The position numbers and the translations under genes are program-made. Source: Rhizobium sp. NXC14 (lineage in GTDB: Bacteria > Pseudomonadota > Alphaproteobacteria > Rhizobiales > Rhizobiaceae). From it: a DNA stretch of 64,000 nt. The notes beneath the pieces were generated by a model. The model was not told the origin of the DNA. It searched no databases and saw nothing but the letters and a program-made list of their open reading frames with translations. How positions within the stretch are numbered: the stretch's first letter is position 1; every line of letters starts with the position of its first letter. Shown here in pieces: positions 1 to 64,000 of this stretch. Where the stretch lies: contig NZ_CP021031.1 in NCBI RefSeq assembly GCF_002117485.1, forward strand, positions 466,066 through 530,065. The letters run 5' to 3'.

Positions 1-348
1 AATCGCATTCTGGCGCCAGTTCCATCACCTCGAGGCGAAGCCTGCCTCAATACAGGGGTTGCGGAACTCAGGCGTCTGATCGCGGCCAAGGAAGCAGTGT
101 CCGATGCCTCGCCAAAGACGCGTGTTGCCCGTTGTCGCCGTGAAGTGATGCCGCCCCCGACGGCGGATCAGCAAGCGGCGCTTCAGGCTTATGCCGCCAG
201 GCATGGCCGCCGCTGGAAATCCATCCTCAGCAATGCGTGGGTGGGCGGTCCGCCGCATGATGACGGCGGTGTGTTGCGCGGCCTTCGCAACTCGCACGGT
301 CCGACCTGGCTGCAATTCTACCGGTTGCCCAAGCCGCCCGAGCGGTAG
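1..348 (+). CDS. Conserved hypothetical protein, 5' end outside window
   Basis: The frame is open from the first base, so the start lies upstream; a GTG at 97 is the first start-like codon inside. The C-terminal half has a distinctive hydrophilic/aromatic stretch (YAARHGRRWKSILSNAWVGG, then an LRNSHGPTWL motif) that resembles small uncharacterised proteins seen on rhizobial plasmids. No catalytic motif is visible. It heads the backbone module of small plasmid genes that continues to 4.8 kb. Function unknown. Confidence 0.6.
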   Translation, partial: NRILAPVPSPRGEACLNTGVAELRRLIAAKEAVSDASPKTRVARCRREVMPPPTADQQAALQAYAARHGRRWKSILSNAWVGGPPHDDGGVLRGLRNSHGPTWLQFYRLPKPPER

Positions 349-715
349 GCAAGCATTCACGCCCGGCGAGTGGGAAGACGGAGTTTTCGGGGGAGCCTCT
401 CGTTTCCTTTCGAGGACGTCGTCTTCCTCTCCACGCCGGATTGCCCTTCGGCTTTGCTGCGGTCTGAACCGGCGGCCGGCGTTTCAAGGCCGCTGTCGCG
501 CCGCGGTGCGGCCGGACCCCGCCGTCCTTCTCGGAGCAGGCTGGCGTGCTCCGTCGAGGGCAGGCTTGCCCTCTTCGCACGCAAACCGGCTCCGCTCGTC
601 CAGGTGGGGCCGGACCCTGAAGCACCGGTCTTTCCGCCGGTTCGGGTTGACCGCACCGAAGGGCAAGCCGGCATGGGGCCGCAGCCGCTTCGGATGACCT
701 CGAAAGGAAACGACC
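349..715 (+). other. Intergenic leader without a convincing gene
   Basis: A GC-rich 367-base gap. Open frames on both strands are low-complexity Arg/Pro/Ser translations typical of shadow reading. The only clear signal is a purine-rich ribosome-binding site (GAAAGGAAA) just before the ATG at 716. Confidence 0.5.
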
Positions 716-1303
716 ATGGCCAAGCCCACATCCTCTCCTCGCCAATCCGCACGCGTCGTGCAACTGCGCAAGGGCGCCACCGTCGAAATGGTCCGGCTAA
801 CATGCCCCGACGCCGCCCAGGCGCTGAAGATCGCCGAGAGTTTCGGGACCGCCGTCGTCGACAGCGACGGCATCCGCGACCTGCATGAGCGCCTGATCCT
901 CGAGACAGCCGATGCGCTCGCCGATGGCCTTGGCGACAAGGCCATGCAGATCCACCTGCAGCGGATCGTCGGCGCGTATGTCGGTTCTGCCCATGGCGCC
1001 GGCCAGTTCTACAGCCGCGCCGTCACCGAGGCGCGCGATGCCACGGCCAAGGCCGCCAACGATGCCCGTGACGAGGACCTCGACGGCCCCGTCGGCTATG
1101 ACAGCGCCGCCCAGCGCAAGCGGGAGTTTGCCGCCGACATGGGTATCCAGGCCCATTCGCTCAGGATGGCGGCCGAAGGCGCTGTCGCTGCCTATGCTAA
1201 GGTCATCGGCGAGACCTGGAAGCCTTTCGACCGGCCGGTCGAGCAGCCGGGCCATTCGCTGAGCCGCAAGGCCGCCGAAGCGCAAATCTCAGCCTTCGAT
1301 TAG
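716..1303 (+). CDS. Conserved plasmid backbone protein, 195 aa (copy 1)
   Basis: Start chosen at the ATG behind a GAAAGGAAA ribosome-binding site. The protein is mostly charged and helical, with no signal peptide, membrane segment or recognised catalytic motif. A second copy lies at 31390-31935 with high identity from residue about 17 to the end, so the gene is under protein-level constraint. It sits beside ArdC-like, DUF736 and other small plasmid genes, a neighbourhood tied to plasmid maintenance and transfer in rhizobia. The biochemical role is unknown. Two hairpins follow the stop. Confidence 0.75.
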   Translation: MAKPTSSPRQSARVVQLRKGATVEMVRLTCPDAAQALKIAESFGTAVVDSDGIRDLHERLILETADALADGLGDKAMQIHLQRIVGAYVGSAHGAGQFYSRAVTEARDATAKAANDARDEDLDGPVGYDSAAQRKREFAADMGIQAHSLRMAAEGAVAAYAKVIGETWKPFDRPVEQPGHSLSRKAAEAQISAFD

Positions 1304-1310
1304 ACGCCTC

Positions 1311-1379
1311 GGGCGGGGCTCCGCCCCGCTTTTCAGTCGACACAACAACGGCCGGTTCCATGGCGGGACCGGCCTTTTT
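1311..1379 (+). terminator. Two consecutive rho-independent terminators
   Basis: GGGCGG-GGCT-CCGCCC followed by CGCTTTT at 1311-1333, then a stronger hairpin GGCCGGT...ACCGGCC followed by TTTTT at 1350-1379. They close the 195-aa gene. Confidence 0.7.
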
Positions 1380-1603
1380 CGTGTCGCGGAGGCGGAAACG
1401 AGCAAACTAAAATGAAGCCGATGGCGCGCCCGCCGCGGCCCGTTCCGCTCGTCGGGTCTGCAGGAGCCGCCGGCCGACGCAACGGCTTTGCCGTCCTCCA
1501 CTTCGTTGCGGCCGTTCCGGTGCATCCGCCGGCTGCCTTGCTCCTGCCCTTGCCCCTCCGCAACGGGCCGCGACAGGCGCGGCCTCGAAACGGAGATTTT
1601 GAT

Positions 1604-2527
1604 ATGAGCAGCACAGAAAATCAGCGGGGCGATCTCTACAGCCGCATCACCGACAAGATCATCGAAGATCTTGCGAAGGGCGTGCGGCCCTGGATGAAAC
1701 CATGGAATTCGGCGAACACGGCAGGCCGCATTACCCGGCCGCTGCGTTACAATGGGCAACCCTATTCTGGCGTCAACGTGCTGCTGTTATGGTCGGAGGG
1801 CATCGCACGAGGTTATACGTCATCCACATGGATGACGTTCAAGCAGTCCCTGGAACTGGGCGCCGCGGTCCGCAAAGGCGAGACCGGCACGACCGTCGTC
1901 TTCGCCAGCCGTTTCACCAAGTCCGAAACCGACGGGAACGGCGGCGAAGTCGAGCGGGAAATCCCCTTCCTGAAGGCGTACAGTGTGTTCAACGTCGCAC
2001 AGATCGACGGACTTCCCGCCCAATATCATCACCGGCCAGCGCCGCCTCCAGATCCGGTCGAGCGCATCGAGCATGCCGATCGGTTCTTCCGCAACACCGG
2101 TGCTTCTGTTCGCCACGGCGGCAACCAGGCCTTCTTCTCGCCGGCCGCCGATCTCATTCAGATGCCGCTGTTCGAGAGCTTCAAGGACGCTGCAAGCTAC
2201 TATGCAACCCTCAGTCACGAGGTGACCCATTGGACCGCGCCGGACCACCGTGTCGGCCGCGACCTCAGCCGCTACGCCAAAGACCGGACTGAGCGTGCTC
2301 GCGAGGAATTGATTGCCGAGCTCGGCAGTTGCTTCCTTTGCGCCGACCTTGGCATTGTTCCCGAGCTCGAACCCCGACCCGATCACGCGTCCTATCTCGA
2401 CTCCTGGCTCAAGGTCCTGACCGACGACAGACGGGCGATCTTCCAGGCGGCAGCGCATGCGCAACGGGCCGTGACGTTCCTGCATTCGCTGCAGCCCGAC
2501 GCAGCCGACGAGCGCCTTGCTGCATGA
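1604..2527 (+). CDS. ardC: ArdC-like antirestriction protein (DUF1738 + zincin metallopeptidase)
   Basis: 307 aa from the ATG at 1604, behind GGAGATTTTGAT; longer upstream starts run into a non-coding leader. Residues about 10-130 match the ArdC N-terminal (DUF1738) pattern, with DIYSRIT-like opening, GGVRPWxKPW and GxNVLLLW motifs. The C-terminal half is a zincin-like peptidase with the metal motif HEVTH (LSHEVTHWTA) and a downstream AREELIAELG helix that can supply the third ligand. ArdC proteins bind single-stranded DNA and protect incoming plasmid DNA from restriction. A second, prematurely stopped copy is at 32225-33019. The roughly 220-base leader is also conserved between the copies. 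Confidence 0.85.
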   Translation: MSSTENQRGDLYSRITDKIIEDLAKGVRPWMKPWNSANTAGRITRPLRYNGQPYSGVNVLLLWSEGIARGYTSSTWMTFKQSLELGAAVRKGETGTTVVFASRFTKSETDGNGGEVEREIPFLKAYSVFNVAQIDGLPAQYHHRPAPPPDPVERIEHADRFFRNTGASVRHGGNQAFFSPAADLIQMPLFESFKDAASYYATLSHEVTHWTAPDHRVGRDLSRYAKDRTERAREELIAELGSCFLCADLGIVPELEPRPDHASYLDSWLKVLTDDRRAIFQAAAHAQRAVTFLHSLQPDAADERLAA

Positions 2528-2535
2528 AGACTTTG

Positions 2536-2712
2536 TCAGCGCCGGTCGTTGGCCTCGCCAGCGGCCGGCAACTCTCGGCCGTCGGTCGCGGCGGGCGTGT
2601 CACGATCAGCCGCAAGATCCAGTTTGCCCCAGATCGAGGTTTTCCGGGCGATCGGCTTGACCTTCCGGGACGGCTTGATTTCGACGATAAACGGCATTGT
2701 CTGCTGACGCAT
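2536..2712 (-). CDS. Conserved 58-aa basic protein (copy 1)
   Basis: Short minus-strand gene convergent with the ardC-like gene. Start at 2712 (MRQQTMPFIVEIKPSRK); a second ATG lies five codons in. A homologue at 33162-33335 reads MPKQTKPFVVEFKPSRK and shares a KPSRK(V/L)KP...SIWG(K/S)LDL core. Conservation of the protein rather than of the overlapping frames argues that it is real. The N-terminal half is strongly basic and the tail acidic and variable, which could suit a nucleic-acid-binding or adaptor peptide, but no family was recognised. Confidence 0.6.
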   Translation of the reverse strand: MRQQTMPFIVEIKPSRKVKPIARKTSIWGKLDLAADRDTPAATDGRELPAAGEANDRR

Positions 2713-3156
2713 AGATCCTCCAGACGACGAATCCCGAGGCGCGACGATAGCGCGGAGAGCGGGCAATGCAACGCCCCACGCTCGGTGGTTCTGCGAGGTT
2801 TGGGTCTGGCATGTGGACAGGACAGCGGACCGGTCATTGCAGCGTTCGGGGAGAGGGACGGGCCGCCATAGCCTATCCCTTCGATCACAGCGCCGGGCCA
2901 CGACCTTCGCGGGCTCGATGAGGCATGTCTGATCGAAGACCGGCTTCGCCTCGATCGTCTTCCCGCAACGGCCTTGCGAAAACTTTCTTCCCCTGAGCGC
3001 GATGCGCTCATTCCTCGCGGAACAACAAAGCTTCTCCTGGCCGCCCTACATTTCATTTCGGCCTTTCAGGTGCGGTCCGATCGTCCTCGATCCTTGCGAC
3101 AGCCATCGAGGCCGCGATGGGCGCGGCCCGATAACAGCGAAAAAAGGAATACGACA
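2713..3156. other. Gap and leader of the DUF736 gene
   Basis: 444 bases with no convincing gene. The final ~100 bases (GGTGCGGTCCGATCGTCC and onward) are closely conserved before the DUF736 copy at 33788, suggesting a retained promoter or untranslated leader. Confidence 0.4.
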
Positions 3157-3465
3157 ATGGCAACCATCGGCATCTTCACCACCTCCGAAACCGGCTTCAA
3201 CGGCTCCATCCGCACGCTCGCCCTCAACGTCAAGGCCCGCATCGCCCGCATCGAAAACCCCTCCGATAAGGGCCCGCACTTCCGCATCTATGCAGGCAAT
3301 GTCGAACTGGGTGCGGCCTGGCAGAAGCGCTCCGAGCAGGACCGCGACTACCTCTCGGTCAAGCTGGACGATCCGAGCTTCCCCGCTCCGATCTACGCAA
3401 CGCTCACCGAAGTCGAGGGCGAAGACGGCTACCAGCTGATCTGGTCCCGCCCCAACCGGGACTGA
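3157..3465 (+). CDS. DUF736 family protein (copy 1)
   Basis: 102 aa, ATG at 3157 behind AAAAAAGGAA. The sequence opens [20 protein letters not shown] and ends [13 protein letters not shown], the DUF736 signature; the domain covers the whole protein. DUF736 proteins are small, cytoplasmic and very common on rhizobial and agrobacterial plasmids; no biochemical role is established. A near-identical copy is at 33788-34096, and a tail fragment at about 14938-14985. Confidence 0.85.
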
Positions 3466-3476
3466 GACCCGGACAA

Positions 3477-3499
3477 GGCCCCGCCGCAAAGGCGGGGCC
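3477..3499 (+). terminator. Hairpin after the DUF736 gene
   Basis: Perfect nine-base stem GGCCCCGCC-GCAAA-GGCGGGGCC immediately after the stop. There is no strong T run, so it may be an mRNA 3' stabiliser or a weak terminator. Confidence 0.5.
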
Positions 3500-3639
3500 G
3501 AACTGGGATAGAGACAAGCCGGCGGCAGGCATCGAGCCTGCTGCCAGCTTTTTTCAGTGCAATACGGAGAGGGACTATTGTCTGCTCAGATCGGGCTATC
3601 GTGCCGGGAGAAAATGCCGGCGTCAAAGGACACGCGGTT

Positions 3640-3692
3640 CCCCCAATTTTGCCTCCGCTTCGTACCTGCGCTCCAACAAAATCGGATCCCCC
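3640..3692 (+). repeat. CCCCCAATTTT...AAAATCGGnTCCCCC element, occurrence 1
   Basis: CCCCCAATTTT at 3640-3650 and AAAATCGGATCCCCC at 3678-3692. The AT-rich cores form an imperfect inverted repeat flanked by C5 runs. It lies about 100 bases before the 54-aa gene and recurs before the 163-aa gene and before both copy-2 counterparts. Confidence 0.6.
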
Positions 3693-3788
3693 ACGCGCCG
3701 GCTCCGTCGGTCGCTGCCGCGCTCCTTGACCCCGTCATCTTCTCCCGCCTCGCGCTCTCGTCTTTCACGAACTCAAGGAGATGAGACG

Positions 3789-3953
3789 ATGACGATCGAA
3801 CAGCACATCGAAGAACTGCGGGCTGAACTGAAGAACGCCTGCGATGCCGCCGAGCGTCGCCAGATCGAGGTAGAGCTTGAATTCGCGCAAGCTGATCTTG
3901 CCGTGGCGCTTGCCGAACAGGATGGTTCGATCGTTGCCGAGCCGCCTTTCTGA
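3789..3953 (+). CDS. Small helical protein, 54 aa (copy 1)
   Basis: ATG at 3789 behind AAGGAGATGAGACG, a strong ribosome-binding site. The protein is almost entirely Glu/Ala/Leu-rich helix (IEELRAELKNACDAAERRQI), consistent with one amphipathic or coiled-coil helix, and ends EPPF. Copy 2 is at 34417-34587 and a decayed tail at about 15014-15132. Unusually, the codons for the terminal EPPF and the stop form the terminator hairpin. Function unknown. Confidence 0.65.
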   Translation: MTIEQHIEELRAELKNACDAAERRQIEVELEFAQADLAVALAEQDGSIVAEPPF

Positions 3954-3964
3954 GGCGGCTCTTT
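3939..3964 (+). terminator. Rho-independent terminator overlapping a stop codon
   Basis: GAGCCGCC-TTTCTGA-GGCGGCTC followed by TTT. The left arm encodes the last residues of the 54-aa protein and the TGA is in the loop. The same arrangement occurs at 34573-34598 and in the relic at 15119. Confidence 0.75.
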
Positions 3965-4146
3965 CTACGGCGCGTGGAGCCGGTTCGCCGGATCGACCGG
4001 CTTCTCGGCTGTCAGGGATTTCACCCCTCGACACTCCTGCCGGCTCACGCCGGACACGGTCGCGGCCCCTTCTGGCCCGCGGGTCTCTTCTCTCTCTGAC
4101 GTCCTATTTTACTCCAGCAAATCCGGCGTCAAGAACGGCGCGGTCT

Positions 4147-4191
4147 CCCCCAATTTTTCCGCCGCTGCACTCTGGAAAAATCGGCTCCCCC
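4147..4191 (+). repeat. CCCCCAATTTT...AAAATCGGnTCCCCC element, occurrence 2
   Basis: CCCCCAATTTTT at 4147 and AAAAATCGGCTCCCCC at 4176-4191, about 85 bases before the 163-aa gene. It is followed by CTTGACCCC, as at occurrence 1. Confidence 0.6.
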
Positions 4192-4274
4192 GCTTGCGAG
4201 CCGCGTTCCGCGGTCCTTGACCCCTCTTTGCCGGGGAGTGGCCGATCTCCGTCATCAACGAAGGAGATCACATT

Positions 4275-4766
4275 ATGACCATCGATCAGAACCTCATGCT
4301 CTACACCAAGCTTGCCGGCTTCCGGCTCGTCGTCCTCGCAAACCGCTTCGGCTGCGATACCGAGTTCTCGCGAGCCCTCCACGACCGCCTGATCGAAGGG
4401 CTCGATGCGGCTCACGCTCGCCTCCGCTCCATCATGGCATTGGAGCGCAGCGTTCTTGCCGGCGACGATGAATATGCCGGATTTAGGCTCGAAGGTGAGA
4501 GCGAGATGTTCGAGCGCTTCGCCATCAATCTACTCGATGAGCTCGAGATCGATTTGGACACGCACGAATACCGGATCAACGGTGGCGATTGGACAAATGC
4601 ATCGTCAACGGATTGCGACGGCGCCGAGATGGACTATCCGGGACTGGTCGCGCTGGGCGAGACCGAGCTCGGGTCGCTGGCAGCGATCATCAGGGATATC
4701 CACCGGGAAACAGGCATTGCGATTCATGCGGCACGTATCATCGCGATGAGGTGCGAAGGGTCCTGA
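4275..4766 (+). CDS. Conserved hypothetical protein, 163 aa (copy 1)
   Basis: ATG at 4275 preceded by GAAGGAGATCACATT. Soluble, acidic, with no signal peptide or membrane segment; conserved blocks include NRFGCDTEFSRALHDRLIEG and LLDELEIDxDTHEYRINGG. The copy at 34912-35403 has the same length and high identity, which supports the start and reality of the gene. No known domain was recognised. It ends the intact part of backbone copy 1. Confidence 0.7.
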   Translation: MTIDQNLMLYTKLAGFRLVVLANRFGCDTEFSRALHDRLIEGLDAAHARLRSIMALERSVLAGDDEYAGFRLEGESEMFERFAINLLDELEIDLDTHEYRINGGDWTNASSTDCDGAEMDYPGLVALGETELGSLAAIIRDIHRETGIAIHAARIIAMRCEGS

Positions 4767-5103
4767 GTGGACCTTTCCACGATCCCGAATGTTGCAGAAA
4801 CTAAAGTCCGGATGCGAGAATATCCCCCGCATTATGCGTCTCCCCGCCGATCAAAGGTCAGCCGCGCCCGGTCTTCCACATCCGCTTCGGCCTTGCCAGG
4901 TACAACCTGCTTCCCGGTCTGCCGTCGATCCCCGCGATGACGCGATCGACAAGGTGTAACCATCATACACCGTCTCGCCGCCACAGCGCCGATCGTCCAG
5001 CGAGGCTCATCAATCCGATCCTGCCGGACCGATTCATATTAGTGGTCGCCGGGCTGGTGACTTTAGGCGCAGGTCGGGCCGGGCCACCGCCCCCAGGCGC
5101 GGG
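4767..5103. other. End of backbone copy 1, then non-coding sequence
   Basis: Bases about 4870-4957 (including CGGCCTTGCCAGGT and GTCGATCCCCGC) match the leader of the 57-aa gene at 35721, but that gene is absent here: similarity stops near 4957. This is the left breakpoint between backbone and the segment carrying HU and the gibberellin operon. Confidence 0.5.
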
Positions 5104-5382
5104 CTACGCGTTCATTGCGTCCTTCAGCGCCTTCGCAGGCCGGAAGGTCAGCTTCTTCGCAGCCGCCACCTTGATCGTCGCGCCGGTGGCGGGATTGCGC
5201 GCTTCGCGCTCGGGTGTTGTCTTCACCTTGAACTTGCCGAACCCTGGGATTGACGTCTCCGCGCCGGATGTGGCGGCGGTCGTGATTGCGGCGAAGACGG
5301 CCTCCACGATCATTTTGCTCTGCGCTTTCGTCAGACCATGGCCGGCGGCAATCTTATCAGCGATTTCATTGGTGTTGGTCAT
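5104..5382 (-). CDS. HU family DNA-binding protein
   Basis: 92 aa, start ATG at 5382 (MTNTNEIADKIAAGHGLTKA), with AAAGAGGG upstream. It shows the HU/IHF fold pattern: an N-terminal helical dimerisation half, the GFGKFKVK strand, and the DNA-binding arm ending RNPATGATIKVAA followed by KLTFRPAKALKDAMNA. HU proteins bend and compact DNA and assist replication and transcription. It lies divergently upstream of the gibberellin promoter region. Whether it is a plasmid-specific HU cannot be judged. Confidence 0.9.
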   Translation of the reverse strand: MTNTNEIADKIAAGHGLTKAQSKMIVEAVFAAITTAATSGAETSIPGFGKFKVKTTPEREARNPATGATIKVAAAKKLTFRPAKALKDAMNA

Positions 5383-5533
5383 GTCATCGTGCCCTCTTTT
5401 GTGATGGCAGACATTTCCACCTGTTTCCGTCGATGTCACGGCTCCAAAGCCATGCAATCCGCACAATCGCCACCATTTTCCACAGCTTGCTGACCGGCAA
5501 CGTTCAGCCCCGGTTGTCGGAATTGGGACTGGA

Positions 5534-5549
5534 TGTCGGAAACCTGACA
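5534..5549 (+). promoter_or_regulatory. Candidate NifA upstream activator site
   Basis: Exact TGT-N10-ACA (TGTCGGAAACCTGACA), the NifA-binding consensus. It is centred about 80 bases before the start predicted from the -24/-12 element at 5595, a normal spacing for NifA-activated promoters. Confidence 0.55.
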
Positions 5550-5594
5550 CCACACGCCGCTACGAAGTGCCTGCTAAGCCTGCGGAATTCACTT

Positions 5595-5609
5595 CGGCAC
5601 GCGATTTGC
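5595..5609 (+). promoter_or_regulatory. Candidate sigma-54 (-24/-12) promoter ahead of the gibberellin operon
   Basis: CGGCAC-GCGAT-TTGC matches TGGCAC-N5-TTGC with one substitution in the -24 box and a perfect -12 box. It points toward the CYP115 relic and CYP112. The long interval to 6137 means it may originally have served a now-decayed first gene. Confidence 0.5.
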
Positions 5610-5738
5610 TCTGTTCAAGGCGTCGTCACCAATCTCAGTGCGATGGTCTATGCGACAGGGCGCGCGTCAGTTCGTGCCGATGGTTTGATGGCATTGACTG
5701 TGCGCTGGTTGTGAACCGGAAAATATAGGAAAGGTTGG

Positions 5739-5881
5739 ATGCGATCTAGAGTTCTTCTTTTGGGAGCCACAACTATCGCCCTCGTCGCGAGCGGTGCAAC
5801 CAAAGCGGCAGATGTAGAGCGGGTCGGCGGACCGGTGCGGTCGAAGCTGCTGCGCCAACTCATACCTTCGGCCGATCTGGG
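5739..5881 (+). pseudogene. Truncated secreted-protein start (signal peptide only)
   Basis: ATG at 5739 after GGAAAGGTTGG begins a classical signal peptide (MRSRVLLLGATTIALVASGA, then TKAADV). About 40 residues in, the DNA changes character and becomes the cytochrome P450 remnant read in another frame. The nominal 134-aa frame therefore appears to be a chance fusion of a truncated secreted protein with P450 debris. The original family cannot be identified. Confidence 0.35.
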
Positions 5882-6055
5882 GCGACGCGGTTCGATGTCA
5901 CCCGCACGCACAACCCGCACCTGCCGTTCCGCCAGGGTCCGTATTTTGGCCTGGGCGCCGCTCTGGCGCGCCTGGAATAGGAATATGCCTTCCCCGCGTC
6001 GTTCGTGCGGCCGGAGGATCTGGCGCTGGCGATCGCCGCGAAGGACATCGTCTGA
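5882..6055 (+). pseudogene. CYP115 (gibberellin 3-oxidase) C-terminal remnant
   Basis: Read from 5882, the sequence gives TRFDVTRTHNPHLPFRQGPY, then [11 protein letters not shown], a stop at 5978-5980, and a further in-frame stretch ending RPEDLALAIAAKDIV at 6055. This is the P450 haem-binding region, but the haem cysteine position of the FxxGxxxCxG motif is glycine and the first glycine is also altered. Only the last part of the gene remains, interrupted by a stop. The position just before CYP112 is where CYP115 occurs in bacterial gibberellin operons, and CYP115 remnants are known in rhizobia. Identity as CYP115 rests on position and motif. Confidence 0.65.
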
Positions 6056-6136
6056 ATGCTGTCGTAACTCATTTTCTGCCCGCGGCCTGTCCGTCGCCTT
6101 CCGCCCCTTCCATGGCGTAGAGAGTAAAGCGTCGCA

Positions 6137-7339
6137 ATGTTAGAACAACCCTTGCCGACGCTGCCGATGTGGCGCGTCGATCATATCGAGCCATCACCTG
6201 AGATGCTGGCGCTACGCGCCAAGGGTCCGATCCACCGCGTGCGCTTTCCGTCCGGGCACGAAGGCTGGTGGGTAACGGGCTACGACGAGGCCAAGGCGGT
6301 TCTGTCAGACGCGGCGTTCCGGCCCGCGGGAATGCCGCCCGAGACATTCACCCCTGATTCGGTGATTCTGGGTTCGCCGGGGTGGCTGGTCTCTCACGAG
6401 GGGGGCAAGCATGCCTGGTTGCGCACGATCGTGGCGCCGGCCTTCAGCAACCGCAGGGTGAAGCTGTTGGCGCAGCAGGTCGAGATGGTTGCCGCGCAGT
6501 TGTTCGACACGCTGGCTGCCCAGCCCCAGCCCGCCGACCTGCGGTGCCACCTCTCCTTTCCGCTTCCGGCCATGGTCATCAGCGCGCTGATGGGCGTGCC
6601 CTACGAGGATCACACCTTTTTCGCCGGGCTGTCCGACGAGGTGATGACGCACCAGCATGAGAGCGGTCCACGGAGCGCGTCGAGCGTCGCTTGGGAAGAA
6701 TTGCGAACCTACATTTGCCGCAAGATGCGGGGCAAGCGCGAGGAACCGGGGGACGACCTGCTGACCGATCTGCTCGCAGCGGTCGACCGTGGCAAAGCAA
6801 CCGAGGAAGAGGCGGTTGGCCTGGCGGCCGGCGTGCTGGTGGCGGGGCACGAGAGCACCGTCGCCCAGATCGAATTCGGCCTGCTGGCAATGCTCCGCCA
6901 TCCGCATCAGCGCGAACGCCTGGCCCGCGATCCATCCCTGGCGGACAGAGCGGTGGAGGAAATCCTGCGCATGTATTCGCCGGGCGCGGGCTGGGACGGC
7001 ATCATGCGCTATCCGAGGATCGACGTGACCATCGCGGGCGTGGATATTCCCGCGGAGAGCAAGGTACTGGTGGGTCTGCCGGCGACGTCGTTTGATCCCC
7101 GCCATTTCGAGGACCCGGAAGTCTTCGACATCGGGCGCGACCCAAATCCGCACCTGGCGTTCTCCTACGGGCCGCACAATTGCATCGGCGCGGCGCTGGC
7201 CAGGCTGGAACTCAAGGTGGTGTTCGGTTCGATCTTCCAGCGCTTTCCCGCGCTGCGCCTGGCCGTGGCGCCAGAAGAACTGAAGTTGCGCAAGGAGATC
7301 ATCACCGGCGGGTTCGAGGAGTTCCCGGTGCTCTGGTGA
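6137..7339 (+). CDS. cyp112: Cytochrome P450 CYP112 (gibberellin C-20 oxidase)
   Basis: 400 aa, a typical length for a soluble bacterial P450 without membrane anchor. I-helix oxygen-activation motif AGHEST (about residue 237), K-helix EEILR, and haem-binding [17 protein letters not shown] near residue 347 with the axial cysteine present. CYP112 in rhizobial gibberellin operons oxidises C-20 of GA12 to yield GA9. It is the first intact gene of a seven-gene plus-strand operon, 82 bases after the CYP115 relic. Electrons probably come from the operon ferredoxin domain. Confidence 0.9.
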
Positions 7340-7430
7340 TGCGCGGAAGCCGCCGGGCATTGCAATCGCCGCAGTTTGCCGGCGCGCCTGGCGCGCGCCG
7401 GTCAGATCAGTCAGCCGACAGGTAGCCAAG

Positions 7431-9032
7431 ATGGACGTGCAAGAAACCACGGCAGTATGCAAAGACGCCTTCGCCGAACTGGCGTCGCCCGCGTGCATCC
7501 AAAACCCGTATCCATTCATGCGGTGGTTGCGCGAGCACGATCCGGTGCATCGCTCGGCATCGGGCCTTTTTCTGTTGAGCCGTCACGCCGACATCTACTG
7601 GGCGTTGAAGGCGACGGGCGATGAGTTTCGGGGACCGGCGCCGGGCGAACTGGCGCGCTACTTCCCTCGTGCGGCGACCAGCCTGTCGCTCAATCTGCTG
7701 GCGTCCACGCTAGCCATGAAGGAGCCACCGACGCATACGCGTCTGCGCCGGCTGATATCGCGCGATTTCACCATGCGCCAGATCGACAACCTGAGGCCGA
7801 GCATCGCGCGCATCGTCGCAGCGCGCCTGGACGGCATGGCGCCCGCACTGGAGCGCGGAGAGGCGGTGGACCTGCATCGGGAATTCGCACTGGCCTTGCC
7901 CATGCTTGTCTTCGCCGAACTGTTCGGCATGCCCCAGGAGGACATTTTCGAGCTCTCCGCCGTCATCAGCACTATTTTGGAAGGCCTGAGCCCGCACGCC
8001 AGCGATCTCCAGCTTGCCGCGGCGGACGCGGCCAGTGCCAGGGTGCAGGCCTACTTCGGTGACCTCATACTGCGCAAGCGCACCGATCCCCACCAGGACA
8101 TCGTGTCGACTCTGGTCAGCGCACACAGCGACGACTCCGACACGCTTTCAGACGCCGAGTTGATCAGCATGCTGTGGGGCATGCTGCTGGGCGGCTTCGC
8201 CACCACTGCTGCGACTGTCGATCATGCGGTCCTGGCGATGCTGGCGTATCCCGAACAGCGACACTGGCTGCAGGGTGACGCCACAGGGGTGGAGGCATTC
8301 GTTGAAGAAGTACTGCGCTACGAAGCGCCCGCTATGTTCAGCTCCATTCCGCGTATCGCCCAGCGCGACATCGAACTGCGCGGCGTGGTGATCCCGAAGG
8401 GCGCGGACGTGCGTGTGCTGATGGCGGCCGGCAATCGCGACCCGGACGCCTTCGCTGATCCCGACCGATTCGATCCGGCGCGATTTCACGGCACCAGGCC
8501 TGGCATGTCGAACGACGGGCAGATCATGCTGAGCTTCGGCCACGGCATCCACTTCTGCCTAGGTGCGCAACTGGCCCGTGTGCAACTGGCCGAGAGCCTG
8601 CCGCAAATCCAGGCGCGCTTTCCCACTCTGGCATTGGCCGAACAGCCGACCCGGGAGCCCTCCGCCTTCCTGAGGACGTTCCGAGCGCTACCGGTGCGGC
8701 TGCACGCGCATGGGGCGGCTGAGGTTCACGTGGTGGTCGACCAGGATCTATGCGGAACCACCGGGCAGTGCGTGCTGACGCTGCCGGGCGCCTTTCGCCA
8801 GCGCGAATCGGACGGCGTGGCCGAAGTATCCGTCGCGACGGTCCCGCAGGCGCTGCACGCCGCCGTGCGGCTTGCGGCCAGCCAGTGCCCGGTCGCTGCT
8901 ATTCGGGTGATCGAAAGCGACGCCGGCAATGACCATCGCACCATCTCCGACTCTGCGCCTTCTCCGGAAGAGGCCGCGCGACCTGAAACGAAAGATCTAC
9001 GCAATCCAGGAGGGCATGATGGGACGATTTGA
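7431..9032 (+). CDS. cyp114: CYP114-ferredoxin fusion (ent-kaurenoic acid to GA12-aldehyde)
   Basis: 533 aa, about 100 longer than a stand-alone P450. Residues 1 to about 425 are CYP114: I-helix [19 protein letters not shown], and haem motif [17 protein letters not shown]. From about residue 430 a ferredoxin follows in frame with no stop: [16 protein letters not shown]...[13 protein letters not shown], the CX5C...CP pattern of a [3Fe-4S]-type ferredoxin. In many rhizobia these are separate adjacent genes; CYP114 needs this ferredoxin for the ring contraction. The last ~40 codons are low-complexity and overlap the SDR start by 17 bases. Confidence 0.9.
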
Positions 9033-9861
9033 AGGCAAGGTGGCCGTGGTGACCGGCGCCGGCGCCGGGATCGGTAAGGCATGCGCCCTCGCCATTGCGC
9101 GCGAGGGCGGCAGAGTGGTTGTGGCCGACATTGACGGCTCTGCCGCCATCGTCTGCACCGCGCAGATCGAAGCCGAAGCGGGCCAAGCGCTGGCCGTGGC
9201 CATGGACATCGCCGATGCGCAGGCGGTGGCATCGCTGTTCAAGACGGTGGAGCAGCACTTCGGTGGGGTCGACGTGCTTGTTAACAATGCTAGCGCCATG
9301 CATCTGACCCTACGTGACCGCGCGATCCTCGACCTGGACGTGGCGGTATGGGACGAGACCATGACGACCAATCTGCGCGGCACCCTCCTCTGCTGCCGGC
9401 AGGCCATTCCACAGATGATCGCCCGTGGGGGTGGCGCGATCGTTAACATGTCGTCGTGCCAGGGGCTCAGCGGCGACACGGCACTGACGTCCTACGCCGC
9501 GTCAAAGGCCGCTATGAACATGCTGTCGGCCTCGCTGGCCACGCAGTACGGTCACGCGCAGATCCGCTGCAACGCGGTTGCGCCGGGTCTTGTTATGACC
9601 GAACGACTCCTCGCCAAATTGGACGAGTGCACGCAACGACATCTACGCCGCCACCAGCTCCTGCCGCATGCCGGCCGCCCCGAAGACGTAGCCGCGCTGG
9701 TGACCTTCCTGCTCTCCGACGAGGCTGCGTTCATCACCGGCCAGGTGGTGTGCATCGACGGCGGCATGCTGGCACATGTTCCAACTTACGCCGACGGTGG
9801 CAACAGCGGCGCGGCGCGGCCGGCCTATGACGCCGCTGAAGCGGCTGCGGCGGCGCACTGA
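9016..9861 (+). CDS. SDR oxidoreductase (GA12-aldehyde to GA12)
   Basis: 281 aa. ATG at 9016 (or the adjacent one at 9019) is chosen because it follows CCAGGAGGG; the longer upstream frame only overlaps CYP114-Fd. Rossmann motif [10 protein letters not shown] near the N-terminus, NNAS, catalytic Ser in NMSS, YAASK (Tyr-x-x-x-Lys), and a C-terminal [10 protein letters not shown] typical of classical SDRs. In gibberellin operons the SDR oxidises GA12-aldehyde to GA12. Its TGA overlaps the ATG of CYP117, indicating translational coupling. Confidence 0.9.
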
Positions 9862-11207
9862 TGATGGACGTGCTGCTCAATCCGCTGAACCGCTGGCACC
9901 GGCTGCGGGACGACATCCCGGTCATGCCCGGAGCTTACCCCCTGGTCGGGCATCTTCCCGCTATCGTCTGCGATCTGCCGCGCCTGCTGCGCCGCGCGGA
10001 AAGGACGCTAGGCAGCCACTTCTGGCTGGACTTCGGCCCTGCCGGCCACCTCATGACCTGCCTGGAGCCGGATGCGTTTGCATTGCTCTGGCACAAGGAA
10101 GTGTCCTCGGCGCTGATCGAAGAGATGGCGCCCGACATCCTTGGCGGAACGTTGGTTACTTTGGACGGCAGCGCGCACCGTCAGGCGCGCGATGGGATAA
10201 AGGCGGCGTTTCTGCCCAGGGGTCTGACCGAAGCCCGCATTGGCGAGCTGTTCGAACCCGTCATCCGTGCTCGGGTACAGGCGTGGCGCGATCGCGGTGA
10301 AGTAACTATCCTGCCCGAAACGGGCGACCTGATGCTCAAACTCACCTTCAGTCTTATGGGCATCCCCGCCCGAGACCTGCCGGAATGGCACCGCAAGTAC
10401 CGGCAACTGCTACAGTTGATGATCGCTCCCCCGATCGACCTGCCAGGAATGCCATTGCAGCGCGGCCGCGCCGCCCGCGATTGGATCGACACGAAGTCGC
10501 GCCAGTTCATCCGCGACGCGCGCGCGTGTGCCGCGCGCACAGGGCTGATCAACGACATGGTGGGCGCCTTCGATCACAGCGAAGATGCGCTCTCCGATGA
10601 CGTCTTGGTCGCCAATATCCGCTTGCTGCTGCTTGCCGGTCACGAGACCACCGCCTCAACAATGGCCTGGATGGTGATCGAGCTGGCGAGGCAGCCGGAG
10701 CTGTGGGACGCCTTAGTCGAAGAGGCGCAATGCGTGGGCGCGGTGCCGACCCGGCACGCGGACCTGGCGCAGTGTCCGGTCGCCGAGGCGTTGTTTCGCG
10801 AGACGCTACGGATGCATCCGGCGTCCTCGCTCGTACCGCGTCGCGCGACGCAGGAATTACAACTTGGCCAGCGGCGCATTCCCGCGGGCACCCGTTTAGG
10901 AATCCCGCTGCTGTATTTCTCGACCTCGGCGATGCTGCACGAGGCGCCTGATCAGTTCCGCCTGACACGGTGGCTGGAACGCACGGAGCCTATCCGGCCG
11001 TTGGACATGCTGCAGTTCGGCAGCGGCCCACACGTCTGCATCGGCTATCACCTGGTATGGCTGGAACTTGTGCAGTTCAGCATCGCCTTGGCGCTGACCA
11101 TGCACAAGGCCGGGGCGCGACCACGGTTGCTGAGCGACGCCGAAAAAGGCCGGCGCTACTTCCCGACCGCACAACCGTCCATGAAAATCCGCATCGGGTT
11201 CTCATGA
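9861..11207 (+). CDS. cyp117: Cytochrome P450 CYP117 (ent-kaurene oxidase)
   Basis: 448 aa from the ATG overlapping the SDR stop; a second ATG is three bases in. I-helix LLAGHETTAS, ETLR of the K helix, and haem motif FGSGPHVCIGYHLVWLE near the C-terminus. CYP117 carries out the three-step oxidation of ent-kaurene to ent-kaurenoic acid. The HETT motif and the WLE tail differ from the CYP112/CYP114 style, consistent with a separate P450 family. Confidence 0.88.
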   Translation: MMDVLLNPLNRWHRLRDDIPVMPGAYPLVGHLPAIVCDLPRLLRRAERTLGSHFWLDFGPAGHLMTCLEPDAFALLWHKEVSSALIEEMAPDILGGTLVTLDGSAHRQARDGIKAAFLPRGLTEARIGELFEPVIRARVQAWRDRGEVTILPETGDLMLKLTFSLMGIPARDLPEWHRKYRQLLQLMIAPPIDLPGMPLQRGRAARDWIDTKSRQFIRDARACAARTGLINDMVGAFDHSEDALSDDVLVANIRLLLLAGHETTASTMAWMVIELARQPELWDALVEEAQCVGAVPTRHADLAQCPVAEALFRETLRMHPASSLVPRRATQELQLGQRRIPAGTRLGIPLLYFSTSAMLHEAPDQFRLTRWLERTEPIRPLDMLQFGSGPHVCIGYHLVWLELVQFSIALALTMHKAGARPRLLSDAEKGRRYFPTAQPSMKIRIGFS

Positions 11208-11301
11208 GCTGCCATTGCATGCCCATGTGGCGAGGTAGCGATGCCGGCAACCCGCGGCTGCTCGCTGCTCGCCTTGGCCCTCTCCTGTCAGGTACAAGGA
11301 C

Positions 11302-12309
11302 ATGAACAACATGCAGACCGGTTCTAAGCAACACGACGACCGAACTGGCGTTTCAGGGCTCGGCGGATCGGGCGCGCAGGCGCCCGGCGCAGCCGGCGGG
11401 CTGCTGCCGGAGATCTGGATGCAGTATGGCGCAAAGCGGGTCGAACAGGCGCTGGCGCGTCTTCTATGCGCCGAAGACGACGGTGGGACCGAGTTGATGG
11501 CGGCGATGCGCTACGCCACCTTGCAGGGCGGGAAGCGCACCCGCGCCTTGCTCTGTCTGGCTGCCGGCGCCCTGGCCGACTCGCCGGCGCACATGCTCGA
11601 CGACGTCGGCGCCGCTATAGAGATGATGCACGCCTGTACCCTCGTCCACGACGACCTGCCGGCGATGGACGACGACGTGCTTCGCCGCGGCCTTCCGACC
11701 GTGCACGTGAAATTCGGCGAAGCCACTGCGATCCTGGTCGGCGATGCGCTGCAGGCGCATGCATTCCTCACTCTGGCGAGCCTGGATGCGCCGGCCGACA
11801 ATCGTGTCGCGCTCGTGCGCGAACTGGCTCGGGCCGTGTCCGCGGAGGGTGCCGCAGGCGGACAGGCCATGGATCTGTCGCTGGTCGGAAAGCACGTCGA
11901 GCTGGACAGAATCGTGACGATGCACCGTATGAAGACCGGAGCGCTCGTGCGCGCTTCCGTTCGCATGGGCGCGCTATGCGCCATCGCGGAGGACGCCGCG
12001 CACGCTGCGCTGTACCGTGCGCTCGATCGCTACAGCGCCCGTCTTGGCCTCGCGTTGCAGGTGATCGACGACATTCTCGACGCGACGGCAGACTACGCGA
12101 CGCTGGGCAAGACGCCCGGGAAGGACGCGGCGGCGCAGAAGCCGACCTGCGCGTCGATCATGGGGCTGCAGGCAGCGTGCCAGTTCGTGCCGGATCTGTT
12201 GCGCGACGCCGGGGAGGCCATCGCCCCGCTGGGGCCGCGTGCAGAGGGGTTGGCGCAGATCCTGCAGCGGGCCAACGGGTATCTGGGCAAGCACGCGCCA
12301 TGTACATGA
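11302..12309 (+). CDS. Geranylgeranyl diphosphate synthase
   Basis: 335 aa. Both aspartate-rich motifs of trans-prenyltransferases are present: HDDLPAMDDD (first) and VIDDILD (second), with GGKRTRALL for the substrate diphosphate. The first ~35 residues are Gly/Ala-rich and dispensable-looking. It supplies GGPP to the diterpene cyclases downstream. The 152-base gap to the next gene holds only a tiny frame (12306-12380) with no support. No isopentenyl-diphosphate isomerase gene follows in this operon. Confidence 0.88.
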   Translation: MNNMQTGSKQHDDRTGVSGLGGSGAQAPGAAGGLLPEIWMQYGAKRVEQALARLLCAEDDGGTELMAAMRYATLQGGKRTRALLCLAAGALADSPAHMLDDVGAAIEMMHACTLVHDDLPAMDDDVLRRGLPTVHVKFGEATAILVGDALQAHAFLTLASLDAPADNRVALVRELARAVSAEGAAGGQAMDLSLVGKHVELDRIVTMHRMKTGALVRASVRMGALCAIAEDAAHAALYRALDRYSARLGLALQVIDDILDATADYATLGKTPGKDAAAQKPTCASIMGLQAACQFVPDLLRDAGEAIAPLGPRAEGLAQILQRANGYLGKHAPCT

Positions 12310-12461
12310 GCGCGCCCGTCGACATGGAGAGGCCCCTGTGCTGCTACGACCGCGCCGGCGGCAGCTGGGGCATGCCATGAGTCGTCCGAGTTCGCGGCTA
12401 CGTGCGCGGGGTCTGCCCGATCCTGGTCCTCGTCAACTATCTGCAGTAGGAAACATTCCGC

Positions 12462-14902
<2,441 letters not shown>

Positions 14903-14929
14903 TCTAAGCGACGCTCCCGGAGGGCGAGG

Positions 14930-15132
14930 GCATGGACCGCTACCAGCTGATCCGGTCCCGCCCTAACCGGGACCGAGACCGGGACAAGGCCCCCGCCGCC
15001 AAGGGGGGCGAACTGAATCCTGGATGCCGCCATGCGCCGCCAGATCGAGGTAGAGCTTGAACTCGCCCAGGCTGATCTGGCCGGGGCGCTTGCCGAATAG
15101 GACGGTGCCATCGGTGCAAGCCGCCTTTTTGA
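14930..15132 (+). pseudogene. Relic tails of the DUF736 and 54-aa backbone genes
   Basis: YQLIRSRPNRD at about 14938-14975 is the DUF736 C-terminus with the stop changed. From about 15014, RRQIEVELELAQADLAGALAE is the 54-aa protein tail, followed by an in-frame TAG. The ~300 bases normally between them are lost. This third, decayed module copy directly abuts the gibberellin operon. Confidence 0.65.
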
Positions 15133-15144
15133 GGCGGCTCTTTC
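15119..15144 (+). terminator. Relic copy of the stop-overlapping terminator
   Basis: AGCCGCC-TTTTTGA-GGCGGCT followed by CTTTC; same hairpin as at 3939 and 34573, here without an intact gene. Confidence 0.6.
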
Positions 15145-15260
15145 TGCGGGACTGGTCAGCCGGATGAAACGACCTTCCTCGCGAGATCGGGGTGTCCTTC
15201 GAAGACCAATCGAAAGCGGCGCCGATGAAGCGCTTTCGACGCCCGCTTTGGCGGGCCTTG

Positions 15261-15518
15261 CTATGTCGGGACCGAGGCGCGCGGACGATAGCCGCGTTTG
15301 CGCTTTTGTCGGAGCAGCTCGAGAAACAGCTGGACCGCTTCTTTTTCCCGGCCGAAATGCTGGATCATCGTCTGACCCTTGGTGCCAATGCGGCCCCATT
15401 TCCTAAGCAGGCAGATATCCCCGAACAGGTTGGGTTCGATCGACATGGCATAGTAACGCGCCATGTTCTTGGAGGCGTCCACACGCTCGACATAGAGGTG
15501 ATAGGGCTGCGAGATCAT
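15261..15518 (-). CDS. WGR-domain protein, 85 aa
   Basis: Start ATG at 15518 (MISQPYHLYVERVDASKNMA). The motif LLRKWGRIGTKGQ contains the WGR triad, followed by an alternating basic helix ending KRKRGYRPR. WGR domains are nucleic-acid-binding modules first seen in PARPs; stand-alone rhizobial forms are uncharacterised. A near-identical gene is at 35928-36185, so this one belongs to the relic third backbone copy but is still intact. Confidence 0.75.
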   Translation of the reverse strand: MISQPYHLYVERVDASKNMARYYAMSIEPNLFGDICLLRKWGRIGTKGQTMIQHFGREKEAVQLFLELLRQKRKRGYRPRASVPT

Positions 15519-15890
15519 AACATCCAGAATCGTCCATCCTGAATGTCTCGTCCAACGACAGTTGTGAATCGTTCGGCTGGGATCGATTCACATAGGTGAT
15601 GATTAGACCGAGGACCGGTTGGACGAGGCGCTCTCTGCGCACGGCTCTACTCACCATGCTCACGGAGCCCGCCTACGGTCTCCGTGCTTCCTGTGACGAT
15701 CCTCTTGCAGCTCTCAGCCGCATGATCCATGTCTTGAGCCGTCCCAGCGACTGGCGAGGCCTTCATGGGTAAGACTGCGGCTCATGCCGAGAATCACCTG
15801 ATCCGGTGGCCGGCCGTTCGGGGATCACTCCGGGACCGCCTGCCGAGGCCTGGACGCCGATAGAGGCAAATTCGGGGATGCGGCGGATGG
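15519..15890. other. Backbone intergenic relic
   Basis: The first ~70 bases (CGTCCAACGACA, TGAATCG) match 36205-36280 beside the other WGR gene; similarity then fades. No gene seen. Confidence 0.4.
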
Positions 15891-16688
15891 TCACGCCGGT
15901 TCGAGGACGCGTTTTCTGCCGCCCCAGGAGATGAAGCTCGGATTGGCAAAGTTGAAATCGGCCGCCGTCCCCGTCTTGCCATAGGTCAGCAGCGCCCCGT
16001 CGAGCGTCACCGTCGATCCCCCGGCGGCGCGCAGCACCGCGTCGCCGGCCGCGGTGTCCCATTCCATCGTGCGGGTGAAGCGTGGATAGACGTCGGCCTT
16101 GCCTTCGGCCAGGAGGCAGAATTTCAGCGAGGAGCCGATATTGGTGCATTTGGAGATCGCGTGATCGGCGAGGAAGGTTCCCGTGTCCGGGCTGTTGTGA
16201 CGAAGGCTTGCAAGTGCAAGCCGATCGTCCAGCTGCTCGCGGACGGCAATTGCTGTGCGTGCCCCGATGGTGAAGTCCTCGGTGACCTCAAGCCTTTGGG
16301 CACGGCCGCGCTCCCCCGAGAAGGCGAGCCCGAGTGCCGGCGCGTAGACGATCCCGGCGACCGGGGCGCCGTTCTCGATATAGGCGATGTTGACGGTGAA
16401 TTCCTGCCGTCCGTCGACGAATTCACGGGTGCCGTCGAGAGGGTCGACCAGGAAGAAGCTTCGGCCGCTGATGTCGGGCACGTTTCCGGCGGCAACCGAC
16501 TCTTCTGCCACGACGGGTATATTGGGATAATTCCTGGAGAGATGGGCGAGGATTATGCGTTCGGCCTCCTCGTCCGCAACCGTAACCGGGCTTGCGTCCG
16601 CCTTCATGGCAATGGGAAAGCCTTCGCGCAAAACCGCGATGATGGCCTTACCGGCTTCGAGCGCCGCCTTTTCAAATGTCGTCAGCAT
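15891..16688 (-). CDS. cysQ: 3'(2'),5'-bisphosphate nucleotidase CysQ
   Basis: 265 aa, the normal CysQ length. Inositol-monophosphatase-family metal motifs are intact: VAEES (Glu ligand), DPLDGTREF (about residue 82) and the C-terminal EWDTAAGDAVL. It hydrolyses PAP/PAPS and relieves PAP toxicity during sulfate assimilation. In rhizobial symbiotic regions this activity can sit beside sulfated-signal genes, but none is seen here; the neighbours are relics, so the gene looks like isolated cargo. Confidence 0.88.
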   Translation of the reverse strand: MLTTFEKAALEAGKAIIAVLREGFPIAMKADASPVTVADEEAERIILAHLSRNYPNIPVVAEESVAAGNVPDISGRSFFLVDPLDGTREFVDGRQEFTVNIAYIENGAPVAGIVYAPALGLAFSGERGRAQRLEVTEDFTIGARTAIAVREQLDDRLALASLRHNSPDTGTFLADHAISKCTNIGSSLKFCLLAEGKADVYPRFTRTMEWDTAAGDAVLRAAGGSTVTLDGALLTYGKTGTAADFNFANPSFISWGGRKRVLEPA

Positions 16689-17884
16689 TGTCCTTTTGCC
16701 GTTCGCCGCGCGGCGAGCGCTCGCTGTCGCCCGTCGTCAACCATCCCTGTCGCACCAGATATCGATATGGTGGTCCTCGCCGCGCCCCGCACCCCGATAA
16801 CGCAGATTGAAGATGCTACCATGAGCTTTCAGCCTTGTCAGACGAAGAAGGGGTAATGCTCGCGAAATGGTATTCGCGAAAGTGGTCGGCTTCTGGTGTG
16901 AATTTGCGCCATCTTCCAATTCTATGAATGACTTGCGAGTAAGCGGGTAAGGAAATAGCGACGATAGTCTCCGAATCGTTAACTCAGCGGCAGCTTCGAA
17001 TCAAAAAAACGGCTTTTCTTTGCCGGCCCCGAGCAGCGAATCGCCCTGCTCGGGTAACCGTGCACAGATTGCGGCCATACTTCCTCGTCGTGCAAGTCCT
17101 AACCAGAGTGTAATCGCCATCGACGACGCGGTTAATTCGCGCGCTCTCGCCGCGGAATGAAAACGCGGTCCACAACGCCGTCGTCCGTGTTTTGCCCAGA
17201 GCGAGGACACTAGAGAGATCTCCGTCGCCGCAGAAAGCGAGCCACGCCCCCGCAGCAATGATCATGGCCGCGGGATCCCGTCACTAATCCACGCGAGATT
17301 CGGTCGAGATCGCGCTGTTTTTCCACGCTGGTGATGTTGATTCCTGCTACCGGACTTCCGCGGCCTTCTGAACGAAACCACATTCAATTTTGCCGCTTGC
17401 TTGTCCTCTCCTGTTTGCCAATTATATCGGACCCGGTTTCATCTGCGTTTACGGAGACGCTCGGCCTCGAGCTGCAGTATGGTGTGCGGGAGCGGGGCGC
17501 AGTCGGTCCCGCCTCTCCTTCAGGCCACTATGTTGAGGCTCCTGCGGCTGCGCTGTTTCCCGCTCCCCACACGACGAGAATTCCCGAAATCCCGTTGGGC
17601 GGCCGCTATGCTGATTTCTCCAATGAAAGAACACAAGGAAAAAAACGCTTTGTTTTCGCGGCTTTCCCTGGGTTCGGTTCTACTTTGAGCGGCGTTTCGG
17701 CCGGTTGGCAAAATCTTCCCCGTTCGAAGGACAGCGTGTTCCGTCCTTCGGTCTTGAACCATTCTCCAATCCGTGCCCCCTGATGCCGTTTCCTTTCCGG
17801 CTTCGGTCACATAGTGGGGTTCGGTTCCCGGTTTCCCATTCTCCGATAAGAGCTCAGCCCAGACCTGCCGGGCTCGCTAAGAAA
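16689..17884. other. 1.2-kb gap without recognisable genes
   Basis: Open frames here are short, overlap each other on both strands and show no family motif. The sequence lies between cysQ and a broken IS110-type transposase and probably contains decayed mobile-element flanks; nothing further can be supported. Confidence 0.4.
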
Positions 17885-18585
17885 TCATCGGGACAGCCGG
17901 GATATCGTTGCCGACGCACCCTCATCACTATCGACGCCGCGCCGCTCGTAAGGGCGCTGGGCACGCAGGATCTGGAAGGTGATCGTCAAAAGCTTGCGCG
18001 CGATCGCGACGCGCGCCTTGTTAGTTCCATTCAACTTCAGATGTTCGTATTGGGCACGAAGCTGCAAGTCGGAAGCGACGGCCGGTGCAACGGCCTCAAC
18101 GAAGGCCCAGCGCAGCCACTTATTGCCCTGCTTGATGATTTTCCCATGAAAGGTCTTGTCACCGCTCGAATAGGTCGAGGGAACAAGCCCGGCGTAGGCG
18201 GCTAGCTTCTTCGGGTTCCGGAAGCGGTCGATGTCGTCAATCTCGGCATCGATCAGCCGGGCGAAGAATTCCCCGATGCCAGGGATGGTCTTCAACAGCT
18301 TTACATTGCCGTTGGTCTTCGTCATTGCCTTGATCGTGGCTTCGGCCTGCTTGATCCGCCCGTCAATGTCGCCGATAAACTCCAGCCCCCGATCGATCTG
18401 GATGCGGTCGATCGCTGATACGTTGAGAGTGGCGAGCTGCTGGAGGCCGGTCTTGTTGAACAGGTCGCCCAGCTTCTTCAACTGCGCCGTCTGCTCTGGG
18501 TACCGGTCGAACACTGTCACACCCCGGTTCTTCACCATCGTGCGCAGCCGGACATAGAACATCCGCTCACGAAGCGCGATCGCGG
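17885..18585 (-). pseudogene. IS110/IS1111-type transposase, N-terminus missing
   Basis: About 230 residues of the C-terminal two thirds. The IS116/IS110/IS902 signature is clear: LLKTIPGIGEFFARLIDAEI, then LAAYAGLVPSTYSSGDK and GNKWLRWAFVEA. The frame runs on upstream to about 18585, where it meets an inverted traG fragment, so the N-terminal DEDD catalytic domain is gone and the element cannot transpose by itself. Confidence 0.75.
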
Positions 18586-18925
18586 TGTTCGTGAATATGA
18601 CGCCGGAGACGTTTTCCGGGGTCTACGCCAATGCTGTGAAGGAGACGCACTGGCTTTCCTACCCGAACTATGCCGCGCTGGTCTACGTTCTCCTTGACGA
18701 AATCGGATTCCGAGCCTTCGTAGATGCGCACCAGCCGCTCGCGCAGCTTCGGCTCCGGCTCGGATAGATTGGCCCGCACGCGGCGCAACGTCTGCTCCTT
18801 CTCGTCGGTATTGCCGGAGAGGCAAACGTCGGCGATCAGCGCTGTCAAAAGCTGCATGGCCGAGGCACGGAAGAAGTCGTCGCGCGCCGACGTCGTTCGC
18901 GCATTGTCGGTCATGATCAATAACA
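18583..18925 (-). pseudogene. traG: Scrambled traG fragments
   Basis: Minus strand from 18925 to about 18685 reads [20 protein letters not shown] and on to [10 protein letters not shown], matching residues of the intact TraG at 36692-38668. The next TraG piece, [20 protein letters not shown] to NYAALV, is present at about 18583-18684 but on the plus strand. So two adjacent traG blocks are kept with one inverted in place. The rest of traG is absent. Confidence 0.7.
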
Positions 18926-18948
18926 TGAGGACCTGAAAATCCTTCCCA

Positions 18949-19371
18949 TCATAGCGCCTCCCAGGGGTTGATGATATCTAGCCCAGCGGCCGCGAATGGG
19001 CTGGTATCGCGCGTAGCGACCATGAACCCACGTGCCAACGCCGTTGCGGCGATATAGCCATCCGCATTGCTGATGGCTTTGCCTGCCCTCTTGGCTTGCG
19101 CCATCAGATCGGCATAAGTTCGTGACGCATCCAAGTCGAAGGGGAGTATGCGCCCCGCTAGGGCCGGCAATACCTCTCCTTCCAAGCGATTCAGATAGAT
19201 CGTGCGTCGCTTGCCTGCTGGCATGGCCGCCAAGCCGAAACGCAGTTCGGCCACCGTAATTGCGGATAAATACAGCGTTTCGATCATCTGCGCATCGATC
19301 CAGGCCATCACATTGCGGTCGGGCTCGGCCTTCCACAGTTCGGAAACGACGTTGGTATCGATGACGATCAT
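18949..19371 (-). CDS. vapC: VapC-type PIN-domain toxin
   Basis: 140 aa. PIN-domain acidic residues are in place: Asp in MIVIDTN, Glu in VAELRFGL, Asp in ISNADGYIAATA, and a late Asp in VATRDTSPF. VapC/FitB toxins are Mg-dependent RNases that cut tRNA or rRNA and stabilise plasmids by post-segregational killing. It overlaps the upstream antitoxin gene by four bases, the normal operon arrangement. Confidence 0.88.
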   Translation of the reverse strand: MIVIDTNVVSELWKAEPDRNVMAWIDAQMIETLYLSAITVAELRFGLAAMPAGKRRTIYLNRLEGEVLPALAGRILPFDLDASRTYADLMAQAKRAGKAISNADGYIAATALARGFMVATRDTSPFAAAGLDIINPWEAL

Positions 19372-19625
19372 TCGAAGCTCATCGGTTCAGCCGGTGTCTT
19401 GTCACGCAGCTGGTTGAAATGCTCCGCTTCAGCATCGGTCAGCCCTCCTGCGTCACGGGCAATAGACGCCAATAAAGAACCGAGTTTGACGCGCTCCGGC
19501 GGACGGACAATCGTTTCGAGGATCTCGCGGATCTCGGCCTCGGTGCTGCGGCCATGCATCGCTGCTCTCACGCGAAGCGCGCGGTGCACCTCATCCGGCA
19601 GGTTCCTAACGGTCACGCTCGCCAT
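19368..19625 (-). CDS. vapB: FitA/VapB-type ribbon-helix-helix antitoxin
   Basis: 85 aa: MASVTVRNLPDEVHRALRVR then AAMHGRSTEAEIREILE is a FitA-like RHH DNA-binding motif followed by a toxin-wrapping C-terminal tail. It should bind both its own promoter and the downstream PIN toxin. An AT-rich promoter-like segment (ATATCAATGATTGCACTATACAT) lies just upstream at about 19645-19672. Confidence 0.85.
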   Translation of the reverse strand: MASVTVRNLPDEVHRALRVRAAMHGRSTEAEIREILETIVRPPERVKLGSLLASIARDAGGLTDAEAEHFNQLRDKTPAEPMSFE

Positions 19626-20060
19626 GATAACTTCCTTTCGACATAGATATCAATGATTGCACTATACATAATGTGATATCGCCATGCAATCTTCTCATAT
19701 GACAGGTTAAACGGCGTCGCCGGCATGGGAGCAACGCCGGTCCCGGGGGGCGTTATGGCTTACATGTAGGCCGGGCCAACTGCAATTTTATCATTGTGGC
19801 TAAGACCCATATTCCGCCACGTCTTGCTCTTGGACAGGTTCGGCAGGAGGGTAGGTTGGCGGCAAGGGTCGAAGCGCGCGATGAGGCCGCCTCAGTTTTC
19901 CGCCGTCATAGGCCGATAACGCACAACACCCTTACCCCACCCCAATCGGCAGCAAAGACGGTGAAGGGAGATTGGCGGTATGATCCCCACCTTTTGAGAC
20001 AACCGGCAACCTTCAATGTTCAGTAAAATGCATTTTAATATTTTCTGATAGAATGCCGTC
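19626..20060. other. Gap with antitoxin promoter; otherwise empty
   Basis: AT-rich near 19640-19700, consistent with the vapBC promoter/operator. Nothing recognisable in the rest. Confidence 0.4.
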
Positions 20061-20302
20061 ATGACCAAGCGCCCGCGCAAGCGTTCCACGCCGCTGTTAC
20101 GTGATGACGGCGCCCCGATTCAAAGCCGCCCAATCCGGCAACGCGACCTGGCGCAGCCGCAGCTCCTATCCGATCCCATGCCAAATCATATCGAATCGGC
20201 ACTCGCAAAATTGCTGACCAGGCCGCCTGCCGGCGACGATTGGGGCTGGGAAGTCAAATGGGAGGGTACCGCCTCCACGTTCACATCGAGCAGCGCGGCG
20301 TG
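20061..20302 (+). pseudogene. ATP-dependent DNA ligase (LigD-type) fragment
   Basis: Starts MTKRPRKRSTPLLRDDGAPI, continues DPMPNHIESALAKLLTRPP and reaches the ligase motif I region EVKWEG; a one-base deletion there shifts the frame, and the other frame continues YRLHVHIEQRGV. Motif I supplies the AMP-accepting lysine, so the reading frame breaks right at the active site, and the remaining ~200+ residues are missing. Confidence 0.6.
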
Positions 20303-20331
20303 CCCTCGTACTCCCTTCCCGCCCGTCTGGT

Positions 20332-20754
20332 TCAGGATTCATCGGTTTGGTCGCCGGTCTTTTTCAGCCTGTCGCGGATATATGCCTCTATGTAGTTAAA
20401 GACCTCTGCCGCGCCCTCATCCGTCTCGATCATATCGATAGGGCGACGACCGCCTTCCTGACGCGCCCATTTCAAGATCTCACCTTCGTTACGCAGAACC
20501 GGCCGGGCCATTTCCAGCATCTTCGCAAGGTGATGCGGTTTCGCATACCATGAGTGTGGCTTGATGCTGGCGCGGCAGCGGCCAGGAACTCCATGGCAAT
20601 TGTGAGGCGCGCAGCTCATCCTCCGAGATATACCGCCTGACCCAATGGGCGAGTTGTGCGAGCGAGACGTTTGCTTCGCGTTCAAGGTCACCGCCCGCCC
20701 CGACGTTGCGCGTCGGCGGCCGGTAGTGGCGGGGCTGCGCCTGCCAGAGTTCAA
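20332..20754 (-). pseudogene. Frameshifted unknown gene, possible antitoxin-like C-terminus
   Basis: The C-terminal ~60 residues (GEILKWARQEGGRRPIDMIE, then TDEGAAEVFNYIEAYI) look like genuine protein, vaguely like the MbcA/ParS (DUF2384) toxin-binding domain. Upstream coding continues in another minus-strand frame, with DLEREANVSLAQLAHWVRRY and then ISEDELRASQLPWS around 20610-20700. At least one frameshift separates the two. Family assignment is weak. Confidence 0.35.
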
Positions 20755-20772
20755 CCGCCGGCCTCGCCGTCA

Positions 20773-21450
20773 GGGGCGTTTGGGGCGGCCGCGGGTATAT
20801 TCGATCGCGCGAGCCCGCTTCTTTGCCGCGCGGCGCGGATCAAGCACTACCGCGAACTGCTCAAGATCACGCGCACGACCTTGAGTTATCTGCAGCAGGC
20901 GAGTGAACAGTTGCCGGTGGTCCATGGGATGGCGCTACCCAGTGCCTCGGCCTGCTGCAACAGCCGCACCGTCACGCGGACAGTGTCCCATAACAGGCTG
21001 CTGTCGCTCGGCTCATGGATCAGTGCGGCGGTGACGGTGCTGTCAACGCGCACGACTTTGCCACTTTCCAGCTTCTCCTGCCGGGCGCTCGCCAGCAGCA
21101 CCCGGTTTATCTCTTCAAAGGTTTGCGCCCGGATCGCGCTGATCCTCTTGTGCAAGACCGACTTCTTCGGGTTCCATCCCCACGGCAGCCGGGCAAAGGC
21201 GCGGAACGAGGCGGAGTCTTTAACTCAACTGGCGATGCTGCTTGAGCAGCGCGCAGCGCAGCACAGCCTCGGCTGGTAGCCCCTCGCGGCCGGTCTGTCT
21301 GAGACCATGCCGGCGCAGGTCGCGCGCCACCAACCCGAGCAGATCGCTATGCTCATCCAGCCACTGAGACATGGCTTTCAATTCACGGCCGATCTCGTGT
21401 CCGGCAAAAAGATCGAATATACTGGATTGGACGGTGCGTTCTTGGCGCAT
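20773..21450 (-). pseudogene. Broken and rearranged transposase (ISNCY-like)
   Basis: Starts at 21450 with MRQERTVQSSIFDLFAGHEI and reads to LLKQHRQLS, then, after a gap of missing sequence, KRISAIRAQTFEEINRVLLA and VDSTVTAALIHEPSDSSLLW to GSAIPW. The next block should be RRAAKKRARAIEYTRGRPKR followed by KHYRELLKIT. Instead the KHYRELLKITRTTLSYLQQA block lies on the plus strand at about 20828-20915, between the two minus-strand blocks. The element is inactive; the family name is a recollection, not a search result. Confidence 0.6.
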
Positions 21451-21649
21451 TGTCGGCCCCGGCGGTTACGGGTTTGTCTTTAGAATCAGTAGCTTGATCT
21501 AAAGTATACCTGAAACCGCCGGGCTTTACCTGCGGCAATGTCGCAATTCCTCCAACAATGGACGGGCACTAGGCTAGAGATGGGTCAGCCCTACCGGTGA
21601 AGGTCGCAATCATTCTTGATTGCAACCTCTCCTAGCCAGCTCGAGCCGT

Positions 21650-22723
21650 TTATTTTCCTAAGATCTGCAACACAGGGCGGGGTGTTCCCCCCGTCTCGGC
21701 TGGCAAAAGTGGATAGGCGACCTCCGGTACCGTTCCGGTCAGCGAATTAAGAAAGGCAACGATGAGGTCGACTTCTTCTTCCTTCAATGCTTCGCCGAGC
21801 TGGGCGGTCCCCATGATGGCGACGGCCTGTTTGAGATCCCAAACCTTACCCGAATGAAAGTAAGGTGCCGTGAGTGCTACGTTGCGCAGCGGAGCTGCGC
21901 GGAAAACATATAAATCGTCGGATTTATTGGTGACGGCAAAACGGCCCTTGTCTTTTTCCGGCAGGACGTCGACGCTGGGCTTTTCAACAATGCCAAAACG
22001 GTAATAGCCATTCCCACCAACATTGGTACCAGCATGGCAGGACGAGCAGCCTTTTTCCATGAAAAGCGTCAGGCCCTGTTTCTGTTTGGAAGTCATTGCG
22101 GCGTCATCGCCATTGAGAAAGGCATCGAAGGGAGCCGGCGTGACAAGTGTCGCCTCAAAGGCTTCGATTGCCTTGGCGAAGTTGTCGAAGGTGACGGGAT
22201 CGGCGTCACCCGCGAAAGCTGCACTGAACCACTCGACATATTGCGGCATCGATTTGAGCGTGGCAATGACTTGACCCGGTGTATTGGCCATTTCGACACT
22301 GGCTTGGACCGGTCCCTTGGCCTGAGCCTTCAGGTCTTCGGCACGACCGTCCCAGAACTGCGCGATGTTGAAGACAGCGTTCAGTGCCGTCGGCGCGTTG
22401 CGCGGTCCCTTCTGCCAACCATGGCCGATCGAGGTTTCAAGATTGTCGTCGCCCCCAGTGGCCAGGTTGTGGCACGAGTTGCATGAGAAAACGCTTGACG
22501 CCGAGACGCGTGGATCGAAGAACAGTGCCTTGCCTAGGACGATTTTCTCCGATGTGATCCGGTTGTTGACGACTGCCGGCGTGGTGGATGGCAAAGCCTT
22601 GAAGGTAGCCAGCGCCATTGCTCTGAGGTCTGCGGGGATCGAATCCGCAGTAAAGGCGGTGGTCGCCATCAAGGCGGCAGCCATCGTAGTGAACAGGATT
22701 TTGATGGGCCGCAAACCGAGCAC
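21650..22723 (-). CDS. Di-haem cytochrome c peroxidase (MauG/CcpA family)
   Basis: Two haem c attachment motifs, CNSCH and CSSCH, in the spacing of bacterial di-haem peroxidases, with the FFDPRVSASS and APYFHSGKVWDL signatures. A signal peptide (ILFTTMAAALMATTAFTA) sends it to the periplasm, where it reduces H2O2. The start is uncertain: GTG at 22723 or TTG at 22714 keeps the signal peptide; the longer open frame upstream overlaps another small gene and is not used. It is intact but isolated among pseudogenes. Confidence 0.85.
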   Translation of the reverse strand: MLGLRPIKILFTTMAAALMATTAFTADSIPADLRAMALATFKALPSTTPAVVNNRITSEKIVLGKALFFDPRVSASSVFSCNSCHNLATGGDDNLETSIGHGWQKGPRNAPTALNAVFNIAQFWDGRAEDLKAQAKGPVQASVEMANTPGQVIATLKSMPQYVEWFSAAFAGDADPVTFDNFAKAIEAFEATLVTPAPFDAFLNGDDAAMTSKQKQGLTLFMEKGCSSCHAGTNVGGNGYYRFGIVEKPSVDVLPEKDKGRFAVTNKSDDLYVFRAAPLRNVALTAPYFHSGKVWDLKQAVAIMGTAQLGEALKEEEVDLIVAFLNSLTGTVPEVAYPLLPAETGGTPRPVLQILGK

Positions 22724-22766
22724 ATCGAGAGCCTCGATCACCACGAGGTTCGAAAGTCCTCGGGCC

Positions 22767-22951
22767 TTACCGGCCGCCCATGCTGATGGAGAAGTAGGCC
22801 AGGCAGCTTGCCTGCGGGCCGTCTTCCTTCCCTGCGAAAAATTGCGGTTCTTTGTCGATGATCGCGGAATAGGCCAGGCCCAGCCGCCTCTGAGGTAATA
22901 GGAAACGCGGATTTCCTGCGCCAGTGAATCCATTTTTTTTTCATGAATCAT
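22767..22951 (-). pseudogene. Frameshifted small protein upstream of the peroxidase
   Basis: One frame starts MIHEKKMDSLAQEIRVSYYL; from about 22870 a different minus frame carries LAYSAIIDKEPQFFAGKEDG and ends YFSISMGGR at a TAA. Together they look like one ~60-aa protein split by a frameshift. No family recognised. Confidence 0.35.
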
Positions 22952-23770
22952 CAGCCCCTCCCGCAGTTGCCGTGACAGCGCCTTTATGGACATCGAGGAT
23001 CTCGCCGGGTTGGAACGAATGTAGAGTTGGGCGTCCGCGCGAGGGAACTGCGGCAAGCTCCTGTGCAGCCTTGGCTCGACTATTCCTGTACGACCTCTTA
23101 ATTCCTCTGCATCTGGATCGTCCTATTCTAGAAGGATCGGATCCAGGCCCCGGCGGAAAGCAATTTTCTGACATTTCGACATTCTCCGCACAATTATCGT
23201 TGCTCTTTTGCGCACCTGCAAATGGCTCCACGCAATATGCCTGCCATAAGCAAAACTCTCTTTTTTGATACAGCATAATCGATCGAACCCGCCGTCTTGC
23301 ATTTCCGATATTGTGATACATCGGACAATGCTACGCGACATGGAACCGTGACAGGCGGACTTGCCAAAAGTGGGCCGCCGTCTATTCAGCAATGATGCCG
23401 ACCTGCGGCCCCCGCTTGGCGGCGTAAACGCTCCGCTCTGGCCACTCGCATTCATCGGGTCCGCGCCATAGAGCACGTGACGGAAACCTGCCCAGGTAAG
23501 AATCTACTGCCGCAGAGCTCGGCGTTCTTCCAACGAGATCGACGCCGACGCCGATCTTACGATCATCCAATGATTATGATCCGTGGGCGGCTCATTGAAC
23601 CGCTTTTGCAGTTCCGCCTGCCGCTGGCGAGCCGGCGGCCGCAAGGGAGGCTGCGCCGCGGCTCAGGTCGAGTTGTGTCGGATCCGACAATTGTCAAGCC
23701 ACGCCCTTGCAGCCTTTGCTCTTCGCCGCGGCCCGGATCGGGCCCGCGATATTCACGGGAAGGAACAAAG
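22952..23770. other. Gap without recognisable genes
   Basis: Only short overlapping frames without motifs. A run of dyad-rich sequence near 23600-23760 precedes the primase relic; no regulatory element could be assigned. Confidence 0.35.
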
Positions 23771-24175
23771 ATGAAGGACGATCGCACGGCGATCGGAATG
23801 CAGATGGAAAGAGAACAAATCGAGCAATTGCGGAAAAGTGTCGGTTGCGCCGGTGCTGGCGACCTTGGGTTTTTGCAATCGACGTCAGAGCACCAGGCGG
23901 GCGATGAAGTGTCGCCGCGGAAGTGAGATCATCGTTGCTACGCATGACGGGCGCGGCTGGTTCTACCCGCTCGGGGAGGAAAAAGCGATGTGTTTTCCCT
24001 GATGTCGCGTCTGGAACGCGTCGGCTTTCACGAGGTTTGCCAGCGCATCGCGGCGCTGAGCGGCCACCGACCGGTGCCGGCGTGGCAGGGGTCAAAAGGC
24101 GATCGTGGTGCCGAGATTCCCGCCAGGCATTGGGCAGCATGGGCTCGTGCTGCAGACGAGGCAAGAATCTGTTGA
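23771..24175 (+). pseudogene. Plasmid primase-like (DUF3991/Toprim) N-terminal relic
   Basis: Three frames carry consecutive pieces of one protein: MEREQIEQLRKSVGCA; then VLATLGF...STRRAMKCRRGSEI and VATHDGRGWFYPLGEE; then GDVFSLMSRLERVGFHEVCQ through about 24175. DGRGWFxPLGEExGDVFSL is typical of CHC2-like zinc-finger/Toprim proteins of rhizobial plasmids. At least two frameshifts and loss of the C-terminal two thirds make it non-functional. Confidence 0.55.
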
Positions 24176-24342
24176 AGGAGAAGCGGCCGCCGCAGGCGTG
24201 CAGTTCTGCACCAGGAACTCAAGAGAGCATTTGAGGATCCTAAACAACATCGCCGGTGCATCGACAGCGGCATAGTCACTCGCGGCGCTTCCACTCCATA
24301 TTCACTATCCACCATCGTAATATCTGTGCATACATAACATCC

Positions 24343-24909
24343 ATGTCTGACACCGCAAATACATCCTTATCCCGTCATCCTGCTGCTGCTTTCAGTGGAG
24401 GAGCCATAATTGGCGCTCTCGGCGGCCTCATCGGCCTCGGTGGCGCCGAGTTTCGGCTTCCGATCCTAATCGTCCTGGTCGTCGGGCACGCCGCCACAGC
24501 GGGCCAGCCATTGTTGACGGGAGCGGCCCAACTTGTCGCAGGGGTGATTGCAGGCCTCATCATCGGCATCGTCGCGGCATTGCTCGGCGTCGCCGGAGGT
24601 GAACTACTGATCCCAACGCTTGTCCTTCTGTTTGGGGCGGAAGTCAAGGTCGCCGGTAGTCTCTCACTCGCCGTCAGTCTGCCGACGATGCTGGTGAGCT
24701 TCACGCGATACAGCCGGGATCAGAGCTTCTCGGTGATTGGCCGGAACAAGACGTTCATGCTGGTGATGGCGGCAGGATCGATCGTTGGCACATTTATCGG
24801 CGGTCTACTGCTCGGCATCGTTCCGAATGCGATATTGCTTCCGGCCTTGGCAATCATTCTTCTGATCTCTGCGGTGAAGGTGTGGCGGACTAGCCGCGCA
24901 ACTCTGTAG
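24343..24909 (+). CDS. TauE/SafE family membrane permease with internal deletion
   Basis: 188 aa, almost all hydrophobic, with repeated glycine-rich membrane motifs (GALGGLIGLGGAEFRLP and LLGVAGGELLIPTL). Those two motifs are the N- and C-half repeats of the TauE/SafE anion-exporter family, which is usually around 250-270 aa. The join LPILIVLVVGHAATAG suggests that several membrane helices of the first half were deleted in frame. The family exports sulfite or organosulfur compounds; transport activity of this short form is doubtful. Confidence 0.65.
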   Translation: MSDTANTSLSRHPAAAFSGGAIIGALGGLIGLGGAEFRLPILIVLVVGHAATAGQPLLTGAAQLVAGVIAGLIIGIVAALLGVAGGELLIPTLVLLFGAEVKVAGSLSLAVSLPTMLVSFTRYSRDQSFSVIGRNKTFMLVMAAGSIVGTFIGGLLLGIVPNAILLPALAIILLISAVKVWRTSRATL

Positions 24910-25235
24910 CTGATCCCAACCCGTACAAAGAACGAGAGCGCAGGCCTGGCCGCGCTGGGCTCCATACCGGCGTGGTAGGAGCGCGCGACGCCCGGCGCGT
25001 CCGCGCAACTTGTCGCCGTCCTCCGCTTGCGCTGCTGCTGATTACTCAAGGTCCTGAAGAACGACCCCCGGGCCATCTTCACCGCCACGAGCAAGGCGCA
25101 GCAAGCGTGCTGATTGGATGCATGCGCAGCAGCCCCAGGCGAAGAAGATGGCAGGTGAGCAGTATCATCTTCATCGCGGGGGATTTAAAGATCCCGCACA
25201 CTGTTTTGTGACAGCCGTAACATTGGAATGCAGCT
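24910..25235. other. Gap without recognisable genes
   Basis: 326 bases between the permease and the chrB relic. Nothing supportable. Confidence 0.35.
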
Positions 25236-25732
25236 ATGGCTACGTCATCCTGGCTGCTGCTGACCTACAAAGTCCCGCCCGAACCCGGTGCAAAGCGGGT
25301 CGCGTTATGGCGGCGGTTGAAGGGAATGGGTGCAGTGTATCTGCAGAACGGGGTTTGCCTGCTCCCCAAGACCGACGACCACGTCCGCGGCTGAAGATGA
25401 TCGAGAATTGGCGTCTCCGAGATGGAGAATCCGTGATCTTGGAAACGGTCGCGGTCGATCGGCTCCAAGAAGAGAAAGTCATCGCCAGATTCCAGGCTGA
25501 CCGAGACGAGGCCTATCGGGAGTTCATCGACAAGTGCCGGGATTCCGATGCGGAGATCGCAACGGGCAGCGGACCACTTCACCTACGCCGAGCTTGAGGA
25601 GAATGACGTCGATCTGAAGAACCTACAAGGCTGCTCTGTAAACTCCGACTTTATGGCGCGGCTCTTAGAGCCGAGGCTGAAGAATGGCTGCATGCCTGCG
25701 AGGCATTGCTCGACATTTATGCCAGCAGGTGA
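25236..25732 (+). pseudogene. ChrB N-terminal-domain protein, multiply frameshifted
   Basis: From the ATG at 25236: SSWLLLTYKVPPEPGAKRVA then WRRLKGMGAVYLQNGVCLLP, typical of the chromate-resistance regulator ChrB N-terminal domain. A TGA follows VRG; coding resumes in the next frame (VILETVAVDRLQEEKVIARF), shifts again (AADHFTYAELEENDVDL) and finishes EEWLHACEALLDIYASR at 25732. Three or more frameshifts; dead. Confidence 0.6.
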
Positions 25733-25768
25733 CGCACACGACGAGAACCGCTAATTTGGAGCCCCACT

Positions 25769-27178
25769 CTAGAGGGACGGGCGGCCAAGATAAGCATCGA
25801 ATGCGGCAGCGACAGCGCGAAGCGCAAAGCGACATGCCTGCCGCACACGGACGACACCATTGTCGACATCAACTATCCCGTCCTCAACCAGAATGTCCAA
25901 CTGCTCAGCTGAATTACCCAAATGGATCGGATCAAATCCGCGAGCCGTACAGATTGCTGGTACATCTGCCTCCAAGTAGCACATGAGTTGCTCGATGATT
26001 GCGGCCCGTACGCGATCTTCGATGGTTAGACGATAGCCTCTTGACGTCGCTAAGTGGCCGGACGCAATGGGTCGGTTATAAGAGCTTTGTGTGAGTTCGT
26101 TTTGAACGTAACCCTCGCCGCAACGACTGATGGCCGACGCGCCGAAGCCAATCACAGTTTGGCGCGTTTCGGCGGAGTAACCAAGCGAATTGCGCCGCAG
26201 ACGACCGGTTCTCTGCGCTAGTGCAAGCTCATCATCCGGCAAGGCGAAATGGTCGAGCCCGATTTGCAGATAGCCGGCTGCAACTAAAGTATCGGCCATG
26301 ACTGAGGCCTGCTCAGCGCGCGCGGCTATATCGGGCAGCGCTAATCTGTCAATCAACCGCTGATTTTTTCTATAAGACGGAACGTGGGAATAACCGAAAA
26401 CCGCTAGGCGGTCGGGACGCATCGCAATAGCTAGCAACGCGCTCTGGCGACAGGACTGGACTGTCTGATACGGCAGACCAAACATCAGGTCGAAATTGAT
26501 GCGCCCTACTCCATGCAGGCGCAGGTTTTGGACGGCAGTCATCACTTGCGCCTCGCTCTGAACCCGGTTGATCGCTTTTTGTACGATGGGATCGAAGCTC
26601 TGCACACCGACGCTTGCGCGGTTTACCCCGGCTTTTTCTAAGGCTTCTGCCATATCGGTGGTGAACGTGCGCGGGTCGACCTCGATAGCGATGCTTGCCG
26701 CTTTCTCGAACGCGAAACAGCCGCGCAGGAGTTCCATTAGCGACAGGAAGCCTGCCGGCGGCATGATGGTCGGGGATCCGCCACCGAAGTGCACGTCGCT
26801 CACGGGGATTGCCTGTGGCGTTTGTTCGGCGACCATCCGGATCTCCTCACGCAACATTGCTAAATAATTGATGATCAAAGTATCCAGACGAGTGATGCTC
26901 GTCGGAAAACCACAATACCAGCACATCGAACGGCAGAATGGAATGTGAAGATAGAGCGAAACAGCGTCATCAGTTTCTAGGCTTCGCAGCCATTGCTCAT
27001 AAGCGTGGGCGCCGACTTCTGAAGAAAACTCCTGTATCGTTGGATAGATGGTATACCAAGGCAAATGCGCCCCACTATATTTTTCCGAGACGAAAATCGA
27101 TGACGCTACGCGCAATGACTTTCGTCTCCAGTCCGGCTTGTCATGTCCAGATCTCACGTCTGGTCTTCCTTCGATCAA
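25769..27178 (-). CDS. hemN: Oxygen-independent coproporphyrinogen III oxidase HemN
   Basis: 469 aa radical-SAM enzyme. The cluster-binding motif CRSMCWYC (CxxxCxxC, about residue 82) is intact, preceded by LYLHIPFC and followed by FGGGSPT and VGVQSFD, the HemN signature blocks. It decarboxylates coproporphyrinogen III under low oxygen, supplying haem in nodules. The first ~27 residues are unusual for the family, so the true start may be slightly internal. A TGGCAT-N5-TTGC element about 105 bases upstream suggests sigma-54 control. Confidence 0.88.
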   Translation of the reverse strand: MIEGRPDVRSGHDKPDWRRKSLRVASSIFVSEKYSGAHLPWYTIYPTIQEFSSEVGAHAYEQWLRSLETDDAVSLYLHIPFCRSMCWYCGFPTSITRLDTLIINYLAMLREEIRMVAEQTPQAIPVSDVHFGGGSPTIMPPAGFLSLMELLRGCFAFEKAASIAIEVDPRTFTTDMAEALEKAGVNRASVGVQSFDPIVQKAINRVQSEAQVMTAVQNLRLHGVGRINFDLMFGLPYQTVQSCRQSALLAIAMRPDRLAVFGYSHVPSYRKNQRLIDRLALPDIAARAEQASVMADTLVAAGYLQIGLDHFALPDDELALAQRTGRLRRNSLGYSAETRQTVIGFGASAISRCGEGYVQNELTQSSYNRPIASGHLATSRGYRLTIEDRVRAAIIEQLMCYLEADVPAICTARGFDPIHLGNSAEQLDILVEDGIVDVDNGVVRVRQACRFALRAVAAAFDAYLGRPSL

Positions 27179-27281
27179 ATGAAGTCTGCGCTTAAAGGGA
27201 GTGCTTTTCGTCGCCAGGCATCAAGGCCTCCCCTCGTGCAATGCCGGACGCGCGCGTTCCCGCCGTGTTTAAATCTGAGAG

Positions 27282-27296
27282 GCAAAGGTCATGCCA
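27282..27296 (-). promoter_or_regulatory. Candidate sigma-54 promoter of hemN
   Basis: Minus-strand TGGCAT-GACCT-TTGC matches TGGCAC-N5-TTGC with a single mismatch. It is correctly oriented, with a predicted start near 27270 and a ~90-base leader to hemN. A one-mismatch NifA-like site (TGT-N10-ACC) lies upstream at 27407-27422. Confidence 0.55.
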
Positions 27297-28142
27297 GCCG
27301 AGTTGAAGATCCAGGACTTGCGTATCATCGAAGTCGCTAAAACGAGCTGCCCTTGGTTTAGATGCTGAAAGACATTCACGCTCAAATGCCATGGCGGCTT
27401 TCGGATTGTGACGTCCATGACCGAACGCCAAAAATCCAATCGCAACGTTATACTTGACAACGTCCGACAGTGGCTCCGCGCATATCGTCTTATTGGCATG
27501 ATATATGCGTAACCCTGCCGCCGCACGTGCGATTTCAGGCAAGGCTGTCGACAACGCGTCCTTGTCTACGACGACTATGGAGAGCACTGCAAATTTGGCC
27601 AATGTCATCTCGGAAAACAGTGTGGATGAGTTGGTCCACTTGGCTGGTGCGCAGCTGTGGCCGACCTATGCATCTGACAGGGCGGGACCACCATCTGGTC
27701 GCATTATCCGCCACGTCCCATCATCTGGGCCATGCCACGCGCACGTTGCGGTCTGTCTTATCAGGTTGGGCTTTCCATGGTCTCGACGGCAATACTACCC
27801 TGGCAAGTCATTCATAAAGCCATTGCGGCAGTGGTCCGGCTTCAAGACCGCTCAATCTGCCACTTCGGATCCTTGATCACCGAGATCAAATCCTCAGGGT
27901 GAGTTCCAGAAGCGGCGCATCTGCGCCCACCATCGTGCGAGGGCCTTTTCAAGGTCCGTTAACTATTCACCAGGTTTCAAGCTGCATCAGCAACAACCAA
28001 CGTCGACGAGAAGCGCGACGGGGCCTGGCGGATGGGTGCGCTCAGTAGGCGCCGAGGTTCCGGGTCTCAATTGTAGCGCCCTCACGACCTTGGACCTGTC
28101 GACACCTGGTCAGGACGTTCATTCAGAACCCTTAGTCGGGTT
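27297..28142. other. Upstream region shared by hemN and the peptide cluster
   Basis: 846 bases between two divergent sigma-54-type promoters. Overlapping open frames on both strands (a 138-aa minus frame to 27608 and a 123-aa plus frame) have no recognised motifs, and the minus frame contains the hemN promoter, so they are not annotated as genes. Confidence 0.4.
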
Positions 28143-28158
28143 TGTCGTGCTTGAGACA
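28143..28158 (+). promoter_or_regulatory. NifA upstream activator site of the peptide cluster
   Basis: Exact TGT-N10-ACA (TGTCGTGCTTGAGACA), about 130 bases before the predicted sigma-54 transcription start. Position and sequence fit NifA activation. Confidence 0.65.
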
Positions 28159-28253
28159 CTGTGATGTGCGGTTTGGCACGTCGCGGCGCTCTGGGGGGCA
28201 GCCATTGAATAGCATGCAGAACGGTTCTCTGATGCTCTTCGCTTTTTCTGAAT

Positions 28254-28268
28254 TGGCACGAATCTTGA
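28254..28268 (+). promoter_or_regulatory. Sigma-54 (-24/-12) promoter of the peptide cluster
   Basis: TGGCAC-GAATC-TTGA: perfect -24 box and TTG of the -12 box, with A for the last C, at canonical spacing. The predicted start is near 28280, giving a ~70-base leader to the first peptide. Confidence 0.65.
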
Positions 28269-28347
28269 ACCTCTTTATTGCGCGCCGCCAGGAGCTCCCG
28301 ACGGAACCTTGGCATCTTCTCACTTCAGCTTTGGACCGGAGGCAACA

Positions 28348-28515
28348 ATGAAGAGTGACATGGCAGCCTATCACGTGACTGAATTGACCCCCGAAGAAGC
28401 ATCCGGTACTTCGGGAGGGATGGCATGGGAGATAGCTTTCGGAGTTATTGGGTTGGCAGGCGTTTTAGCCGTAATTATAGCAGAAGAAGTCACCGGCCAG
28501 GGTTGGATCGGCTGA
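28348..28515 (+). CDS. Double-glycine leader peptide 1 (bacteriocin-like)
   Basis: 55 aa, ATG at 28348 behind GGAGGCAACA. Leader MKSDMAAYHVTELTPEEASG then TSGG: leucine and glutamate at the usual positions before a GG cleavage site at residues 23-24. The predicted mature peptide is 31 aa, strongly hydrophobic (GVIGLAGVLAVII) and acidic/Gly-rich at the end, resembling membrane-active class II bacteriocins. It is the first gene after the NifA/sigma-54 motifs and is followed by a paralogous peptide, an HlyD-type protein and a C39 peptidase fragment. Function is inferred from context; it could act in the nodule instead of as a bacteriocin. Confidence 0.75.
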   Translation: MKSDMAAYHVTELTPEEASGTSGGMAWEIAFGVIGLAGVLAVIIAEEVTGQGWIG

Positions 28516-28549
28516 TCTTTTCATGCAGCTCTTGGAAAGGAGAAATCCA

Positions 28550-28714
28550 ATGAAGATCGACACGGCAGCCTATCGGGTAACTGAATTAAATCCTCAAGAA
28601 GCAGCTGAATTCTCTGGAGGTATTTGGCAAATACCATTCGCAATTATCGCGTTTGTCGGCTTCGTGGCTACGAGCATTGGAGCCGCTGCCTTGGACCAAT
28701 ACTTCTTTGATTGA
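28550..28714 (+). CDS. Double-glycine leader peptide 2 (bacteriocin-like)
   Basis: 54 aa, ATG at 28550 with GGAAAGGAGAAAT upstream. The leader (MKIDTAAYRVTELNPQEAAE, FSGG) shares most positions with peptide 1, including YxVTEL and the GG at 23-24, whereas the mature parts differ: 30 residues, hydrophobic (IPFAIIAFVGFVATSIGAAA) and ending DQYFFD. Similar leaders with divergent mature parts suggest two substrates of one exporter, possibly a two-peptide system. Confidence 0.75.
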   Translation: MKIDTAAYRVTELNPQEAAEFSGGIWQIPFAIIAFVGFVATSIGAAALDQYFFD

Positions 28715-28737
28715 TACAAAGGGGCGTTTGGCTCTCG

Positions 28738-29916
28738 ATGCTTCCTAGTGACTACAGACTAGCTTCCCTTTCTGCTGAAACGGCCAGCTGCACCGCAGAA
28801 AGCATACTGTCGCGACTATCAGGTCGATCTTTGGGCATTTATAAGGCGATCTTGCTCTTCGTGGTCGCGGCATTTGCCTCACTGCCACTCGTCACCATAC
28901 CGGTCTCTGTGCAGAGTGCCGGTACTATTCGCCCCATCGTGGAGAAGACGCCCCTGATAGCGCCCGTCTCCGGGCGAATCTCCCGTGTCCTTGCCTTTGA
29001 GAACGATGTCGTTGCTAAGGGGCAGGAAATCATCGCCCTTGACGATGAGGTAATTGAGGAAAAGCTCAGCGCGGTTTTAGCCGACATTCATGCCAAGAGC
29101 GATCTTGCCCATGACTTCCAAACGCTGATCTCCTCCGGCGCAAGGCCCAGTGTCTCAACCCCCCTCCAAACCGAATCCGCGACGGCTGAAAGGGTGCATT
29201 TTCTCAACCTGCTGCGCGAGAACCAATATGCTCGCAGTAACGCCGCGGCGGAACTCGACCGCGCAAAGCGACTTGTCTCGGCTGCTGCGGCGCCTGCGAA
29301 GGCCGTTGAGGAGAAGGCTTTCGCTCTCCAAAACATCGAGGTCCAAGGGGAGATCCTCGCGCGAGGCAAAACCGCCGATTGGAACCAGCAGCTCTTTGAC
29401 GCTACCCTACGCCTAAAGGAACTCACGGCCACCTTGCATCAGCTCGAGAACGAACGGGACCTGCACCGCATCCGTGCCCCAGTATCGGGCGCTCTCGAGC
29501 AGTTCTCCGGCCTCGCGCCCGGCAGCTATGTTCAGATCGGGCAAACCGTTGCCTGGATCTCGCCGAACGACGAACTGGTGGCGGAAATCTACGTCTCCCC
29601 CAACGACATTGGCTTTGTGCAGCCTGGTCAGTCGGTGCGGCTCCAAGTGGATGCCTTTAACTACAATCAATGGGGTGTCATCGTAGCAACGGTGCTCGAT
29701 GTGGCGCAGGACTTCACTCTGCATGACGGGAACCCGGTCTTCAAGGTCCACTGCGCGCTCTCTCGCAGTGATCTCGCGCTAAAGAGCGGGGCCATCGGTC
29801 ACCTGAAGAAAGGCATGACCGTGCGGGCCCGCTTTCTGTTGGCCGATCGCACTCTCCTGCAACTGCTCTACGATCAGGCAGACGATTGGCTCAATCCGAT
29901 GCTGGCAGGGCGCTAA
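28738..29916 (+). CDS. HlyD-family membrane fusion protein (peptide exporter adaptor)
   Basis: 392 aa from the ATG at 28738; a TTG at 28711 would add nine residues. One membrane helix (ILLFVVAAFASLPLVTIPV, about residues 38-56), then a biotinyl-lipoyl-like half (APVSGRISRVLAFENDVVAK), a long alpha-helical hairpin, the second lipoyl half (RIRAPVSGALEQFSGLAPGS) and beta-barrel. It would bridge an inner-membrane ABC transporter to an outer-membrane channel. It follows the two leader peptides by 23 bases and precedes the C39 peptidase fragment by 27. Confidence 0.85.
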   Translation: MLPSDYRLASLSAETASCTAESILSRLSGRSLGIYKAILLFVVAAFASLPLVTIPVSVQSAGTIRPIVEKTPLIAPVSGRISRVLAFENDVVAKGQEIIALDDEVIEEKLSAVLADIHAKSDLAHDFQTLISSGARPSVSTPLQTESATAERVHFLNLLRENQYARSNAAAELDRAKRLVSAAAAPAKAVEEKAFALQNIEVQGEILARGKTADWNQQLFDATLRLKELTATLHQLENERDLHRIRAPVSGALEQFSGLAPGSYVQIGQTVAWISPNDELVAEIYVSPNDIGFVQPGQSVRLQVDAFNYNQWGVIVATVLDVAQDFTLHDGNPVFKVHCALSRSDLALKSGAIGHLKKGMTVRARFLLADRTLLQLLYDQADDWLNPMLAGR

Positions 29917-29943
29917 TTTTGTCCCAACAGCCAGCGAGCTTCC

Positions 29944-30240
29944 ATGCCGAGTAAGGCCGTTAAGTTCAAGCAGCGCGACATCACAGATTGCGGCGCCGCC
30001 AGCCTCGCTTCTGTCGCAGCTTTCTACGGCTACAAGTTGCCATTGGCGCGCATTCGCCAGTATGCGTCGACCGACCGCTCCGGTACGAGTGTGCTGGGGC
30101 TCACGGAAGCGGCGCAGAAGCTGGGCTTCGTCGCTAAGGGCGTCAAAGGTGGCTTCGACAGCCTGTACAAGATCCCTAAGCCCGCTATTGCGCACGTCGT
30201 CGTCAGCCCCGAGGAATTCATGCCGGAGGGTTTCCAATGA
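29944..30240 (+). pseudogene. Truncated C39 peptidase domain of a peptide ABC transporter
   Basis: 98 aa. VKFKQRDITDCGAASLASVA carries the catalytic cysteine of the C39 double-glycine peptidase, continuing RQYASTDRSGTSVLGLTEAA and the AQKLGF block to KPAIAHVVV. There the family normally reaches its catalytic HYVV histidine; here the sequence switches to SPEEFMPEGFQ and stops. The catalytic His/Asp, membrane helices and ATPase are all missing. The last ~11 residues probably come from another gene that once preceded the HAD gene, whose ATG overlaps this stop. Confidence 0.75.
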
Positions 30241-30932
30241 GCCTGACCAAACCATTCGACCTTGTCATCTTCGACTGTGACGGTGTCCTCATCGACAGCG
30301 AAAAGCTCGCTACCCAGATCGACGCCGATGAACTGGCGCGCATTGGTTTTCCGACCACTTACGAAGATATTGTCCGCCGATATACCGGCCTGTCTGCAGC
30401 CACGATGCGACGCATGGTCGAGGAGGAGTGGGGAAGGCCTCTGCCTTCGGATTTCGAAGAGGTGGTCGCCGCGAAGATCAAGGAGAAGTATCTGACCGAG
30501 CTGGAGGCGATCGACGGCATCGCCGATCTTCTTGGCCAACTTGCCGTGCCACGATGTGTTGCCTCCAGCAGCGCGCCTGACAAACTGCGTCTCGGTCTCG
30601 AGAGGACCGGACTATGGCCGTTGCTCGAGCCGCATGTCTTCAGCACCGTCATGGTATCGAAGGGCAAACCGGCACCTGATCTTTTTCTGTTCGCGGCCGA
30701 CCGGATGGGGGCCGATCCCGCCCGTACGGTTGTCGTGGAAGACAGCATCGCCGGCGTCCAGGCCGGTGTCGCGGCCGGGATGACGGTTATCGGCTTCACA
30801 GCCGGCGGCCATTGCCTCGACGATCACCCCGAGCGGCTCCTTTCCGTCGGGGCCTCGGTGGTTGCACGTTCGGCCGCGCAGCTCAAATCGTTGCTGTGCA
30901 CGGATCAGGCCTGCCTTCGCGACGCCGGCTAG
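30237..30932 (+). CDS. HAD-superfamily hydrolase (beta-phosphoglucomutase-like)
   Basis: 231 aa. All four HAD motifs are visible: FDCDGVLIDSE (nucleophile Asp), SSSAPDKLR (Thr/Ser motif), SKGKPAPDLFL (Lys) and VVVEDSIAGVQAG (acidic pair). The cap domain fits subfamily IA, acting on small phosphorylated sugars. Start overlaps the preceding stop (ATGA). It belongs to an unrelated metabolic operon whose upstream part has been replaced by the peptide-export cluster. Confidence 0.8.
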   Translation: MSLTKPFDLVIFDCDGVLIDSEKLATQIDADELARIGFPTTYEDIVRRYTGLSAATMRRMVEEEWGRPLPSDFEEVVAAKIKEKYLTELEAIDGIADLLGQLAVPRCVASSSAPDKLRLGLERTGLWPLLEPHVFSTVMVSKGKPAPDLFLFAADRMGADPARTVVVEDSIAGVQAGVAAGMTVIGFTAGGHCLDDHPERLLSVGASVVARSAAQLKSLLCTDQACLRDAG

Positions 30933-31389
30933 ATTGGGATCCTTCACTTTCGATGCGGCCGTTCAGGCCGCACCACTCCTCGCGCCGAGTGCCAGCGGCG
31001 CCGTTGTACGCTTTTGCAATCGCCGGCATCTGCATAGCCTAAATCGCGACGATCGCCCCTGCGGCCGCTGGCAGTTTGCCGGTCTCAGTCCAGCGTTGGC
31101 CTCACCCTTGTCTCGGCCGAGGGCTATTCCGGCAAGCTGGTTGCGCCCGCGCTGATCGGGATCGTTGCCCAGCATAGCCGTTTTGCTACCGTCTTCAGGG
31201 CTCTTGCGCATCAGTTTGTCGTCGTCCTTCTTTCATCCTGGTACGCTGATCATGCTGACCGCGGAAAAGGACATCGATCGCCGCTCGAACACTCCGCGGT
31301 CACTTAAACACAATCGCGCCGCGACGACTGCCACCAGCCGGACGTTGTGCGATTAGCCACACGAGCCCAAGCCGCTCCCGGCGTGCGTC
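30933..31389. other. Gap and left edge of backbone copy 2
   Basis: No gene seen. From about 31350 the sequence begins to match the 5' end of the 195-aa gene at 716, so the module breakpoint is here. Confidence 0.45.
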
Positions 31390-31935
31390 GTGCAGCTTCG
31401 AAAGGGCGCCACCCTTGAAATGGTCCGCCTCACCTGCCCGGACAGCGCCCAGGCGCTCAAGATCGCCGAAAGCTTCGGGACCGCTGTCATCGACAGCGAC
31501 GGGATCCGCGATCTCCACGAGCGACTGATCATCGAGACGGCCGATGCCTTGAGCGAAGGCCTTGGCGATCGCGCCATGCAGATCCATCTGCAGCGCATCG
31601 TCGGCGCCTATGTCGGATCTGCCCACGGTGCGGGCCAGTTTTACAGCAAGGCCGTGACGCAGGCGCGGGACGCCACCGCGAAGGCTTCGAACGACGCCCG
31701 CGATGAGGACCTCGACGGTCCCGTCGGCTATGACAGCGCCTCCCATCGCAAGCGGGAGTTCGCAGCCGACATGGGCATCCAGGCCCACGCCCTGCGCATG
31801 GCGGCCGAAGGTGCGGTCGCCGCCTACAAGCAAATCGTCGGCGAAGTCTGGAAGTCCTTCGATCGCGCGGTCGAAAATCCTGGCCAATTGGTCGATCGCA
31901 AGGCTGCCGCAGCCCAGATGTCAGCCTTCGACTGA
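31390..31935 (+). CDS. Conserved plasmid backbone protein (copy 2, N-terminus damaged)
   Basis: 181 aa if the GTG at 31390 is used. From VQLRKGAT onward it matches the 195-aa protein at 716 almost residue for residue. The first ~15 codons of copy 1 correspond to 31350-31389 here, which has a TAG and no ATG, so either the gene starts at the GTG or it is a 5'-truncated copy created at the module breakpoint. Confidence 0.6.
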   Translation: MQLRKGATLEMVRLTCPDSAQALKIAESFGTAVIDSDGIRDLHERLIIETADALSEGLGDRAMQIHLQRIVGAYVGSAHGAGQFYSKAVTQARDATAKASNDARDEDLDGPVGYDSASHRKREFAADMGIQAHALRMAAEGAVAAYKQIVGEVWKSFDRAVENPGQLVDRKAAAAQMSAFD

Positions 31936-31972
31936 CACCGTCAGGCGTGGTTAGCCCCGCCCCATCTCTTTA

Positions 31973-31997
31973 GGCCGTCCCTGCGGGGCGGCCGTTT
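31973..31997 (+). terminator. Rho-independent terminator
   Basis: GGCCGTCCC-TGC-GGGGCGGCC followed by GTTTT, after the 181-aa gene and equivalent to the copy-1 hairpin at 1350. Confidence 0.6.
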
Positions 31998-32224
31998 TCC
32001 ATGCCGGCGTTCGCCGAAGAAGAGGCGAAGGAAGACTTTGGTTAAGCCGACGCGGCCCGTCTTGTGCGTCGGACCTGCAGGAGCCGCCATCGTCCCGCAA
32101 TGGCTTCGCCGTCCTCCACTTTGTTGCGGCCGTTCCGGTGCGGGCCACCGGCTCTAGGGCTCCTGCCTTTGGCCTCCGCGACGGGCCGCGATTGGCGCGG
32201 CTCCGATTGAGTGGAGACGAAAAA

Positions 32225-33019
32225 ATGACCAGGAAGACAGAGAGCCAGCGAGTGGATATCTATTCCCGCATCACCGATCGGATCATCGAGGAGCTCGCAG
32301 GCGGCGTGCGACCCTGGATGAAACCATGGAGCGCCGCAAACACGGACGGGCGGATCACCCGCCCGCTTCGCCATAACGACCAACCCTATCTCGGCATGAA
32401 CGTACTTCTGCTCTGGTCCGAGCAGATGTCGCGCGGGTTTGGCTCGTCGACGTGGATGACCTTCAAGCAAGCGATCGAACTCGGCGCCACTGTCCGAAAG
32501 GGCGAGACCGGATCGACGGTTGTCTTTGCGAGCCGCTTCACCAAGTCGGAAGTCCACGGAAAGGGTGGCGAGGTCGACCGGGAAATCCCGTTCCTGAAGG
32601 CCTATTCCGTCTTCAACGTCGAGCAGATCGATGGTCTGCCTGACGATTACGATCACCGGCCGAGAGCTGTGCTCGATACGGTCGAGCGCATAGAGAACGC
32701 CGATCGATTTTTCCGCAATACGGGCGCGGTTATCCGCCATGGCGGCAGCAAGGCCTATTATTCGCCGGTCATGGACTACATCCAGATGCCGCCCTTCGAG
32801 AGTTTCAGGGATGCCGCTGCGTACGCAGCGACCCTCAGCCATGAAGCGACACATTGGACGGCGGCAGAGCACCGGGTCGGCCGGGATCTGTCACGCTATG
32901 CCAAGGATCGCAGCGAACGTGCCCGCGAGGAGCTGATCGCCGAGCTCGGCAGCTGCTTTCTCTGCGCAGATCTCGGTATCGTGCCGGAGCTCGAACCCCG
33001 GCCCGATCATGCCTCCTAA
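32225..33019 (+). CDS. ardC: ArdC-like antirestriction protein, prematurely stopped (copy 2)
   Basis: 264 aa from ATG 32225. It closely matches the copy at 1604-2527, with DUF1738 region and HEATH metal motif intact. A TAA follows RPDHAS where copy 1 has a tyrosine codon, and one codon is lost; in-frame sequence equivalent to the last ~42 residues (SWLKVLADDKRAIFQAA...) continues to 33148. The metallopeptidase core survives, so partial function is possible, but the gene is likely decaying while copy 1 remains intact. Confidence 0.7.
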   Translation: MTRKTESQRVDIYSRITDRIIEELAGGVRPWMKPWSAANTDGRITRPLRHNDQPYLGMNVLLLWSEQMSRGFGSSTWMTFKQAIELGATVRKGETGSTVVFASRFTKSEVHGKGGEVDREIPFLKAYSVFNVEQIDGLPDDYDHRPRAVLDTVERIENADRFFRNTGAVIRHGGSKAYYSPVMDYIQMPPFESFRDAAAYAATLSHEATHWTAAEHRVGRDLSRYAKDRSERAREELIAELGSCFLCADLGIVPELEPRPDHAS

Positions 33020-33161
33020 CAGTCCTGGTTGAAGGTGCTTGCCGATGACAAGCGGGCGATCTTTCAGGCCGCCGCGCATGCGCAACGCGCCGCGACGTTC
33101 GTGCATGGTCTGCAGCCGGAAGCGGCTGATGTCCGGGACGCGGCTTGATATCTGGAGAAGG

Positions 33162-33335
33162 CTAAACCCGGTCGCCGCTCTCGGCGGTGCCCGGTTCCGT
33201 CACCGGGCTAGCCGAGGCGGTTTGATCTCCAATCGTCAGATCCAGCGATCCCCAGATCGACGGCTTCTGGTTGACGGGTTTCAGCTTCCGGGACGGCTTG
33301 AATTCGACAACGAATGGCTTGGTCTGCTTTGGCAT
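33162..33335 (-). CDS. Conserved 57-aa basic protein (copy 2)
   Basis: ATG at 33335, MPKQTKPFVVEFKPSRKLKP, then SIWGSLDL and a Thr/Ser-rich acidic tail ending SGDRV before a TAG. Homologous to 2536-2712 with most changes conservative in the N-terminal half. It sits convergently behind ardC, as in copy 1. Confidence 0.6.
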   Translation of the reverse strand: MPKQTKPFVVEFKPSRKLKPVNQKPSIWGSLDLTIGDQTASASPVTEPGTAESGDRV

Positions 33336-33787
33336 TGTTCCTCCAGCCGACTAATCGCAGCGCAACATTATCGCGCTGTGCGGGTGTTGCAAGCGGACCG
33401 ATCGCTGCGCGTCATACGAAGGGTTCGATGGCCCTCGTGGTATCCGGGAAGTGTGCAAAACGGCGGCGTGGCCAATCATGCTGGGGAGAAATGCGGGCCG
33501 CCGATGTCATATCCCCTTGCCTTGGTTCCCGTCGCTCTAGGTGCGGGCTCGATGGGGCAGGTCTGACCGGAGATCGGCTGCGCCTCGCTCGTTATCCCGC
33601 AACGGCGTTCCGAAACTTTCATCCCCTGGCGGCTGCGCCGCCATTCCTCGCGCTGACCAAGAAAGTGTCTCCACGCCGCCCTTCACGGTGTTCCGGCCCT
33701 GTGGGTGCGGTCCGATCGTCCCCGGCCCTTGCGACTGCCATCGAGGCCGCACTGGAGCGGCCCGATTGAGCAAAAGGAAATATCGAC
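33336..33787. other. Gap and leader of DUF736 copy 2
   Basis: No gene seen. The last ~90 bases (GGTGCGGTCCGATCGTCC onward) match the copy-1 leader. Confidence 0.4.
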
Positions 33788-34096
33788 ATGGCTACCATCG
33801 GCACCTTCACCTCCACCGAAAACGGCTTCACCGGCTCCATCCGCACACTCGCCCTCAACGTCAAGGCTCGCATCGCCCGCGTCGAGAACCCCTCGGACAA
33901 GGGCCTGCAATTCCGCATCTTCGCGGGAAGTGTCGAGTTGGGCGCCGCCTGGCAGAAGCGCTCCGAACAGGATCGCGACTACCTCTCGGTCAAGCTCGAC
34001 GATCCGAGCTTTCCCTCCCCGATCTACGCGACGCTGACGGAGGTCGAAGGCGAAGACGGCTACCAGCTGATCTGGTCCCGCCCGAACCGCGACTGA
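33788..34096 (+). CDS. DUF736 family protein (copy 2)
   Basis: 102 aa, ATG 33788 after AAAGGAAATATCGAC. Same length and nearly the same sequence as the protein at 3157 ([20 protein letters not shown]; ends WSRPNRD). Substitutions such as Y/F in the [10 protein letters not shown] block are conservative, so both copies look functional. DUF736 proteins have no established activity. Confidence 0.85.
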
Positions 34097-34269
34097 GACG
34101 GTCAAGGCCCCGCCCGAAAGGGCCGGGCTTTCCTCTGCTCCCAGACCCAAGCCGGAGACAGGCATCGAGCCCGTCTTCGGCTTTTTGGTGCCACACGGGA
34201 GGGAGGGATAGCTGCTCAGAACCCGGCATTGTGCCGCTCGGCGATAGCGGCCTCAAGGATGAGCGGTAC

Positions 34270-34321
34270 CCCCCAATTTTCTCCAGGCGCCTGGAAGCGA
34301 CTTCCGAAAATCGGCTCCCCC
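34270..34321 (+). repeat. CCCCCAATTTT...AAAATCGGnTCCCCC element, occurrence 3
   Basis: CCCCCAATTTT at 34270-34280 and AAAATCGGCTCCCCC at 34307-34321, upstream of the 56-aa gene, at the position of occurrence 1. Confidence 0.6.
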
Positions 34322-34416
34322 ACTCCCCGGCCCTGCCGGTCGCTTGCGCGATCCCTGACCCCGCCATCCCCTCCCGGCCGCTGTCGTCGTCTTTCACGAA
34401 ATCAGGAGATCAGACG

Positions 34417-34587
34417 ATGACCTACACCCTGGAAATCCAAATTGAGGAACTGCGCGCCGAACTGAGGAACGCCTGCGATGCCGCCGAGCGCCGCAAGATC
34501 GAGGCCGAGCTTGAACTCGCCCAGGCTGATCTGGCCGTGACGCTTGCCGAACAGGATGGTGCGATCGTTGCCGAGCCGCCTTTCTGA
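34417..34587 (+). CDS. Small helical protein, 56 aa (copy 2)
   Basis: ATG 34417 after AGGAGATCAGACG. Same Glu/Ala/Leu helix as 3789-3953 (IEELRAELRNACDAAERRKI) and the same EPPF ending inside the terminator hairpin. Two extra residues near the N-terminus. Function unknown. Confidence 0.65.
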   Translation: MTYTLEIQIEELRAELRNACDAAERRKIEAELELAQADLAVTLAEQDGAIVAEPPF

Positions 34588-34598
34588 GGCGGCTCTTT
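34573..34598 (+). terminator. Rho-independent terminator overlapping a stop codon (copy 2)
   Basis: GAGCCGCC-TTTCTGA-GGCGGCTC then TTT, identical in design to 3939-3964. Confidence 0.75.
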
Positions 34599-34780
34599 AT
34601 GCGATACGTCAAGCCGGTGCGCCGGATTGACCGGCTTCCCGGCTGTCAGGGATTTTACCCCTCGACACTCCAGCCGGCTCGCGCCGGAAACGGTCGCGGT
34701 CCCTTCTGGCCCGCGGGTCTCTTTTCTCTCTGACGTCCCATTTTACTCCAGCAAATCCGGCGTCAAGAACGGCGCGGTCT

Positions 34781-34825
34781 CCCCCAATTTTTCCGTCGCT
34801 GCGCTCCCCAAAAAATCGGCTCCCC
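34781..34825 (+). repeat. CCCCCAATTTT...AAAATCGGnTCCCCC element, occurrence 4
   Basis: CCCCCAATTTTT at 34781 and AAAAAATCGGCTCCCCC ending at 34825, before the 163-aa gene, matching occurrence 2. Confidence 0.6.
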
Positions 34826-34911
34826 CGCTTGCAAGTCGCGTTCCGCGCTTCTTGTCCCCTCTTTGCCACGGAGTGGCCGATCTCCGTCATCAAGATGAAG
34901 GAAATCACATC

Positions 34912-35403
34912 ATGACCACGGATCAGAACCTTATGCTCCACACCAGGCTTTCCGGTTTCCGGCTCGTCGTGCGAGCAAACCGCTTCGGCTGCGAGACCGA
35001 GTTTTCACGAGCGCTTCATGACCGTCTGATCGAAGGGCTCGATGCGGCTCACGCTCGCCTCCGCACCATCATGGCATTGGAGCGGCGCGTTCTTGCCGGC
35101 GACGACGAATATGCCGCCTATCGGCTCCAAGGCGAGAACGAGATATTCGAGCGTTTCACCATCAACTTGCTGGATGAGCTCGAGATCGATTTCGACACGC
35201 ACGAATACCGCATCAACGGTGGCAATTGGACCAATGCTTTGTCGGCGGATTGCGACGGCGTCGAAATCGATTATCCAAGCCTTGTTGCGCTGAGCGAGAC
35301 CGAAATGGGCTCCTTGGGAGCGATCGTCAGGGATATCCGCCAGGAAACAGGCATCGTCATCCATGCGGCGCGTGTCGTCTATGCCAGATGCGAAACCTCC
35401 TGA
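34912..35403 (+). CDS. Conserved hypothetical protein, 163 aa (copy 2)
   Basis: ATG 34912 after GAAGGAAATCACATC. Identical length to the 4275 gene, with conserved NRFGCETEFSRALHDRLIEG and DELEIDFDTHEYRINGG blocks; scattered substitutions are largely conservative. Soluble protein of unknown function. Confidence 0.7.
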   Translation: MTTDQNLMLHTRLSGFRLVVRANRFGCETEFSRALHDRLIEGLDAAHARLRTIMALERRVLAGDDEYAAYRLQGENEIFERFTINLLDELEIDFDTHEYRINGGNWTNALSADCDGVEIDYPSLVALSETEMGSLGAIVRDIRQETGIVIHAARVVYARCETS

Positions 35404-35720
35404 GGGGGCTTTTGCGATTTCCGAGGACGGCGAGAGCGGCTGCGTGAGGGCATTGGCAAGCTTGTGATCGCAGCGAGCGTGACCAGTTCAACGTCTCCTT
35501 GTCGACAAGCTGTCATCTCTCATCGGGGATATTGCAGCCCGTCCGTCCGGCCGCAACCTGGCGCCGCCGGAATTTTCCCCGCCGCATTCTGCGGCTCCTC
35601 GCGAGATCAAAATTCAGGCGCCGCCAGGTCCTCCACATTCGTTTCGGCCTTGCCAGGTGCAACCCTCCTTCCCGGTCTGCTGTCGATCCCCGCAAAGCGC
35701 AATCGACAAGGAGATCCATC
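35404..35720. other. Leader of the 57-aa gene
   Basis: No gene seen. The part from about 35615 matches 4870-4957, where the downstream gene has been lost. Confidence 0.4.
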
Positions 35721-35894
35721 ATGCAACAGCTCGCTCAATTCCTCGCCGCCACCGGCCGCCAACTCCGCGCCCTCGGCAAGGTGATCAGCCACTTCTTCCG
35801 CAAGGGCAAGCTCGCACTGAAGCTTGGCCTCAAGATTCCGTTCTTCGTTGAGATCGAGGTGTCGTTCGAGACCGACTGGAACCGGCGCCGATGA
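35721..35894 (+). CDS. Small basic protein, 57 aa
   Basis: ATG 35721 behind AAGGAGATCCATC. MQQLAQFLAATGRQLRALGK, then a basic, amphipathic middle (FFRKGKLALKLGLKIPFFVE) and IEVSFETDWNRRR. It lacks a signal peptide. The segment that would hold its copy-1 counterpart was removed at the 4957 breakpoint. No family recognised. Confidence 0.55.
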   Translation: MQQLAQFLAATGRQLRALGKVISHFFRKGKLALKLGLKIPFFVEIEVSFETDWNRRR

Positions 35895-35927
35895 GGCGCC
35901 CTTAAGGCCCGCTTCGGCGGGCCGTTC

Positions 35928-36185
35928 TCAATGCGCCACTGAGGCGCGCGGACGATAGCCGCGCTTGCACTTTCGTCGGAGCAGATCGAGGAACAGGTCT
36001 ACGGCTTCCTCTTCCCGACCGAAATGATGGACCATCATCTGCCCCTTGCTTCCGATGCGGCCCCATTTGCGCAGAAGACAGACGTCCCCGAACAGGTTGG
36101 GTTCGATCGACATGGCATAGTAGCGGGCCATGTTCTTCGAGGCGTCCGAGCGCTCGACATAGAGATGGTAGGGTTGCGAGATCAT
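35928..36185 (-). CDS. WGR-domain protein, 85 aa (second copy)
   Basis: Start MISQPYHLYVERSDASKNMA at 36185, matching the equivalent start of the gene at 15261-15518. LLRKWGRIGSKGQ carries the WGR triad and the end is basic (KCKRGYRPR). Likely a nucleic-acid-binding protein; role unknown. It lies between the backbone module and traG. Confidence 0.75.
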   Translation of the reverse strand: MISQPYHLYVERSDASKNMARYYAMSIEPNLFGDVCLLRKWGRIGSKGQMMVHHFGREEEAVDLFLDLLRRKCKRGYRPRASVAH

Positions 36186-36691
36186 GAGGTCAGAATCTCT
36201 GAACTCGGGAATCCCGTCCAACGACACTTATGAATCGGTCGGCACGGATTGATTCAGATCTGTGATGAAACGCGAGTGGCGGGCTTGGGGGAGACGCCTT
36301 CGGCGCACGGCTGTAATCGCTTACGCTCTCCGAACCCGCCGGGCGGTTTCGGCCATCCGGCAACGATCCTCTCGCGGGTCCTCAGCCGCACCATCCGTGT
36401 CTTGCACCGTCCCAGCGCCTGGCAAGGCCCTCGTTGCGATCGTCCTTGTCGGGACGCGGACAGGATCATTCCGCTTAGAAGAGTTGCACCTGCTGTCATT
36501 CTGGCAGCTGAGTGCGTCCGATACATTGGAAGATCCGTTCCACGAAGAACCATCCTGCGGCGGGTCGTCTCGACCGCGTAAACGACTCTGTATCCGACAA
36601 ACGACATCGTCGTAATTCAAAGGCAAGTCATATTCACCGAATGAAAGCATAGATCAAAACAAGCTTGACGGAGGTGCGATTAAACGACTCT
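36186..36691. other. Gap between WGR gene and traG
   Basis: About 500 bases with only weak overlapping frames. The part nearest the WGR gene is shared with 15519-15600. No terminator or promoter could be assigned. Confidence 0.4.
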
Positions 36692-38668
36692 TCATTTTTC
36701 TCGATCGGTCTTGCTGGCTGCGCTGCGCGCCGGCTCGACCGGATAGGTTCCAGGCGTCTCTTCGAGCCTGTGAAACCTGTTCGTCCCGACGCAAGCCTTC
36801 ATGTCGTCACGCCGGAACCAGATCGCACGGCCGCATCTGAGCGGCGCGTTGCCCGCCGTAAAGACAATCTGCTCGTCCGCGCGCATGCGAAGCACCTCGT
36901 GCGGCTGGATCAGCGGTCGCGCCGCCAACTGCTTCGATCGCGTGCGCGACGATCCCTTCGCCTGGAAACTGCAGCTCACCTGGTCGATCTCGACGGTCGT
37001 CATGCCGCAACGGCGCGAGATGTAGTCCGCGGTTTCGGGATCGTTGATCGCCGCAAACGAAATCCAGCTTGCGCTCTCGAACCACTTGCTGGCGGCGTCG
37101 CGGCCGCCAAAGGTTTCGCGCATTTGGCCGATCGACTGGTAGATCATGATGAGCGTGATGCCATACTTGCGGCCGGCGTCGCGCGCTGTCTCAAGAATCC
37201 GCATGTAGCCGAGGCGGGCGACCTCATCGAGGAGGAACAGCGCCCTACCTTTCATCGAGCCATCTCGATTGTAGATCGCGTTGAGGAACGAGCCGATGAT
37301 GACCCGCGCCAAGCCCGCATGCGTCTCCAGCGTCTTGAGGTCGATGTTGATGAAGATGTCGGTCTTTCCGTCGGCAAGATCGCCCGTCGAGAATGTCTTT
37401 CCGGAAACCAGCGCCGCATAGTTCTGGTATGAGAGCCAGTGGGTTTCTTTGATCGCATTGGCGTAGACACCGGAGAAGGTTTCGGGCGTCATGTTCACGA
37501 AGGCCGCGACATTTTCCTTCACGAAATCCGAGTCCGAATTGTCGTAGATCTCCTGCAGACGTTGCCGCAGCTTCGGTTCGGGCTCAGAGAGATTGGCGCG
37601 AACCTGGCGCAGCGTCTGGCTTTCCTTCTCCGTATGGCCGGACAGGCAAACGTCGGCGATCATCGCCGTCAACAATTGCAACGCCGAAGCCCGGAAGAAA
37701 TCATCGCGCACACCACGCGTGCCGCCGCTATCGCTCATGATCCATGAGGCGACGGACGCGATATCCTCTTCCTTGGTGCCGCCGAATTGCCCGATCCAGT
37801 CAAGGGCATTGAAACCCGTCTCCGGGTTTTTGGGATCGAGGACGAACAGGTCCCGGTTGAAGTTCGTCCGGTGGGCTGAGACCATCGGCACCACTTCGTT
37901 CGATGGATCGAGAACGATCAGCGAGCCGCCCCATTTCAGCGCCGTCGGTATCGTCACCGACGTCGTTTTGAAGCCGCCGGAACCAGCGAAGACGATGCCA
38001 TGTGACGAACCGAAGGATCCGTCGAAGCAGAGCAGCGGCGACTTGCCGCCGGCGCCCCATGTCTCCGGGTTGTCGGCACGAAACGAGCGCGCTGCGGTGC
38101 TGTCCTTGTCGACACGATATCGCTCGCCGACCACGATGCCGCCCGCATCCGCAAGCAGCTTTTCGGCATCGGCGAGTTTCATCCAGTCGGCTTCGCCATG
38201 CAGCGCCCGCTTGCCGCGGATGCGCTTCGGCTCGGCTCTGGCGAATGCCGCGTTGCCGGCCAGCGCGACGCGCAGAGCAAAGCATGAGGCCATCGCCGCC
38301 GCTCCGGCTCCGATCAGCGTCGCCGGATCGACATAGGAGAGAATGGACTTACCGGCCGGAACCTCATCTGTGAGTGCAGACAATCTCATCGCTTCGCGAA
38401 TTGCGGCGATCAGCACCGTCGCCACGCCGCCTGCAACGACGCCCCAACCTGTTGTCTTGATTCTGATCGAGCCTGCGCTCGCAAACAGGAAGACGATACC
38501 GACGAGCCCTGCACTGGCATACGGCAGCGCGATCCCGGCTCGGCCCAGCGTCTGCCGCGCGCCCTCTGTTTTTCCGAACTGGGACAGCCAGTGCTCGATC
38601 CCGGTCAAACCAACGACGACCACGATCATCAATGCGGCGGGCGCGATGAAGAGCAGGATCCTATTCAT
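36692..38668 (-). CDS. traG: Conjugal transfer coupling protein TraG (VirD4 family)
   Basis: 658 aa. ATG at 38668 overlaps the traD stop (ATGAATAG). Two or more N-terminal membrane helices, then Walker A-type loop [10 protein letters not shown] (the usual TraG/VirD4 variant), Walker B region [15 protein letters not shown], and the conserved [17 protein letters not shown] block. It couples the relaxosome at oriT to the Trb type IV secretion channel. A scrambled partial copy is at 18583-18925. Confidence 0.92.
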
Positions 38669-38876
38669 CGGCTTTCCCAAAGGCCTCCGCGCCGACCGCC
38701 ATCAGTCGCGTTCGTTCCATCTCGTCGGCTTTGAGGCGCTGGCGCAACTCGATCAGCGCCCCTAGCAGAAGCGCCCGTTTCTCATAACGAAGACCGGCTT
38801 TGACGATCAGACCGCCAAGCTCGATCTTTTCCCGCGTGTCCTTCTTGCGGGCGTCGGATGTTGTCGTGCGCGCCAT
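38661..38876 (-). CDS. traD: Conjugal transfer protein TraD
   Basis: 71 aa ([20 protein letters not shown]), small and charged, located between traC and traG as in Ti and pSym plasmids. Accessory transfer protein; overlaps the traG start by eight bases and follows traC by four. Confidence 0.85.
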
Positions 38877-38880
38877 CCGC

Positions 38881-39177
38881 TCAAGCCTGAGCAGTCCCGC
38901 CCGCAGCCGCGCCAGACGCGTCCTGCGTGGACGATGCGCTGCTTTCGCTAGCGCCGCCTCCCCTTTTCCCTCCGGTCGTAGCGGCCTTTCCTCCGCGAAA
39001 CCGCTTCGCCAGATCCTCGAATATGCCCTGCAGCTCTGCCTCGTCGATCTCGATTTCCCCAAGTCCGGCCTTAAGGGCTATCCGGCCGATACGCTCGGCC
39101 TCACGGGTCGCGGCGACCTTGAGCTGCTCCTGGAGCCTGGCGATTTCGTCACGGATCTTCGATGCTGGCTTCTTCAT
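38881..39177 (-). CDS. traC: Conjugal transfer protein TraC
   Basis: 98 aa, start [20 protein letters not shown] at 39177, chosen by the TraC family start instead of the longer frame reaching toward oriT. N-terminal coiled-coil, then a DUF6437/TraC-like middle ([20 protein letters not shown]) and an Ala/Ser/Gly-rich tail. It is an accessory DNA-processing protein acting at oriT, transcribed divergently from traA. Confidence 0.82.
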
Positions 39178-39320
39178 GTCCGTAGTCTCCCTTGGTGAGA
39201 AAGCTTGTCTTTCGAACCCAGTTTCGGAGAGGTGAGCGCGGACCGCACTACTGTGAATCATGCAATCGCCAAGGCGCAAGCTTTGATGAATGATCCCGGC
39301 CGTTCCGAAGGAGCGGATCC

Positions 39321-39359
39321 GAAGGGCGCAATTATACGTCGCTGGCGCGACGCCCTTGC
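39321..39359. other. oriT: Origin of transfer (oriT) core
   Basis: GAAGGGCGCAATTATACGTC followed by GCTGGCGCGACGCCCTTGC, between divergent traC and traA. Inverted repeat arms AAGGGCG...CGCCCTT with inner GTCGC...GCGAC flank the GGGCGCAATTATA nick region, the conserved rhizobial/Ti oriT pattern. Confidence 0.85.
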
Positions 39360-39432
39360 TTGAGGCTCATTGCGAGCCTGTCGCTCCCGACGAACACGTT
39401 GATTTTATTTGCAACCAGGAAAGAATTCCGCC

Positions 39433-42400
39433 GTGGCCGCCCCCCATTTCTCCGTCAGCGTCGTCGCCCGCGGCTCAGGCCGCAGCGCCGTTCTGTCGGC
39501 GGCCTATCGCCACTGCGCCAAAATGGATTACGAGCGTGAGGCGCGCACGATCGATTACACCCGCAAACAGGGATTGCTCCACGAAGAGTTCGTCGTCCCG
39601 ACCGATGCGCCGGAATGGCTACGCTCGATGATCGCCAACCGTTCGGTTTCCGGCGCCTCCGGGGCCTTCTGGAACAGGGTCGAAGATTTCGAAAAGCGCT
39701 CCGACGCGCAGCTCGCCAAGGATGTCACCATCGCCTTGCCGATCGAATTGACGGCCGAGCAGAACATCGCGCTGGTGCGGGATTTTGTCGAGCAGCACAT
39801 CACGGCGAAGGGCATGGTCGCAGATTGGGTCTACCATGACGCACCCGGCAATCCGCATGTCCATCTGATGACGACCTTGCGGCCGCTGACTGCGGACGGT
39901 TTTGGCGCCAAGAAGATTGCGGTGACAGGTCCGGACGGTAATCCGATCCGCAACGACGCCGGCAAGATCGTCTATGAGCTCTGGGCCGGAAGCATCGACG
40001 ATTTCAACGCGTTTCGCGACGCTTGGTTTGCCTGCCAGAACAGGCATCTGGCGCTCGCCGGGCTCGACATTCACGTCGATGGCCGCTCCTTCAAGAAGCA
40101 AGGGATCGATTTCGAGCCGACCATACATCTCGGCGTCGGCACGAAGGCGATCGAGCGAAAAGCCGATGGTGCGTCCAAACCGTTGGAGCTCGAACGCCTC
40201 GAATTGCAGGACGCCAGGCGGCACGAAAACGTCAGGCGCATCGACAGGAATCCCGAGCTCGTGCTCGCCATGATCATGCGCGAGAAGAGCGTCTTTGACG
40301 AGCGCGACGTCGCCAAGATCCTGCACCGCTACGTCGATGACGCGGCGCTGTTCCAAAGCCTGATGATTCGGATACTGCTCTGCCCCGAAACGTTCCGCAT
40401 CGAGCGCGAGCAGATCGCCCTCGCCAGCGGCATCCGAGTGCCTGCCAAGTACACGACCCGCGGCATGATCCGCCTCGAAGCCGAGATGGCCAATCGCGCC
40501 GTCTGGCTGTCGCAGCGATCGTCGCATGGCGTTCGCGACGCAGTGCTGGCGGCGACATTTGCGCGCCATGAGCATCTGTCCGAAGAGCAGAAAATCGCGA
40601 TCGAGCATGTGGCGAGCGGCGAGCGGATCGCCGCCGTGATCGGCCGCGCCGGCGCCGGTAAGACGACGATGATGAATGCGGCGCGCGAGGCCTGGGAAGC
40701 GGCCGGTTATCGGGTCGTCGGCGCAGCACTTGCCGGCAAGGCGGCCGAGGGCCTGGAGAAGGAAGCGGGCATCATCTCTCGCACACTTGCGTCGTGGGAA
40801 CTCCGCTGGAACCAAGGCCGTGATCAGCTCGATGGCAAGACGGTGTTCGTTCTCGATGAGGCCGGCATGGTGTCGTCGCGGCAGATGGCGCTGTTCGTCG
40901 AAGCCGTGACGAAGGCTGGCGCCAAGCTCGTCCTCATCGGCGATCCCGAGCAGCTTCAACCGATCGAGGCGGGTGCTGCCTTCCGTGCCATTGCGGATCG
41001 GATCGGCTATGCCGAACTCGAAACCATCTATCGCCAGCGCCAGCAATGGATGCGCGATGCCTCACTTGATCTCGCGCGCGGCAAGGTTGGCAAGACGGTC
41101 GATGCTTACCGCGCCAACGGCAAGATAATAGGATCGGACCTGAAAGCCGACGCGGTCGACAATCTGATCGCCGCGTGGGACCGCGATTACGATCCGGCGA
41201 AGACATCGCTCATTCTGGCTCATCTGCGCCGTGACGTTCACATGCTCAACCAGATGGCGCGCATCAAGCTTATCGAACGCGGGGTTCTCGACCAGGGAAC
41301 CATGTTCAAGACCGCCGATGGCGAACGCAATTTCGCCGTCGGTGACCAGATCGTTTTCCTGAAGAACGAGGCATCGCTCGGCGTCAAGAACGGCATGCTG
41401 GCCAAGGTCGTGGAGGTTGGAGCGGGACGCATCACCGCGCGGATCGGCGATGGGGAGAACGCCCGCTTGGTGCTGGTCGAACAGCGCTTCTACAACAACC
41501 TCGATCATGGCTATGCCACGACCATCCACAAGAGCCAGGGTGCCACCGTCGACCAGGTCAAGGTGCTCGCTTCCCTTTCGCTCGACCGCCATCTCACCTA
41601 TGTCGCCATGACCCGTCATCGCGAGGATCTGGCCGTCTACTACGGCCGCAGACCCTTCGCGAAGAACGGCGGGCTGATCCCGATCCTGTCGCGAAGGAAT
41701 GCCAAGGAAACGACCCTCGATTACGAGAAGAGTGCCTTCTACCGCCAGGCGCTTCGCTTTGCCGAAGCGCGCGGTCTGCATATCGTCAACGTCGCTCGAA
41801 CCGTGGTTCGCGACCGGCTGGAATGGATCGTCAATCAAAAGCAAAAACTCGCCAATCTGGGAGCCCGCCTTGTCGCCGTCGCAGGCAGGCTGGGGATGGT
41901 TCGTGGCGTCGCGCAGTCCCCAACCCAAAACAGCGCCAAGGAGGCAAAGCCGATGGTCTCGGGTATCACAACCTTCGCCAAATCGGTCGACCGGGCGATT
42001 GAGGACAAGGTCGCCGCCGATCCAGGATTGAAGAAGCAATGGGAGGAGGTCTCGACCCGATTCCACCTCGTCTACGCCCAGCCGGTAAGCGCGTTCAAGG
42101 CCGTCAATGTCGACGCGATGCTGAAGGACGAAACCGTTGCGAAATCCACGTTGGCCAAGATCGGATCGGACCCCGAACGCTTCGGTGCGCTGAGGGGCAA
42201 GACCGGGATCCTCGCCAGCCGCGCCGACAGAGAGGAGCGAGAAAAGGCACAAACGAATGCGCCAGCGCTGGCCCGTAACCTTGAGCGCTATCTGCGCCAG
42301 CGGGCGGAGGCGGAACGCAAGTTCGAGGTTGAAGAACGTGCCGACCGTCTGAAAGTCTCGATCGATATTCCCGCACTGTCGCCAAACGCAAAGCAAAAAT

Positions 42401-42741
42401 TGGAACGGGTTCGCGATGCGATCGACCGGCATGACTTGCCCGCCGGCCTCGAATATGCGCTCGCCGACAAAATGGTGAAGGCGGAACTGGAGGGTTTTGC
42501 CAGGGCTGTCTCGGAGCGTTTCGGCGAGCGGACCTTCCTGTCGCTTGCTGCGAAGGACGCCAATGGACAGACCTTCAACGCTGTCACTTCGGGAATGACA
42601 GCCGGACAGAAGGCCGAGGTTCAAGCAGCATGGAATTCGATGCGCACGGTGCAGCAGCTCGCCGCGCATGAGCGCACGACCGAGGCGCTGAAGCAAGCGG
42701 AGACGCTGCGCCAGACGAAGAGCCAGGGGCTCTCGCCCTAA
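39433..42741 (+). CDS. traA: Relaxase/helicase TraA
   Basis: 1102 aa. The GTG at 39433 ([20 protein letters not shown]) gives the family-typical start, with AGGAAAG upstream; a TTG at 39409 would add eight residues. The N-terminal MobA/MobL relaxase has an HUH-type motif in [19 protein letters not shown]. The middle is a RecD-like helicase with Walker [12 protein letters not shown] and Walker [11 protein letters not shown]. It nicks oriT and unwinds the transferred strand. traF begins at its stop codon. Confidence 0.93.
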
Positions 42742-43307
42742 TGAAGACACCCGTGTTTGCGTTTGGGACACTGCACGCCCAGAGGGCCCATGCGGTCGTG
42801 CTCTTTGCCTTGGCGGCATCCATCGTCGCCGGCAGTGTTGCTGCCGCAATGGTCGGCGGCTTCCGCATCAACATGACACCAAGTGAACCTCTCGGCCTCT
42901 GGCGTATCGTGGAGCTCAATCGCCCGGCAAGTCTGGGAGACCTCGTTTTCATATGTCCTCCGCAAACGACTGTGATGCAGGAGGCAACGGAGCGTGGTTA
43001 TCTCCGCTCCGGCACCTGCACTGGCGGCGTTGCGCCGCTCATCAAGACCGTCATCGCCGTTGCCGGGCAGCATGTCGAAATCGGCGCCGGCGTAACGATC
43101 GATGGGCGCCCAGTCCCCTTTTCTGATCTGGCAGAGCGGGACGGCAACGGCCGGCCGATGAAACGATTTCCTAGCGGCGTCGTGCCGAACGAAAGCGTTT
43201 TTCTCCATTCACCTTTCAGGAGCTCCTATGACTCCCGTTATTTCGGACCCCTGCCCACTTCCGGAATCCTTGGCCTGGCGCAACCGGTGCTCACCTATGC
43301 GCCGTGA
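42741..43307 (+). CDS. traF: Conjugal transfer peptidase TraF
   Basis: 188 aa, S26 signal-peptidase-like. One N-terminal membrane helix, catalytic Ser in [13 protein letters not shown] and catalytic Lys in [10 protein letters not shown]. TraF processes and cyclises the TrbC pilin in related systems. ATG overlaps the traA stop (TAATG). Confidence 0.88.
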
Positions 43308-44457
43308 GCACCTCCAGCCAATCGCATTGATTGCCGTTTCAATCGTCGCCGGGATGGTGGGATGGAGTGGCGACGTCCTCCTTCTCCCGGTCGCGCTCAC
43401 GTTCCCGGTTCTCTGGGGGCTTGCGCGAACGAGACTGACCGCCGCGGTTGTCTCGGCCGGCTATTTCCTGGCCGCATCCCGGGGGCTGCCGCAGGGCGTT
43501 GCGACCTTCTATTCCTCGGACCTCTGGCCGGGACTATTGCTTTGGATCTGTGCGTCCGCCGGCTTCGTCATCGTCCATACCGTCCTCTGGACGAGGGCCG
43601 GCGTTCGTCCGCTTCGCTACCTTCTGGCCGCTGTTCTCATGGCCATTCCGCCATTCGGCATCACCGGCTGGGCTCATCCGATTACGGCCGCAGGCGCGCT
43701 GTTTCCGGGATGGGAATGGTGGGGACTGATTGCCGCGACAGCCGGCCTCATGGGCCTCGTTACCTGGATGTGGCCAGCTGTCGCAATCGTCCTGGCAGGC
43801 TTTTGGATTTGGTCCACCGCAACCTGGGACGAGCCGACGCTACCCGAACGTTGGCAGGGGGTAGATCTCGAAATGGGCGCATCGCTGGGGCGTGACACCA
43901 GCTTGCAGCGTTACCGTGATCTGATTGCCACGGTGACGGATCGGGCATCGGGAGGCGCCCGCACGATTGTTCTTCCCGAAAGCTCTCTGGGCTTCTGGAC
44001 GCCGATCGTCGAACGGCTCTGGCTGCGAGCTTTGCGGGGAACTGACGTCATCGTTATCGCCGGCGCAGCAGTTGTCGATGCAAACGGATATGACAATGTT
44101 CTGATCGCAATCTCCGGCGACGGGGCACGCCTCCTTTATCGCGAGCGCATGCCGGTGCCTGGCTCGATGTGGCAGCCTTGGCGTCCCTTCCTCGGTGAGA
44201 GCGGCGGTACGCGGGCGAACTTCTTCGCCAACCCCGTCGTGACCATTGCCGGCAGTCGGGCCGCACCGTTGATCTGCTACGAGCAGCTGATCGTCTGGCC
44301 CATTCTCCACTCCATGCTCCACGATCCGGATGTTGTCGTTGCCGTCGGAAACGGCTGGTGGACCAACGGGACATCGATCGTAGCTGTCCAGCGCGCCAGC
44401 ACGCAAGCCTGGGGGCGGCTGTTCGGCAAGCCCGTCGTTCTTTCCCTCAACACCTGA
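43297..44457 (+). CDS. traB: Conjugal transfer protein TraB
   Basis: 386 aa, start [20 protein letters not shown] at 43297, overlapping traF by 11 bases. Several N-terminal membrane helices followed by a nitrilase-like domain ([31 protein letters not shown]), resembling apolipoprotein N-acyltransferase. TraB of Ti plasmids raises transfer efficiency; chemistry unproven. Confidence 0.88.
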
Positions 44458-44473
44458 GTGCCAAGGAGCCCTT

Positions 44474-45082
44474 ATGCTCGATGCTGCCCTGATCCAACAA
44501 TGCGCCGATCCGTCGCTGAAGCCGGCGATCGTCCAGCAGTTCGTGACCGCTGCGGGCTCGAATGATCCACTTGCCGTCACCGTCAAATCGGGTGGCCGGT
44601 TGATCCTTATTCCGAATGCAACGTCGGCCGACGAGGCGATAGCGATCGTCCGGCAATATGTCGGCCGGGCCGTGGTTCGTGTGGGTCTGACGCAGTTTCC
44701 GGCCGGCGTGGGCGTGAAGGACGCGGCTGATCTGAACCCTGATCTGATCGGCCCCTGCGAGAACCTTCGCAAGGGGACGGCGATGTTCGCTAAGGTCTTG
44801 CGGATCGTTGCCAAGTGGTACGGCAATCCCACGGACGACGTCTTCCCCCAAATCTTCGAGGACGCGGTCTACGCCTGGAAGACCGGAGAGTTCGAGGGCG
44901 GGAGCGTTTTCCAGGCCGGGGATCCGGGAGGCGACGTGACCGCCGCAAGCGCGCCGGCTGTTAATAAGGATGCCGCCACCGGTGAAGATCAAGAGGATTC
45001 GCAGCCTCAGCGGTCCGAGGAAAGCCATAACGCCGGATCGGCGGAGATGCGAATCGACTTATCGAGGATTGGAGGAAATTGA
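44474..45082 (+). CDS. traH: Conjugal transfer protein TraH
   Basis: 202 aa, last gene of the traAFBH operon, 16 bases after traB. Soluble; conserved block WYGNPTDDVFPQIFEDAVYA and a charged low-complexity tail. TraH of pTi/pSym has no defined biochemical role. Converges on the toxin gene at 45099. Confidence 0.85.
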   Translation: MLDAALIQQCADPSLKPAIVQQFVTAAGSNDPLAVTVKSGGRLILIPNATSADEAIAIVRQYVGRAVVRVGLTQFPAGVGVKDAADLNPDLIGPCENLRKGTAMFAKVLRIVAKWYGNPTDDVFPQIFEDAVYAWKTGEFEGGSVFQAGDPGGDVTAASAPAVNKDAATGEDQEDSQPQRSEESHNAGSAEMRIDLSRIGGN

Positions 45083-45098
45083 TCTCCTGGGAAACCGA

Positions 45099-45476
45099 CT
45101 ATGCCTCCGGAAGCGAATAGCGCGTAAGAACCGCTTCCTCTCCATCGAGGGTCACTTCGATGACTTCGTTAACCATATCCTGTGCCCCTGCCAAATCTTG
45201 CAGTATGAGGGAAAACAAATCGCGCTGCAGCGCAGGCAGCATCTGTGGAACGATAATGACCAGACCCGCATGCAGATCTTCTCTTGCATAAAGCTTCCGG
45301 AAGTCGCGGGCGTTGTTCGTCACGAAGGTGAAATCCTCCTCGATGATCCGAGGCATAAGATTCCAATCGGTTTGCCCGCTCAGTCCCAGCCAATTCACAT
45401 GGAAACAATCGTGGCCGTGCGCTTGCGCCACGGCCACGAGCGTCGTGTGAAGGCATTCATCGATAAGGAACTTCAC
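45099..45476 (-). CDS. DUF5615 (PIN-like) toxin
   Basis: 125 aa: MKFLIDECLHTTLVAVAQAH begins with the acidic cluster of PIN-like/Mut7-C-type DUF5615 proteins; EEDFTFVTNNARDFRKLY carries later acidic and Asn residues. Overlaps the DUF433 gene by four bases, forming a candidate toxin-antitoxin pair between the tra genes and traM. Confidence 0.78.
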   Translation of the reverse strand: MKFLIDECLHTTLVAVAQAHGHDCFHVNWLGLSGQTDWNLMPRIIEEDFTFVTNNARDFRKLYAREDLHAGLVIIVPQMLPALQRDLFSLILQDLAGAQDMVNEVIEVTLDGEEAVLTRYSLPEA

Positions 45477-46111
45477 GAGGTAGAGCCGGTGGCTTTTGGG
45501 TCGCTTTCGTTGCGAAGACGCAGACGCTTCACAGATTTCACCTTCAGGCCCTGCTCCGAAAGCTTTCGCGGCCGTCCTCTGGCGGGATGGGCCGCAGCCC
45601 AGATCTCTGCAAGTTCCACCATGCGCTTGGTGAGCGAAGGATAGCCCGCGACGATTACCGCGGTGCTTTCGCCTTGGGCTCTCATCGCCGCAATCATCCG
45701 CACCGGTACGCGGGTTCCCTTGAACACTGGCTCGCCGCCGCCGATGCCTTTCACGCTCTCGATCATCCGTTCGGCTTCGCGAAGCGCCTCGGCTCTCTCG
45801 GCGAGATGCTCGCGCGCCCTCGCGACGTCGACGATCAGATAATCGTCTGCCCTCACGGTATTGGCGTCTGGGTTCTGGTCTATGGTGTCGAACAGGCGCT
45901 TGCGGCGCTCGGCGGACAAGATCGATCCGACTCCATACCAGAGCTTCAACCGAAGCAGGTCATCGTCGGTGAGTGCACGACTGTTGCTGCCGATGAGATG
46001 CGTCGCAATGATCCGCTTGTCGATCGCATTGTGCACCGATTTCACAGCGATCTCGCTGACAGCCGCAGCCTCGGCAGGTGTGTAGGCGTGTGACATGCTG
46101 GCCATAATCAT
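45473..46111 (-). CDS. DUF433 antitoxin-like protein
   Basis: 212 aa. N-terminal MerR/HTH-like region (YTPAEAAAVSEIAVKSVHNA), C-terminal DUF433 with GGEPVFKGTRVPVRMIAAM. DUF433 proteins pair with DUF5615/PIN-like toxins. Three in-frame ATGs (46111, 46105, 46096) are possible; the longest is given. Confidence 0.78.
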   Translation of the reverse strand: MIMASMSHAYTPAEAAAVSEIAVKSVHNAIDKRIIATHLIGSNSRALTDDDLLRLKLWYGVGSILSAERRKRLFDTIDQNPDANTVRADDYLIVDVARAREHLAERAEALREAERMIESVKGIGGGEPVFKGTRVPVRMIAAMRAQGESTAVIVAGYPSLTKRMVELAEIWAAAHPARGRPRKLSEQGLKVKSVKRLRLRNESDPKATGSTS

Positions 46112-46286
46112 TCTCCTTGTGGAGAATATATAGGTAAATTAACAGCCGCCGTAAAGCTTTTCCACTTTAAGTGCTTCAAAGATCGCCATAGGGCTATGTG
46201 GCGGTTTACAACTCGTCAATCGGCGTGTTTCACAACAACATTGGGCTGGCCAACCAAAACCAAGTCTTGCGTCGAGGCCATCCACG

Positions 46287-46499
46287 TCAGCGTGACTTTG
46301 TCACAAGCTCGGCAGGTTCGACGCCAAGTGCCTCCGCGATTTGACCAAGGACGGTGACGGTAGCAGACATCTCGGCACGCTCGATCGCTCCAATATGGCG
46401 CATGCTAAGGCCCGTAAGGTGCGCCAACTCCTCCTGCGTCAGATGCTTGCCATGACGTATTCGACGCAAATTGGTCGCCATGACCTCTTTGAGATCCAT
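46287..46499 (-). CDS. XRE-family transcriptional regulator
   Basis: 70 aa, almost entirely a Cro/CI helix-turn-helix: NLRRIRHGKHLTQEELAHLT, LSMRHIGAIERAE. A palindrome-like AGAACTATTGTTCTAGGAAC at about 46521-46540, just upstream, may be its operator. Target genes unknown; it lies next to traM. Confidence 0.82.
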   Translation of the reverse strand: MDLKEVMATNLRRIRHGKHLTQEELAHLTGLSMRHIGAIERAEMSATVTVLGQIAEALGVEPAELVTKSR

Positions 46500-46695
46500 G
46501 GCGTCAGCGGAACCTGAATTAGAACTATTGTTCTAGGAACTATAGTTCCGATTCGACTCGACGTATGATACGGGGGTTTGTTTGGCAGGCTACGCTTCCA
46601 GGCAACCGTCTGAGACATGAGCGTGCAATAGATCGCGGCGAAGGTTCACCGCGCGCTCGAACGTAGTGGCGACAGTAATTGGGAAGGGTAGACGG

Positions 46696-47010
46696 ATGAA
46701 AGATGCAGGTCCCTCGGACGTCGAAAGAAACCCGAGGAAACCTCGATACGATTCGATGGAGAAGTCGGAATTGAAAGCACTGGCAGTGCTCGCAATTCGT
46801 GAACATCGTCAGCTTCTTGCGGCCGATCAAGCGGTCTACGAGGAGTGGTTGCGCGCAAGCGACGACCCCTCCATCACCAGCTCGGTCCTCCAGACTCTCC
46901 AGAACGAATATTTGGCGCGTCAAAAAAGATCCGGGGCCCAGCAGGATGTCAATCGGCGTCCAAAATTCACCCCTTATCGGCATCCAATTTTGACCCCCTT
47001 GGTGGTGTAG
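46696..47010 (+). pseudogene. traM: TraM quorum-sensing antiactivator, 3' end replaced by IS sequence
   Basis: 104 aa as read. Residues 1-84 (ELKALAVLAIREHRQLLAAD, VYEEWLRASDDP, LQTLQNEYLARQKRSGAQQD) resemble rhizobial TraM, which binds and inactivates TraR. From about 46950 the codons are insertion-sequence terminal repeat, giving a foreign NRRPKFTPYRHPILTPLVV tail. Most of the final helix needed for the TraM dimer is missing, so function is doubtful. Identity rests on recalled family sequence and position beside traR. Confidence 0.65.
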
Positions 47011-47086
47011 ATCAGCACTTGGCCTGCCCGGCGCTGGCCGGGGTTGCAGAGGGTAGGCCAAGTGCGGGTGATGATCGTCTTCGGCT

Positions 47087-47824
47087 TTAGCTTTGAGAGC
47101 GGTTCTTGAAGCGCCAGGACTCGTTTCCGGTTTCGACAATCTCGCAATGATGGGTCAGACGATCCAGAAGTGCTGTCGTCATTTTGGCGTCGCCGAACAC
47201 CGTCGGCCATTCGCCGAACGCCAGGTTCGTGGTGACGATGATCGACGTGTGTTCGTAGAGCCTGCTGATCAGATGGAACAGGAGCTGACCGCCTGCCTGG
47301 GCAAATGGCAGATAGCCGAGTTCGTCGAGGATGATGAAGTCGAGACGGTTGAGGTAGTCGGCCGTCCGACCTTGCTTGCCGCTGCGCGTTTCCGTTTCCA
47401 ACCGATTGACCAGATCGACGACGTTGAAGAAGCGCCCGCGTGTTCCGTTGCGGATCAGTGCACGGGCAATCGCGATGGCGAGATGGCTCTTCCCGGTTCC
47501 GGTGCCGCCGACGAGGACGACGTTGCGTTGATCGGCGACGAAGGTGCCGGTGGCCAATTCCCGCACCAGGGATTCATTGACGGGCGTATCAGCGAAGTCG
47601 AAGTCGTCGATGTCTTTGGCAAGCGGCAGCTTGGCGATGCTGAGCTGGTAGCGAATGGAGCGTGCCTGCTTTTCGGCGATCTCCGACTGCAATAGATCGC
47701 CGACGATGCGGGGCGGTTCGTGCTGCCGCTTGATGCCGTTACCCATGACCTCGTCGTAAGCGCTACGCATTCCATAGAGCTTCAGCGTGCTCATGAGTTC
47801 GAGAACCTGCGTGCGTTCCATCAA
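47087..47824 (-). CDS. istB: IS21-family helper ATPase IstB
   Basis: 245 aa AAA+ ATPase: Walker [14 protein letters not shown], Walker [13 protein letters not shown], sensor [20 protein letters not shown]. Assists IstA in target capture. Start overlaps the istA stop by four bases. Confidence 0.92.
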
Positions 47825-49332
47825 CTTGCCCTCCTGAGGCTGTCATAGCGTGCGCAGTCGGCGACCGGTTCATGGGTCAGACGCAGCGCATCCGGGGTTT
47901 GCAGAGCTGCGGCCGGAGCCGGATCACGGCTGCGGGCCAGAATATTGATGATCACCGAGGCCGAGCAGACGCCCTGATCCAAAGCCTCCTGGCAGGCAGC
48001 ATCGACAGCCGCCAGACCGTCCGCCGGAACGCAGCCGAGGATGGTGACCATTTGCCGATCACCGTCATAGACGCTCTTCAGCCGCCTGCGCACTTTCTCC
48101 ATCGCTGCGGGCAAAACCCATTCGCGGAAAGGCGCCCCGTTGCGCAAAGCGCCAGGTTTGCGAGCTAGAACAGGTACATAATGCCAAGGATCGTAGATCG
48201 TCTCGCCACGACCAAAGCAGCGCTGATGCTCACCGACGTTCACCCCGTCCTGCCTGATGACGATCTTCTCGGCATAGGCGTGAACCTCGACAGGGCGGCC
48301 GACCGCCGTTGAGAGGACGGAGTATTTGTTGTTGTCGAAGCGGACGGTGCAGGTCTTCGACACGGAGGCCGGGACGCAGTGGAAACCGTCGAACGGTCCA
48401 ACGTAATGCACCAGGCTGCCGCGCTCCTCCTCGAACACCTGCCAGATCATCCGCTCCGTCTGCTCGGGATGGCGATGTGCCTTGGCGTAGGCGATGCATT
48501 TATCGAGCAGCCAGACGTTCAGCTCTTCCAGGCTTTTGACGCGAAGGCGTGGGGTGAAGAAGCGTTCGCGCACGAGACCAACCTGGTTCTCGACCTGTCC
48601 CTTCTCCCATCCGGATGCAGGCGTGCAGGCAACGGGATGGACCAGATAGTGGCTGCACATCTGCAGGAAGCGGCGATTGTATTGTCGCTCCTTTCCAACG
48701 AACACCGCTTCGACCGCCGTCTTCATGTTGTCGTAGATGCCGCGCGTGCAGGTGCCACGGAAGAAGGCGAAGGCCTTGTCATGCGCGTCGAACACCATCT
48801 CCTGGCTCTCGCGCATGTAGGCCCGGACAAACATCATCCGGCTGTGGCAGAGCCGGACATGGGCGACCTTGACGGTCGTCGTCACGCCGTTGACCAGAAT
48901 GATCTCGTGGCTCCAGTCGAACTGGTAAGCCTCACCTGGAGCGTAATAGAGAGGCACATAGGCTTCCGCCGTCACTGCTCCCCGGTTCTTCGCCCAGGTC
49001 TTGGCGTATCGCCGGATCGCGTCATAACTGCCATCGTAGCCGAGTGCCCGAACCTCCTCGTAAATCCGGATCAACGTCAGCCGCTCGCGCGACGGCTTGC
49101 CCTCATTGGCTGTCAGAAACCGCTCAATCTCCGCCTTCCAGGCTCCGATCCTTGGCAACGGTTGCCGTTCTCGTTCATAGGTAAAATCCGTCTCGTCGGA
49201 ACGCAGTATCTTGCGAACCGTGTTGCGCGACACATGAAGTTCCCGGACGATCTTCTTCACGGACCAGCCCTGCACATGGAAGGCCCGTCGAACACGCGCA
49301 ATCGTATCCACTCGCTTCAACTCCCGCTCCAT
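47821..49332 (-). CDS. istA: IS21-family transposase IstA
   Basis: 503 aa. N-terminal HTH ([20 protein letters not shown]), then the DDE core: [17 protein letters not shown] and the [13 protein letters not shown] block with the catalytic Glu. Intact, so the element may still be mobile. Confidence 0.92.
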
Positions 49333-49408
49333 CCGCCGCTAAAAGCCGGATGGTCAGATGAAATCTGAGGGGGGTCAAAATTGGACGCCGATTACCCCGC
49401 CAAGGGGG

Positions 49409-49882
<474 letters not shown>

Positions 49883-51184
49883 TTAATTTCCCTGATAAGC
49901 CGAAGGAAAGACAATATCTTGGTCAACGAGAACGTTGAATTTGTAACCCGGCCGAATCCTGATCGTCGGCTGGACACTCAGGTTTTTGGAAATGGTCTGT
50001 TCGGTCACACGGCCGAAGGAATCAGCGAAGTTGCGTCGCACAGCGTCTGATGTGGTGTTCTGTGTCGCGAGCGTCGAACTCTCGGGCATTGACATGTCGA
50101 TCCCCGTCCCGATTATCGCCACGAGTGCTGCCGAGCTCCACGTGCGCCAGAGATGTCGATCGACCTTGTCCTTGAACCCGCCATATCCCTCTGCGTCTGT
50201 CCCAGCCAAGCCGCCAATCTGCAGCGTCGAGCTATTCGGAAAAATCAAGTCGGTCCATACGACAAGAACCCTTTCCTGACCGAAAGAAACCTTGGAATGA
50301 TAGCGGCCAAACAGCTTTGCCCCCTGCGGGATCAGGAGCCGGTAGCCCGTGGCGCTATCGTAGACATTCTGGCTGATCTGTGCGGTGATCCGGCCCGGAA
50401 GGTCTGAGTTGATACCTGTGATCAACGTGGCTGGAATGACCGAGCCCCGCTTGAGCTCATACGGCGACATCTGCGGCATCAACTTGTTCGGCAGATAGCC
50501 GACGTCCTTGATGTCCTGGTTGAAGAAATCCTCCTTCGAGCCTTGGGCATTCTGGTCGACGCTCTGGCCCATCAGCCCGGATTTCATGGCGGCGGCGTAG
50601 AGGTCCGAGGCATTATTTGCTGTCGTCGTTTCAGTCTGTCGGCCTGAGTCTGTTGAATTGGCCGCCGTCCTCTCGACATCTGAAATATCCACCTGCAATG
50701 GGGAATCCAGCGCCGTAGCGCGGGCCTGCAGCCGAGCCATCCTTTGGCGCTGGGCCTCGCGGATATATTGTTCGTCCTGTTCCCGCTTCAGGCGGGCCTT
50801 CCATTCCTCTTCGGATTCGAGGCTCGGCCGCCGGTCTTCACGTTCCGTTGGCCGGCGGTCGACAACAGGTGTTTCCTTCTCGACCTTCTGTTCGACGGCA
50901 GGCGTAGGCTGGAACGCCTCACGTTCCACAGGTTCACCGATGATGCCGTCCGTAACCCCGCGTTTGAGCTGGTCTCCGAAGTTCGTTGCGGGAGCGTTCG
51001 AGGCACTGTCGATATCATTGTTCCGATTGAAGGGCAGCCCGCGCCATGAAAGTCCGATCACGACCACGCCAACGAAGAGCGCGACGATGACGATGGCGAT
51101 GATGACTGGCAGCCGATTGAGGCGGCGCATGCCCTTCTGATCGTCAAGCTGATTGGATGCACCGAGCTGGAGCGATTCGACCAT
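49883..51184 (-). CDS. trbI: Conjugal transfer protein TrbI (VirB10-like)
   Basis: 433 aa. Short cytoplasmic N-terminus, one membrane helix (LPVIIAIVIVALFVGVVVIG, residues about 25-45), a Glu/Arg-rich periplasmic linker, and a VirB10 C-terminal domain (KRGSVIPATLITGINSDLPG, IPQGAKLFGRYHSKV). Spans the envelope in the type IV channel. Last gene of the trb operon. Confidence 0.92.
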   Translation of the reverse strand: MVESLQLGASNQLDDQKGMRRLNRLPVIIAIVIVALFVGVVVIGLSWRGLPFNRNNDIDSASNAPATNFGDQLKRGVTDGIIGEPVEREAFQPTPAVEQKVEKETPVVDRRPTEREDRRPSLESEEEWKARLKREQDEQYIREAQRQRMARLQARATALDSPLQVDISDVERTAANSTDSGRQTETTTANNASDLYAAAMKSGLMGQSVDQNAQGSKEDFFNQDIKDVGYLPNKLMPQMSPYELKRGSVIPATLITGINSDLPGRITAQISQNVYDSATGYRLLIPQGAKLFGRYHSKVSFGQERVLVVWTDLIFPNSSTLQIGGLAGTDAEGYGGFKDKVDRHLWRTWSSAALVAIIGTGIDMSMPESSTLATQNTTSDAVRRNFADSFGRVTEQTISKNLSVQPTIRIRPGYKFNVLVDQDIVFPSAYQGN

Positions 51185-51195
51185 TCCCGCCTCCC

Positions 51196-51633
51196 TTAGT
51201 TCCGCTGGATGATCGAGAGCGGGCTTGTCGGCGTGGCGCCGGCTGCCGTTGCCGCGTAGGCCCGCCCAAGGACGATCGACGGCGTTGAAAGCTGCGCGAG
51301 CACCTGCCCGTCAAGGCCATCGACAGAATAGGCGATCTCGAACGGTTTCACGCCCTTTCCGACGTTGCCGTCGGTGAAGACCGTGTAGCCCCAGCCTTTC
51401 AGCGCCGCCTCCAGTGCCGCTGCGAAGTCCGAGGAGTCCTTTTTCATCTTGAGCGTCGTCGTACCTGCCGGACCGATTTGCTCAGCGAGCCGGCTTGCCA
51501 AGTCGCCGGCAATGGCACTTGCGGCCGGACCGGTGACGGCGACGGGGGTGGAACTGGTCGTCAATCCGTATTCGGCTGTCTGGCAGCCTGAAGCCAGGGC
51601 GGCGGTGACGATGATGACGAGAAGCTTGAGCAT
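51196..51633 (-). CDS. trbH: Conjugal transfer lipoprotein TrbH
   Basis: 145 aa with lipoprotein signal MLKLLVIIVTAALASGC (lipobox ASGC). Position between trbI and trbG identifies it. Outer-membrane-associated accessory factor. Confidence 0.85.
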   Translation of the reverse strand: MLKLLVIIVTAALASGCQTAEYGLTTSSTPVAVTGPAASAIAGDLASRLAEQIGPAGTTTLKMKKDSSDFAAALEAALKGWGYTVFTDGNVGKGVKPFEIAYSVDGLDGQVLAQLSTPSIVLGRAYAATAAGATPTSPLSIIQRN

Positions 51634-51636
51634 GGA

Positions 51637-52449
51637 TCAGCCTCCCCGCCGAATGGTGACTTTCTGCTGGCGCCAGCCGACGCCGGAGACGAGGATTGCC
51701 TTGTCGATCGCATAGTCAACGATCATCATGTCGTTCTTCATCCGGTAGTTGACGATGCGGTTCTGACCGCCGCTGACGACGAAGAGCACCGGTGCATCCT
51801 GGCTAGCGACGGATTTCGAGAACTGGATGTATGTTTTCACGCCATCTGAATAGACACGGTTCGGCTTCCAGGGCGCCATCCCGCTCACCAAGTAGGAGAA
51901 GTTCAACTTGTCAGGTGCCGTCCCGGAGGTGCCACCCGTCTCTAGCCGGGAATTGATGTCGGCGAGCTTGGTAGACACGTCCTCCGGATATTCGAAACCG
52001 ACGCGGGCCATGTACTGGCTCGGATGTGATTTCAACTGGATGTGATAGGTGCGGCGCGACGTCGTGATTACCATTGAAGTAATGAGGCCCGGCTCCGATG
52101 GCTTGACGATCAGGTGTATTGCCTGGCCGCCCGTGGCGCCCGAGGTTGCGGGCTCGACCTTCCAACGCACCGTGTCGCCGACAAGCACGTCGCGGACGAT
52201 CTCGCCGCCCTGGAGTTCGATATCGCAGACCTGTAGCGGTGAGCAGACGACGGATGGCTGGGTTTCTCCGAAGAGAAAGATGACCTTGCCATCTGGCCCG
52301 GTCGTGATCATCCCGGCTGTGCCGCGCCACTTCCTCGAAATGTTGGTACCCTTCGTCTCGTTCGTCGTCATGCTCTGCGCCTCAGCGCCGCCCACAAAGA
52401 CGACTCCGGCTAGGCAGCCGGCGGCTGCGATCAATCCTGTTCTGTGCAT
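51637..52449 (-). CDS. trbG: Conjugal transfer protein TrbG (VirB9-like)
   Basis: 270 aa with a signal peptide ([20 protein letters not shown]). Contains VirB9-type blocks: [20 protein letters not shown] and the C-terminal [20 protein letters not shown]. Forms the outer-membrane core with TrbI and TrbH. Confidence 0.9.
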
Positions 52450-52466
52450 TGAGAAATCCCCTGCCC

Positions 52467-53129
52467 TTAAAGCTGTGCCGTCCAGTCGAAATCCCGGACG
52501 TAGAGACCGATCGGATTGAGGCGGATGGTCGCCTCGTCCTGCGGCGCCGTGAGCGTCACCGTTGCAACCCCGCGGAACCGGCGCGTGCCGGTTTCCTTGC
52601 CCTTCCGGTCGCGTTCGTACTCGGTCCAGTCGATCTGATAAGTCTGGTTCGACAGCGCCACGATGTTGTTGACTTCGATGGCGATCGTCGACGACTTGGC
52701 CGTTTCGAAAGGCGAGTTGCTCCGGAACCAGTCATTGATTTTTTGGGTCGAGGGATCGGAGGTCCGCAGCAGCGCGTAGGTTCGATCGATGTATTGCTTC
52801 TGCACCACGGCATCCGGCGTGATCGAACGGAAGCTGGTGACGAAGCTGCCGAGCGTGGCGCGCACCACCCGAACGTCGGCATATTCGATTTGCTGGGGGA
52901 ACCCGGATGTAACGGACGTGCCGAGCTTGTCGACTTGGACGATATAAGGCACCAGCTTGACCTGCATGCTCAGATACATCGAATATCCGAACCCAAGTAC
53001 GGCCATGGTCAGACCGAGAATACCGACGATACGCCATGCGGCGGCTGCCTGCACATAGGAACCGTATCGCTCGCTCCATTCCTGGCGTGCGGCAAGATAG
53101 GGGTTTTCGGGCGCGCGGTTCGCTGCCAT
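52467..53129 (-). CDS. trbF: Conjugal transfer protein TrbF (VirB8-like)
   Basis: 220 aa. One membrane helix ([20 protein letters not shown], about residues 33-52) then a periplasmic NTF2-like VirB8 domain with the conserved [16 protein letters not shown] end. Inner-membrane assembly factor. Confidence 0.9.
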
Positions 53130-53153
53130 CGATCGATCACTTTCTGATTGCAG

Positions 53154-54332
53154 TTAGTCTTTACGTTCGGGAGGTGACTTTGGTCCGCTGAGCCCACTGC
53201 GCGCCTGATCCAGTTTTGCGTTCGCAAGCCCAAGGATCGAACCAGCATACGCGCCTGGCGAACCGATGGCCTTCTCCTTGGCAGCAGAGCCCGCCGCTTT
53301 TCCTGCCGAGCCGAGCCCAGCGCCGAAACCTCGAAGCATTGCACCTGCAACGGAAGACCCCGCGGCCCGCGCGGTTTGAGCCGCCGCAAATCCTGCACCG
53401 GCAGCGCCAGTCGCAAGGAACCCTGCTCCTGTCGCAAACGATGCGGCCTGGCCACCGTGCCTGATAGCCTCCATTCCGCCCGAGACTGACGCAGCCTGGA
53501 CAACACCCTGCATGATGTTTGGGACGTAGATAGCGATAATGAAGACCACAACAGCGATACCCGCGATCGCAAGCGCAGTCTGGAACTGGTCGCCAATGTC
53601 GGGCTGGTCTGCCAACCCGATCAGCACCTCCGATCCGATACGGGAGATCATGACAAGCGCCATTAGTTTCATCCCCACGGAAAAGGCATAGATCAGATAT
53701 CGGACCGCGAAATCCTTCGTATAGGACGAGCCACCCAAACCAAGCATGATCGTGCCGGCGAGTAGGCCGATATACATTTCGACCATGACGGAAACGAAGA
53801 TCGCAGCAACAAGCGAAAACGAGATGACCACGACGACCATGGCGAAAGCTGCCGAGATCGCCAGCGCATTGTCCTCGAAAAGACCGAACTGAATCTTTTC
53901 CGACATCTTCGTTGCAACCGCCAGTCCAGCATTGAAGACGTCGGCCGGTGAGGCAGTGCCGCCTCCGGCGCCAATCTGGAACAGGCTGTCGACCACCGCT
54001 TTGGCGAAGGTCGGACCTTGTGCCAACACGAAAGCGAAGAAGCCGACGAACATGATCCGCCGGACGAGCTCGGCGAACCAGCTGTCGAGTGATGCGGCTT
54101 GTGTCGCGAGCCAGACGGCGGCGATGCCGATCTCGATCGTCGCCAGGATCCAGAACAGCGATTTGGCCGCATCCATGACCTTGGTTTCCCAACCCTTTGC
54201 GGCCGTTGTGATCTGGCTTTGCAATGCCGTTAGCACCGAACCTTCCTGCGCAAGGGTAGGCTGCGCCGCCAGCATGCATAAGACGGTAAGCAGCATGGCG
54301 GATCGAAGCCGCCGAACAGATATCGTTGTCAT
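53154..54332 (-). CDS. trbL: Conjugal transfer protein TrbL (VirB6-like)
   Basis: 392 aa polytopic membrane protein with a signal-like N-terminus (MLLTVLCMLAAQPTLAQ) and about six hydrophobic segments, ending in an Ala/Gly-rich cytoplasmic tail. VirB6-type inner-membrane channel component. Start overlaps trbK by four bases. Confidence 0.88.
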   Translation of the reverse strand: MTTISVRRLRSAMLLTVLCMLAAQPTLAQEGSVLTALQSQITTAAKGWETKVMDAAKSLFWILATIEIGIAAVWLATQAASLDSWFAELVRRIMFVGFFAFVLAQGPTFAKAVVDSLFQIGAGGGTASPADVFNAGLAVATKMSEKIQFGLFEDNALAISAAFAMVVVVISFSLVAAIFVSVMVEMYIGLLAGTIMLGLGGSSYTKDFAVRYLIYAFSVGMKLMALVMISRIGSEVLIGLADQPDIGDQFQTALAIAGIAVVVFIIAIYVPNIMQGVVQAASVSGGMEAIRHGGQAASFATGAGFLATGAAGAGFAAAQTARAAGSSVAGAMLRGFGAGLGSAGKAAGSAAKEKAIGSPGAYAGSILGLANAKLDQARSGLSGPKSPPERKD

Positions 54333-54511
54333 GCCCCTACCACTCCACTTTCATCTTTTCGCCGCCAGGGTGGATCCTCCTTCGATGATCCGAAGAACGT
54401 TTCACGGCGCTCCTGCGCAGCGTTCTTTTCGGAGATGAGCAGCCAGATGCCGGCGCTGCCAGCCGCCAGGAACCTCGCGATTGCGACGAGGAAAGATTTC
54501 GTTCTCACCAT
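54329..54511 (-). CDS. trbK: TrbK (entry exclusion), probable C-terminal frameshift
   Basis: 60 aa. N-terminal hydrophobic segment (VAIARFLAAGSAGIWLLI), then NAAQERRETFFGSSKEDPP. In the annotated frame it ends WRRKDESGVVGA, but in the neighbouring frame the same DNA reads GGEKMKVEW and stops, the ending also seen in TrbJ and expected for TrbK. A one-base insertion near 54365 is the simplest explanation. TrbK blocks redundant plasmid entry. Confidence 0.65.
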   Translation of the reverse strand: MVRTKSFLVAIARFLAAGSAGIWLLISEKNAAQERRETFFGSSKEDPPWRRKDESGVVGA

Positions 54512-55308
54512 TCCACCTTCATTTTTTCGCCGCCGGAGGTTGAAGGTGCAGTTCCGCTGAAGAATCTCTCCCGCCGCGCCTGCGCGAGGTCTTTGTCGGT
54601 TTGCTCGGTCTGAAGCCAGGTTCCCATCATTGTCATTTGTTGGGAGACGAGCCCTCGAAGCTTCTGCATCTGCGCGACCTGTTGCGCAGCGATCTCGTGC
54701 CCGACCTGCAGGGCTTTCATCTGCCCGTCGGCGGTCTCTGACATCGATCGCAGCGAGGACATTGTGCCTTCCTCGCTATCGAACTGGTCGGCCGTCAGGC
54801 TCGCCGCCTTCAGTGTGCTGGCGATCGTGTCCCGGTTGGTGTCCGACCAGGACTGATATGTGGTCGAGAAAGAAGCATTGTCAGGCAGTTTGGTTTTTAG
54901 ACTTGAGTAGCTTTGGAAGCGCTGCTGGAGCACGTCATCGGCATTGCCCATTGAAAACGAGATGCTCTGACCCTGGTCAACGATGCTGCGCAGCCGATTG
55001 AGATCGCTTTCGACCTGCCCCCACATACGCGACGGGAGAGTAGCCGTGTTCTGAAGCAGATTTTGATAGATGTTCAGCTGCGTTTCGATCTGTTGGGCGA
55101 GTTGGCTGATCTGGGTGAGCTGGTTTTCGATTTGCTCGCCGGATTTCCCGACCAAAGCGACCAGTTCGCCATTGTTGAGGACCTGCGTCCACTCGGTGGC
55201 GGCACCAGTTGCGGTGCCGGCATGAGCGGGATTTGCGGCGGCGACTGTCAACGCGACCGCCGCAAGGCCGACGAACAGCCTATTCGAAGTTGAGCAGCGA
55301 TGCGGCAT
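54505..55308 (-). CDS. trbJ: Conjugal transfer protein TrbJ (VirB5-like)
   Basis: 267 aa, start MPHRCSTSNRLFVGLAAVAL at 55308, giving a cleavable signal peptide; longer frames lie inside trbE. Helical periplasmic protein (LTQISQLAQQIETQLNIYQN) ending GGEKMKVEW. Minor pilus/adhesin component. Overlaps trbE by 29 bases. Confidence 0.87.
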   Translation of the reverse strand: MPHRCSTSNRLFVGLAAVALTVAAANPAHAGTATGAATEWTQVLNNGELVALVGKSGEQIENQLTQISQLAQQIETQLNIYQNLLQNTATLPSRMWGQVESDLNRLRSIVDQGQSISFSMGNADDVLQQRFQSYSSLKTKLPDNASFSTTYQSWSDTNRDTIASTLKAASLTADQFDSEEGTMSSLRSMSETADGQMKALQVGHEIAAQQVAQMQKLRGLVSQQMTMMGTWLQTEQTDKDLAQARRERFFSGTAPSTSGGEKMKVEW

Positions 55309-57736
55309 CGTGAACTCCTCTCGATTGAAGCCAGTGGATCGGCCAGTCGCGGCCGTGTTCGGACCTGAGCGCACGGATGCGCTTCAAATCTTCCTTGCCC
55401 GATGCGCCGACGAAGCTGAGAGCCACGGGACCGAGCGCCATATCGAACAGGCGCCGGCCGTCGGGGGTGACGACGTAGTATTCGCGCTTCGGGATCGCGT
55501 TCGAAACGATCTCGATCTGTCGCTCATTGAACCCGATCCTCTGATAGAACTCGCGCGTCCCCGGCTCCCTGGCGGCGCCGTTGGGAAGGCAAATTTTAGT
55601 TGGGCAGGATTCCTTCAGCACATCGATGATCCCGGAACGCTCGGCGTCCGAAATCGAATGTGTGGCGAGCACGACGGCGCAGTTGGCCTTGCGCAGCACT
55701 TTCAGCCATTCACGGATCTTGCTGCGGAACACTGGATGGCCGAGCATCAACCAAGCTTCATCCAGTACGATCAGGCTCGGTGAGCCGTCGAGACGCTTCT
55801 CGATCCGACGGAACAGATAGGTGAGCACGGGCACGAGATTGCGCTCGCCCATGTTCATCAGTTGCTCGATTTCGAAAGTCTGGACGGCAACCAGCGACAG
55901 ACCATCCTGTTCCGCATCGAGAAGTTGCCCCATCGGTCCGTCGACCGTATAGTGATGAAGCGCATCCTTGATCACGCGCATCTGCACGCCGCTGACGAAG
56001 TCCGAAAGCGATCGACCGGCTGCGCTGGCCATCAACCCAATCTGCCGCGAAATGGCGTTGCGATGATCAGGGGTGATGGCAACACCCTGCAGCGCCACCA
56101 GCATTTCGATCCATTCCGTGGCCCATGCGCGATCTGCATCATTGGAGAGCTCCGATAGCGGACAAAAGGCCAGTGCCCTCTCCGCTCCATTATGATCTCC
56201 ACCAATCTCATAGTGCTCGCCACCGACGGCCAGCGTCAGCGGCAACAACGCGCTCCCCTTGTCGAAGGCGAAGATTTGGGCGTGTTCATAGCGGCGGAAC
56301 TGTGCTGCGATCAGTGCCAGCAGCGTCGACTTGCCCGATCCGGTCGGTCCGAAAATCAGCGTGTGCCCGACATCGTCGACGTGCAGGTTCAGCCGGAACG
56401 GCGTCGATCCACTCGCCACCTGCATCAACGGCGGCGAGTTCGGCGGATAGAATGGGCATGGTGCGGTCGGATTGCCCGACCAGACAGAGTTAAGCGGGAC
56501 GAGATCGGCGAGATTACTCGTGTTGATTAGCGGTTCGCGGATATTGCAGTACCAGTTGCCGGGCAGGCTGCCGAGAAAGGCTTCAGTGGCGTTGAGCGTC
56601 TCGATCCGCGCGCCAAAACCCTCCGCCTGGATCAGCCGGCGGATGGCTTCCGCTTTTTCCTGCAGGGCTTCGCGATCATTATCGAAAAGGACGATGACGG
56701 GCGTGTAATAGCCGTATGCGACCAGCTGCGAGGAGGCCTGCGCGATAGCATCTTCCGTCTCCGCGACCATGGTCATTGCGTCCTGATCAACCGAACGGCT
56801 CTGCGTCTGGAATAGCTGATCGAAGAACGGCCTTACCTTCTGCTGCCACTTCTTGCGCGTGCGTTCCAGTTTCTGCCTTGCCTCCTCCGCATCGAGGAAG
56901 AGGAAGCGCGAAGACCAACGATAGGTGAGCGGCATCAGGTCCAGGCTGTTGAGAATCCCTGGCCAGCTCTCGGCCGGCAGGCCGTCGATCGCCACGACAC
57001 CGAGGAAACGGCTTTCAACCTTCGGCGTCAGGCCATGCTCGAGCTCGGCCGTCGCAAGCCAGTCAAGATACATAGGGGCACCCGGCAGTCGGATCGGGTG
57101 GTTTTCGCCTGTAACGCAAAAGCGAACGAATTGTAGCAGCTCGTCATAGCGGGCGACCCGCTCCCCTCCCCGCTCGACCGCTTCCCGGGTTTCCATGCGA
57201 AGGATCGAAAGGGCGTTGGCGAAATACTGCTCGATCTCGCGGACAGCATTCTTGAAAATGAACAGCACCGTGTCCGCATAGGTCTTCTTTCGGCTCTCGT
57301 CGTCCGAATAGATGTATTTGCTGAGTGTAGTCTTTTTGGATTCGAGTGGCCGATAGGTCAGGATGAGCGCGTGTTTGCTCTCGAAATGTCCCTGCTCGCG
57401 CCCGAAATGCGCCCGCCGTTCGGCGTCGATCGCGCGGGTGACCGCGTCGGGGAAGTGGCAATGATCATCCGACGGATAGTCGAACGTCGGGATTCGCACG
57501 GCTTCGACCTGGATCATCCAGCCGCTTCCGAGACGCGACAGGATCGTATTGATCTGCCGCGACAGTTCGTTGCGCTCGAGGTCTGTGGCGCTTTCGGAAT
57601 CCGGCCCGGCAAAATACCAGCCGGCCATCAGGCTTCCGTCTTTCAACAGGAGGACGCCATTGTCGACCAGGCCGGCATAGGGCACGAGATCCGCGAAGGA
57701 GGGGCCGGTGGCCCGAAAGCGTTTGAGAGCGACCAT
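55280..57736 (-). CDS. trbE: Conjugal transfer ATPase TrbE (VirB4-like)
   Basis: 818 aa. Walker A FGPTGSGKSTLLALI (about residue 460), Walker B SLIVLDEAWLMLG, and the VLATHSISDAERSGI sensor block. Energises pilus assembly and substrate transfer from the inner membrane. Confidence 0.93.
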   Translation of the reverse strand: MVALKRFRATGPSFADLVPYAGLVDNGVLLLKDGSLMAGWYFAGPDSESATDLERNELSRQINTILSRLGSGWMIQVEAVRIPTFDYPSDDHCHFPDAVTRAIDAERRAHFGREQGHFESKHALILTYRPLESKKTTLSKYIYSDDESRKKTYADTVLFIFKNAVREIEQYFANALSILRMETREAVERGGERVARYDELLQFVRFCVTGENHPIRLPGAPMYLDWLATAELEHGLTPKVESRFLGVVAIDGLPAESWPGILNSLDLMPLTYRWSSRFLFLDAEEARQKLERTRKKWQQKVRPFFDQLFQTQSRSVDQDAMTMVAETEDAIAQASSQLVAYGYYTPVIVLFDNDREALQEKAEAIRRLIQAEGFGARIETLNATEAFLGSLPGNWYCNIREPLINTSNLADLVPLNSVWSGNPTAPCPFYPPNSPPLMQVASGSTPFRLNLHVDDVGHTLIFGPTGSGKSTLLALIAAQFRRYEHAQIFAFDKGSALLPLTLAVGGEHYEIGGDHNGAERALAFCPLSELSNDADRAWATEWIEMLVALQGVAITPDHRNAISRQIGLMASAAGRSLSDFVSGVQMRVIKDALHHYTVDGPMGQLLDAEQDGLSLVAVQTFEIEQLMNMGERNLVPVLTYLFRRIEKRLDGSPSLIVLDEAWLMLGHPVFRSKIREWLKVLRKANCAVVLATHSISDAERSGIIDVLKESCPTKICLPNGAAREPGTREFYQRIGFNERQIEIVSNAIPKREYYVVTPDGRRLFDMALGPVALSFVGASGKEDLKRIRALRSEHGRDWPIHWLQSRGVHDAASLLNFE

Positions 57737-57745
57737 GCCTGCCCC

Positions 57746-58045
57746 TCAATACCGGCGCCACGGCGAGGAGGTCGCCTTGTAGTAATGCTTGTAGGAGATA
57801 TGACGGACATAAACCTGTCGCATCAGCGGATCGGCCTTGGCCATCATCCTCAGGAGCCCGAGGATGACGATCCAGACGGCAACGCCGAACAGCGCGGAAT
57901 AGATCGTGAGAACGACGAAGATCAGAATGACGGCCGCAAGGCCGGTGATCAGCACAAGTTCCCGGTCTGCGCCCATCAGGAGGTTCGGCCGGGACAGGGC
58001 ACGGTGGATGCGGTTGCGCTGCAGCCCGGACAAGGACTCAGCCAT
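57746..58045 (-). CDS. trbD: Conjugal transfer protein TrbD (VirB3-like)
   Basis: 99 aa, start [20 protein letters not shown] at 58045. Two adjacent membrane segments and the [20 protein letters not shown] motif typical of VirB3/TrbD. Overlaps trbC by eight bases. Confidence 0.9.
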
Positions 58046-58403
58046 GAGCCCCCTCCCCTGTTTCGCTTTCACCGATCGAGGTGGTTTGCTCGCTGGTCAG
58101 CCCGATCGAGGCGCCAGTCGCGCCAAACAAGCCGACGATATTGGTCGCGCCAAGCAGGATGCCGGCGACAAGCACGATGTACATGAGCCGACGCGCGAAA
58201 TCGTTCAGCTCTCCGCCGAAGATCAGCATGCCGCCGGCAATCGCGACCGCCGCAAGGGCGATGGCGCCGGCGACCGGTCCTGTGATCGACTCCTGGATTT
58301 GCTGCAATGGCCCTTCCCAAGGAAGACTGCCGCCGGAACTCGCGAGCGCCGGCGCTACCGAGGCGAGGAGTGCTGCGGCGATGACTGCGTTTCTACGCGA
58401 CAT
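58038..58403 (-). CDS. trbC: Conjugal pilin TrbC (VirB2-like)
   Basis: 121 aa, start [20 protein letters not shown] at 58403. Signal peptide, [20 protein letters not shown] processed N-terminus, and two hydrophobic pilin helices. TraF is the likely processing peptidase. Overlaps trbB by 11 bases. Confidence 0.9.
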
Positions 58404-59370
58404 GGCACGCCTCCTGCTCTTCCGTGAACTGGTCGGAGTCGATCTCGTAGTGGCCGCTCGCAAAACGCTCGACCCGAATGACGTCGCGAACGCGCCGCCC
58501 GCGTGGCGTTCGCTCGATCGAGACGACAAGATCAACCGTTTCCCCGATCACCTCCTGCATCGGCTGCTGGCTGGCCTCGGCGGTTAGCTGTTCGAGACGC
58601 CGGAGAGCCGACATGGCAGTGTTGGAGTGGATCGTCGCGAGGCCACCAGGGTGGCCGGTGTTCCAAGCCTTAAGCAGCGTCAGTGCAGCGCTGTCGCGGA
58701 CCTCACCGACCACGATCCTGTCGGGTCGCAGGCGCATGGTGCTCTTCAAAAGCCGCGCCATGTCGATCGTATCGCTGGTGTGGAGGAGAACGGCGTTATC
58801 GGCGGCGCATTGAATCTCGGCGGTGTCTTCCAGGATGACCAAGCGGTCTTGCGGAGCAGACTTAACGATTTCATTGATGACCGCGTTCGCAAGCGTCGTC
58901 TTGCCGGAGCCTGCGCCACCGGAAATGATGATGTTGAGCCGGGAGGAAATCGCGCTGCGGATGGTGGAAGCCTGATGTTCGGTCATCACGCCAGAGAGGA
59001 CATAATCATCGAGCGGGATCAAGTGTGAGGCACGACGGCGAATGGTGAAGGCCGGCTTGGCGACGACCGGAGGCAAGAGCCCTTCGAAGCGGTGGCCGCC
59101 GATCGGCAATTCTCCGGAAATGATAGGCCGGTCGGAATCTATCTCCGACTGAAGCGCGTGAGCGACCGCGCCGATCACCATTTCAGCTGCAGCCGATGAC
59201 ATTTCGCCGGCGAGGGCAATGCCGTGGCTGAGCCGTTCGATGAAAAGCTTTGTATCCGGATTGAGCATGATCTCCACGACATCCGAGTCGTCCAGAGCAA
59301 CGCAGAGCTGAACTCCAAGCGCATCCTGAAGCTTCCGGACAAGTCGGGGATGAGAACGAAGCTGATTCAT
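58393..59370 (-). CDS. trbB: Conjugal transfer ATPase TrbB (VirB11-like)
   Basis: 325 aa, start [20 protein letters not shown] at 59370. Walker [17 protein letters not shown], Asp box [12 protein letters not shown], Walker B/His box [10 protein letters not shown] and [12 protein letters not shown]. Hexameric traffic ATPase. Confidence 0.93.
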
Positions 59371-59389
59371 GGAACTCTCCCTATGCTGC

Positions 59390-60007
59390 TTAACGGATGG
59401 CTTTGGCGATTTGAGATTGATAATTCGCTGGTCGGAGCTTCTGGAACGTTTCCGGGGTCGCAGGCAGGATTCCGGCAACGGCCATGGTCACTCCAATTTT
59501 TCTCTCTTCACCGATGCGTTGAAGTGGCCACTCAACGCGAGCGAGGATCCGCTCGAAGCGGAGATCGGTCACGGTAACGATTTCGGCGAAACCACTTGCC
59601 ATGCACCATTCAACGATGCCGGCGAACATTGTCAGCGTTGCCTCGTGCACGAAGCCACCTCCCCTCCCCTCTTCCAGCGTAGTGTCCACGCAGAAGCGAG
59701 AGCTTTCGGTCATAGCCGGATGGGCCTTCAGGCGACCCTCCGGAAGCAGCGACGGAAACACCTCCGCCACCATCGTCGGCCCCATCGCAGGGAGAAGGCG
59801 TGCACATCCCGCAAGTCGGCCAGATGCGGAGACAGCCAGAATATAATGCGGGCCGAGATCGTCGAATGCATCTGCCTCGCGCCCGTCGACCACCGCTACA
59901 TCCCAATTCAGGCGGCTGAAAAAGACCGAAGCGCGCAGCTGATGATGTTTTTGAAGCAACTGGGCTTCGTAAAGGTTTTTTGGTTTCGAGATTGCGAGAA
60001 CCTGCAT
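59390..60007 (-). CDS. traI: Acyl-homoserine-lactone synthase TraI
   Basis: 205 aa, ATG 60007 with GGAGAG at -6. LuxI-family invariant residues are present: RASVFFSRLNWDV (Arg, Phe, Trp), the DxxD-type acidic DAFDDLGPHYIL, CARLLP and ESSRFCVD. Makes the acyl-HSL that activates TraR. It is the first gene of the trb operon, 19 bases before trbB. Its partner traR is truncated in this window. Confidence 0.92.
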   Translation of the reverse strand: MQVLAISKPKNLYEAQLLQKHHQLRASVFFSRLNWDVAVVDGREADAFDDLGPHYILAVSASGRLAGCARLLPAMGPTMVAEVFPSLLPEGRLKAHPAMTESSRFCVDTTLEEGRGGGFVHEATLTMFAGIVEWCMASGFAEIVTVTDLRFERILARVEWPLQRIGEERKIGVTMAVAGILPATPETFQKLRPANYQSQIAKAIR

Positions 60008-60383
60008 GAATCTCTCCATCGGTGTTGAACGACGGGAACTCATCACGAATCGCAATTGGGCGTCAGTTGTCGAATCCTACAAGGTTCTTGCCTTGAGTCG
60101 CGACTTCTGGATGACCAGTCCTCGCCAACCTCTTCGGTTTTTTCCGAAATCGCCGGAGGCACTTTTGTTGGATTCACAGTAAAACAAACCATGAACTCAC
60201 CGACGCCGCAACCCTGCTAAGCCATGGGTTGTAAACATAAAATTCCACTTTCTCTGCGTTTCTGGCTTTTCCCTGCTAATATTTCATTAACCTAAAAGCC
60301 CTTGCTCAAAATTCAGAATCGGCTCTAATGGCTAGTGGCGGAACTTTACCGGTTTCGCGAAAAATACCGCCACTTGCAGGAAA
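60008..60383. other. Divergent traI-repA intergenic region
   Basis: 376 bases carrying the traI-trb and repABC promoters. AT-rich near 60230-60300. A tra box would be expected here, but no good match to the pTi-type 18-base palindrome was seen by eye. Confidence 0.5.
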
Positions 60384-61610
60384 ATGGGTTTGGAAATGGC
60401 GAAGACCGCCGCAAAAACAGCGCCAGTCATCGAAGGGTTGACTGCTTTGATGGAGCGTCATGCCGACGCCCTCTCCAGCCAACTTCAGGCACATCATCTC
60501 AAGGTCTTCCCGCCGACGTCCGAAAAAGGCATTCGATCCTTTGCGCCGTCAGAAGCCTCAAAACTGCTTGGCATCGGTGAGTCTTATCTGAGGCAGACTG
60601 CTTCGGAAATGCCAGAATTGCATGTGAGCATGAGCCCTGGCGGTCGACGCACGTTCACGATCGAAGACATTCATTCAATCCGTAAGCACCTGGATCAGAT
60701 CGGCCGCGGGAACCGGCGCCACCTGCCCTATCGTCGCGAGGGCGAGCAGCTCCAAGTGATCTCGGTCATGAATTTCAAAGGCGGCTCGGGCAAGACGACG
60801 ACAGCCGCGCATCTGACACAGTACCTGGCGATGCGTGGCTACCGGGTCCTCGCTATTGATCTTGATCCCCAAGCGAGCCTTTCCGCACTCTTCGGCAGTC
60901 AGCCGGAAACCGACGTTGGTCCGAACGAAACACTCTATGGTGCCATCAGGTATGATGACGAGCAGGTTCCGATCGAGCAGGTTGTCCGAGGAACGTACAT
61001 TCCGGATCTCCATCTGATTCCAGGCAACCTTGAACTTATGGAGTTCGAGCACGACACCCCGCGCGCGCTGATGAACCGCAAGGAAGGCGACACACTTTTT
61101 TACGGTCGGATCAGCCAGGTCATCGAAGACATCGCGAATAACTACGATGTCGTCGTTATCGATTGCCCTCCCCAACTTGGCTATCTGACGCTTTCGGCTT
61201 TGACTGCCGCAACGTCGATCCTCGTCACCGTCCATCCGCAGATGCTGGATGTAATGTCGATGAACCAGTTTTTGGCGATGACCTCAAATCTCCTCCGGGA
61301 AATCGAGAATGCAGGCGCCCAATTCAAGTTCAATTGGATGCGCTACCTTATCACTCGTTTTGAACCGAGCGATGGCCCGCAAAACCAGATGGTCGGCTAT
61401 CTGCGTTCGATCTTCGGCGAAAATGTGCTCAATTTCCCGATGCTCAAGACGACCGCAGTTTCCGACGCTGGCCTGACAAACCAAACCCTGTTCGAAGTCG
61501 AGCGCGGGCAGTTTACGCGCTCGACTTATGATCGGGCGTTGGAGGCGATGAACGCCGTCAACGACGAGATCGAAACTCTGATCAAGAAAGCATGGGGTAG
61601 AACCACATGA
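60384..61610 (+). CDS. repA: Plasmid partitioning protein RepA (ParA family)
   Basis: 408 aa. N-terminal HTH region (SKLLGIGESYLRQTASEMPE), deviant Walker A FKGGSGKTTTAAH and Walker B YDVVVIDCPPQLGY. Partition ATPase and repressor of repABC. ATG at 60384; MAKT at 60396 is an alternative. repB starts four bases before its end. Confidence 0.95.
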   Translation: MGLEMAKTAAKTAPVIEGLTALMERHADALSSQLQAHHLKVFPPTSEKGIRSFAPSEASKLLGIGESYLRQTASEMPELHVSMSPGGRRTFTIEDIHSIRKHLDQIGRGNRRHLPYRREGEQLQVISVMNFKGGSGKTTTAAHLTQYLAMRGYRVLAIDLDPQASLSALFGSQPETDVGPNETLYGAIRYDDEQVPIEQVVRGTYIPDLHLIPGNLELMEFEHDTPRALMNRKEGDTLFYGRISQVIEDIANNYDVVVIDCPPQLGYLTLSALTAATSILVTVHPQMLDVMSMNQFLAMTSNLLREIENAGAQFKFNWMRYLITRFEPSDGPQNQMVGYLRSIFGENVLNFPMLKTTAVSDAGLTNQTLFEVERGQFTRSTYDRALEAMNAVNDEIETLIKKAWGRTT

Positions 61611-62632
61611 GTCGGAAGCACCTCCTTGACGTCTCTACAGACGTGCCCGACACGTCATCTGCAGCTGATCACAGAGCGGCAAAAACCCGCTCGATGCCGC
61701 TTCTCGGAGTGGCGAGAAGAGAACGCGATCCAGCGACGAAGCTGACCGCAAACATTGGCAATGCCTTGCGCGAGCAAAATGACCGTCTTGGCCGTGCTGA
61801 GGAGATAGAGCGGCGTCTCGCTGAAGGTCAGGCCGTGGTAGAACTGGACGCGTCGACAATCGAGCCGTCCTTCGTCCAGGATCGCATGCAAGGCGAGATC
61901 GACGGTCTCCTTGTGTCGATCCGGGAGCAAGGACAGCAGGTCCCGATCCTTGTGAGACCTCATCCGGAACGAGGTGGCCGATACCAGGTTGCCTTCGGCC
62001 ATCGCCGCCTGCGCGCCGTGTCCGAACTAGGACTGCCGGTCAAGGCGGTCGTTCGCGACTTGACCGACGAGCAGTTGGTCGTGGCCCAGGGCCAGGAAAA
62101 CAACGAACGTGAAGACCTCACCTTTATTGAAAAAGCGCGTTTCGCGCATCAACTGAACAAGCAATTTTCACGAGAGATCGTCATCGCGGCCATGTCGATC
62201 GACAAAAGCAATCTGTCGAAGATGCTCCTTCTCGTTGACGCCCTCCCCTCCGAGCTGATCGACGCCATTGGTCCCGCTCCAGGAGTCGGTCGTCCCAGTT
62301 GGCAACAACTCGCTGAACTGATCGAGAAGGCAGCGTCTCCAGCAGATTCCGTCAAATTTGCGAACTCGGCCAAGGTGCAGACGCTACCATCAGCAGACCG
62401 GTTCAAGGCGGTGATCGGTTACCTGAAGCCGCGTCGAATTGCGCGTGGATTGCCGGACGTTATGTCGACCCCGGATGGGCACAGACTTGCGCAGGTGACA
62501 CAAAGCAAGAGCAAGCTGGAGATCACAATCGACAGGAAGGCGACACCGGACTTTGCCGCCTTCGTACTCGAACATTTGCCGGCTCTTTATCAAGAGCACC
62601 AAGCAAAGCATCAACAGAAACAGGGAGACTAA
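61607..62632 (+). CDS. repB: Plasmid partitioning protein RepB (ParB family)
   Basis: 341 aa. ParB/Spo0J nuclease-like domain (LVSIREQGQQVPILVRPHPE, YQVAFGHRRLRA), HTH helix LVVAQGQENNEREDLTFIEK and C-terminal dimerisation part. Binds centromere-like parS sites and cooperates with RepA. Translationally coupled to repA (ATGA). Confidence 0.95.
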   Translation: MSRKHLLDVSTDVPDTSSAADHRAAKTRSMPLLGVARRERDPATKLTANIGNALREQNDRLGRAEEIERRLAEGQAVVELDASTIEPSFVQDRMQGEIDGLLVSIREQGQQVPILVRPHPERGGRYQVAFGHRRLRAVSELGLPVKAVVRDLTDEQLVVAQGQENNEREDLTFIEKARFAHQLNKQFSREIVIAAMSIDKSNLSKMLLLVDALPSELIDAIGPAPGVGRPSWQQLAELIEKAASPADSVKFANSAKVQTLPSADRFKAVIGYLKPRRIARGLPDVMSTPDGHRLAQVTQSKSKLEITIDRKATPDFAAFVLEHLPALYQEHQAKHQQKQGD

Positions 62633-62639
62633 CCCGCAA

Positions 62640-62693
62640 AAGAAAAGAGCCCCCTCAACGTCGCCGTCGTGGAAGCCCTTCTGTCTCTTTAGC
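62640..62693 (-). ncRNA. Predicted counter-transcribed RNA regulating repC
   Basis: In the repB-repC gap, minus strand: -35 TTGACG (62728-62723), 17-base spacer, -10 GATTCT (62705-62700), then a ~50-base transcript ending in a hairpin GCTTCC-A-CGACG-GCGA-CGTTG-A-GGGGGC with a GNRA loop and TTTTCTTTT (62676-62636). The arrangement fits the antisense RNA of repABC plasmids that limits RepC and sets incompatibility. Confidence 0.75.
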
Positions 62694-62788
62694 ACGAACA
62701 GAATCGCATTTCCTCGAATTTTCGTCAAGAGTCTTTGGCGCCGTTTTTGGTGAGCGGATTTCTTTTGCCTGCTGAAAGGTGAAAGACG

Positions 62789-64000
62789 ATGCAGACGGGA
62801 AGTGTGACGACGCCATTCGGGCGGCGGCCAATGACGCTTGCGCTTGTGCGGCGCCAGGCGGCTTTGGCTGAGATAAAGCAAGGCAAGACAGCGGACAAGT
62901 GGAAGGTCTTCAGAGATGCCTCCGCCGCCATGGAACTGCTGGGTGTTCAGTCCAACAGCCTCGCGGTTCTCGACGCGCTTTTGAGTTTCTATCCTGAGAA
63001 TGAGTTGCGCCAGGACGCGCAACTAATCGTCTTCCCCTCGAATGCTCAGCTTGCTCTTCGAGCGCATGCAATGGCGGGCGCGACTTTGCGTAGACACATC
63101 GCCATCCTGGTGGAAGCGGGCCTAATCGTCCGGAAGGATAGCGCCAACGGTAAGCGCTACGCCCGTAAGAGCGGCGATGGCCAGATCGAGAGCGCCTTCG
63201 GCTTCGATTTGTCGCCGCTCCTCGCACGCGCCGAGGAGTTGGCAATGTTGGCGCAGCAAGTGACGGCCGATAGAGCGGCTTTGAGACGAGCCAGAGAAAG
63301 CCTGACTATTTGCCGGCGCGATGTCCGCAAACTCATCACTGCAGCAATGGAAGAGGGCGCCGATGGAGATTGGCAATCGGTCGAGGACGTCTACGTGGCG
63401 CTTGTAGGACGGATTCCGCGAGTTCCCACGCTCGCAGGCACCACAGCTATCCTCGATGAGATGCAGATGCTTCGCGAGGAAGTCCTCAATCGCCTGGAAA
63501 TGCTCGAAGATTCTCAAAATAATAGCACCAATGATGCTCATGGCGAGCAGCACATACAGAATTCAAAACCCGAATCTCCACCTGAATCTGAACCTTGCTC
63601 TCGAAACGGGCAGGGGGCAAAGCCGAGTTCGAGCCACCAGCCGAGTAATGAGCAGCGAGGGGCGTTCCCGTTGGGGTTAGTCCTCAAGGCTTGCCCGACG
63701 ATCGTGGACTACGCGCCGGGCGGCGTGGGAAGCTGGCGAGATCTGATGTCTGCCGCGGTCGTAGTTCGATCTATGCTGGGGGTAAGCCCCTCCGCCTATC
63801 AGAATGCGTGTGAGGCGCTGGGGCCGGAGAACGCTGCGGTGGCGGTTGCGTGCATCCTTGAGAGGGCAAGTTTCATCAACTCGGCCGGCGGCTATCTGCG
63901 TGATCTGACGCGGCGCAGTGAGCGTGGGGAATTTTCGCTTGGGCCGATGATAATGGCATTGCTAAGAGCCAACGGGCAGAGGATTTTGGAAGCTGGATAG
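62789..64000 (+). CDS. repC: Replication initiator RepC
   Basis: 403 aa. ATG at 62789 after GAAAGGTGAAAGACG. Opens MQTGSVTTPFGRRPMTLALV as in rhizobial RepC; winged-helix region (SNAQLALRAHAMAGATLRRH) and C-terminal block GSWRDLMSAAVVVRSMLGVS. RepC initiates replication at an oriV inside its own gene. The TAG is the last three bases of the window, so the gene is complete. Confidence 0.95.
   Translation: MQTGSVTTPFGRRPMTLALVRRQAALAEIKQGKTADKWKVFRDASAAMELLGVQSNSLAVLDALLSFYPENELRQDAQLIVFPSNAQLALRAHAMAGATLRRHIAILVEAGLIVRKDSANGKRYARKSGDGQIESAFGFDLSPLLARAEELAMLAQQVTADRAALRRARESLTICRRDVRKLITAAMEEGADGDWQSVEDVYVALVGRIPRVPTLAGTTAILDEMQMLREEVLNRLEMLEDSQNNSTNDAHGEQHIQNSKPESPPESEPCSRNGQGAKPSSSHQPSNEQRGAFPLGLVLKACPTIVDYAPGGVGSWRDLMSAAVVVRSMLGVSPSAYQNACEALGPENAAVAVACILERASFINSAGGYLRDLTRRSERGEFSLGPMIMALLRANGQRILEAG

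Follow-up and report, generated by a model that had tools for sequence, protein, structure and literature searches.

The locus analysed here is best read as part of a peptide-export cassette of nodule bacteria, in which genes for peptides with a double-glycine (GG) leader would be switched on by NifA and sigma-54 and their products would be exported in related strains, with the exporter broken in the present strain; a probability of about 0.6 is assigned to this reading, which is drawn from sequence comparison. The cassette in the window (i.e., the whole 64 kb stretch of DNA that was analysed) is a member of a conserved family with a full exporter in relatives. The TGT-N10-ACA box, the -24/-12 element, the two GG-leader peptides, the HlyD-type adaptor and the C39 peptidase fragment given in the preliminary description were all found again on re-reading (Table 1). 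Among them, the adaptor matches Pfam HlyD_3 over the cut-off (5e-17) and TIGR01843 below its cut-off (123.4 vs 208.65), the fragment matches Peptidase_C39 over profile positions 6–81 of 133 (5e-18), and no Pfam family was matched by the two peptides. The replicon has a length of 530 kb; as it also bears nodA together with two full copies of nifH and two of nifA (over cut-off), it is taken for a symbiotic plasmid.

Table 1. Features of the cassette, with positions counted from the first letter of the window.
Feature	Position	Strand	Detail	Basis
NifA-type upstream box TGTCGTGCTTGAGACA	28143..28158	+	TGT-N10-ACA	sequence reading and script
Sigma-54 type -24/-12 element TTGGCACGAATCTTGAA	28253..28269	+		sequence reading and script
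GG-leader peptide 1	28348..28515	+	55 aa: 24-aa leader and 31-aa mature part	
GG-leader peptide 2	28550..28714	+	54 aa: 24-aa leader and 30-aa mature part	
HlyD-family adaptor	28711..29916	+	frame opens with TTG at 28711; in-frame ATG at 28738	Pfam
C39 peptidase/ABC exporter, truncated	29944..30240	+	homology to about residues 1–87 of 719, then unrelated sequence	

First of all, the exporter gene of this strain is incomplete. Compared with the intact exporter P0001 of Rhizobium mesoamericanum (719 aa, with the C39, transmembrane and ATPase domains all present according to Pfam), it corresponds to residues 1–87/88 at 92–93% identity, and unrelated sequence follows directly, beyond which sits a gene for a HAD-family hydrolase. 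The usual catalytic triad of C39 peptidases consists of Cys, His and Asp; in the alignment the Cys is kept, the stretch with the His and Asp is missing, and the transmembrane and ATPase parts are missing entirely. That is to say, the fragment does have the catalytic Cys that was earlier ascribed to it, and it has to be described more exactly as a truncated gene holding about 87 of 719 residues. The idea that another exporter of this genome stands in for the cut one was considered and rejected: the genome-wide search found no second copy, and the two other C39-like proteins show no catalytic DC motif when aligned. Since the exporter is cut at residue 87 and no substitute was found, secretion is probably dead in this strain, which very probably lacks a working dedicated machine for their processing and export, and the two intact peptides probably stay unprocessed inside the cell. 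The earlier idea of a bacteriocin-like or signalling peptide pair made under nitrogen-fixing conditions therefore agrees with the family in its logic of regulation and export and does not carry over to export in this strain, for which a secreted product is unlikely.

It is indeed quite probable that the locus of this strain is a plain remnant, in which the promoter and the peptide genes have been left behind and have no effect. Besides the cut exporter and the missing substitute, decay is also seen at loci L004/L037 and in Bradyrhizobium septentrionale (L144), where an IS630-family insertion lies in the exporter. However, both peptide genes, HlyD and the promoter are intact, and the HlyD gene of the window has no excess of amino-acid changes over that of its sister L004 (8 nonsynonymous and 4 synonymous derived changes vs 12 and 7, with 14 sites ambiguous), so that relaxed selection on it was rejected for lack of asymmetry. 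A remnant in this strain is compatible with the preferred reading, which concerns the cassette family.

In the relatives, the exporter is mostly whole. HlyD was searched in one genome per GTDB species, and the best 79 of 315 matches were kept; among these 79, the 35 rhizobial loci (L004–L038) have 53–93% HlyD identity, and the remaining loci, from Bacteroidota and others, have 31–38%. In each of the 35 rhizobial loci (three of them, L033–L035, being copies in one strain), HlyD is followed by a C39-ABC open frame of 713–748 aa. The exporter is also annotated as complete in L092, L093 and L146, and in Microvirga lotononidis, which has HlyD with a leader peptide (L145 5707), it is covered over 717 residues. 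In plasmid records, 75 HlyD matches with at least 60% identity were obtained, the next HlyD among the matches listed lying at 34%; a Bradyrhizobium query gave 75 again. The sources given for the matches listed are legumes or nodules (several records give none), namely Phaseolus, Glycine, Robinia, Oxytropis, Argyrolobium, Medicago, Melilotus, Trifolium, Vavilovia and Vachellia. The leader was found beside HlyD and a full C39-ABC exporter on symbiotic replicons, the very neighbourhood in which the preliminary description proposed to look for it.

As for the peptides, the leader is conserved and the mature part (core) changes faster when the comparisons are pooled. In the alignment of 31 of the 36 peptides gathered, M1, E12, E17 and G24 of the leader are invariant, so that the loss of the leader in homologues, which had been reckoned with, was not seen. 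When a profile built from these 31 peptides was run against 5.8 billion proteins, 77 were found, the window's own two included; where the listed name contains an organism, it is always Rhizobium, Sinorhizobium/Ensifer, Mesorhizobium or Bradyrhizobium, and peptides with the cassette leader occur in five rhizobial genera. For 85 distinct peptides (89 before P0023 and P0077 were dropped by the search pattern and two others because they were duplicates once trimmed), the mean pairwise identity is 68% in leaders, 33% in cores and 27% in shuffled cores; because the set was gathered by leader similarity, the conservation of the leader is partly built in and the value of 68% is inflated. The nonsynonymous and synonymous differences are 18:31 in leaders vs about 81:38 in cores (p = 0.0003), as pooled by hand from 10 pairs that were hand-picked for equal length. 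The cores differ likewise from HlyD (224.5:253.5 in 7 pairs, p = 4e-5), and no significant difference was found between leaders and HlyD (p = 0.23). Two pairs run against the contrast between leader and core: no change separates the cores of L028/L032, and the core ratio of L020/L031 is low (0.19). With regard to composition, 71 of the 85 cores are strongly hydrophobic, 78 contain Phe or Trp in the first four residues, and 4 contain at least two Cys; hydrophilic cargo rich in Cys, Pro and His belongs to L025, L029, L030 and L038. More than one peptide gene is present at several loci.

In the promoter of the window, the TGGC of the -24/-12 element starts 111 bp after the TGT-N10-ACA box, and the position -12 is occupied by A, not C. 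This A is no objection, because M. loti and R. etli have it in their nifH promoters as well (PMC3538637); the box and the -24/-12 layout are also common to the NifA-RpoN regulons of M. loti R7A and R. etli, as these are presented in the same source. One of the two nifH genes on the replicon has its box 107 bp before its element, a spacing similar to that of the peptide promoter; the second has the element and no exact box. The strict element (TGGCACG-N4-TTGNW) occurs a single time in the 64 kb window. Together with the box it was obtained in 0 of 200 dinucleotide shuffles, and a looser element with the box in 1 of 200; for the motifs scanned, the pair before the peptide genes is the sole one in the window. 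The box alone is frequent, with 16 occurrences in the window vs about 11 per shuffle.

Among the relatives, 39 peptide genes of 20 representative loci were scanned, and a sigma-54 element lies at most 450 nt upstream of 26 of them, with the box and element paired at a distance of 55–160 bp before 19. In 25,765 random 450-mers from the same loci, the element occurs in 1.2% and the pair in 0.26%; the peptide neighbourhoods were masked in this control, an earlier version of which had included the loci's own promoters. The dinucleotide shuffles and the masked control led to the rejection of a chance origin of the motifs: box and promoter together exceed chance. The architecture of sigma-54/NifA type that was given in the preliminary description is therefore upheld in the window, where the pair goes beyond the shuffles and is spaced like one nifH, and its elements are kept at many peptide genes of relatives. 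The remaining genes show gaps: 13 of the 39 are without the element as scanned, many being off by one or two bases, and 20 are without the exact pair. At L024 2989, no near sigma-54 element was found upstream of the peptide gene, and the box of L004 (R. mesoamericanum) has ACG at its end, the first peptide gene there being without its middle. In the element scan, 21 of the 32 rows have their best element starting 92–99 nt ahead of the ATG; the row of L004 is uninformative due to a wrong gene start, its element being evident in other alignments. Moreover, TTGTCG and TGGCA are invariant in a hand-chosen set of 17 promoters from several genera.

The cassette is also linked to nodulation. In the genus Rhizobium, HlyD was found in 30 of 148 genomes and NodA in 65, and all 30 fall within the 65, with HlyD in none of the 83 genomes without nodA; these counts ignore the shared ancestry of plasmids. 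A full nifH is present in 22 of the 30 HlyD-positive genomes; the remaining 8, each of which has nodA, are draft assemblies with between 60 and 1890 contigs. For the genomes behind 21 of the 35 loci, NodA was found in 20 (E of 3e-82 or better) and nifH over the cut-off in 19. The single genome without a convincing NodA is that of Bradyrhizobium aeschynomenes (best E 5.6e-6), which has nifH; photosynthetic Bradyrhizobium strains that nodulate without nod genes are known. In even samples, HlyD was met in 5 of 394 genomes at the level of the family and in 4 of 397 at the level of the order.

It could be supposed that the promoter depends on sigma-54 with an activator other than NifA, and that the cassette has no link with nitrogen fixation. 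The commonness of the box alone, the 20 genes without an exact pair and the sequence-based nature of the assignment to NifA leave some room for such an activator, but it is highly improbable when set against the conservation of box and element across the genera of the 17 chosen promoters, the nifH-like distance of the box, the nifA genes on the same replicon and the limitation of the cassette to nodA-positive genomes within Rhizobium.

According to the preferred reading, then, NifA would bind the TGTCG-type box in the low-oxygen nodule, a regulation suggested by the elements, their order and their conservation as observed above, and together with sigma-54 it would transcribe one or more GG-leader peptide genes with those of HlyD and the C39-ABC exporter. 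Judging from the protein families, the C39 domain would cleave behind the Gly-Gly motif, and a peptide of some 30 residues, hydrophobic in most cases, would leave the cell by way of the exporter, HlyD and an outer-membrane channel; inside the nodule or close to it, this peptide may act against competing rhizobia. The hydrophobic, often paired and fast-changing cores, together with a partial match to class IIb bacteriocins, favour a membrane-active antibacterial peptide; that the peptide is a bacteriocin-like agent against rival rhizobia is tentatively proposed, at slightly less than even odds. Counted against the preferred reading are the hydrophilic cargo, the lack of a conserved immunity gene in the test described below, the poor fit of the window's own peptides to bacteriocin models, the promoter gaps, the second nifH with its element but no exact box, the two contrary selection pairs and the non-significant difference between leaders and HlyD.

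Among known systems, the C39 ABC exporters of PCAT1 or ComA type with HlyD-type adaptors share the C39, transmembrane and ATPase domains of P0001, whose best solved match is 4ry2 ("ABC-type bacteriocin transporter", 7e-143, residues 4–714), followed by ComA, and whose best NCBIfam match is TIGR01193 (bacteriocin_ABC), with 514.4 bits, just below the cut-off of 523.85. Unlike these exporters, the cassette has a nif-type promoter, and the window keeps only about 87 exporter residues. NHLP bacteriocin export was rejected, since P0001 scores 445.3 bits against TIGR03796 (cut-off 853.3). With the class IIb bacteriocins (lactobin A/cerein 7B, TIGR03949), the peptides have in common the GG leader, the hydrophobic core and the often tandem genes; TIGR03949 matches 11 of the 31 peptides at E up to 0.1, and one S. 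americanum peptide is annotated as a member of this family. Of the window's own peptides, the first has no NCBIfam match and the second reaches 15 bits vs the cut-off of 21.5. The class IIb bacteriocins differ in that no conserved immunity gene accompanies the cassette in the test described below and some of the relatives' cargo is rich in Cys and Pro.

The neighbouring genes were compared at 21 loci (ORFs of at least 40 aa, about 6 kb on each side, families shared by at least 4 loci at E up to 1e-5). No conserved immunity gene was found in this test, by which a small, fast-changing gene would be missed, nor did any modifying gene, such as one for a sulfotransferase, prove to be conserved next to the cassette; the further shared ORF families overlap HlyD, the exporter, partial copies of these or the promoter stretch. 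In S. americanum, an RTX-like protein is encoded downstream of the cassette and is not shared in the same test.

Alternatively, the peptides might be directed at the plant or at the bacteroid population as signals or effectors, with release in the nodule and perception by the host. The absence of a conserved immunity gene, the Cys/Pro-rich and hydrophilic cargo of some relatives and the link with nodules favour such a host-directed role, as do the nodA-positive genomes and the nif-type promoter. The Rax system of Xanthomonas oryzae, by which the peptide RaxX is exported, may be compared here. RaxST-RaxA-RaxB is described as a predicted C39 ABC exporter with a membrane-fusion partner that serves a leader peptide (PMC4216712), and the same pairing in a plant-associated bacterium provides a predicted precedent for a C39 exporter in host recognition. 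Unlike the Rax system, the cassette has no conserved sulfotransferase and its cargo is mostly hydrophobic. With 71 of 85 cores looking membrane-spanning, no conserved modifying gene and the partial match to the bacteriocin model, a host signal is considered unlikely.

According to the preliminary description, no rhizobial system with this exact combination was known, and none was met in the open-access literature as judged from titles and the start of abstracts; older screens may mention the genes. In silico screens by Dirix in 2004 and Michiels in 2001 reportedly collected GG-leader peptides beside C39 transporters in Gram-negative bacteria and might include these loci. Table 1 of PMC3538637 lists 16 M. 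loti promoters, none of which belongs to an HlyD/C39/peptide operon, and the R. etli NifA-RpoN list of 120 genes (Salazar 2010, cited in PMC9611204) may include cassette genes. As far as the searches of open-access literature show, the nif-type control and the spread as a symbiosis-linked family are new, and the export of GG peptides by C39 exporters was already known.

It is conceivable, if rather doubtful, that five or more rhizobial genera share an arsenal induced with nitrogen fixation, in which a fixed NifA-driven platform would carry exchangeable, rapidly diversifying short peptides that are released inside nodules and shape strain success or host response. If so, the arsenal would be a bacterial counterpart of the plant's own nodule peptides, and the legume symbiosis would gain a new layer, namely bacterial peptides that are induced alongside nitrogenase and set free in the nodule. 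More cargo peptides can be sought by means of the conserved leader, which is a simple handle. In addition, the standard laboratory strain R. etli CFN42 makes expression, secretion and effects on competition or host directly testable, since its plasmid p42d carries the peptide (RHE_RS34940, 41 aa), HlyD (RHE_RS31080) and the exporter (RHE_RS31085), all intact.

The platform of HlyD and C39-ABC exporter by which GG-leader peptides would be exported seems to carry quite different kinds of cargo. Hydrophilic mature parts, rich in Cys, Pro and His, stand behind the same leader in Bradyrhizobium and in one Sinorhizobium. At three of the related loci (L023, L024 and L030), multiple GG-peptide genes are scattered across kilobases, part of them with their own sigma-54 element and part without a recognisable one.

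Decay of the cassette and a partial exporter copy are also found in relatives. In R. mesoamericanum (L004), the NifA-type box terminates in ACG and, as in R. altiplani (L037), only the second peptide is present; the HlyD proteins of these two loci are identical. The partial exporter copy of Bradyrhizobium centrolobii (L024) lies downstream of the full-length exporter.

Features at the related loci and in the window
Feature	Location	Position	Remarks
Exporter gene split by IS630-family element	L144, Bradyrhizobium septentrionale plasmid	9179-10706	
First peptide gene, middle lost	L004, R. mesoamericanum	about 7769-7830	
Second, partial exporter copy	L024, Bradyrhizobium centrolobii	10887-11411	residues 544-718, 71% identity
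Hydrophilic Cys/Pro/His-rich peptide	L025	719-868	
Same	L029	7398-7556	
Same	L030	7241-7414	and minus strand
Same	L038	7271-7465	
Dispersed GG-peptide genes	L023	1820-4205	
Same	L024	2989-5832	
Same	L030	982 to about 12 kb	
ArdC-type antirestriction gene, first copy	window	1412-2527	371 aa
ArdC-type antirestriction gene, second copy	window	32138-33019	293 aa, shorter than first copy
Putative gibberellin-type row	window	6137-14902	three P450-like, one dehydrogenase, one prenyl synthase, two cyclase genes
Di-haem cytochrome c peroxidase gene	window	21650-23056	minus strand
Radical SAM protein gene	window	25769-27178	minus strand

In the window, the ORFs preceding the two ArdC-type genes (716-1303 and 31390-31935) are likewise similar to each other by eye; therefore, the conjugation region appears to have had one of its blocks duplicated directly past the broken cassette. 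Elsewhere, one row of genes resembles the rhizobial gibberellin operon; its gene names are tentative assignments based on the translations, and the Pfam comparison within it covered the last two genes. The radical SAM protein is presumably HemN-like.
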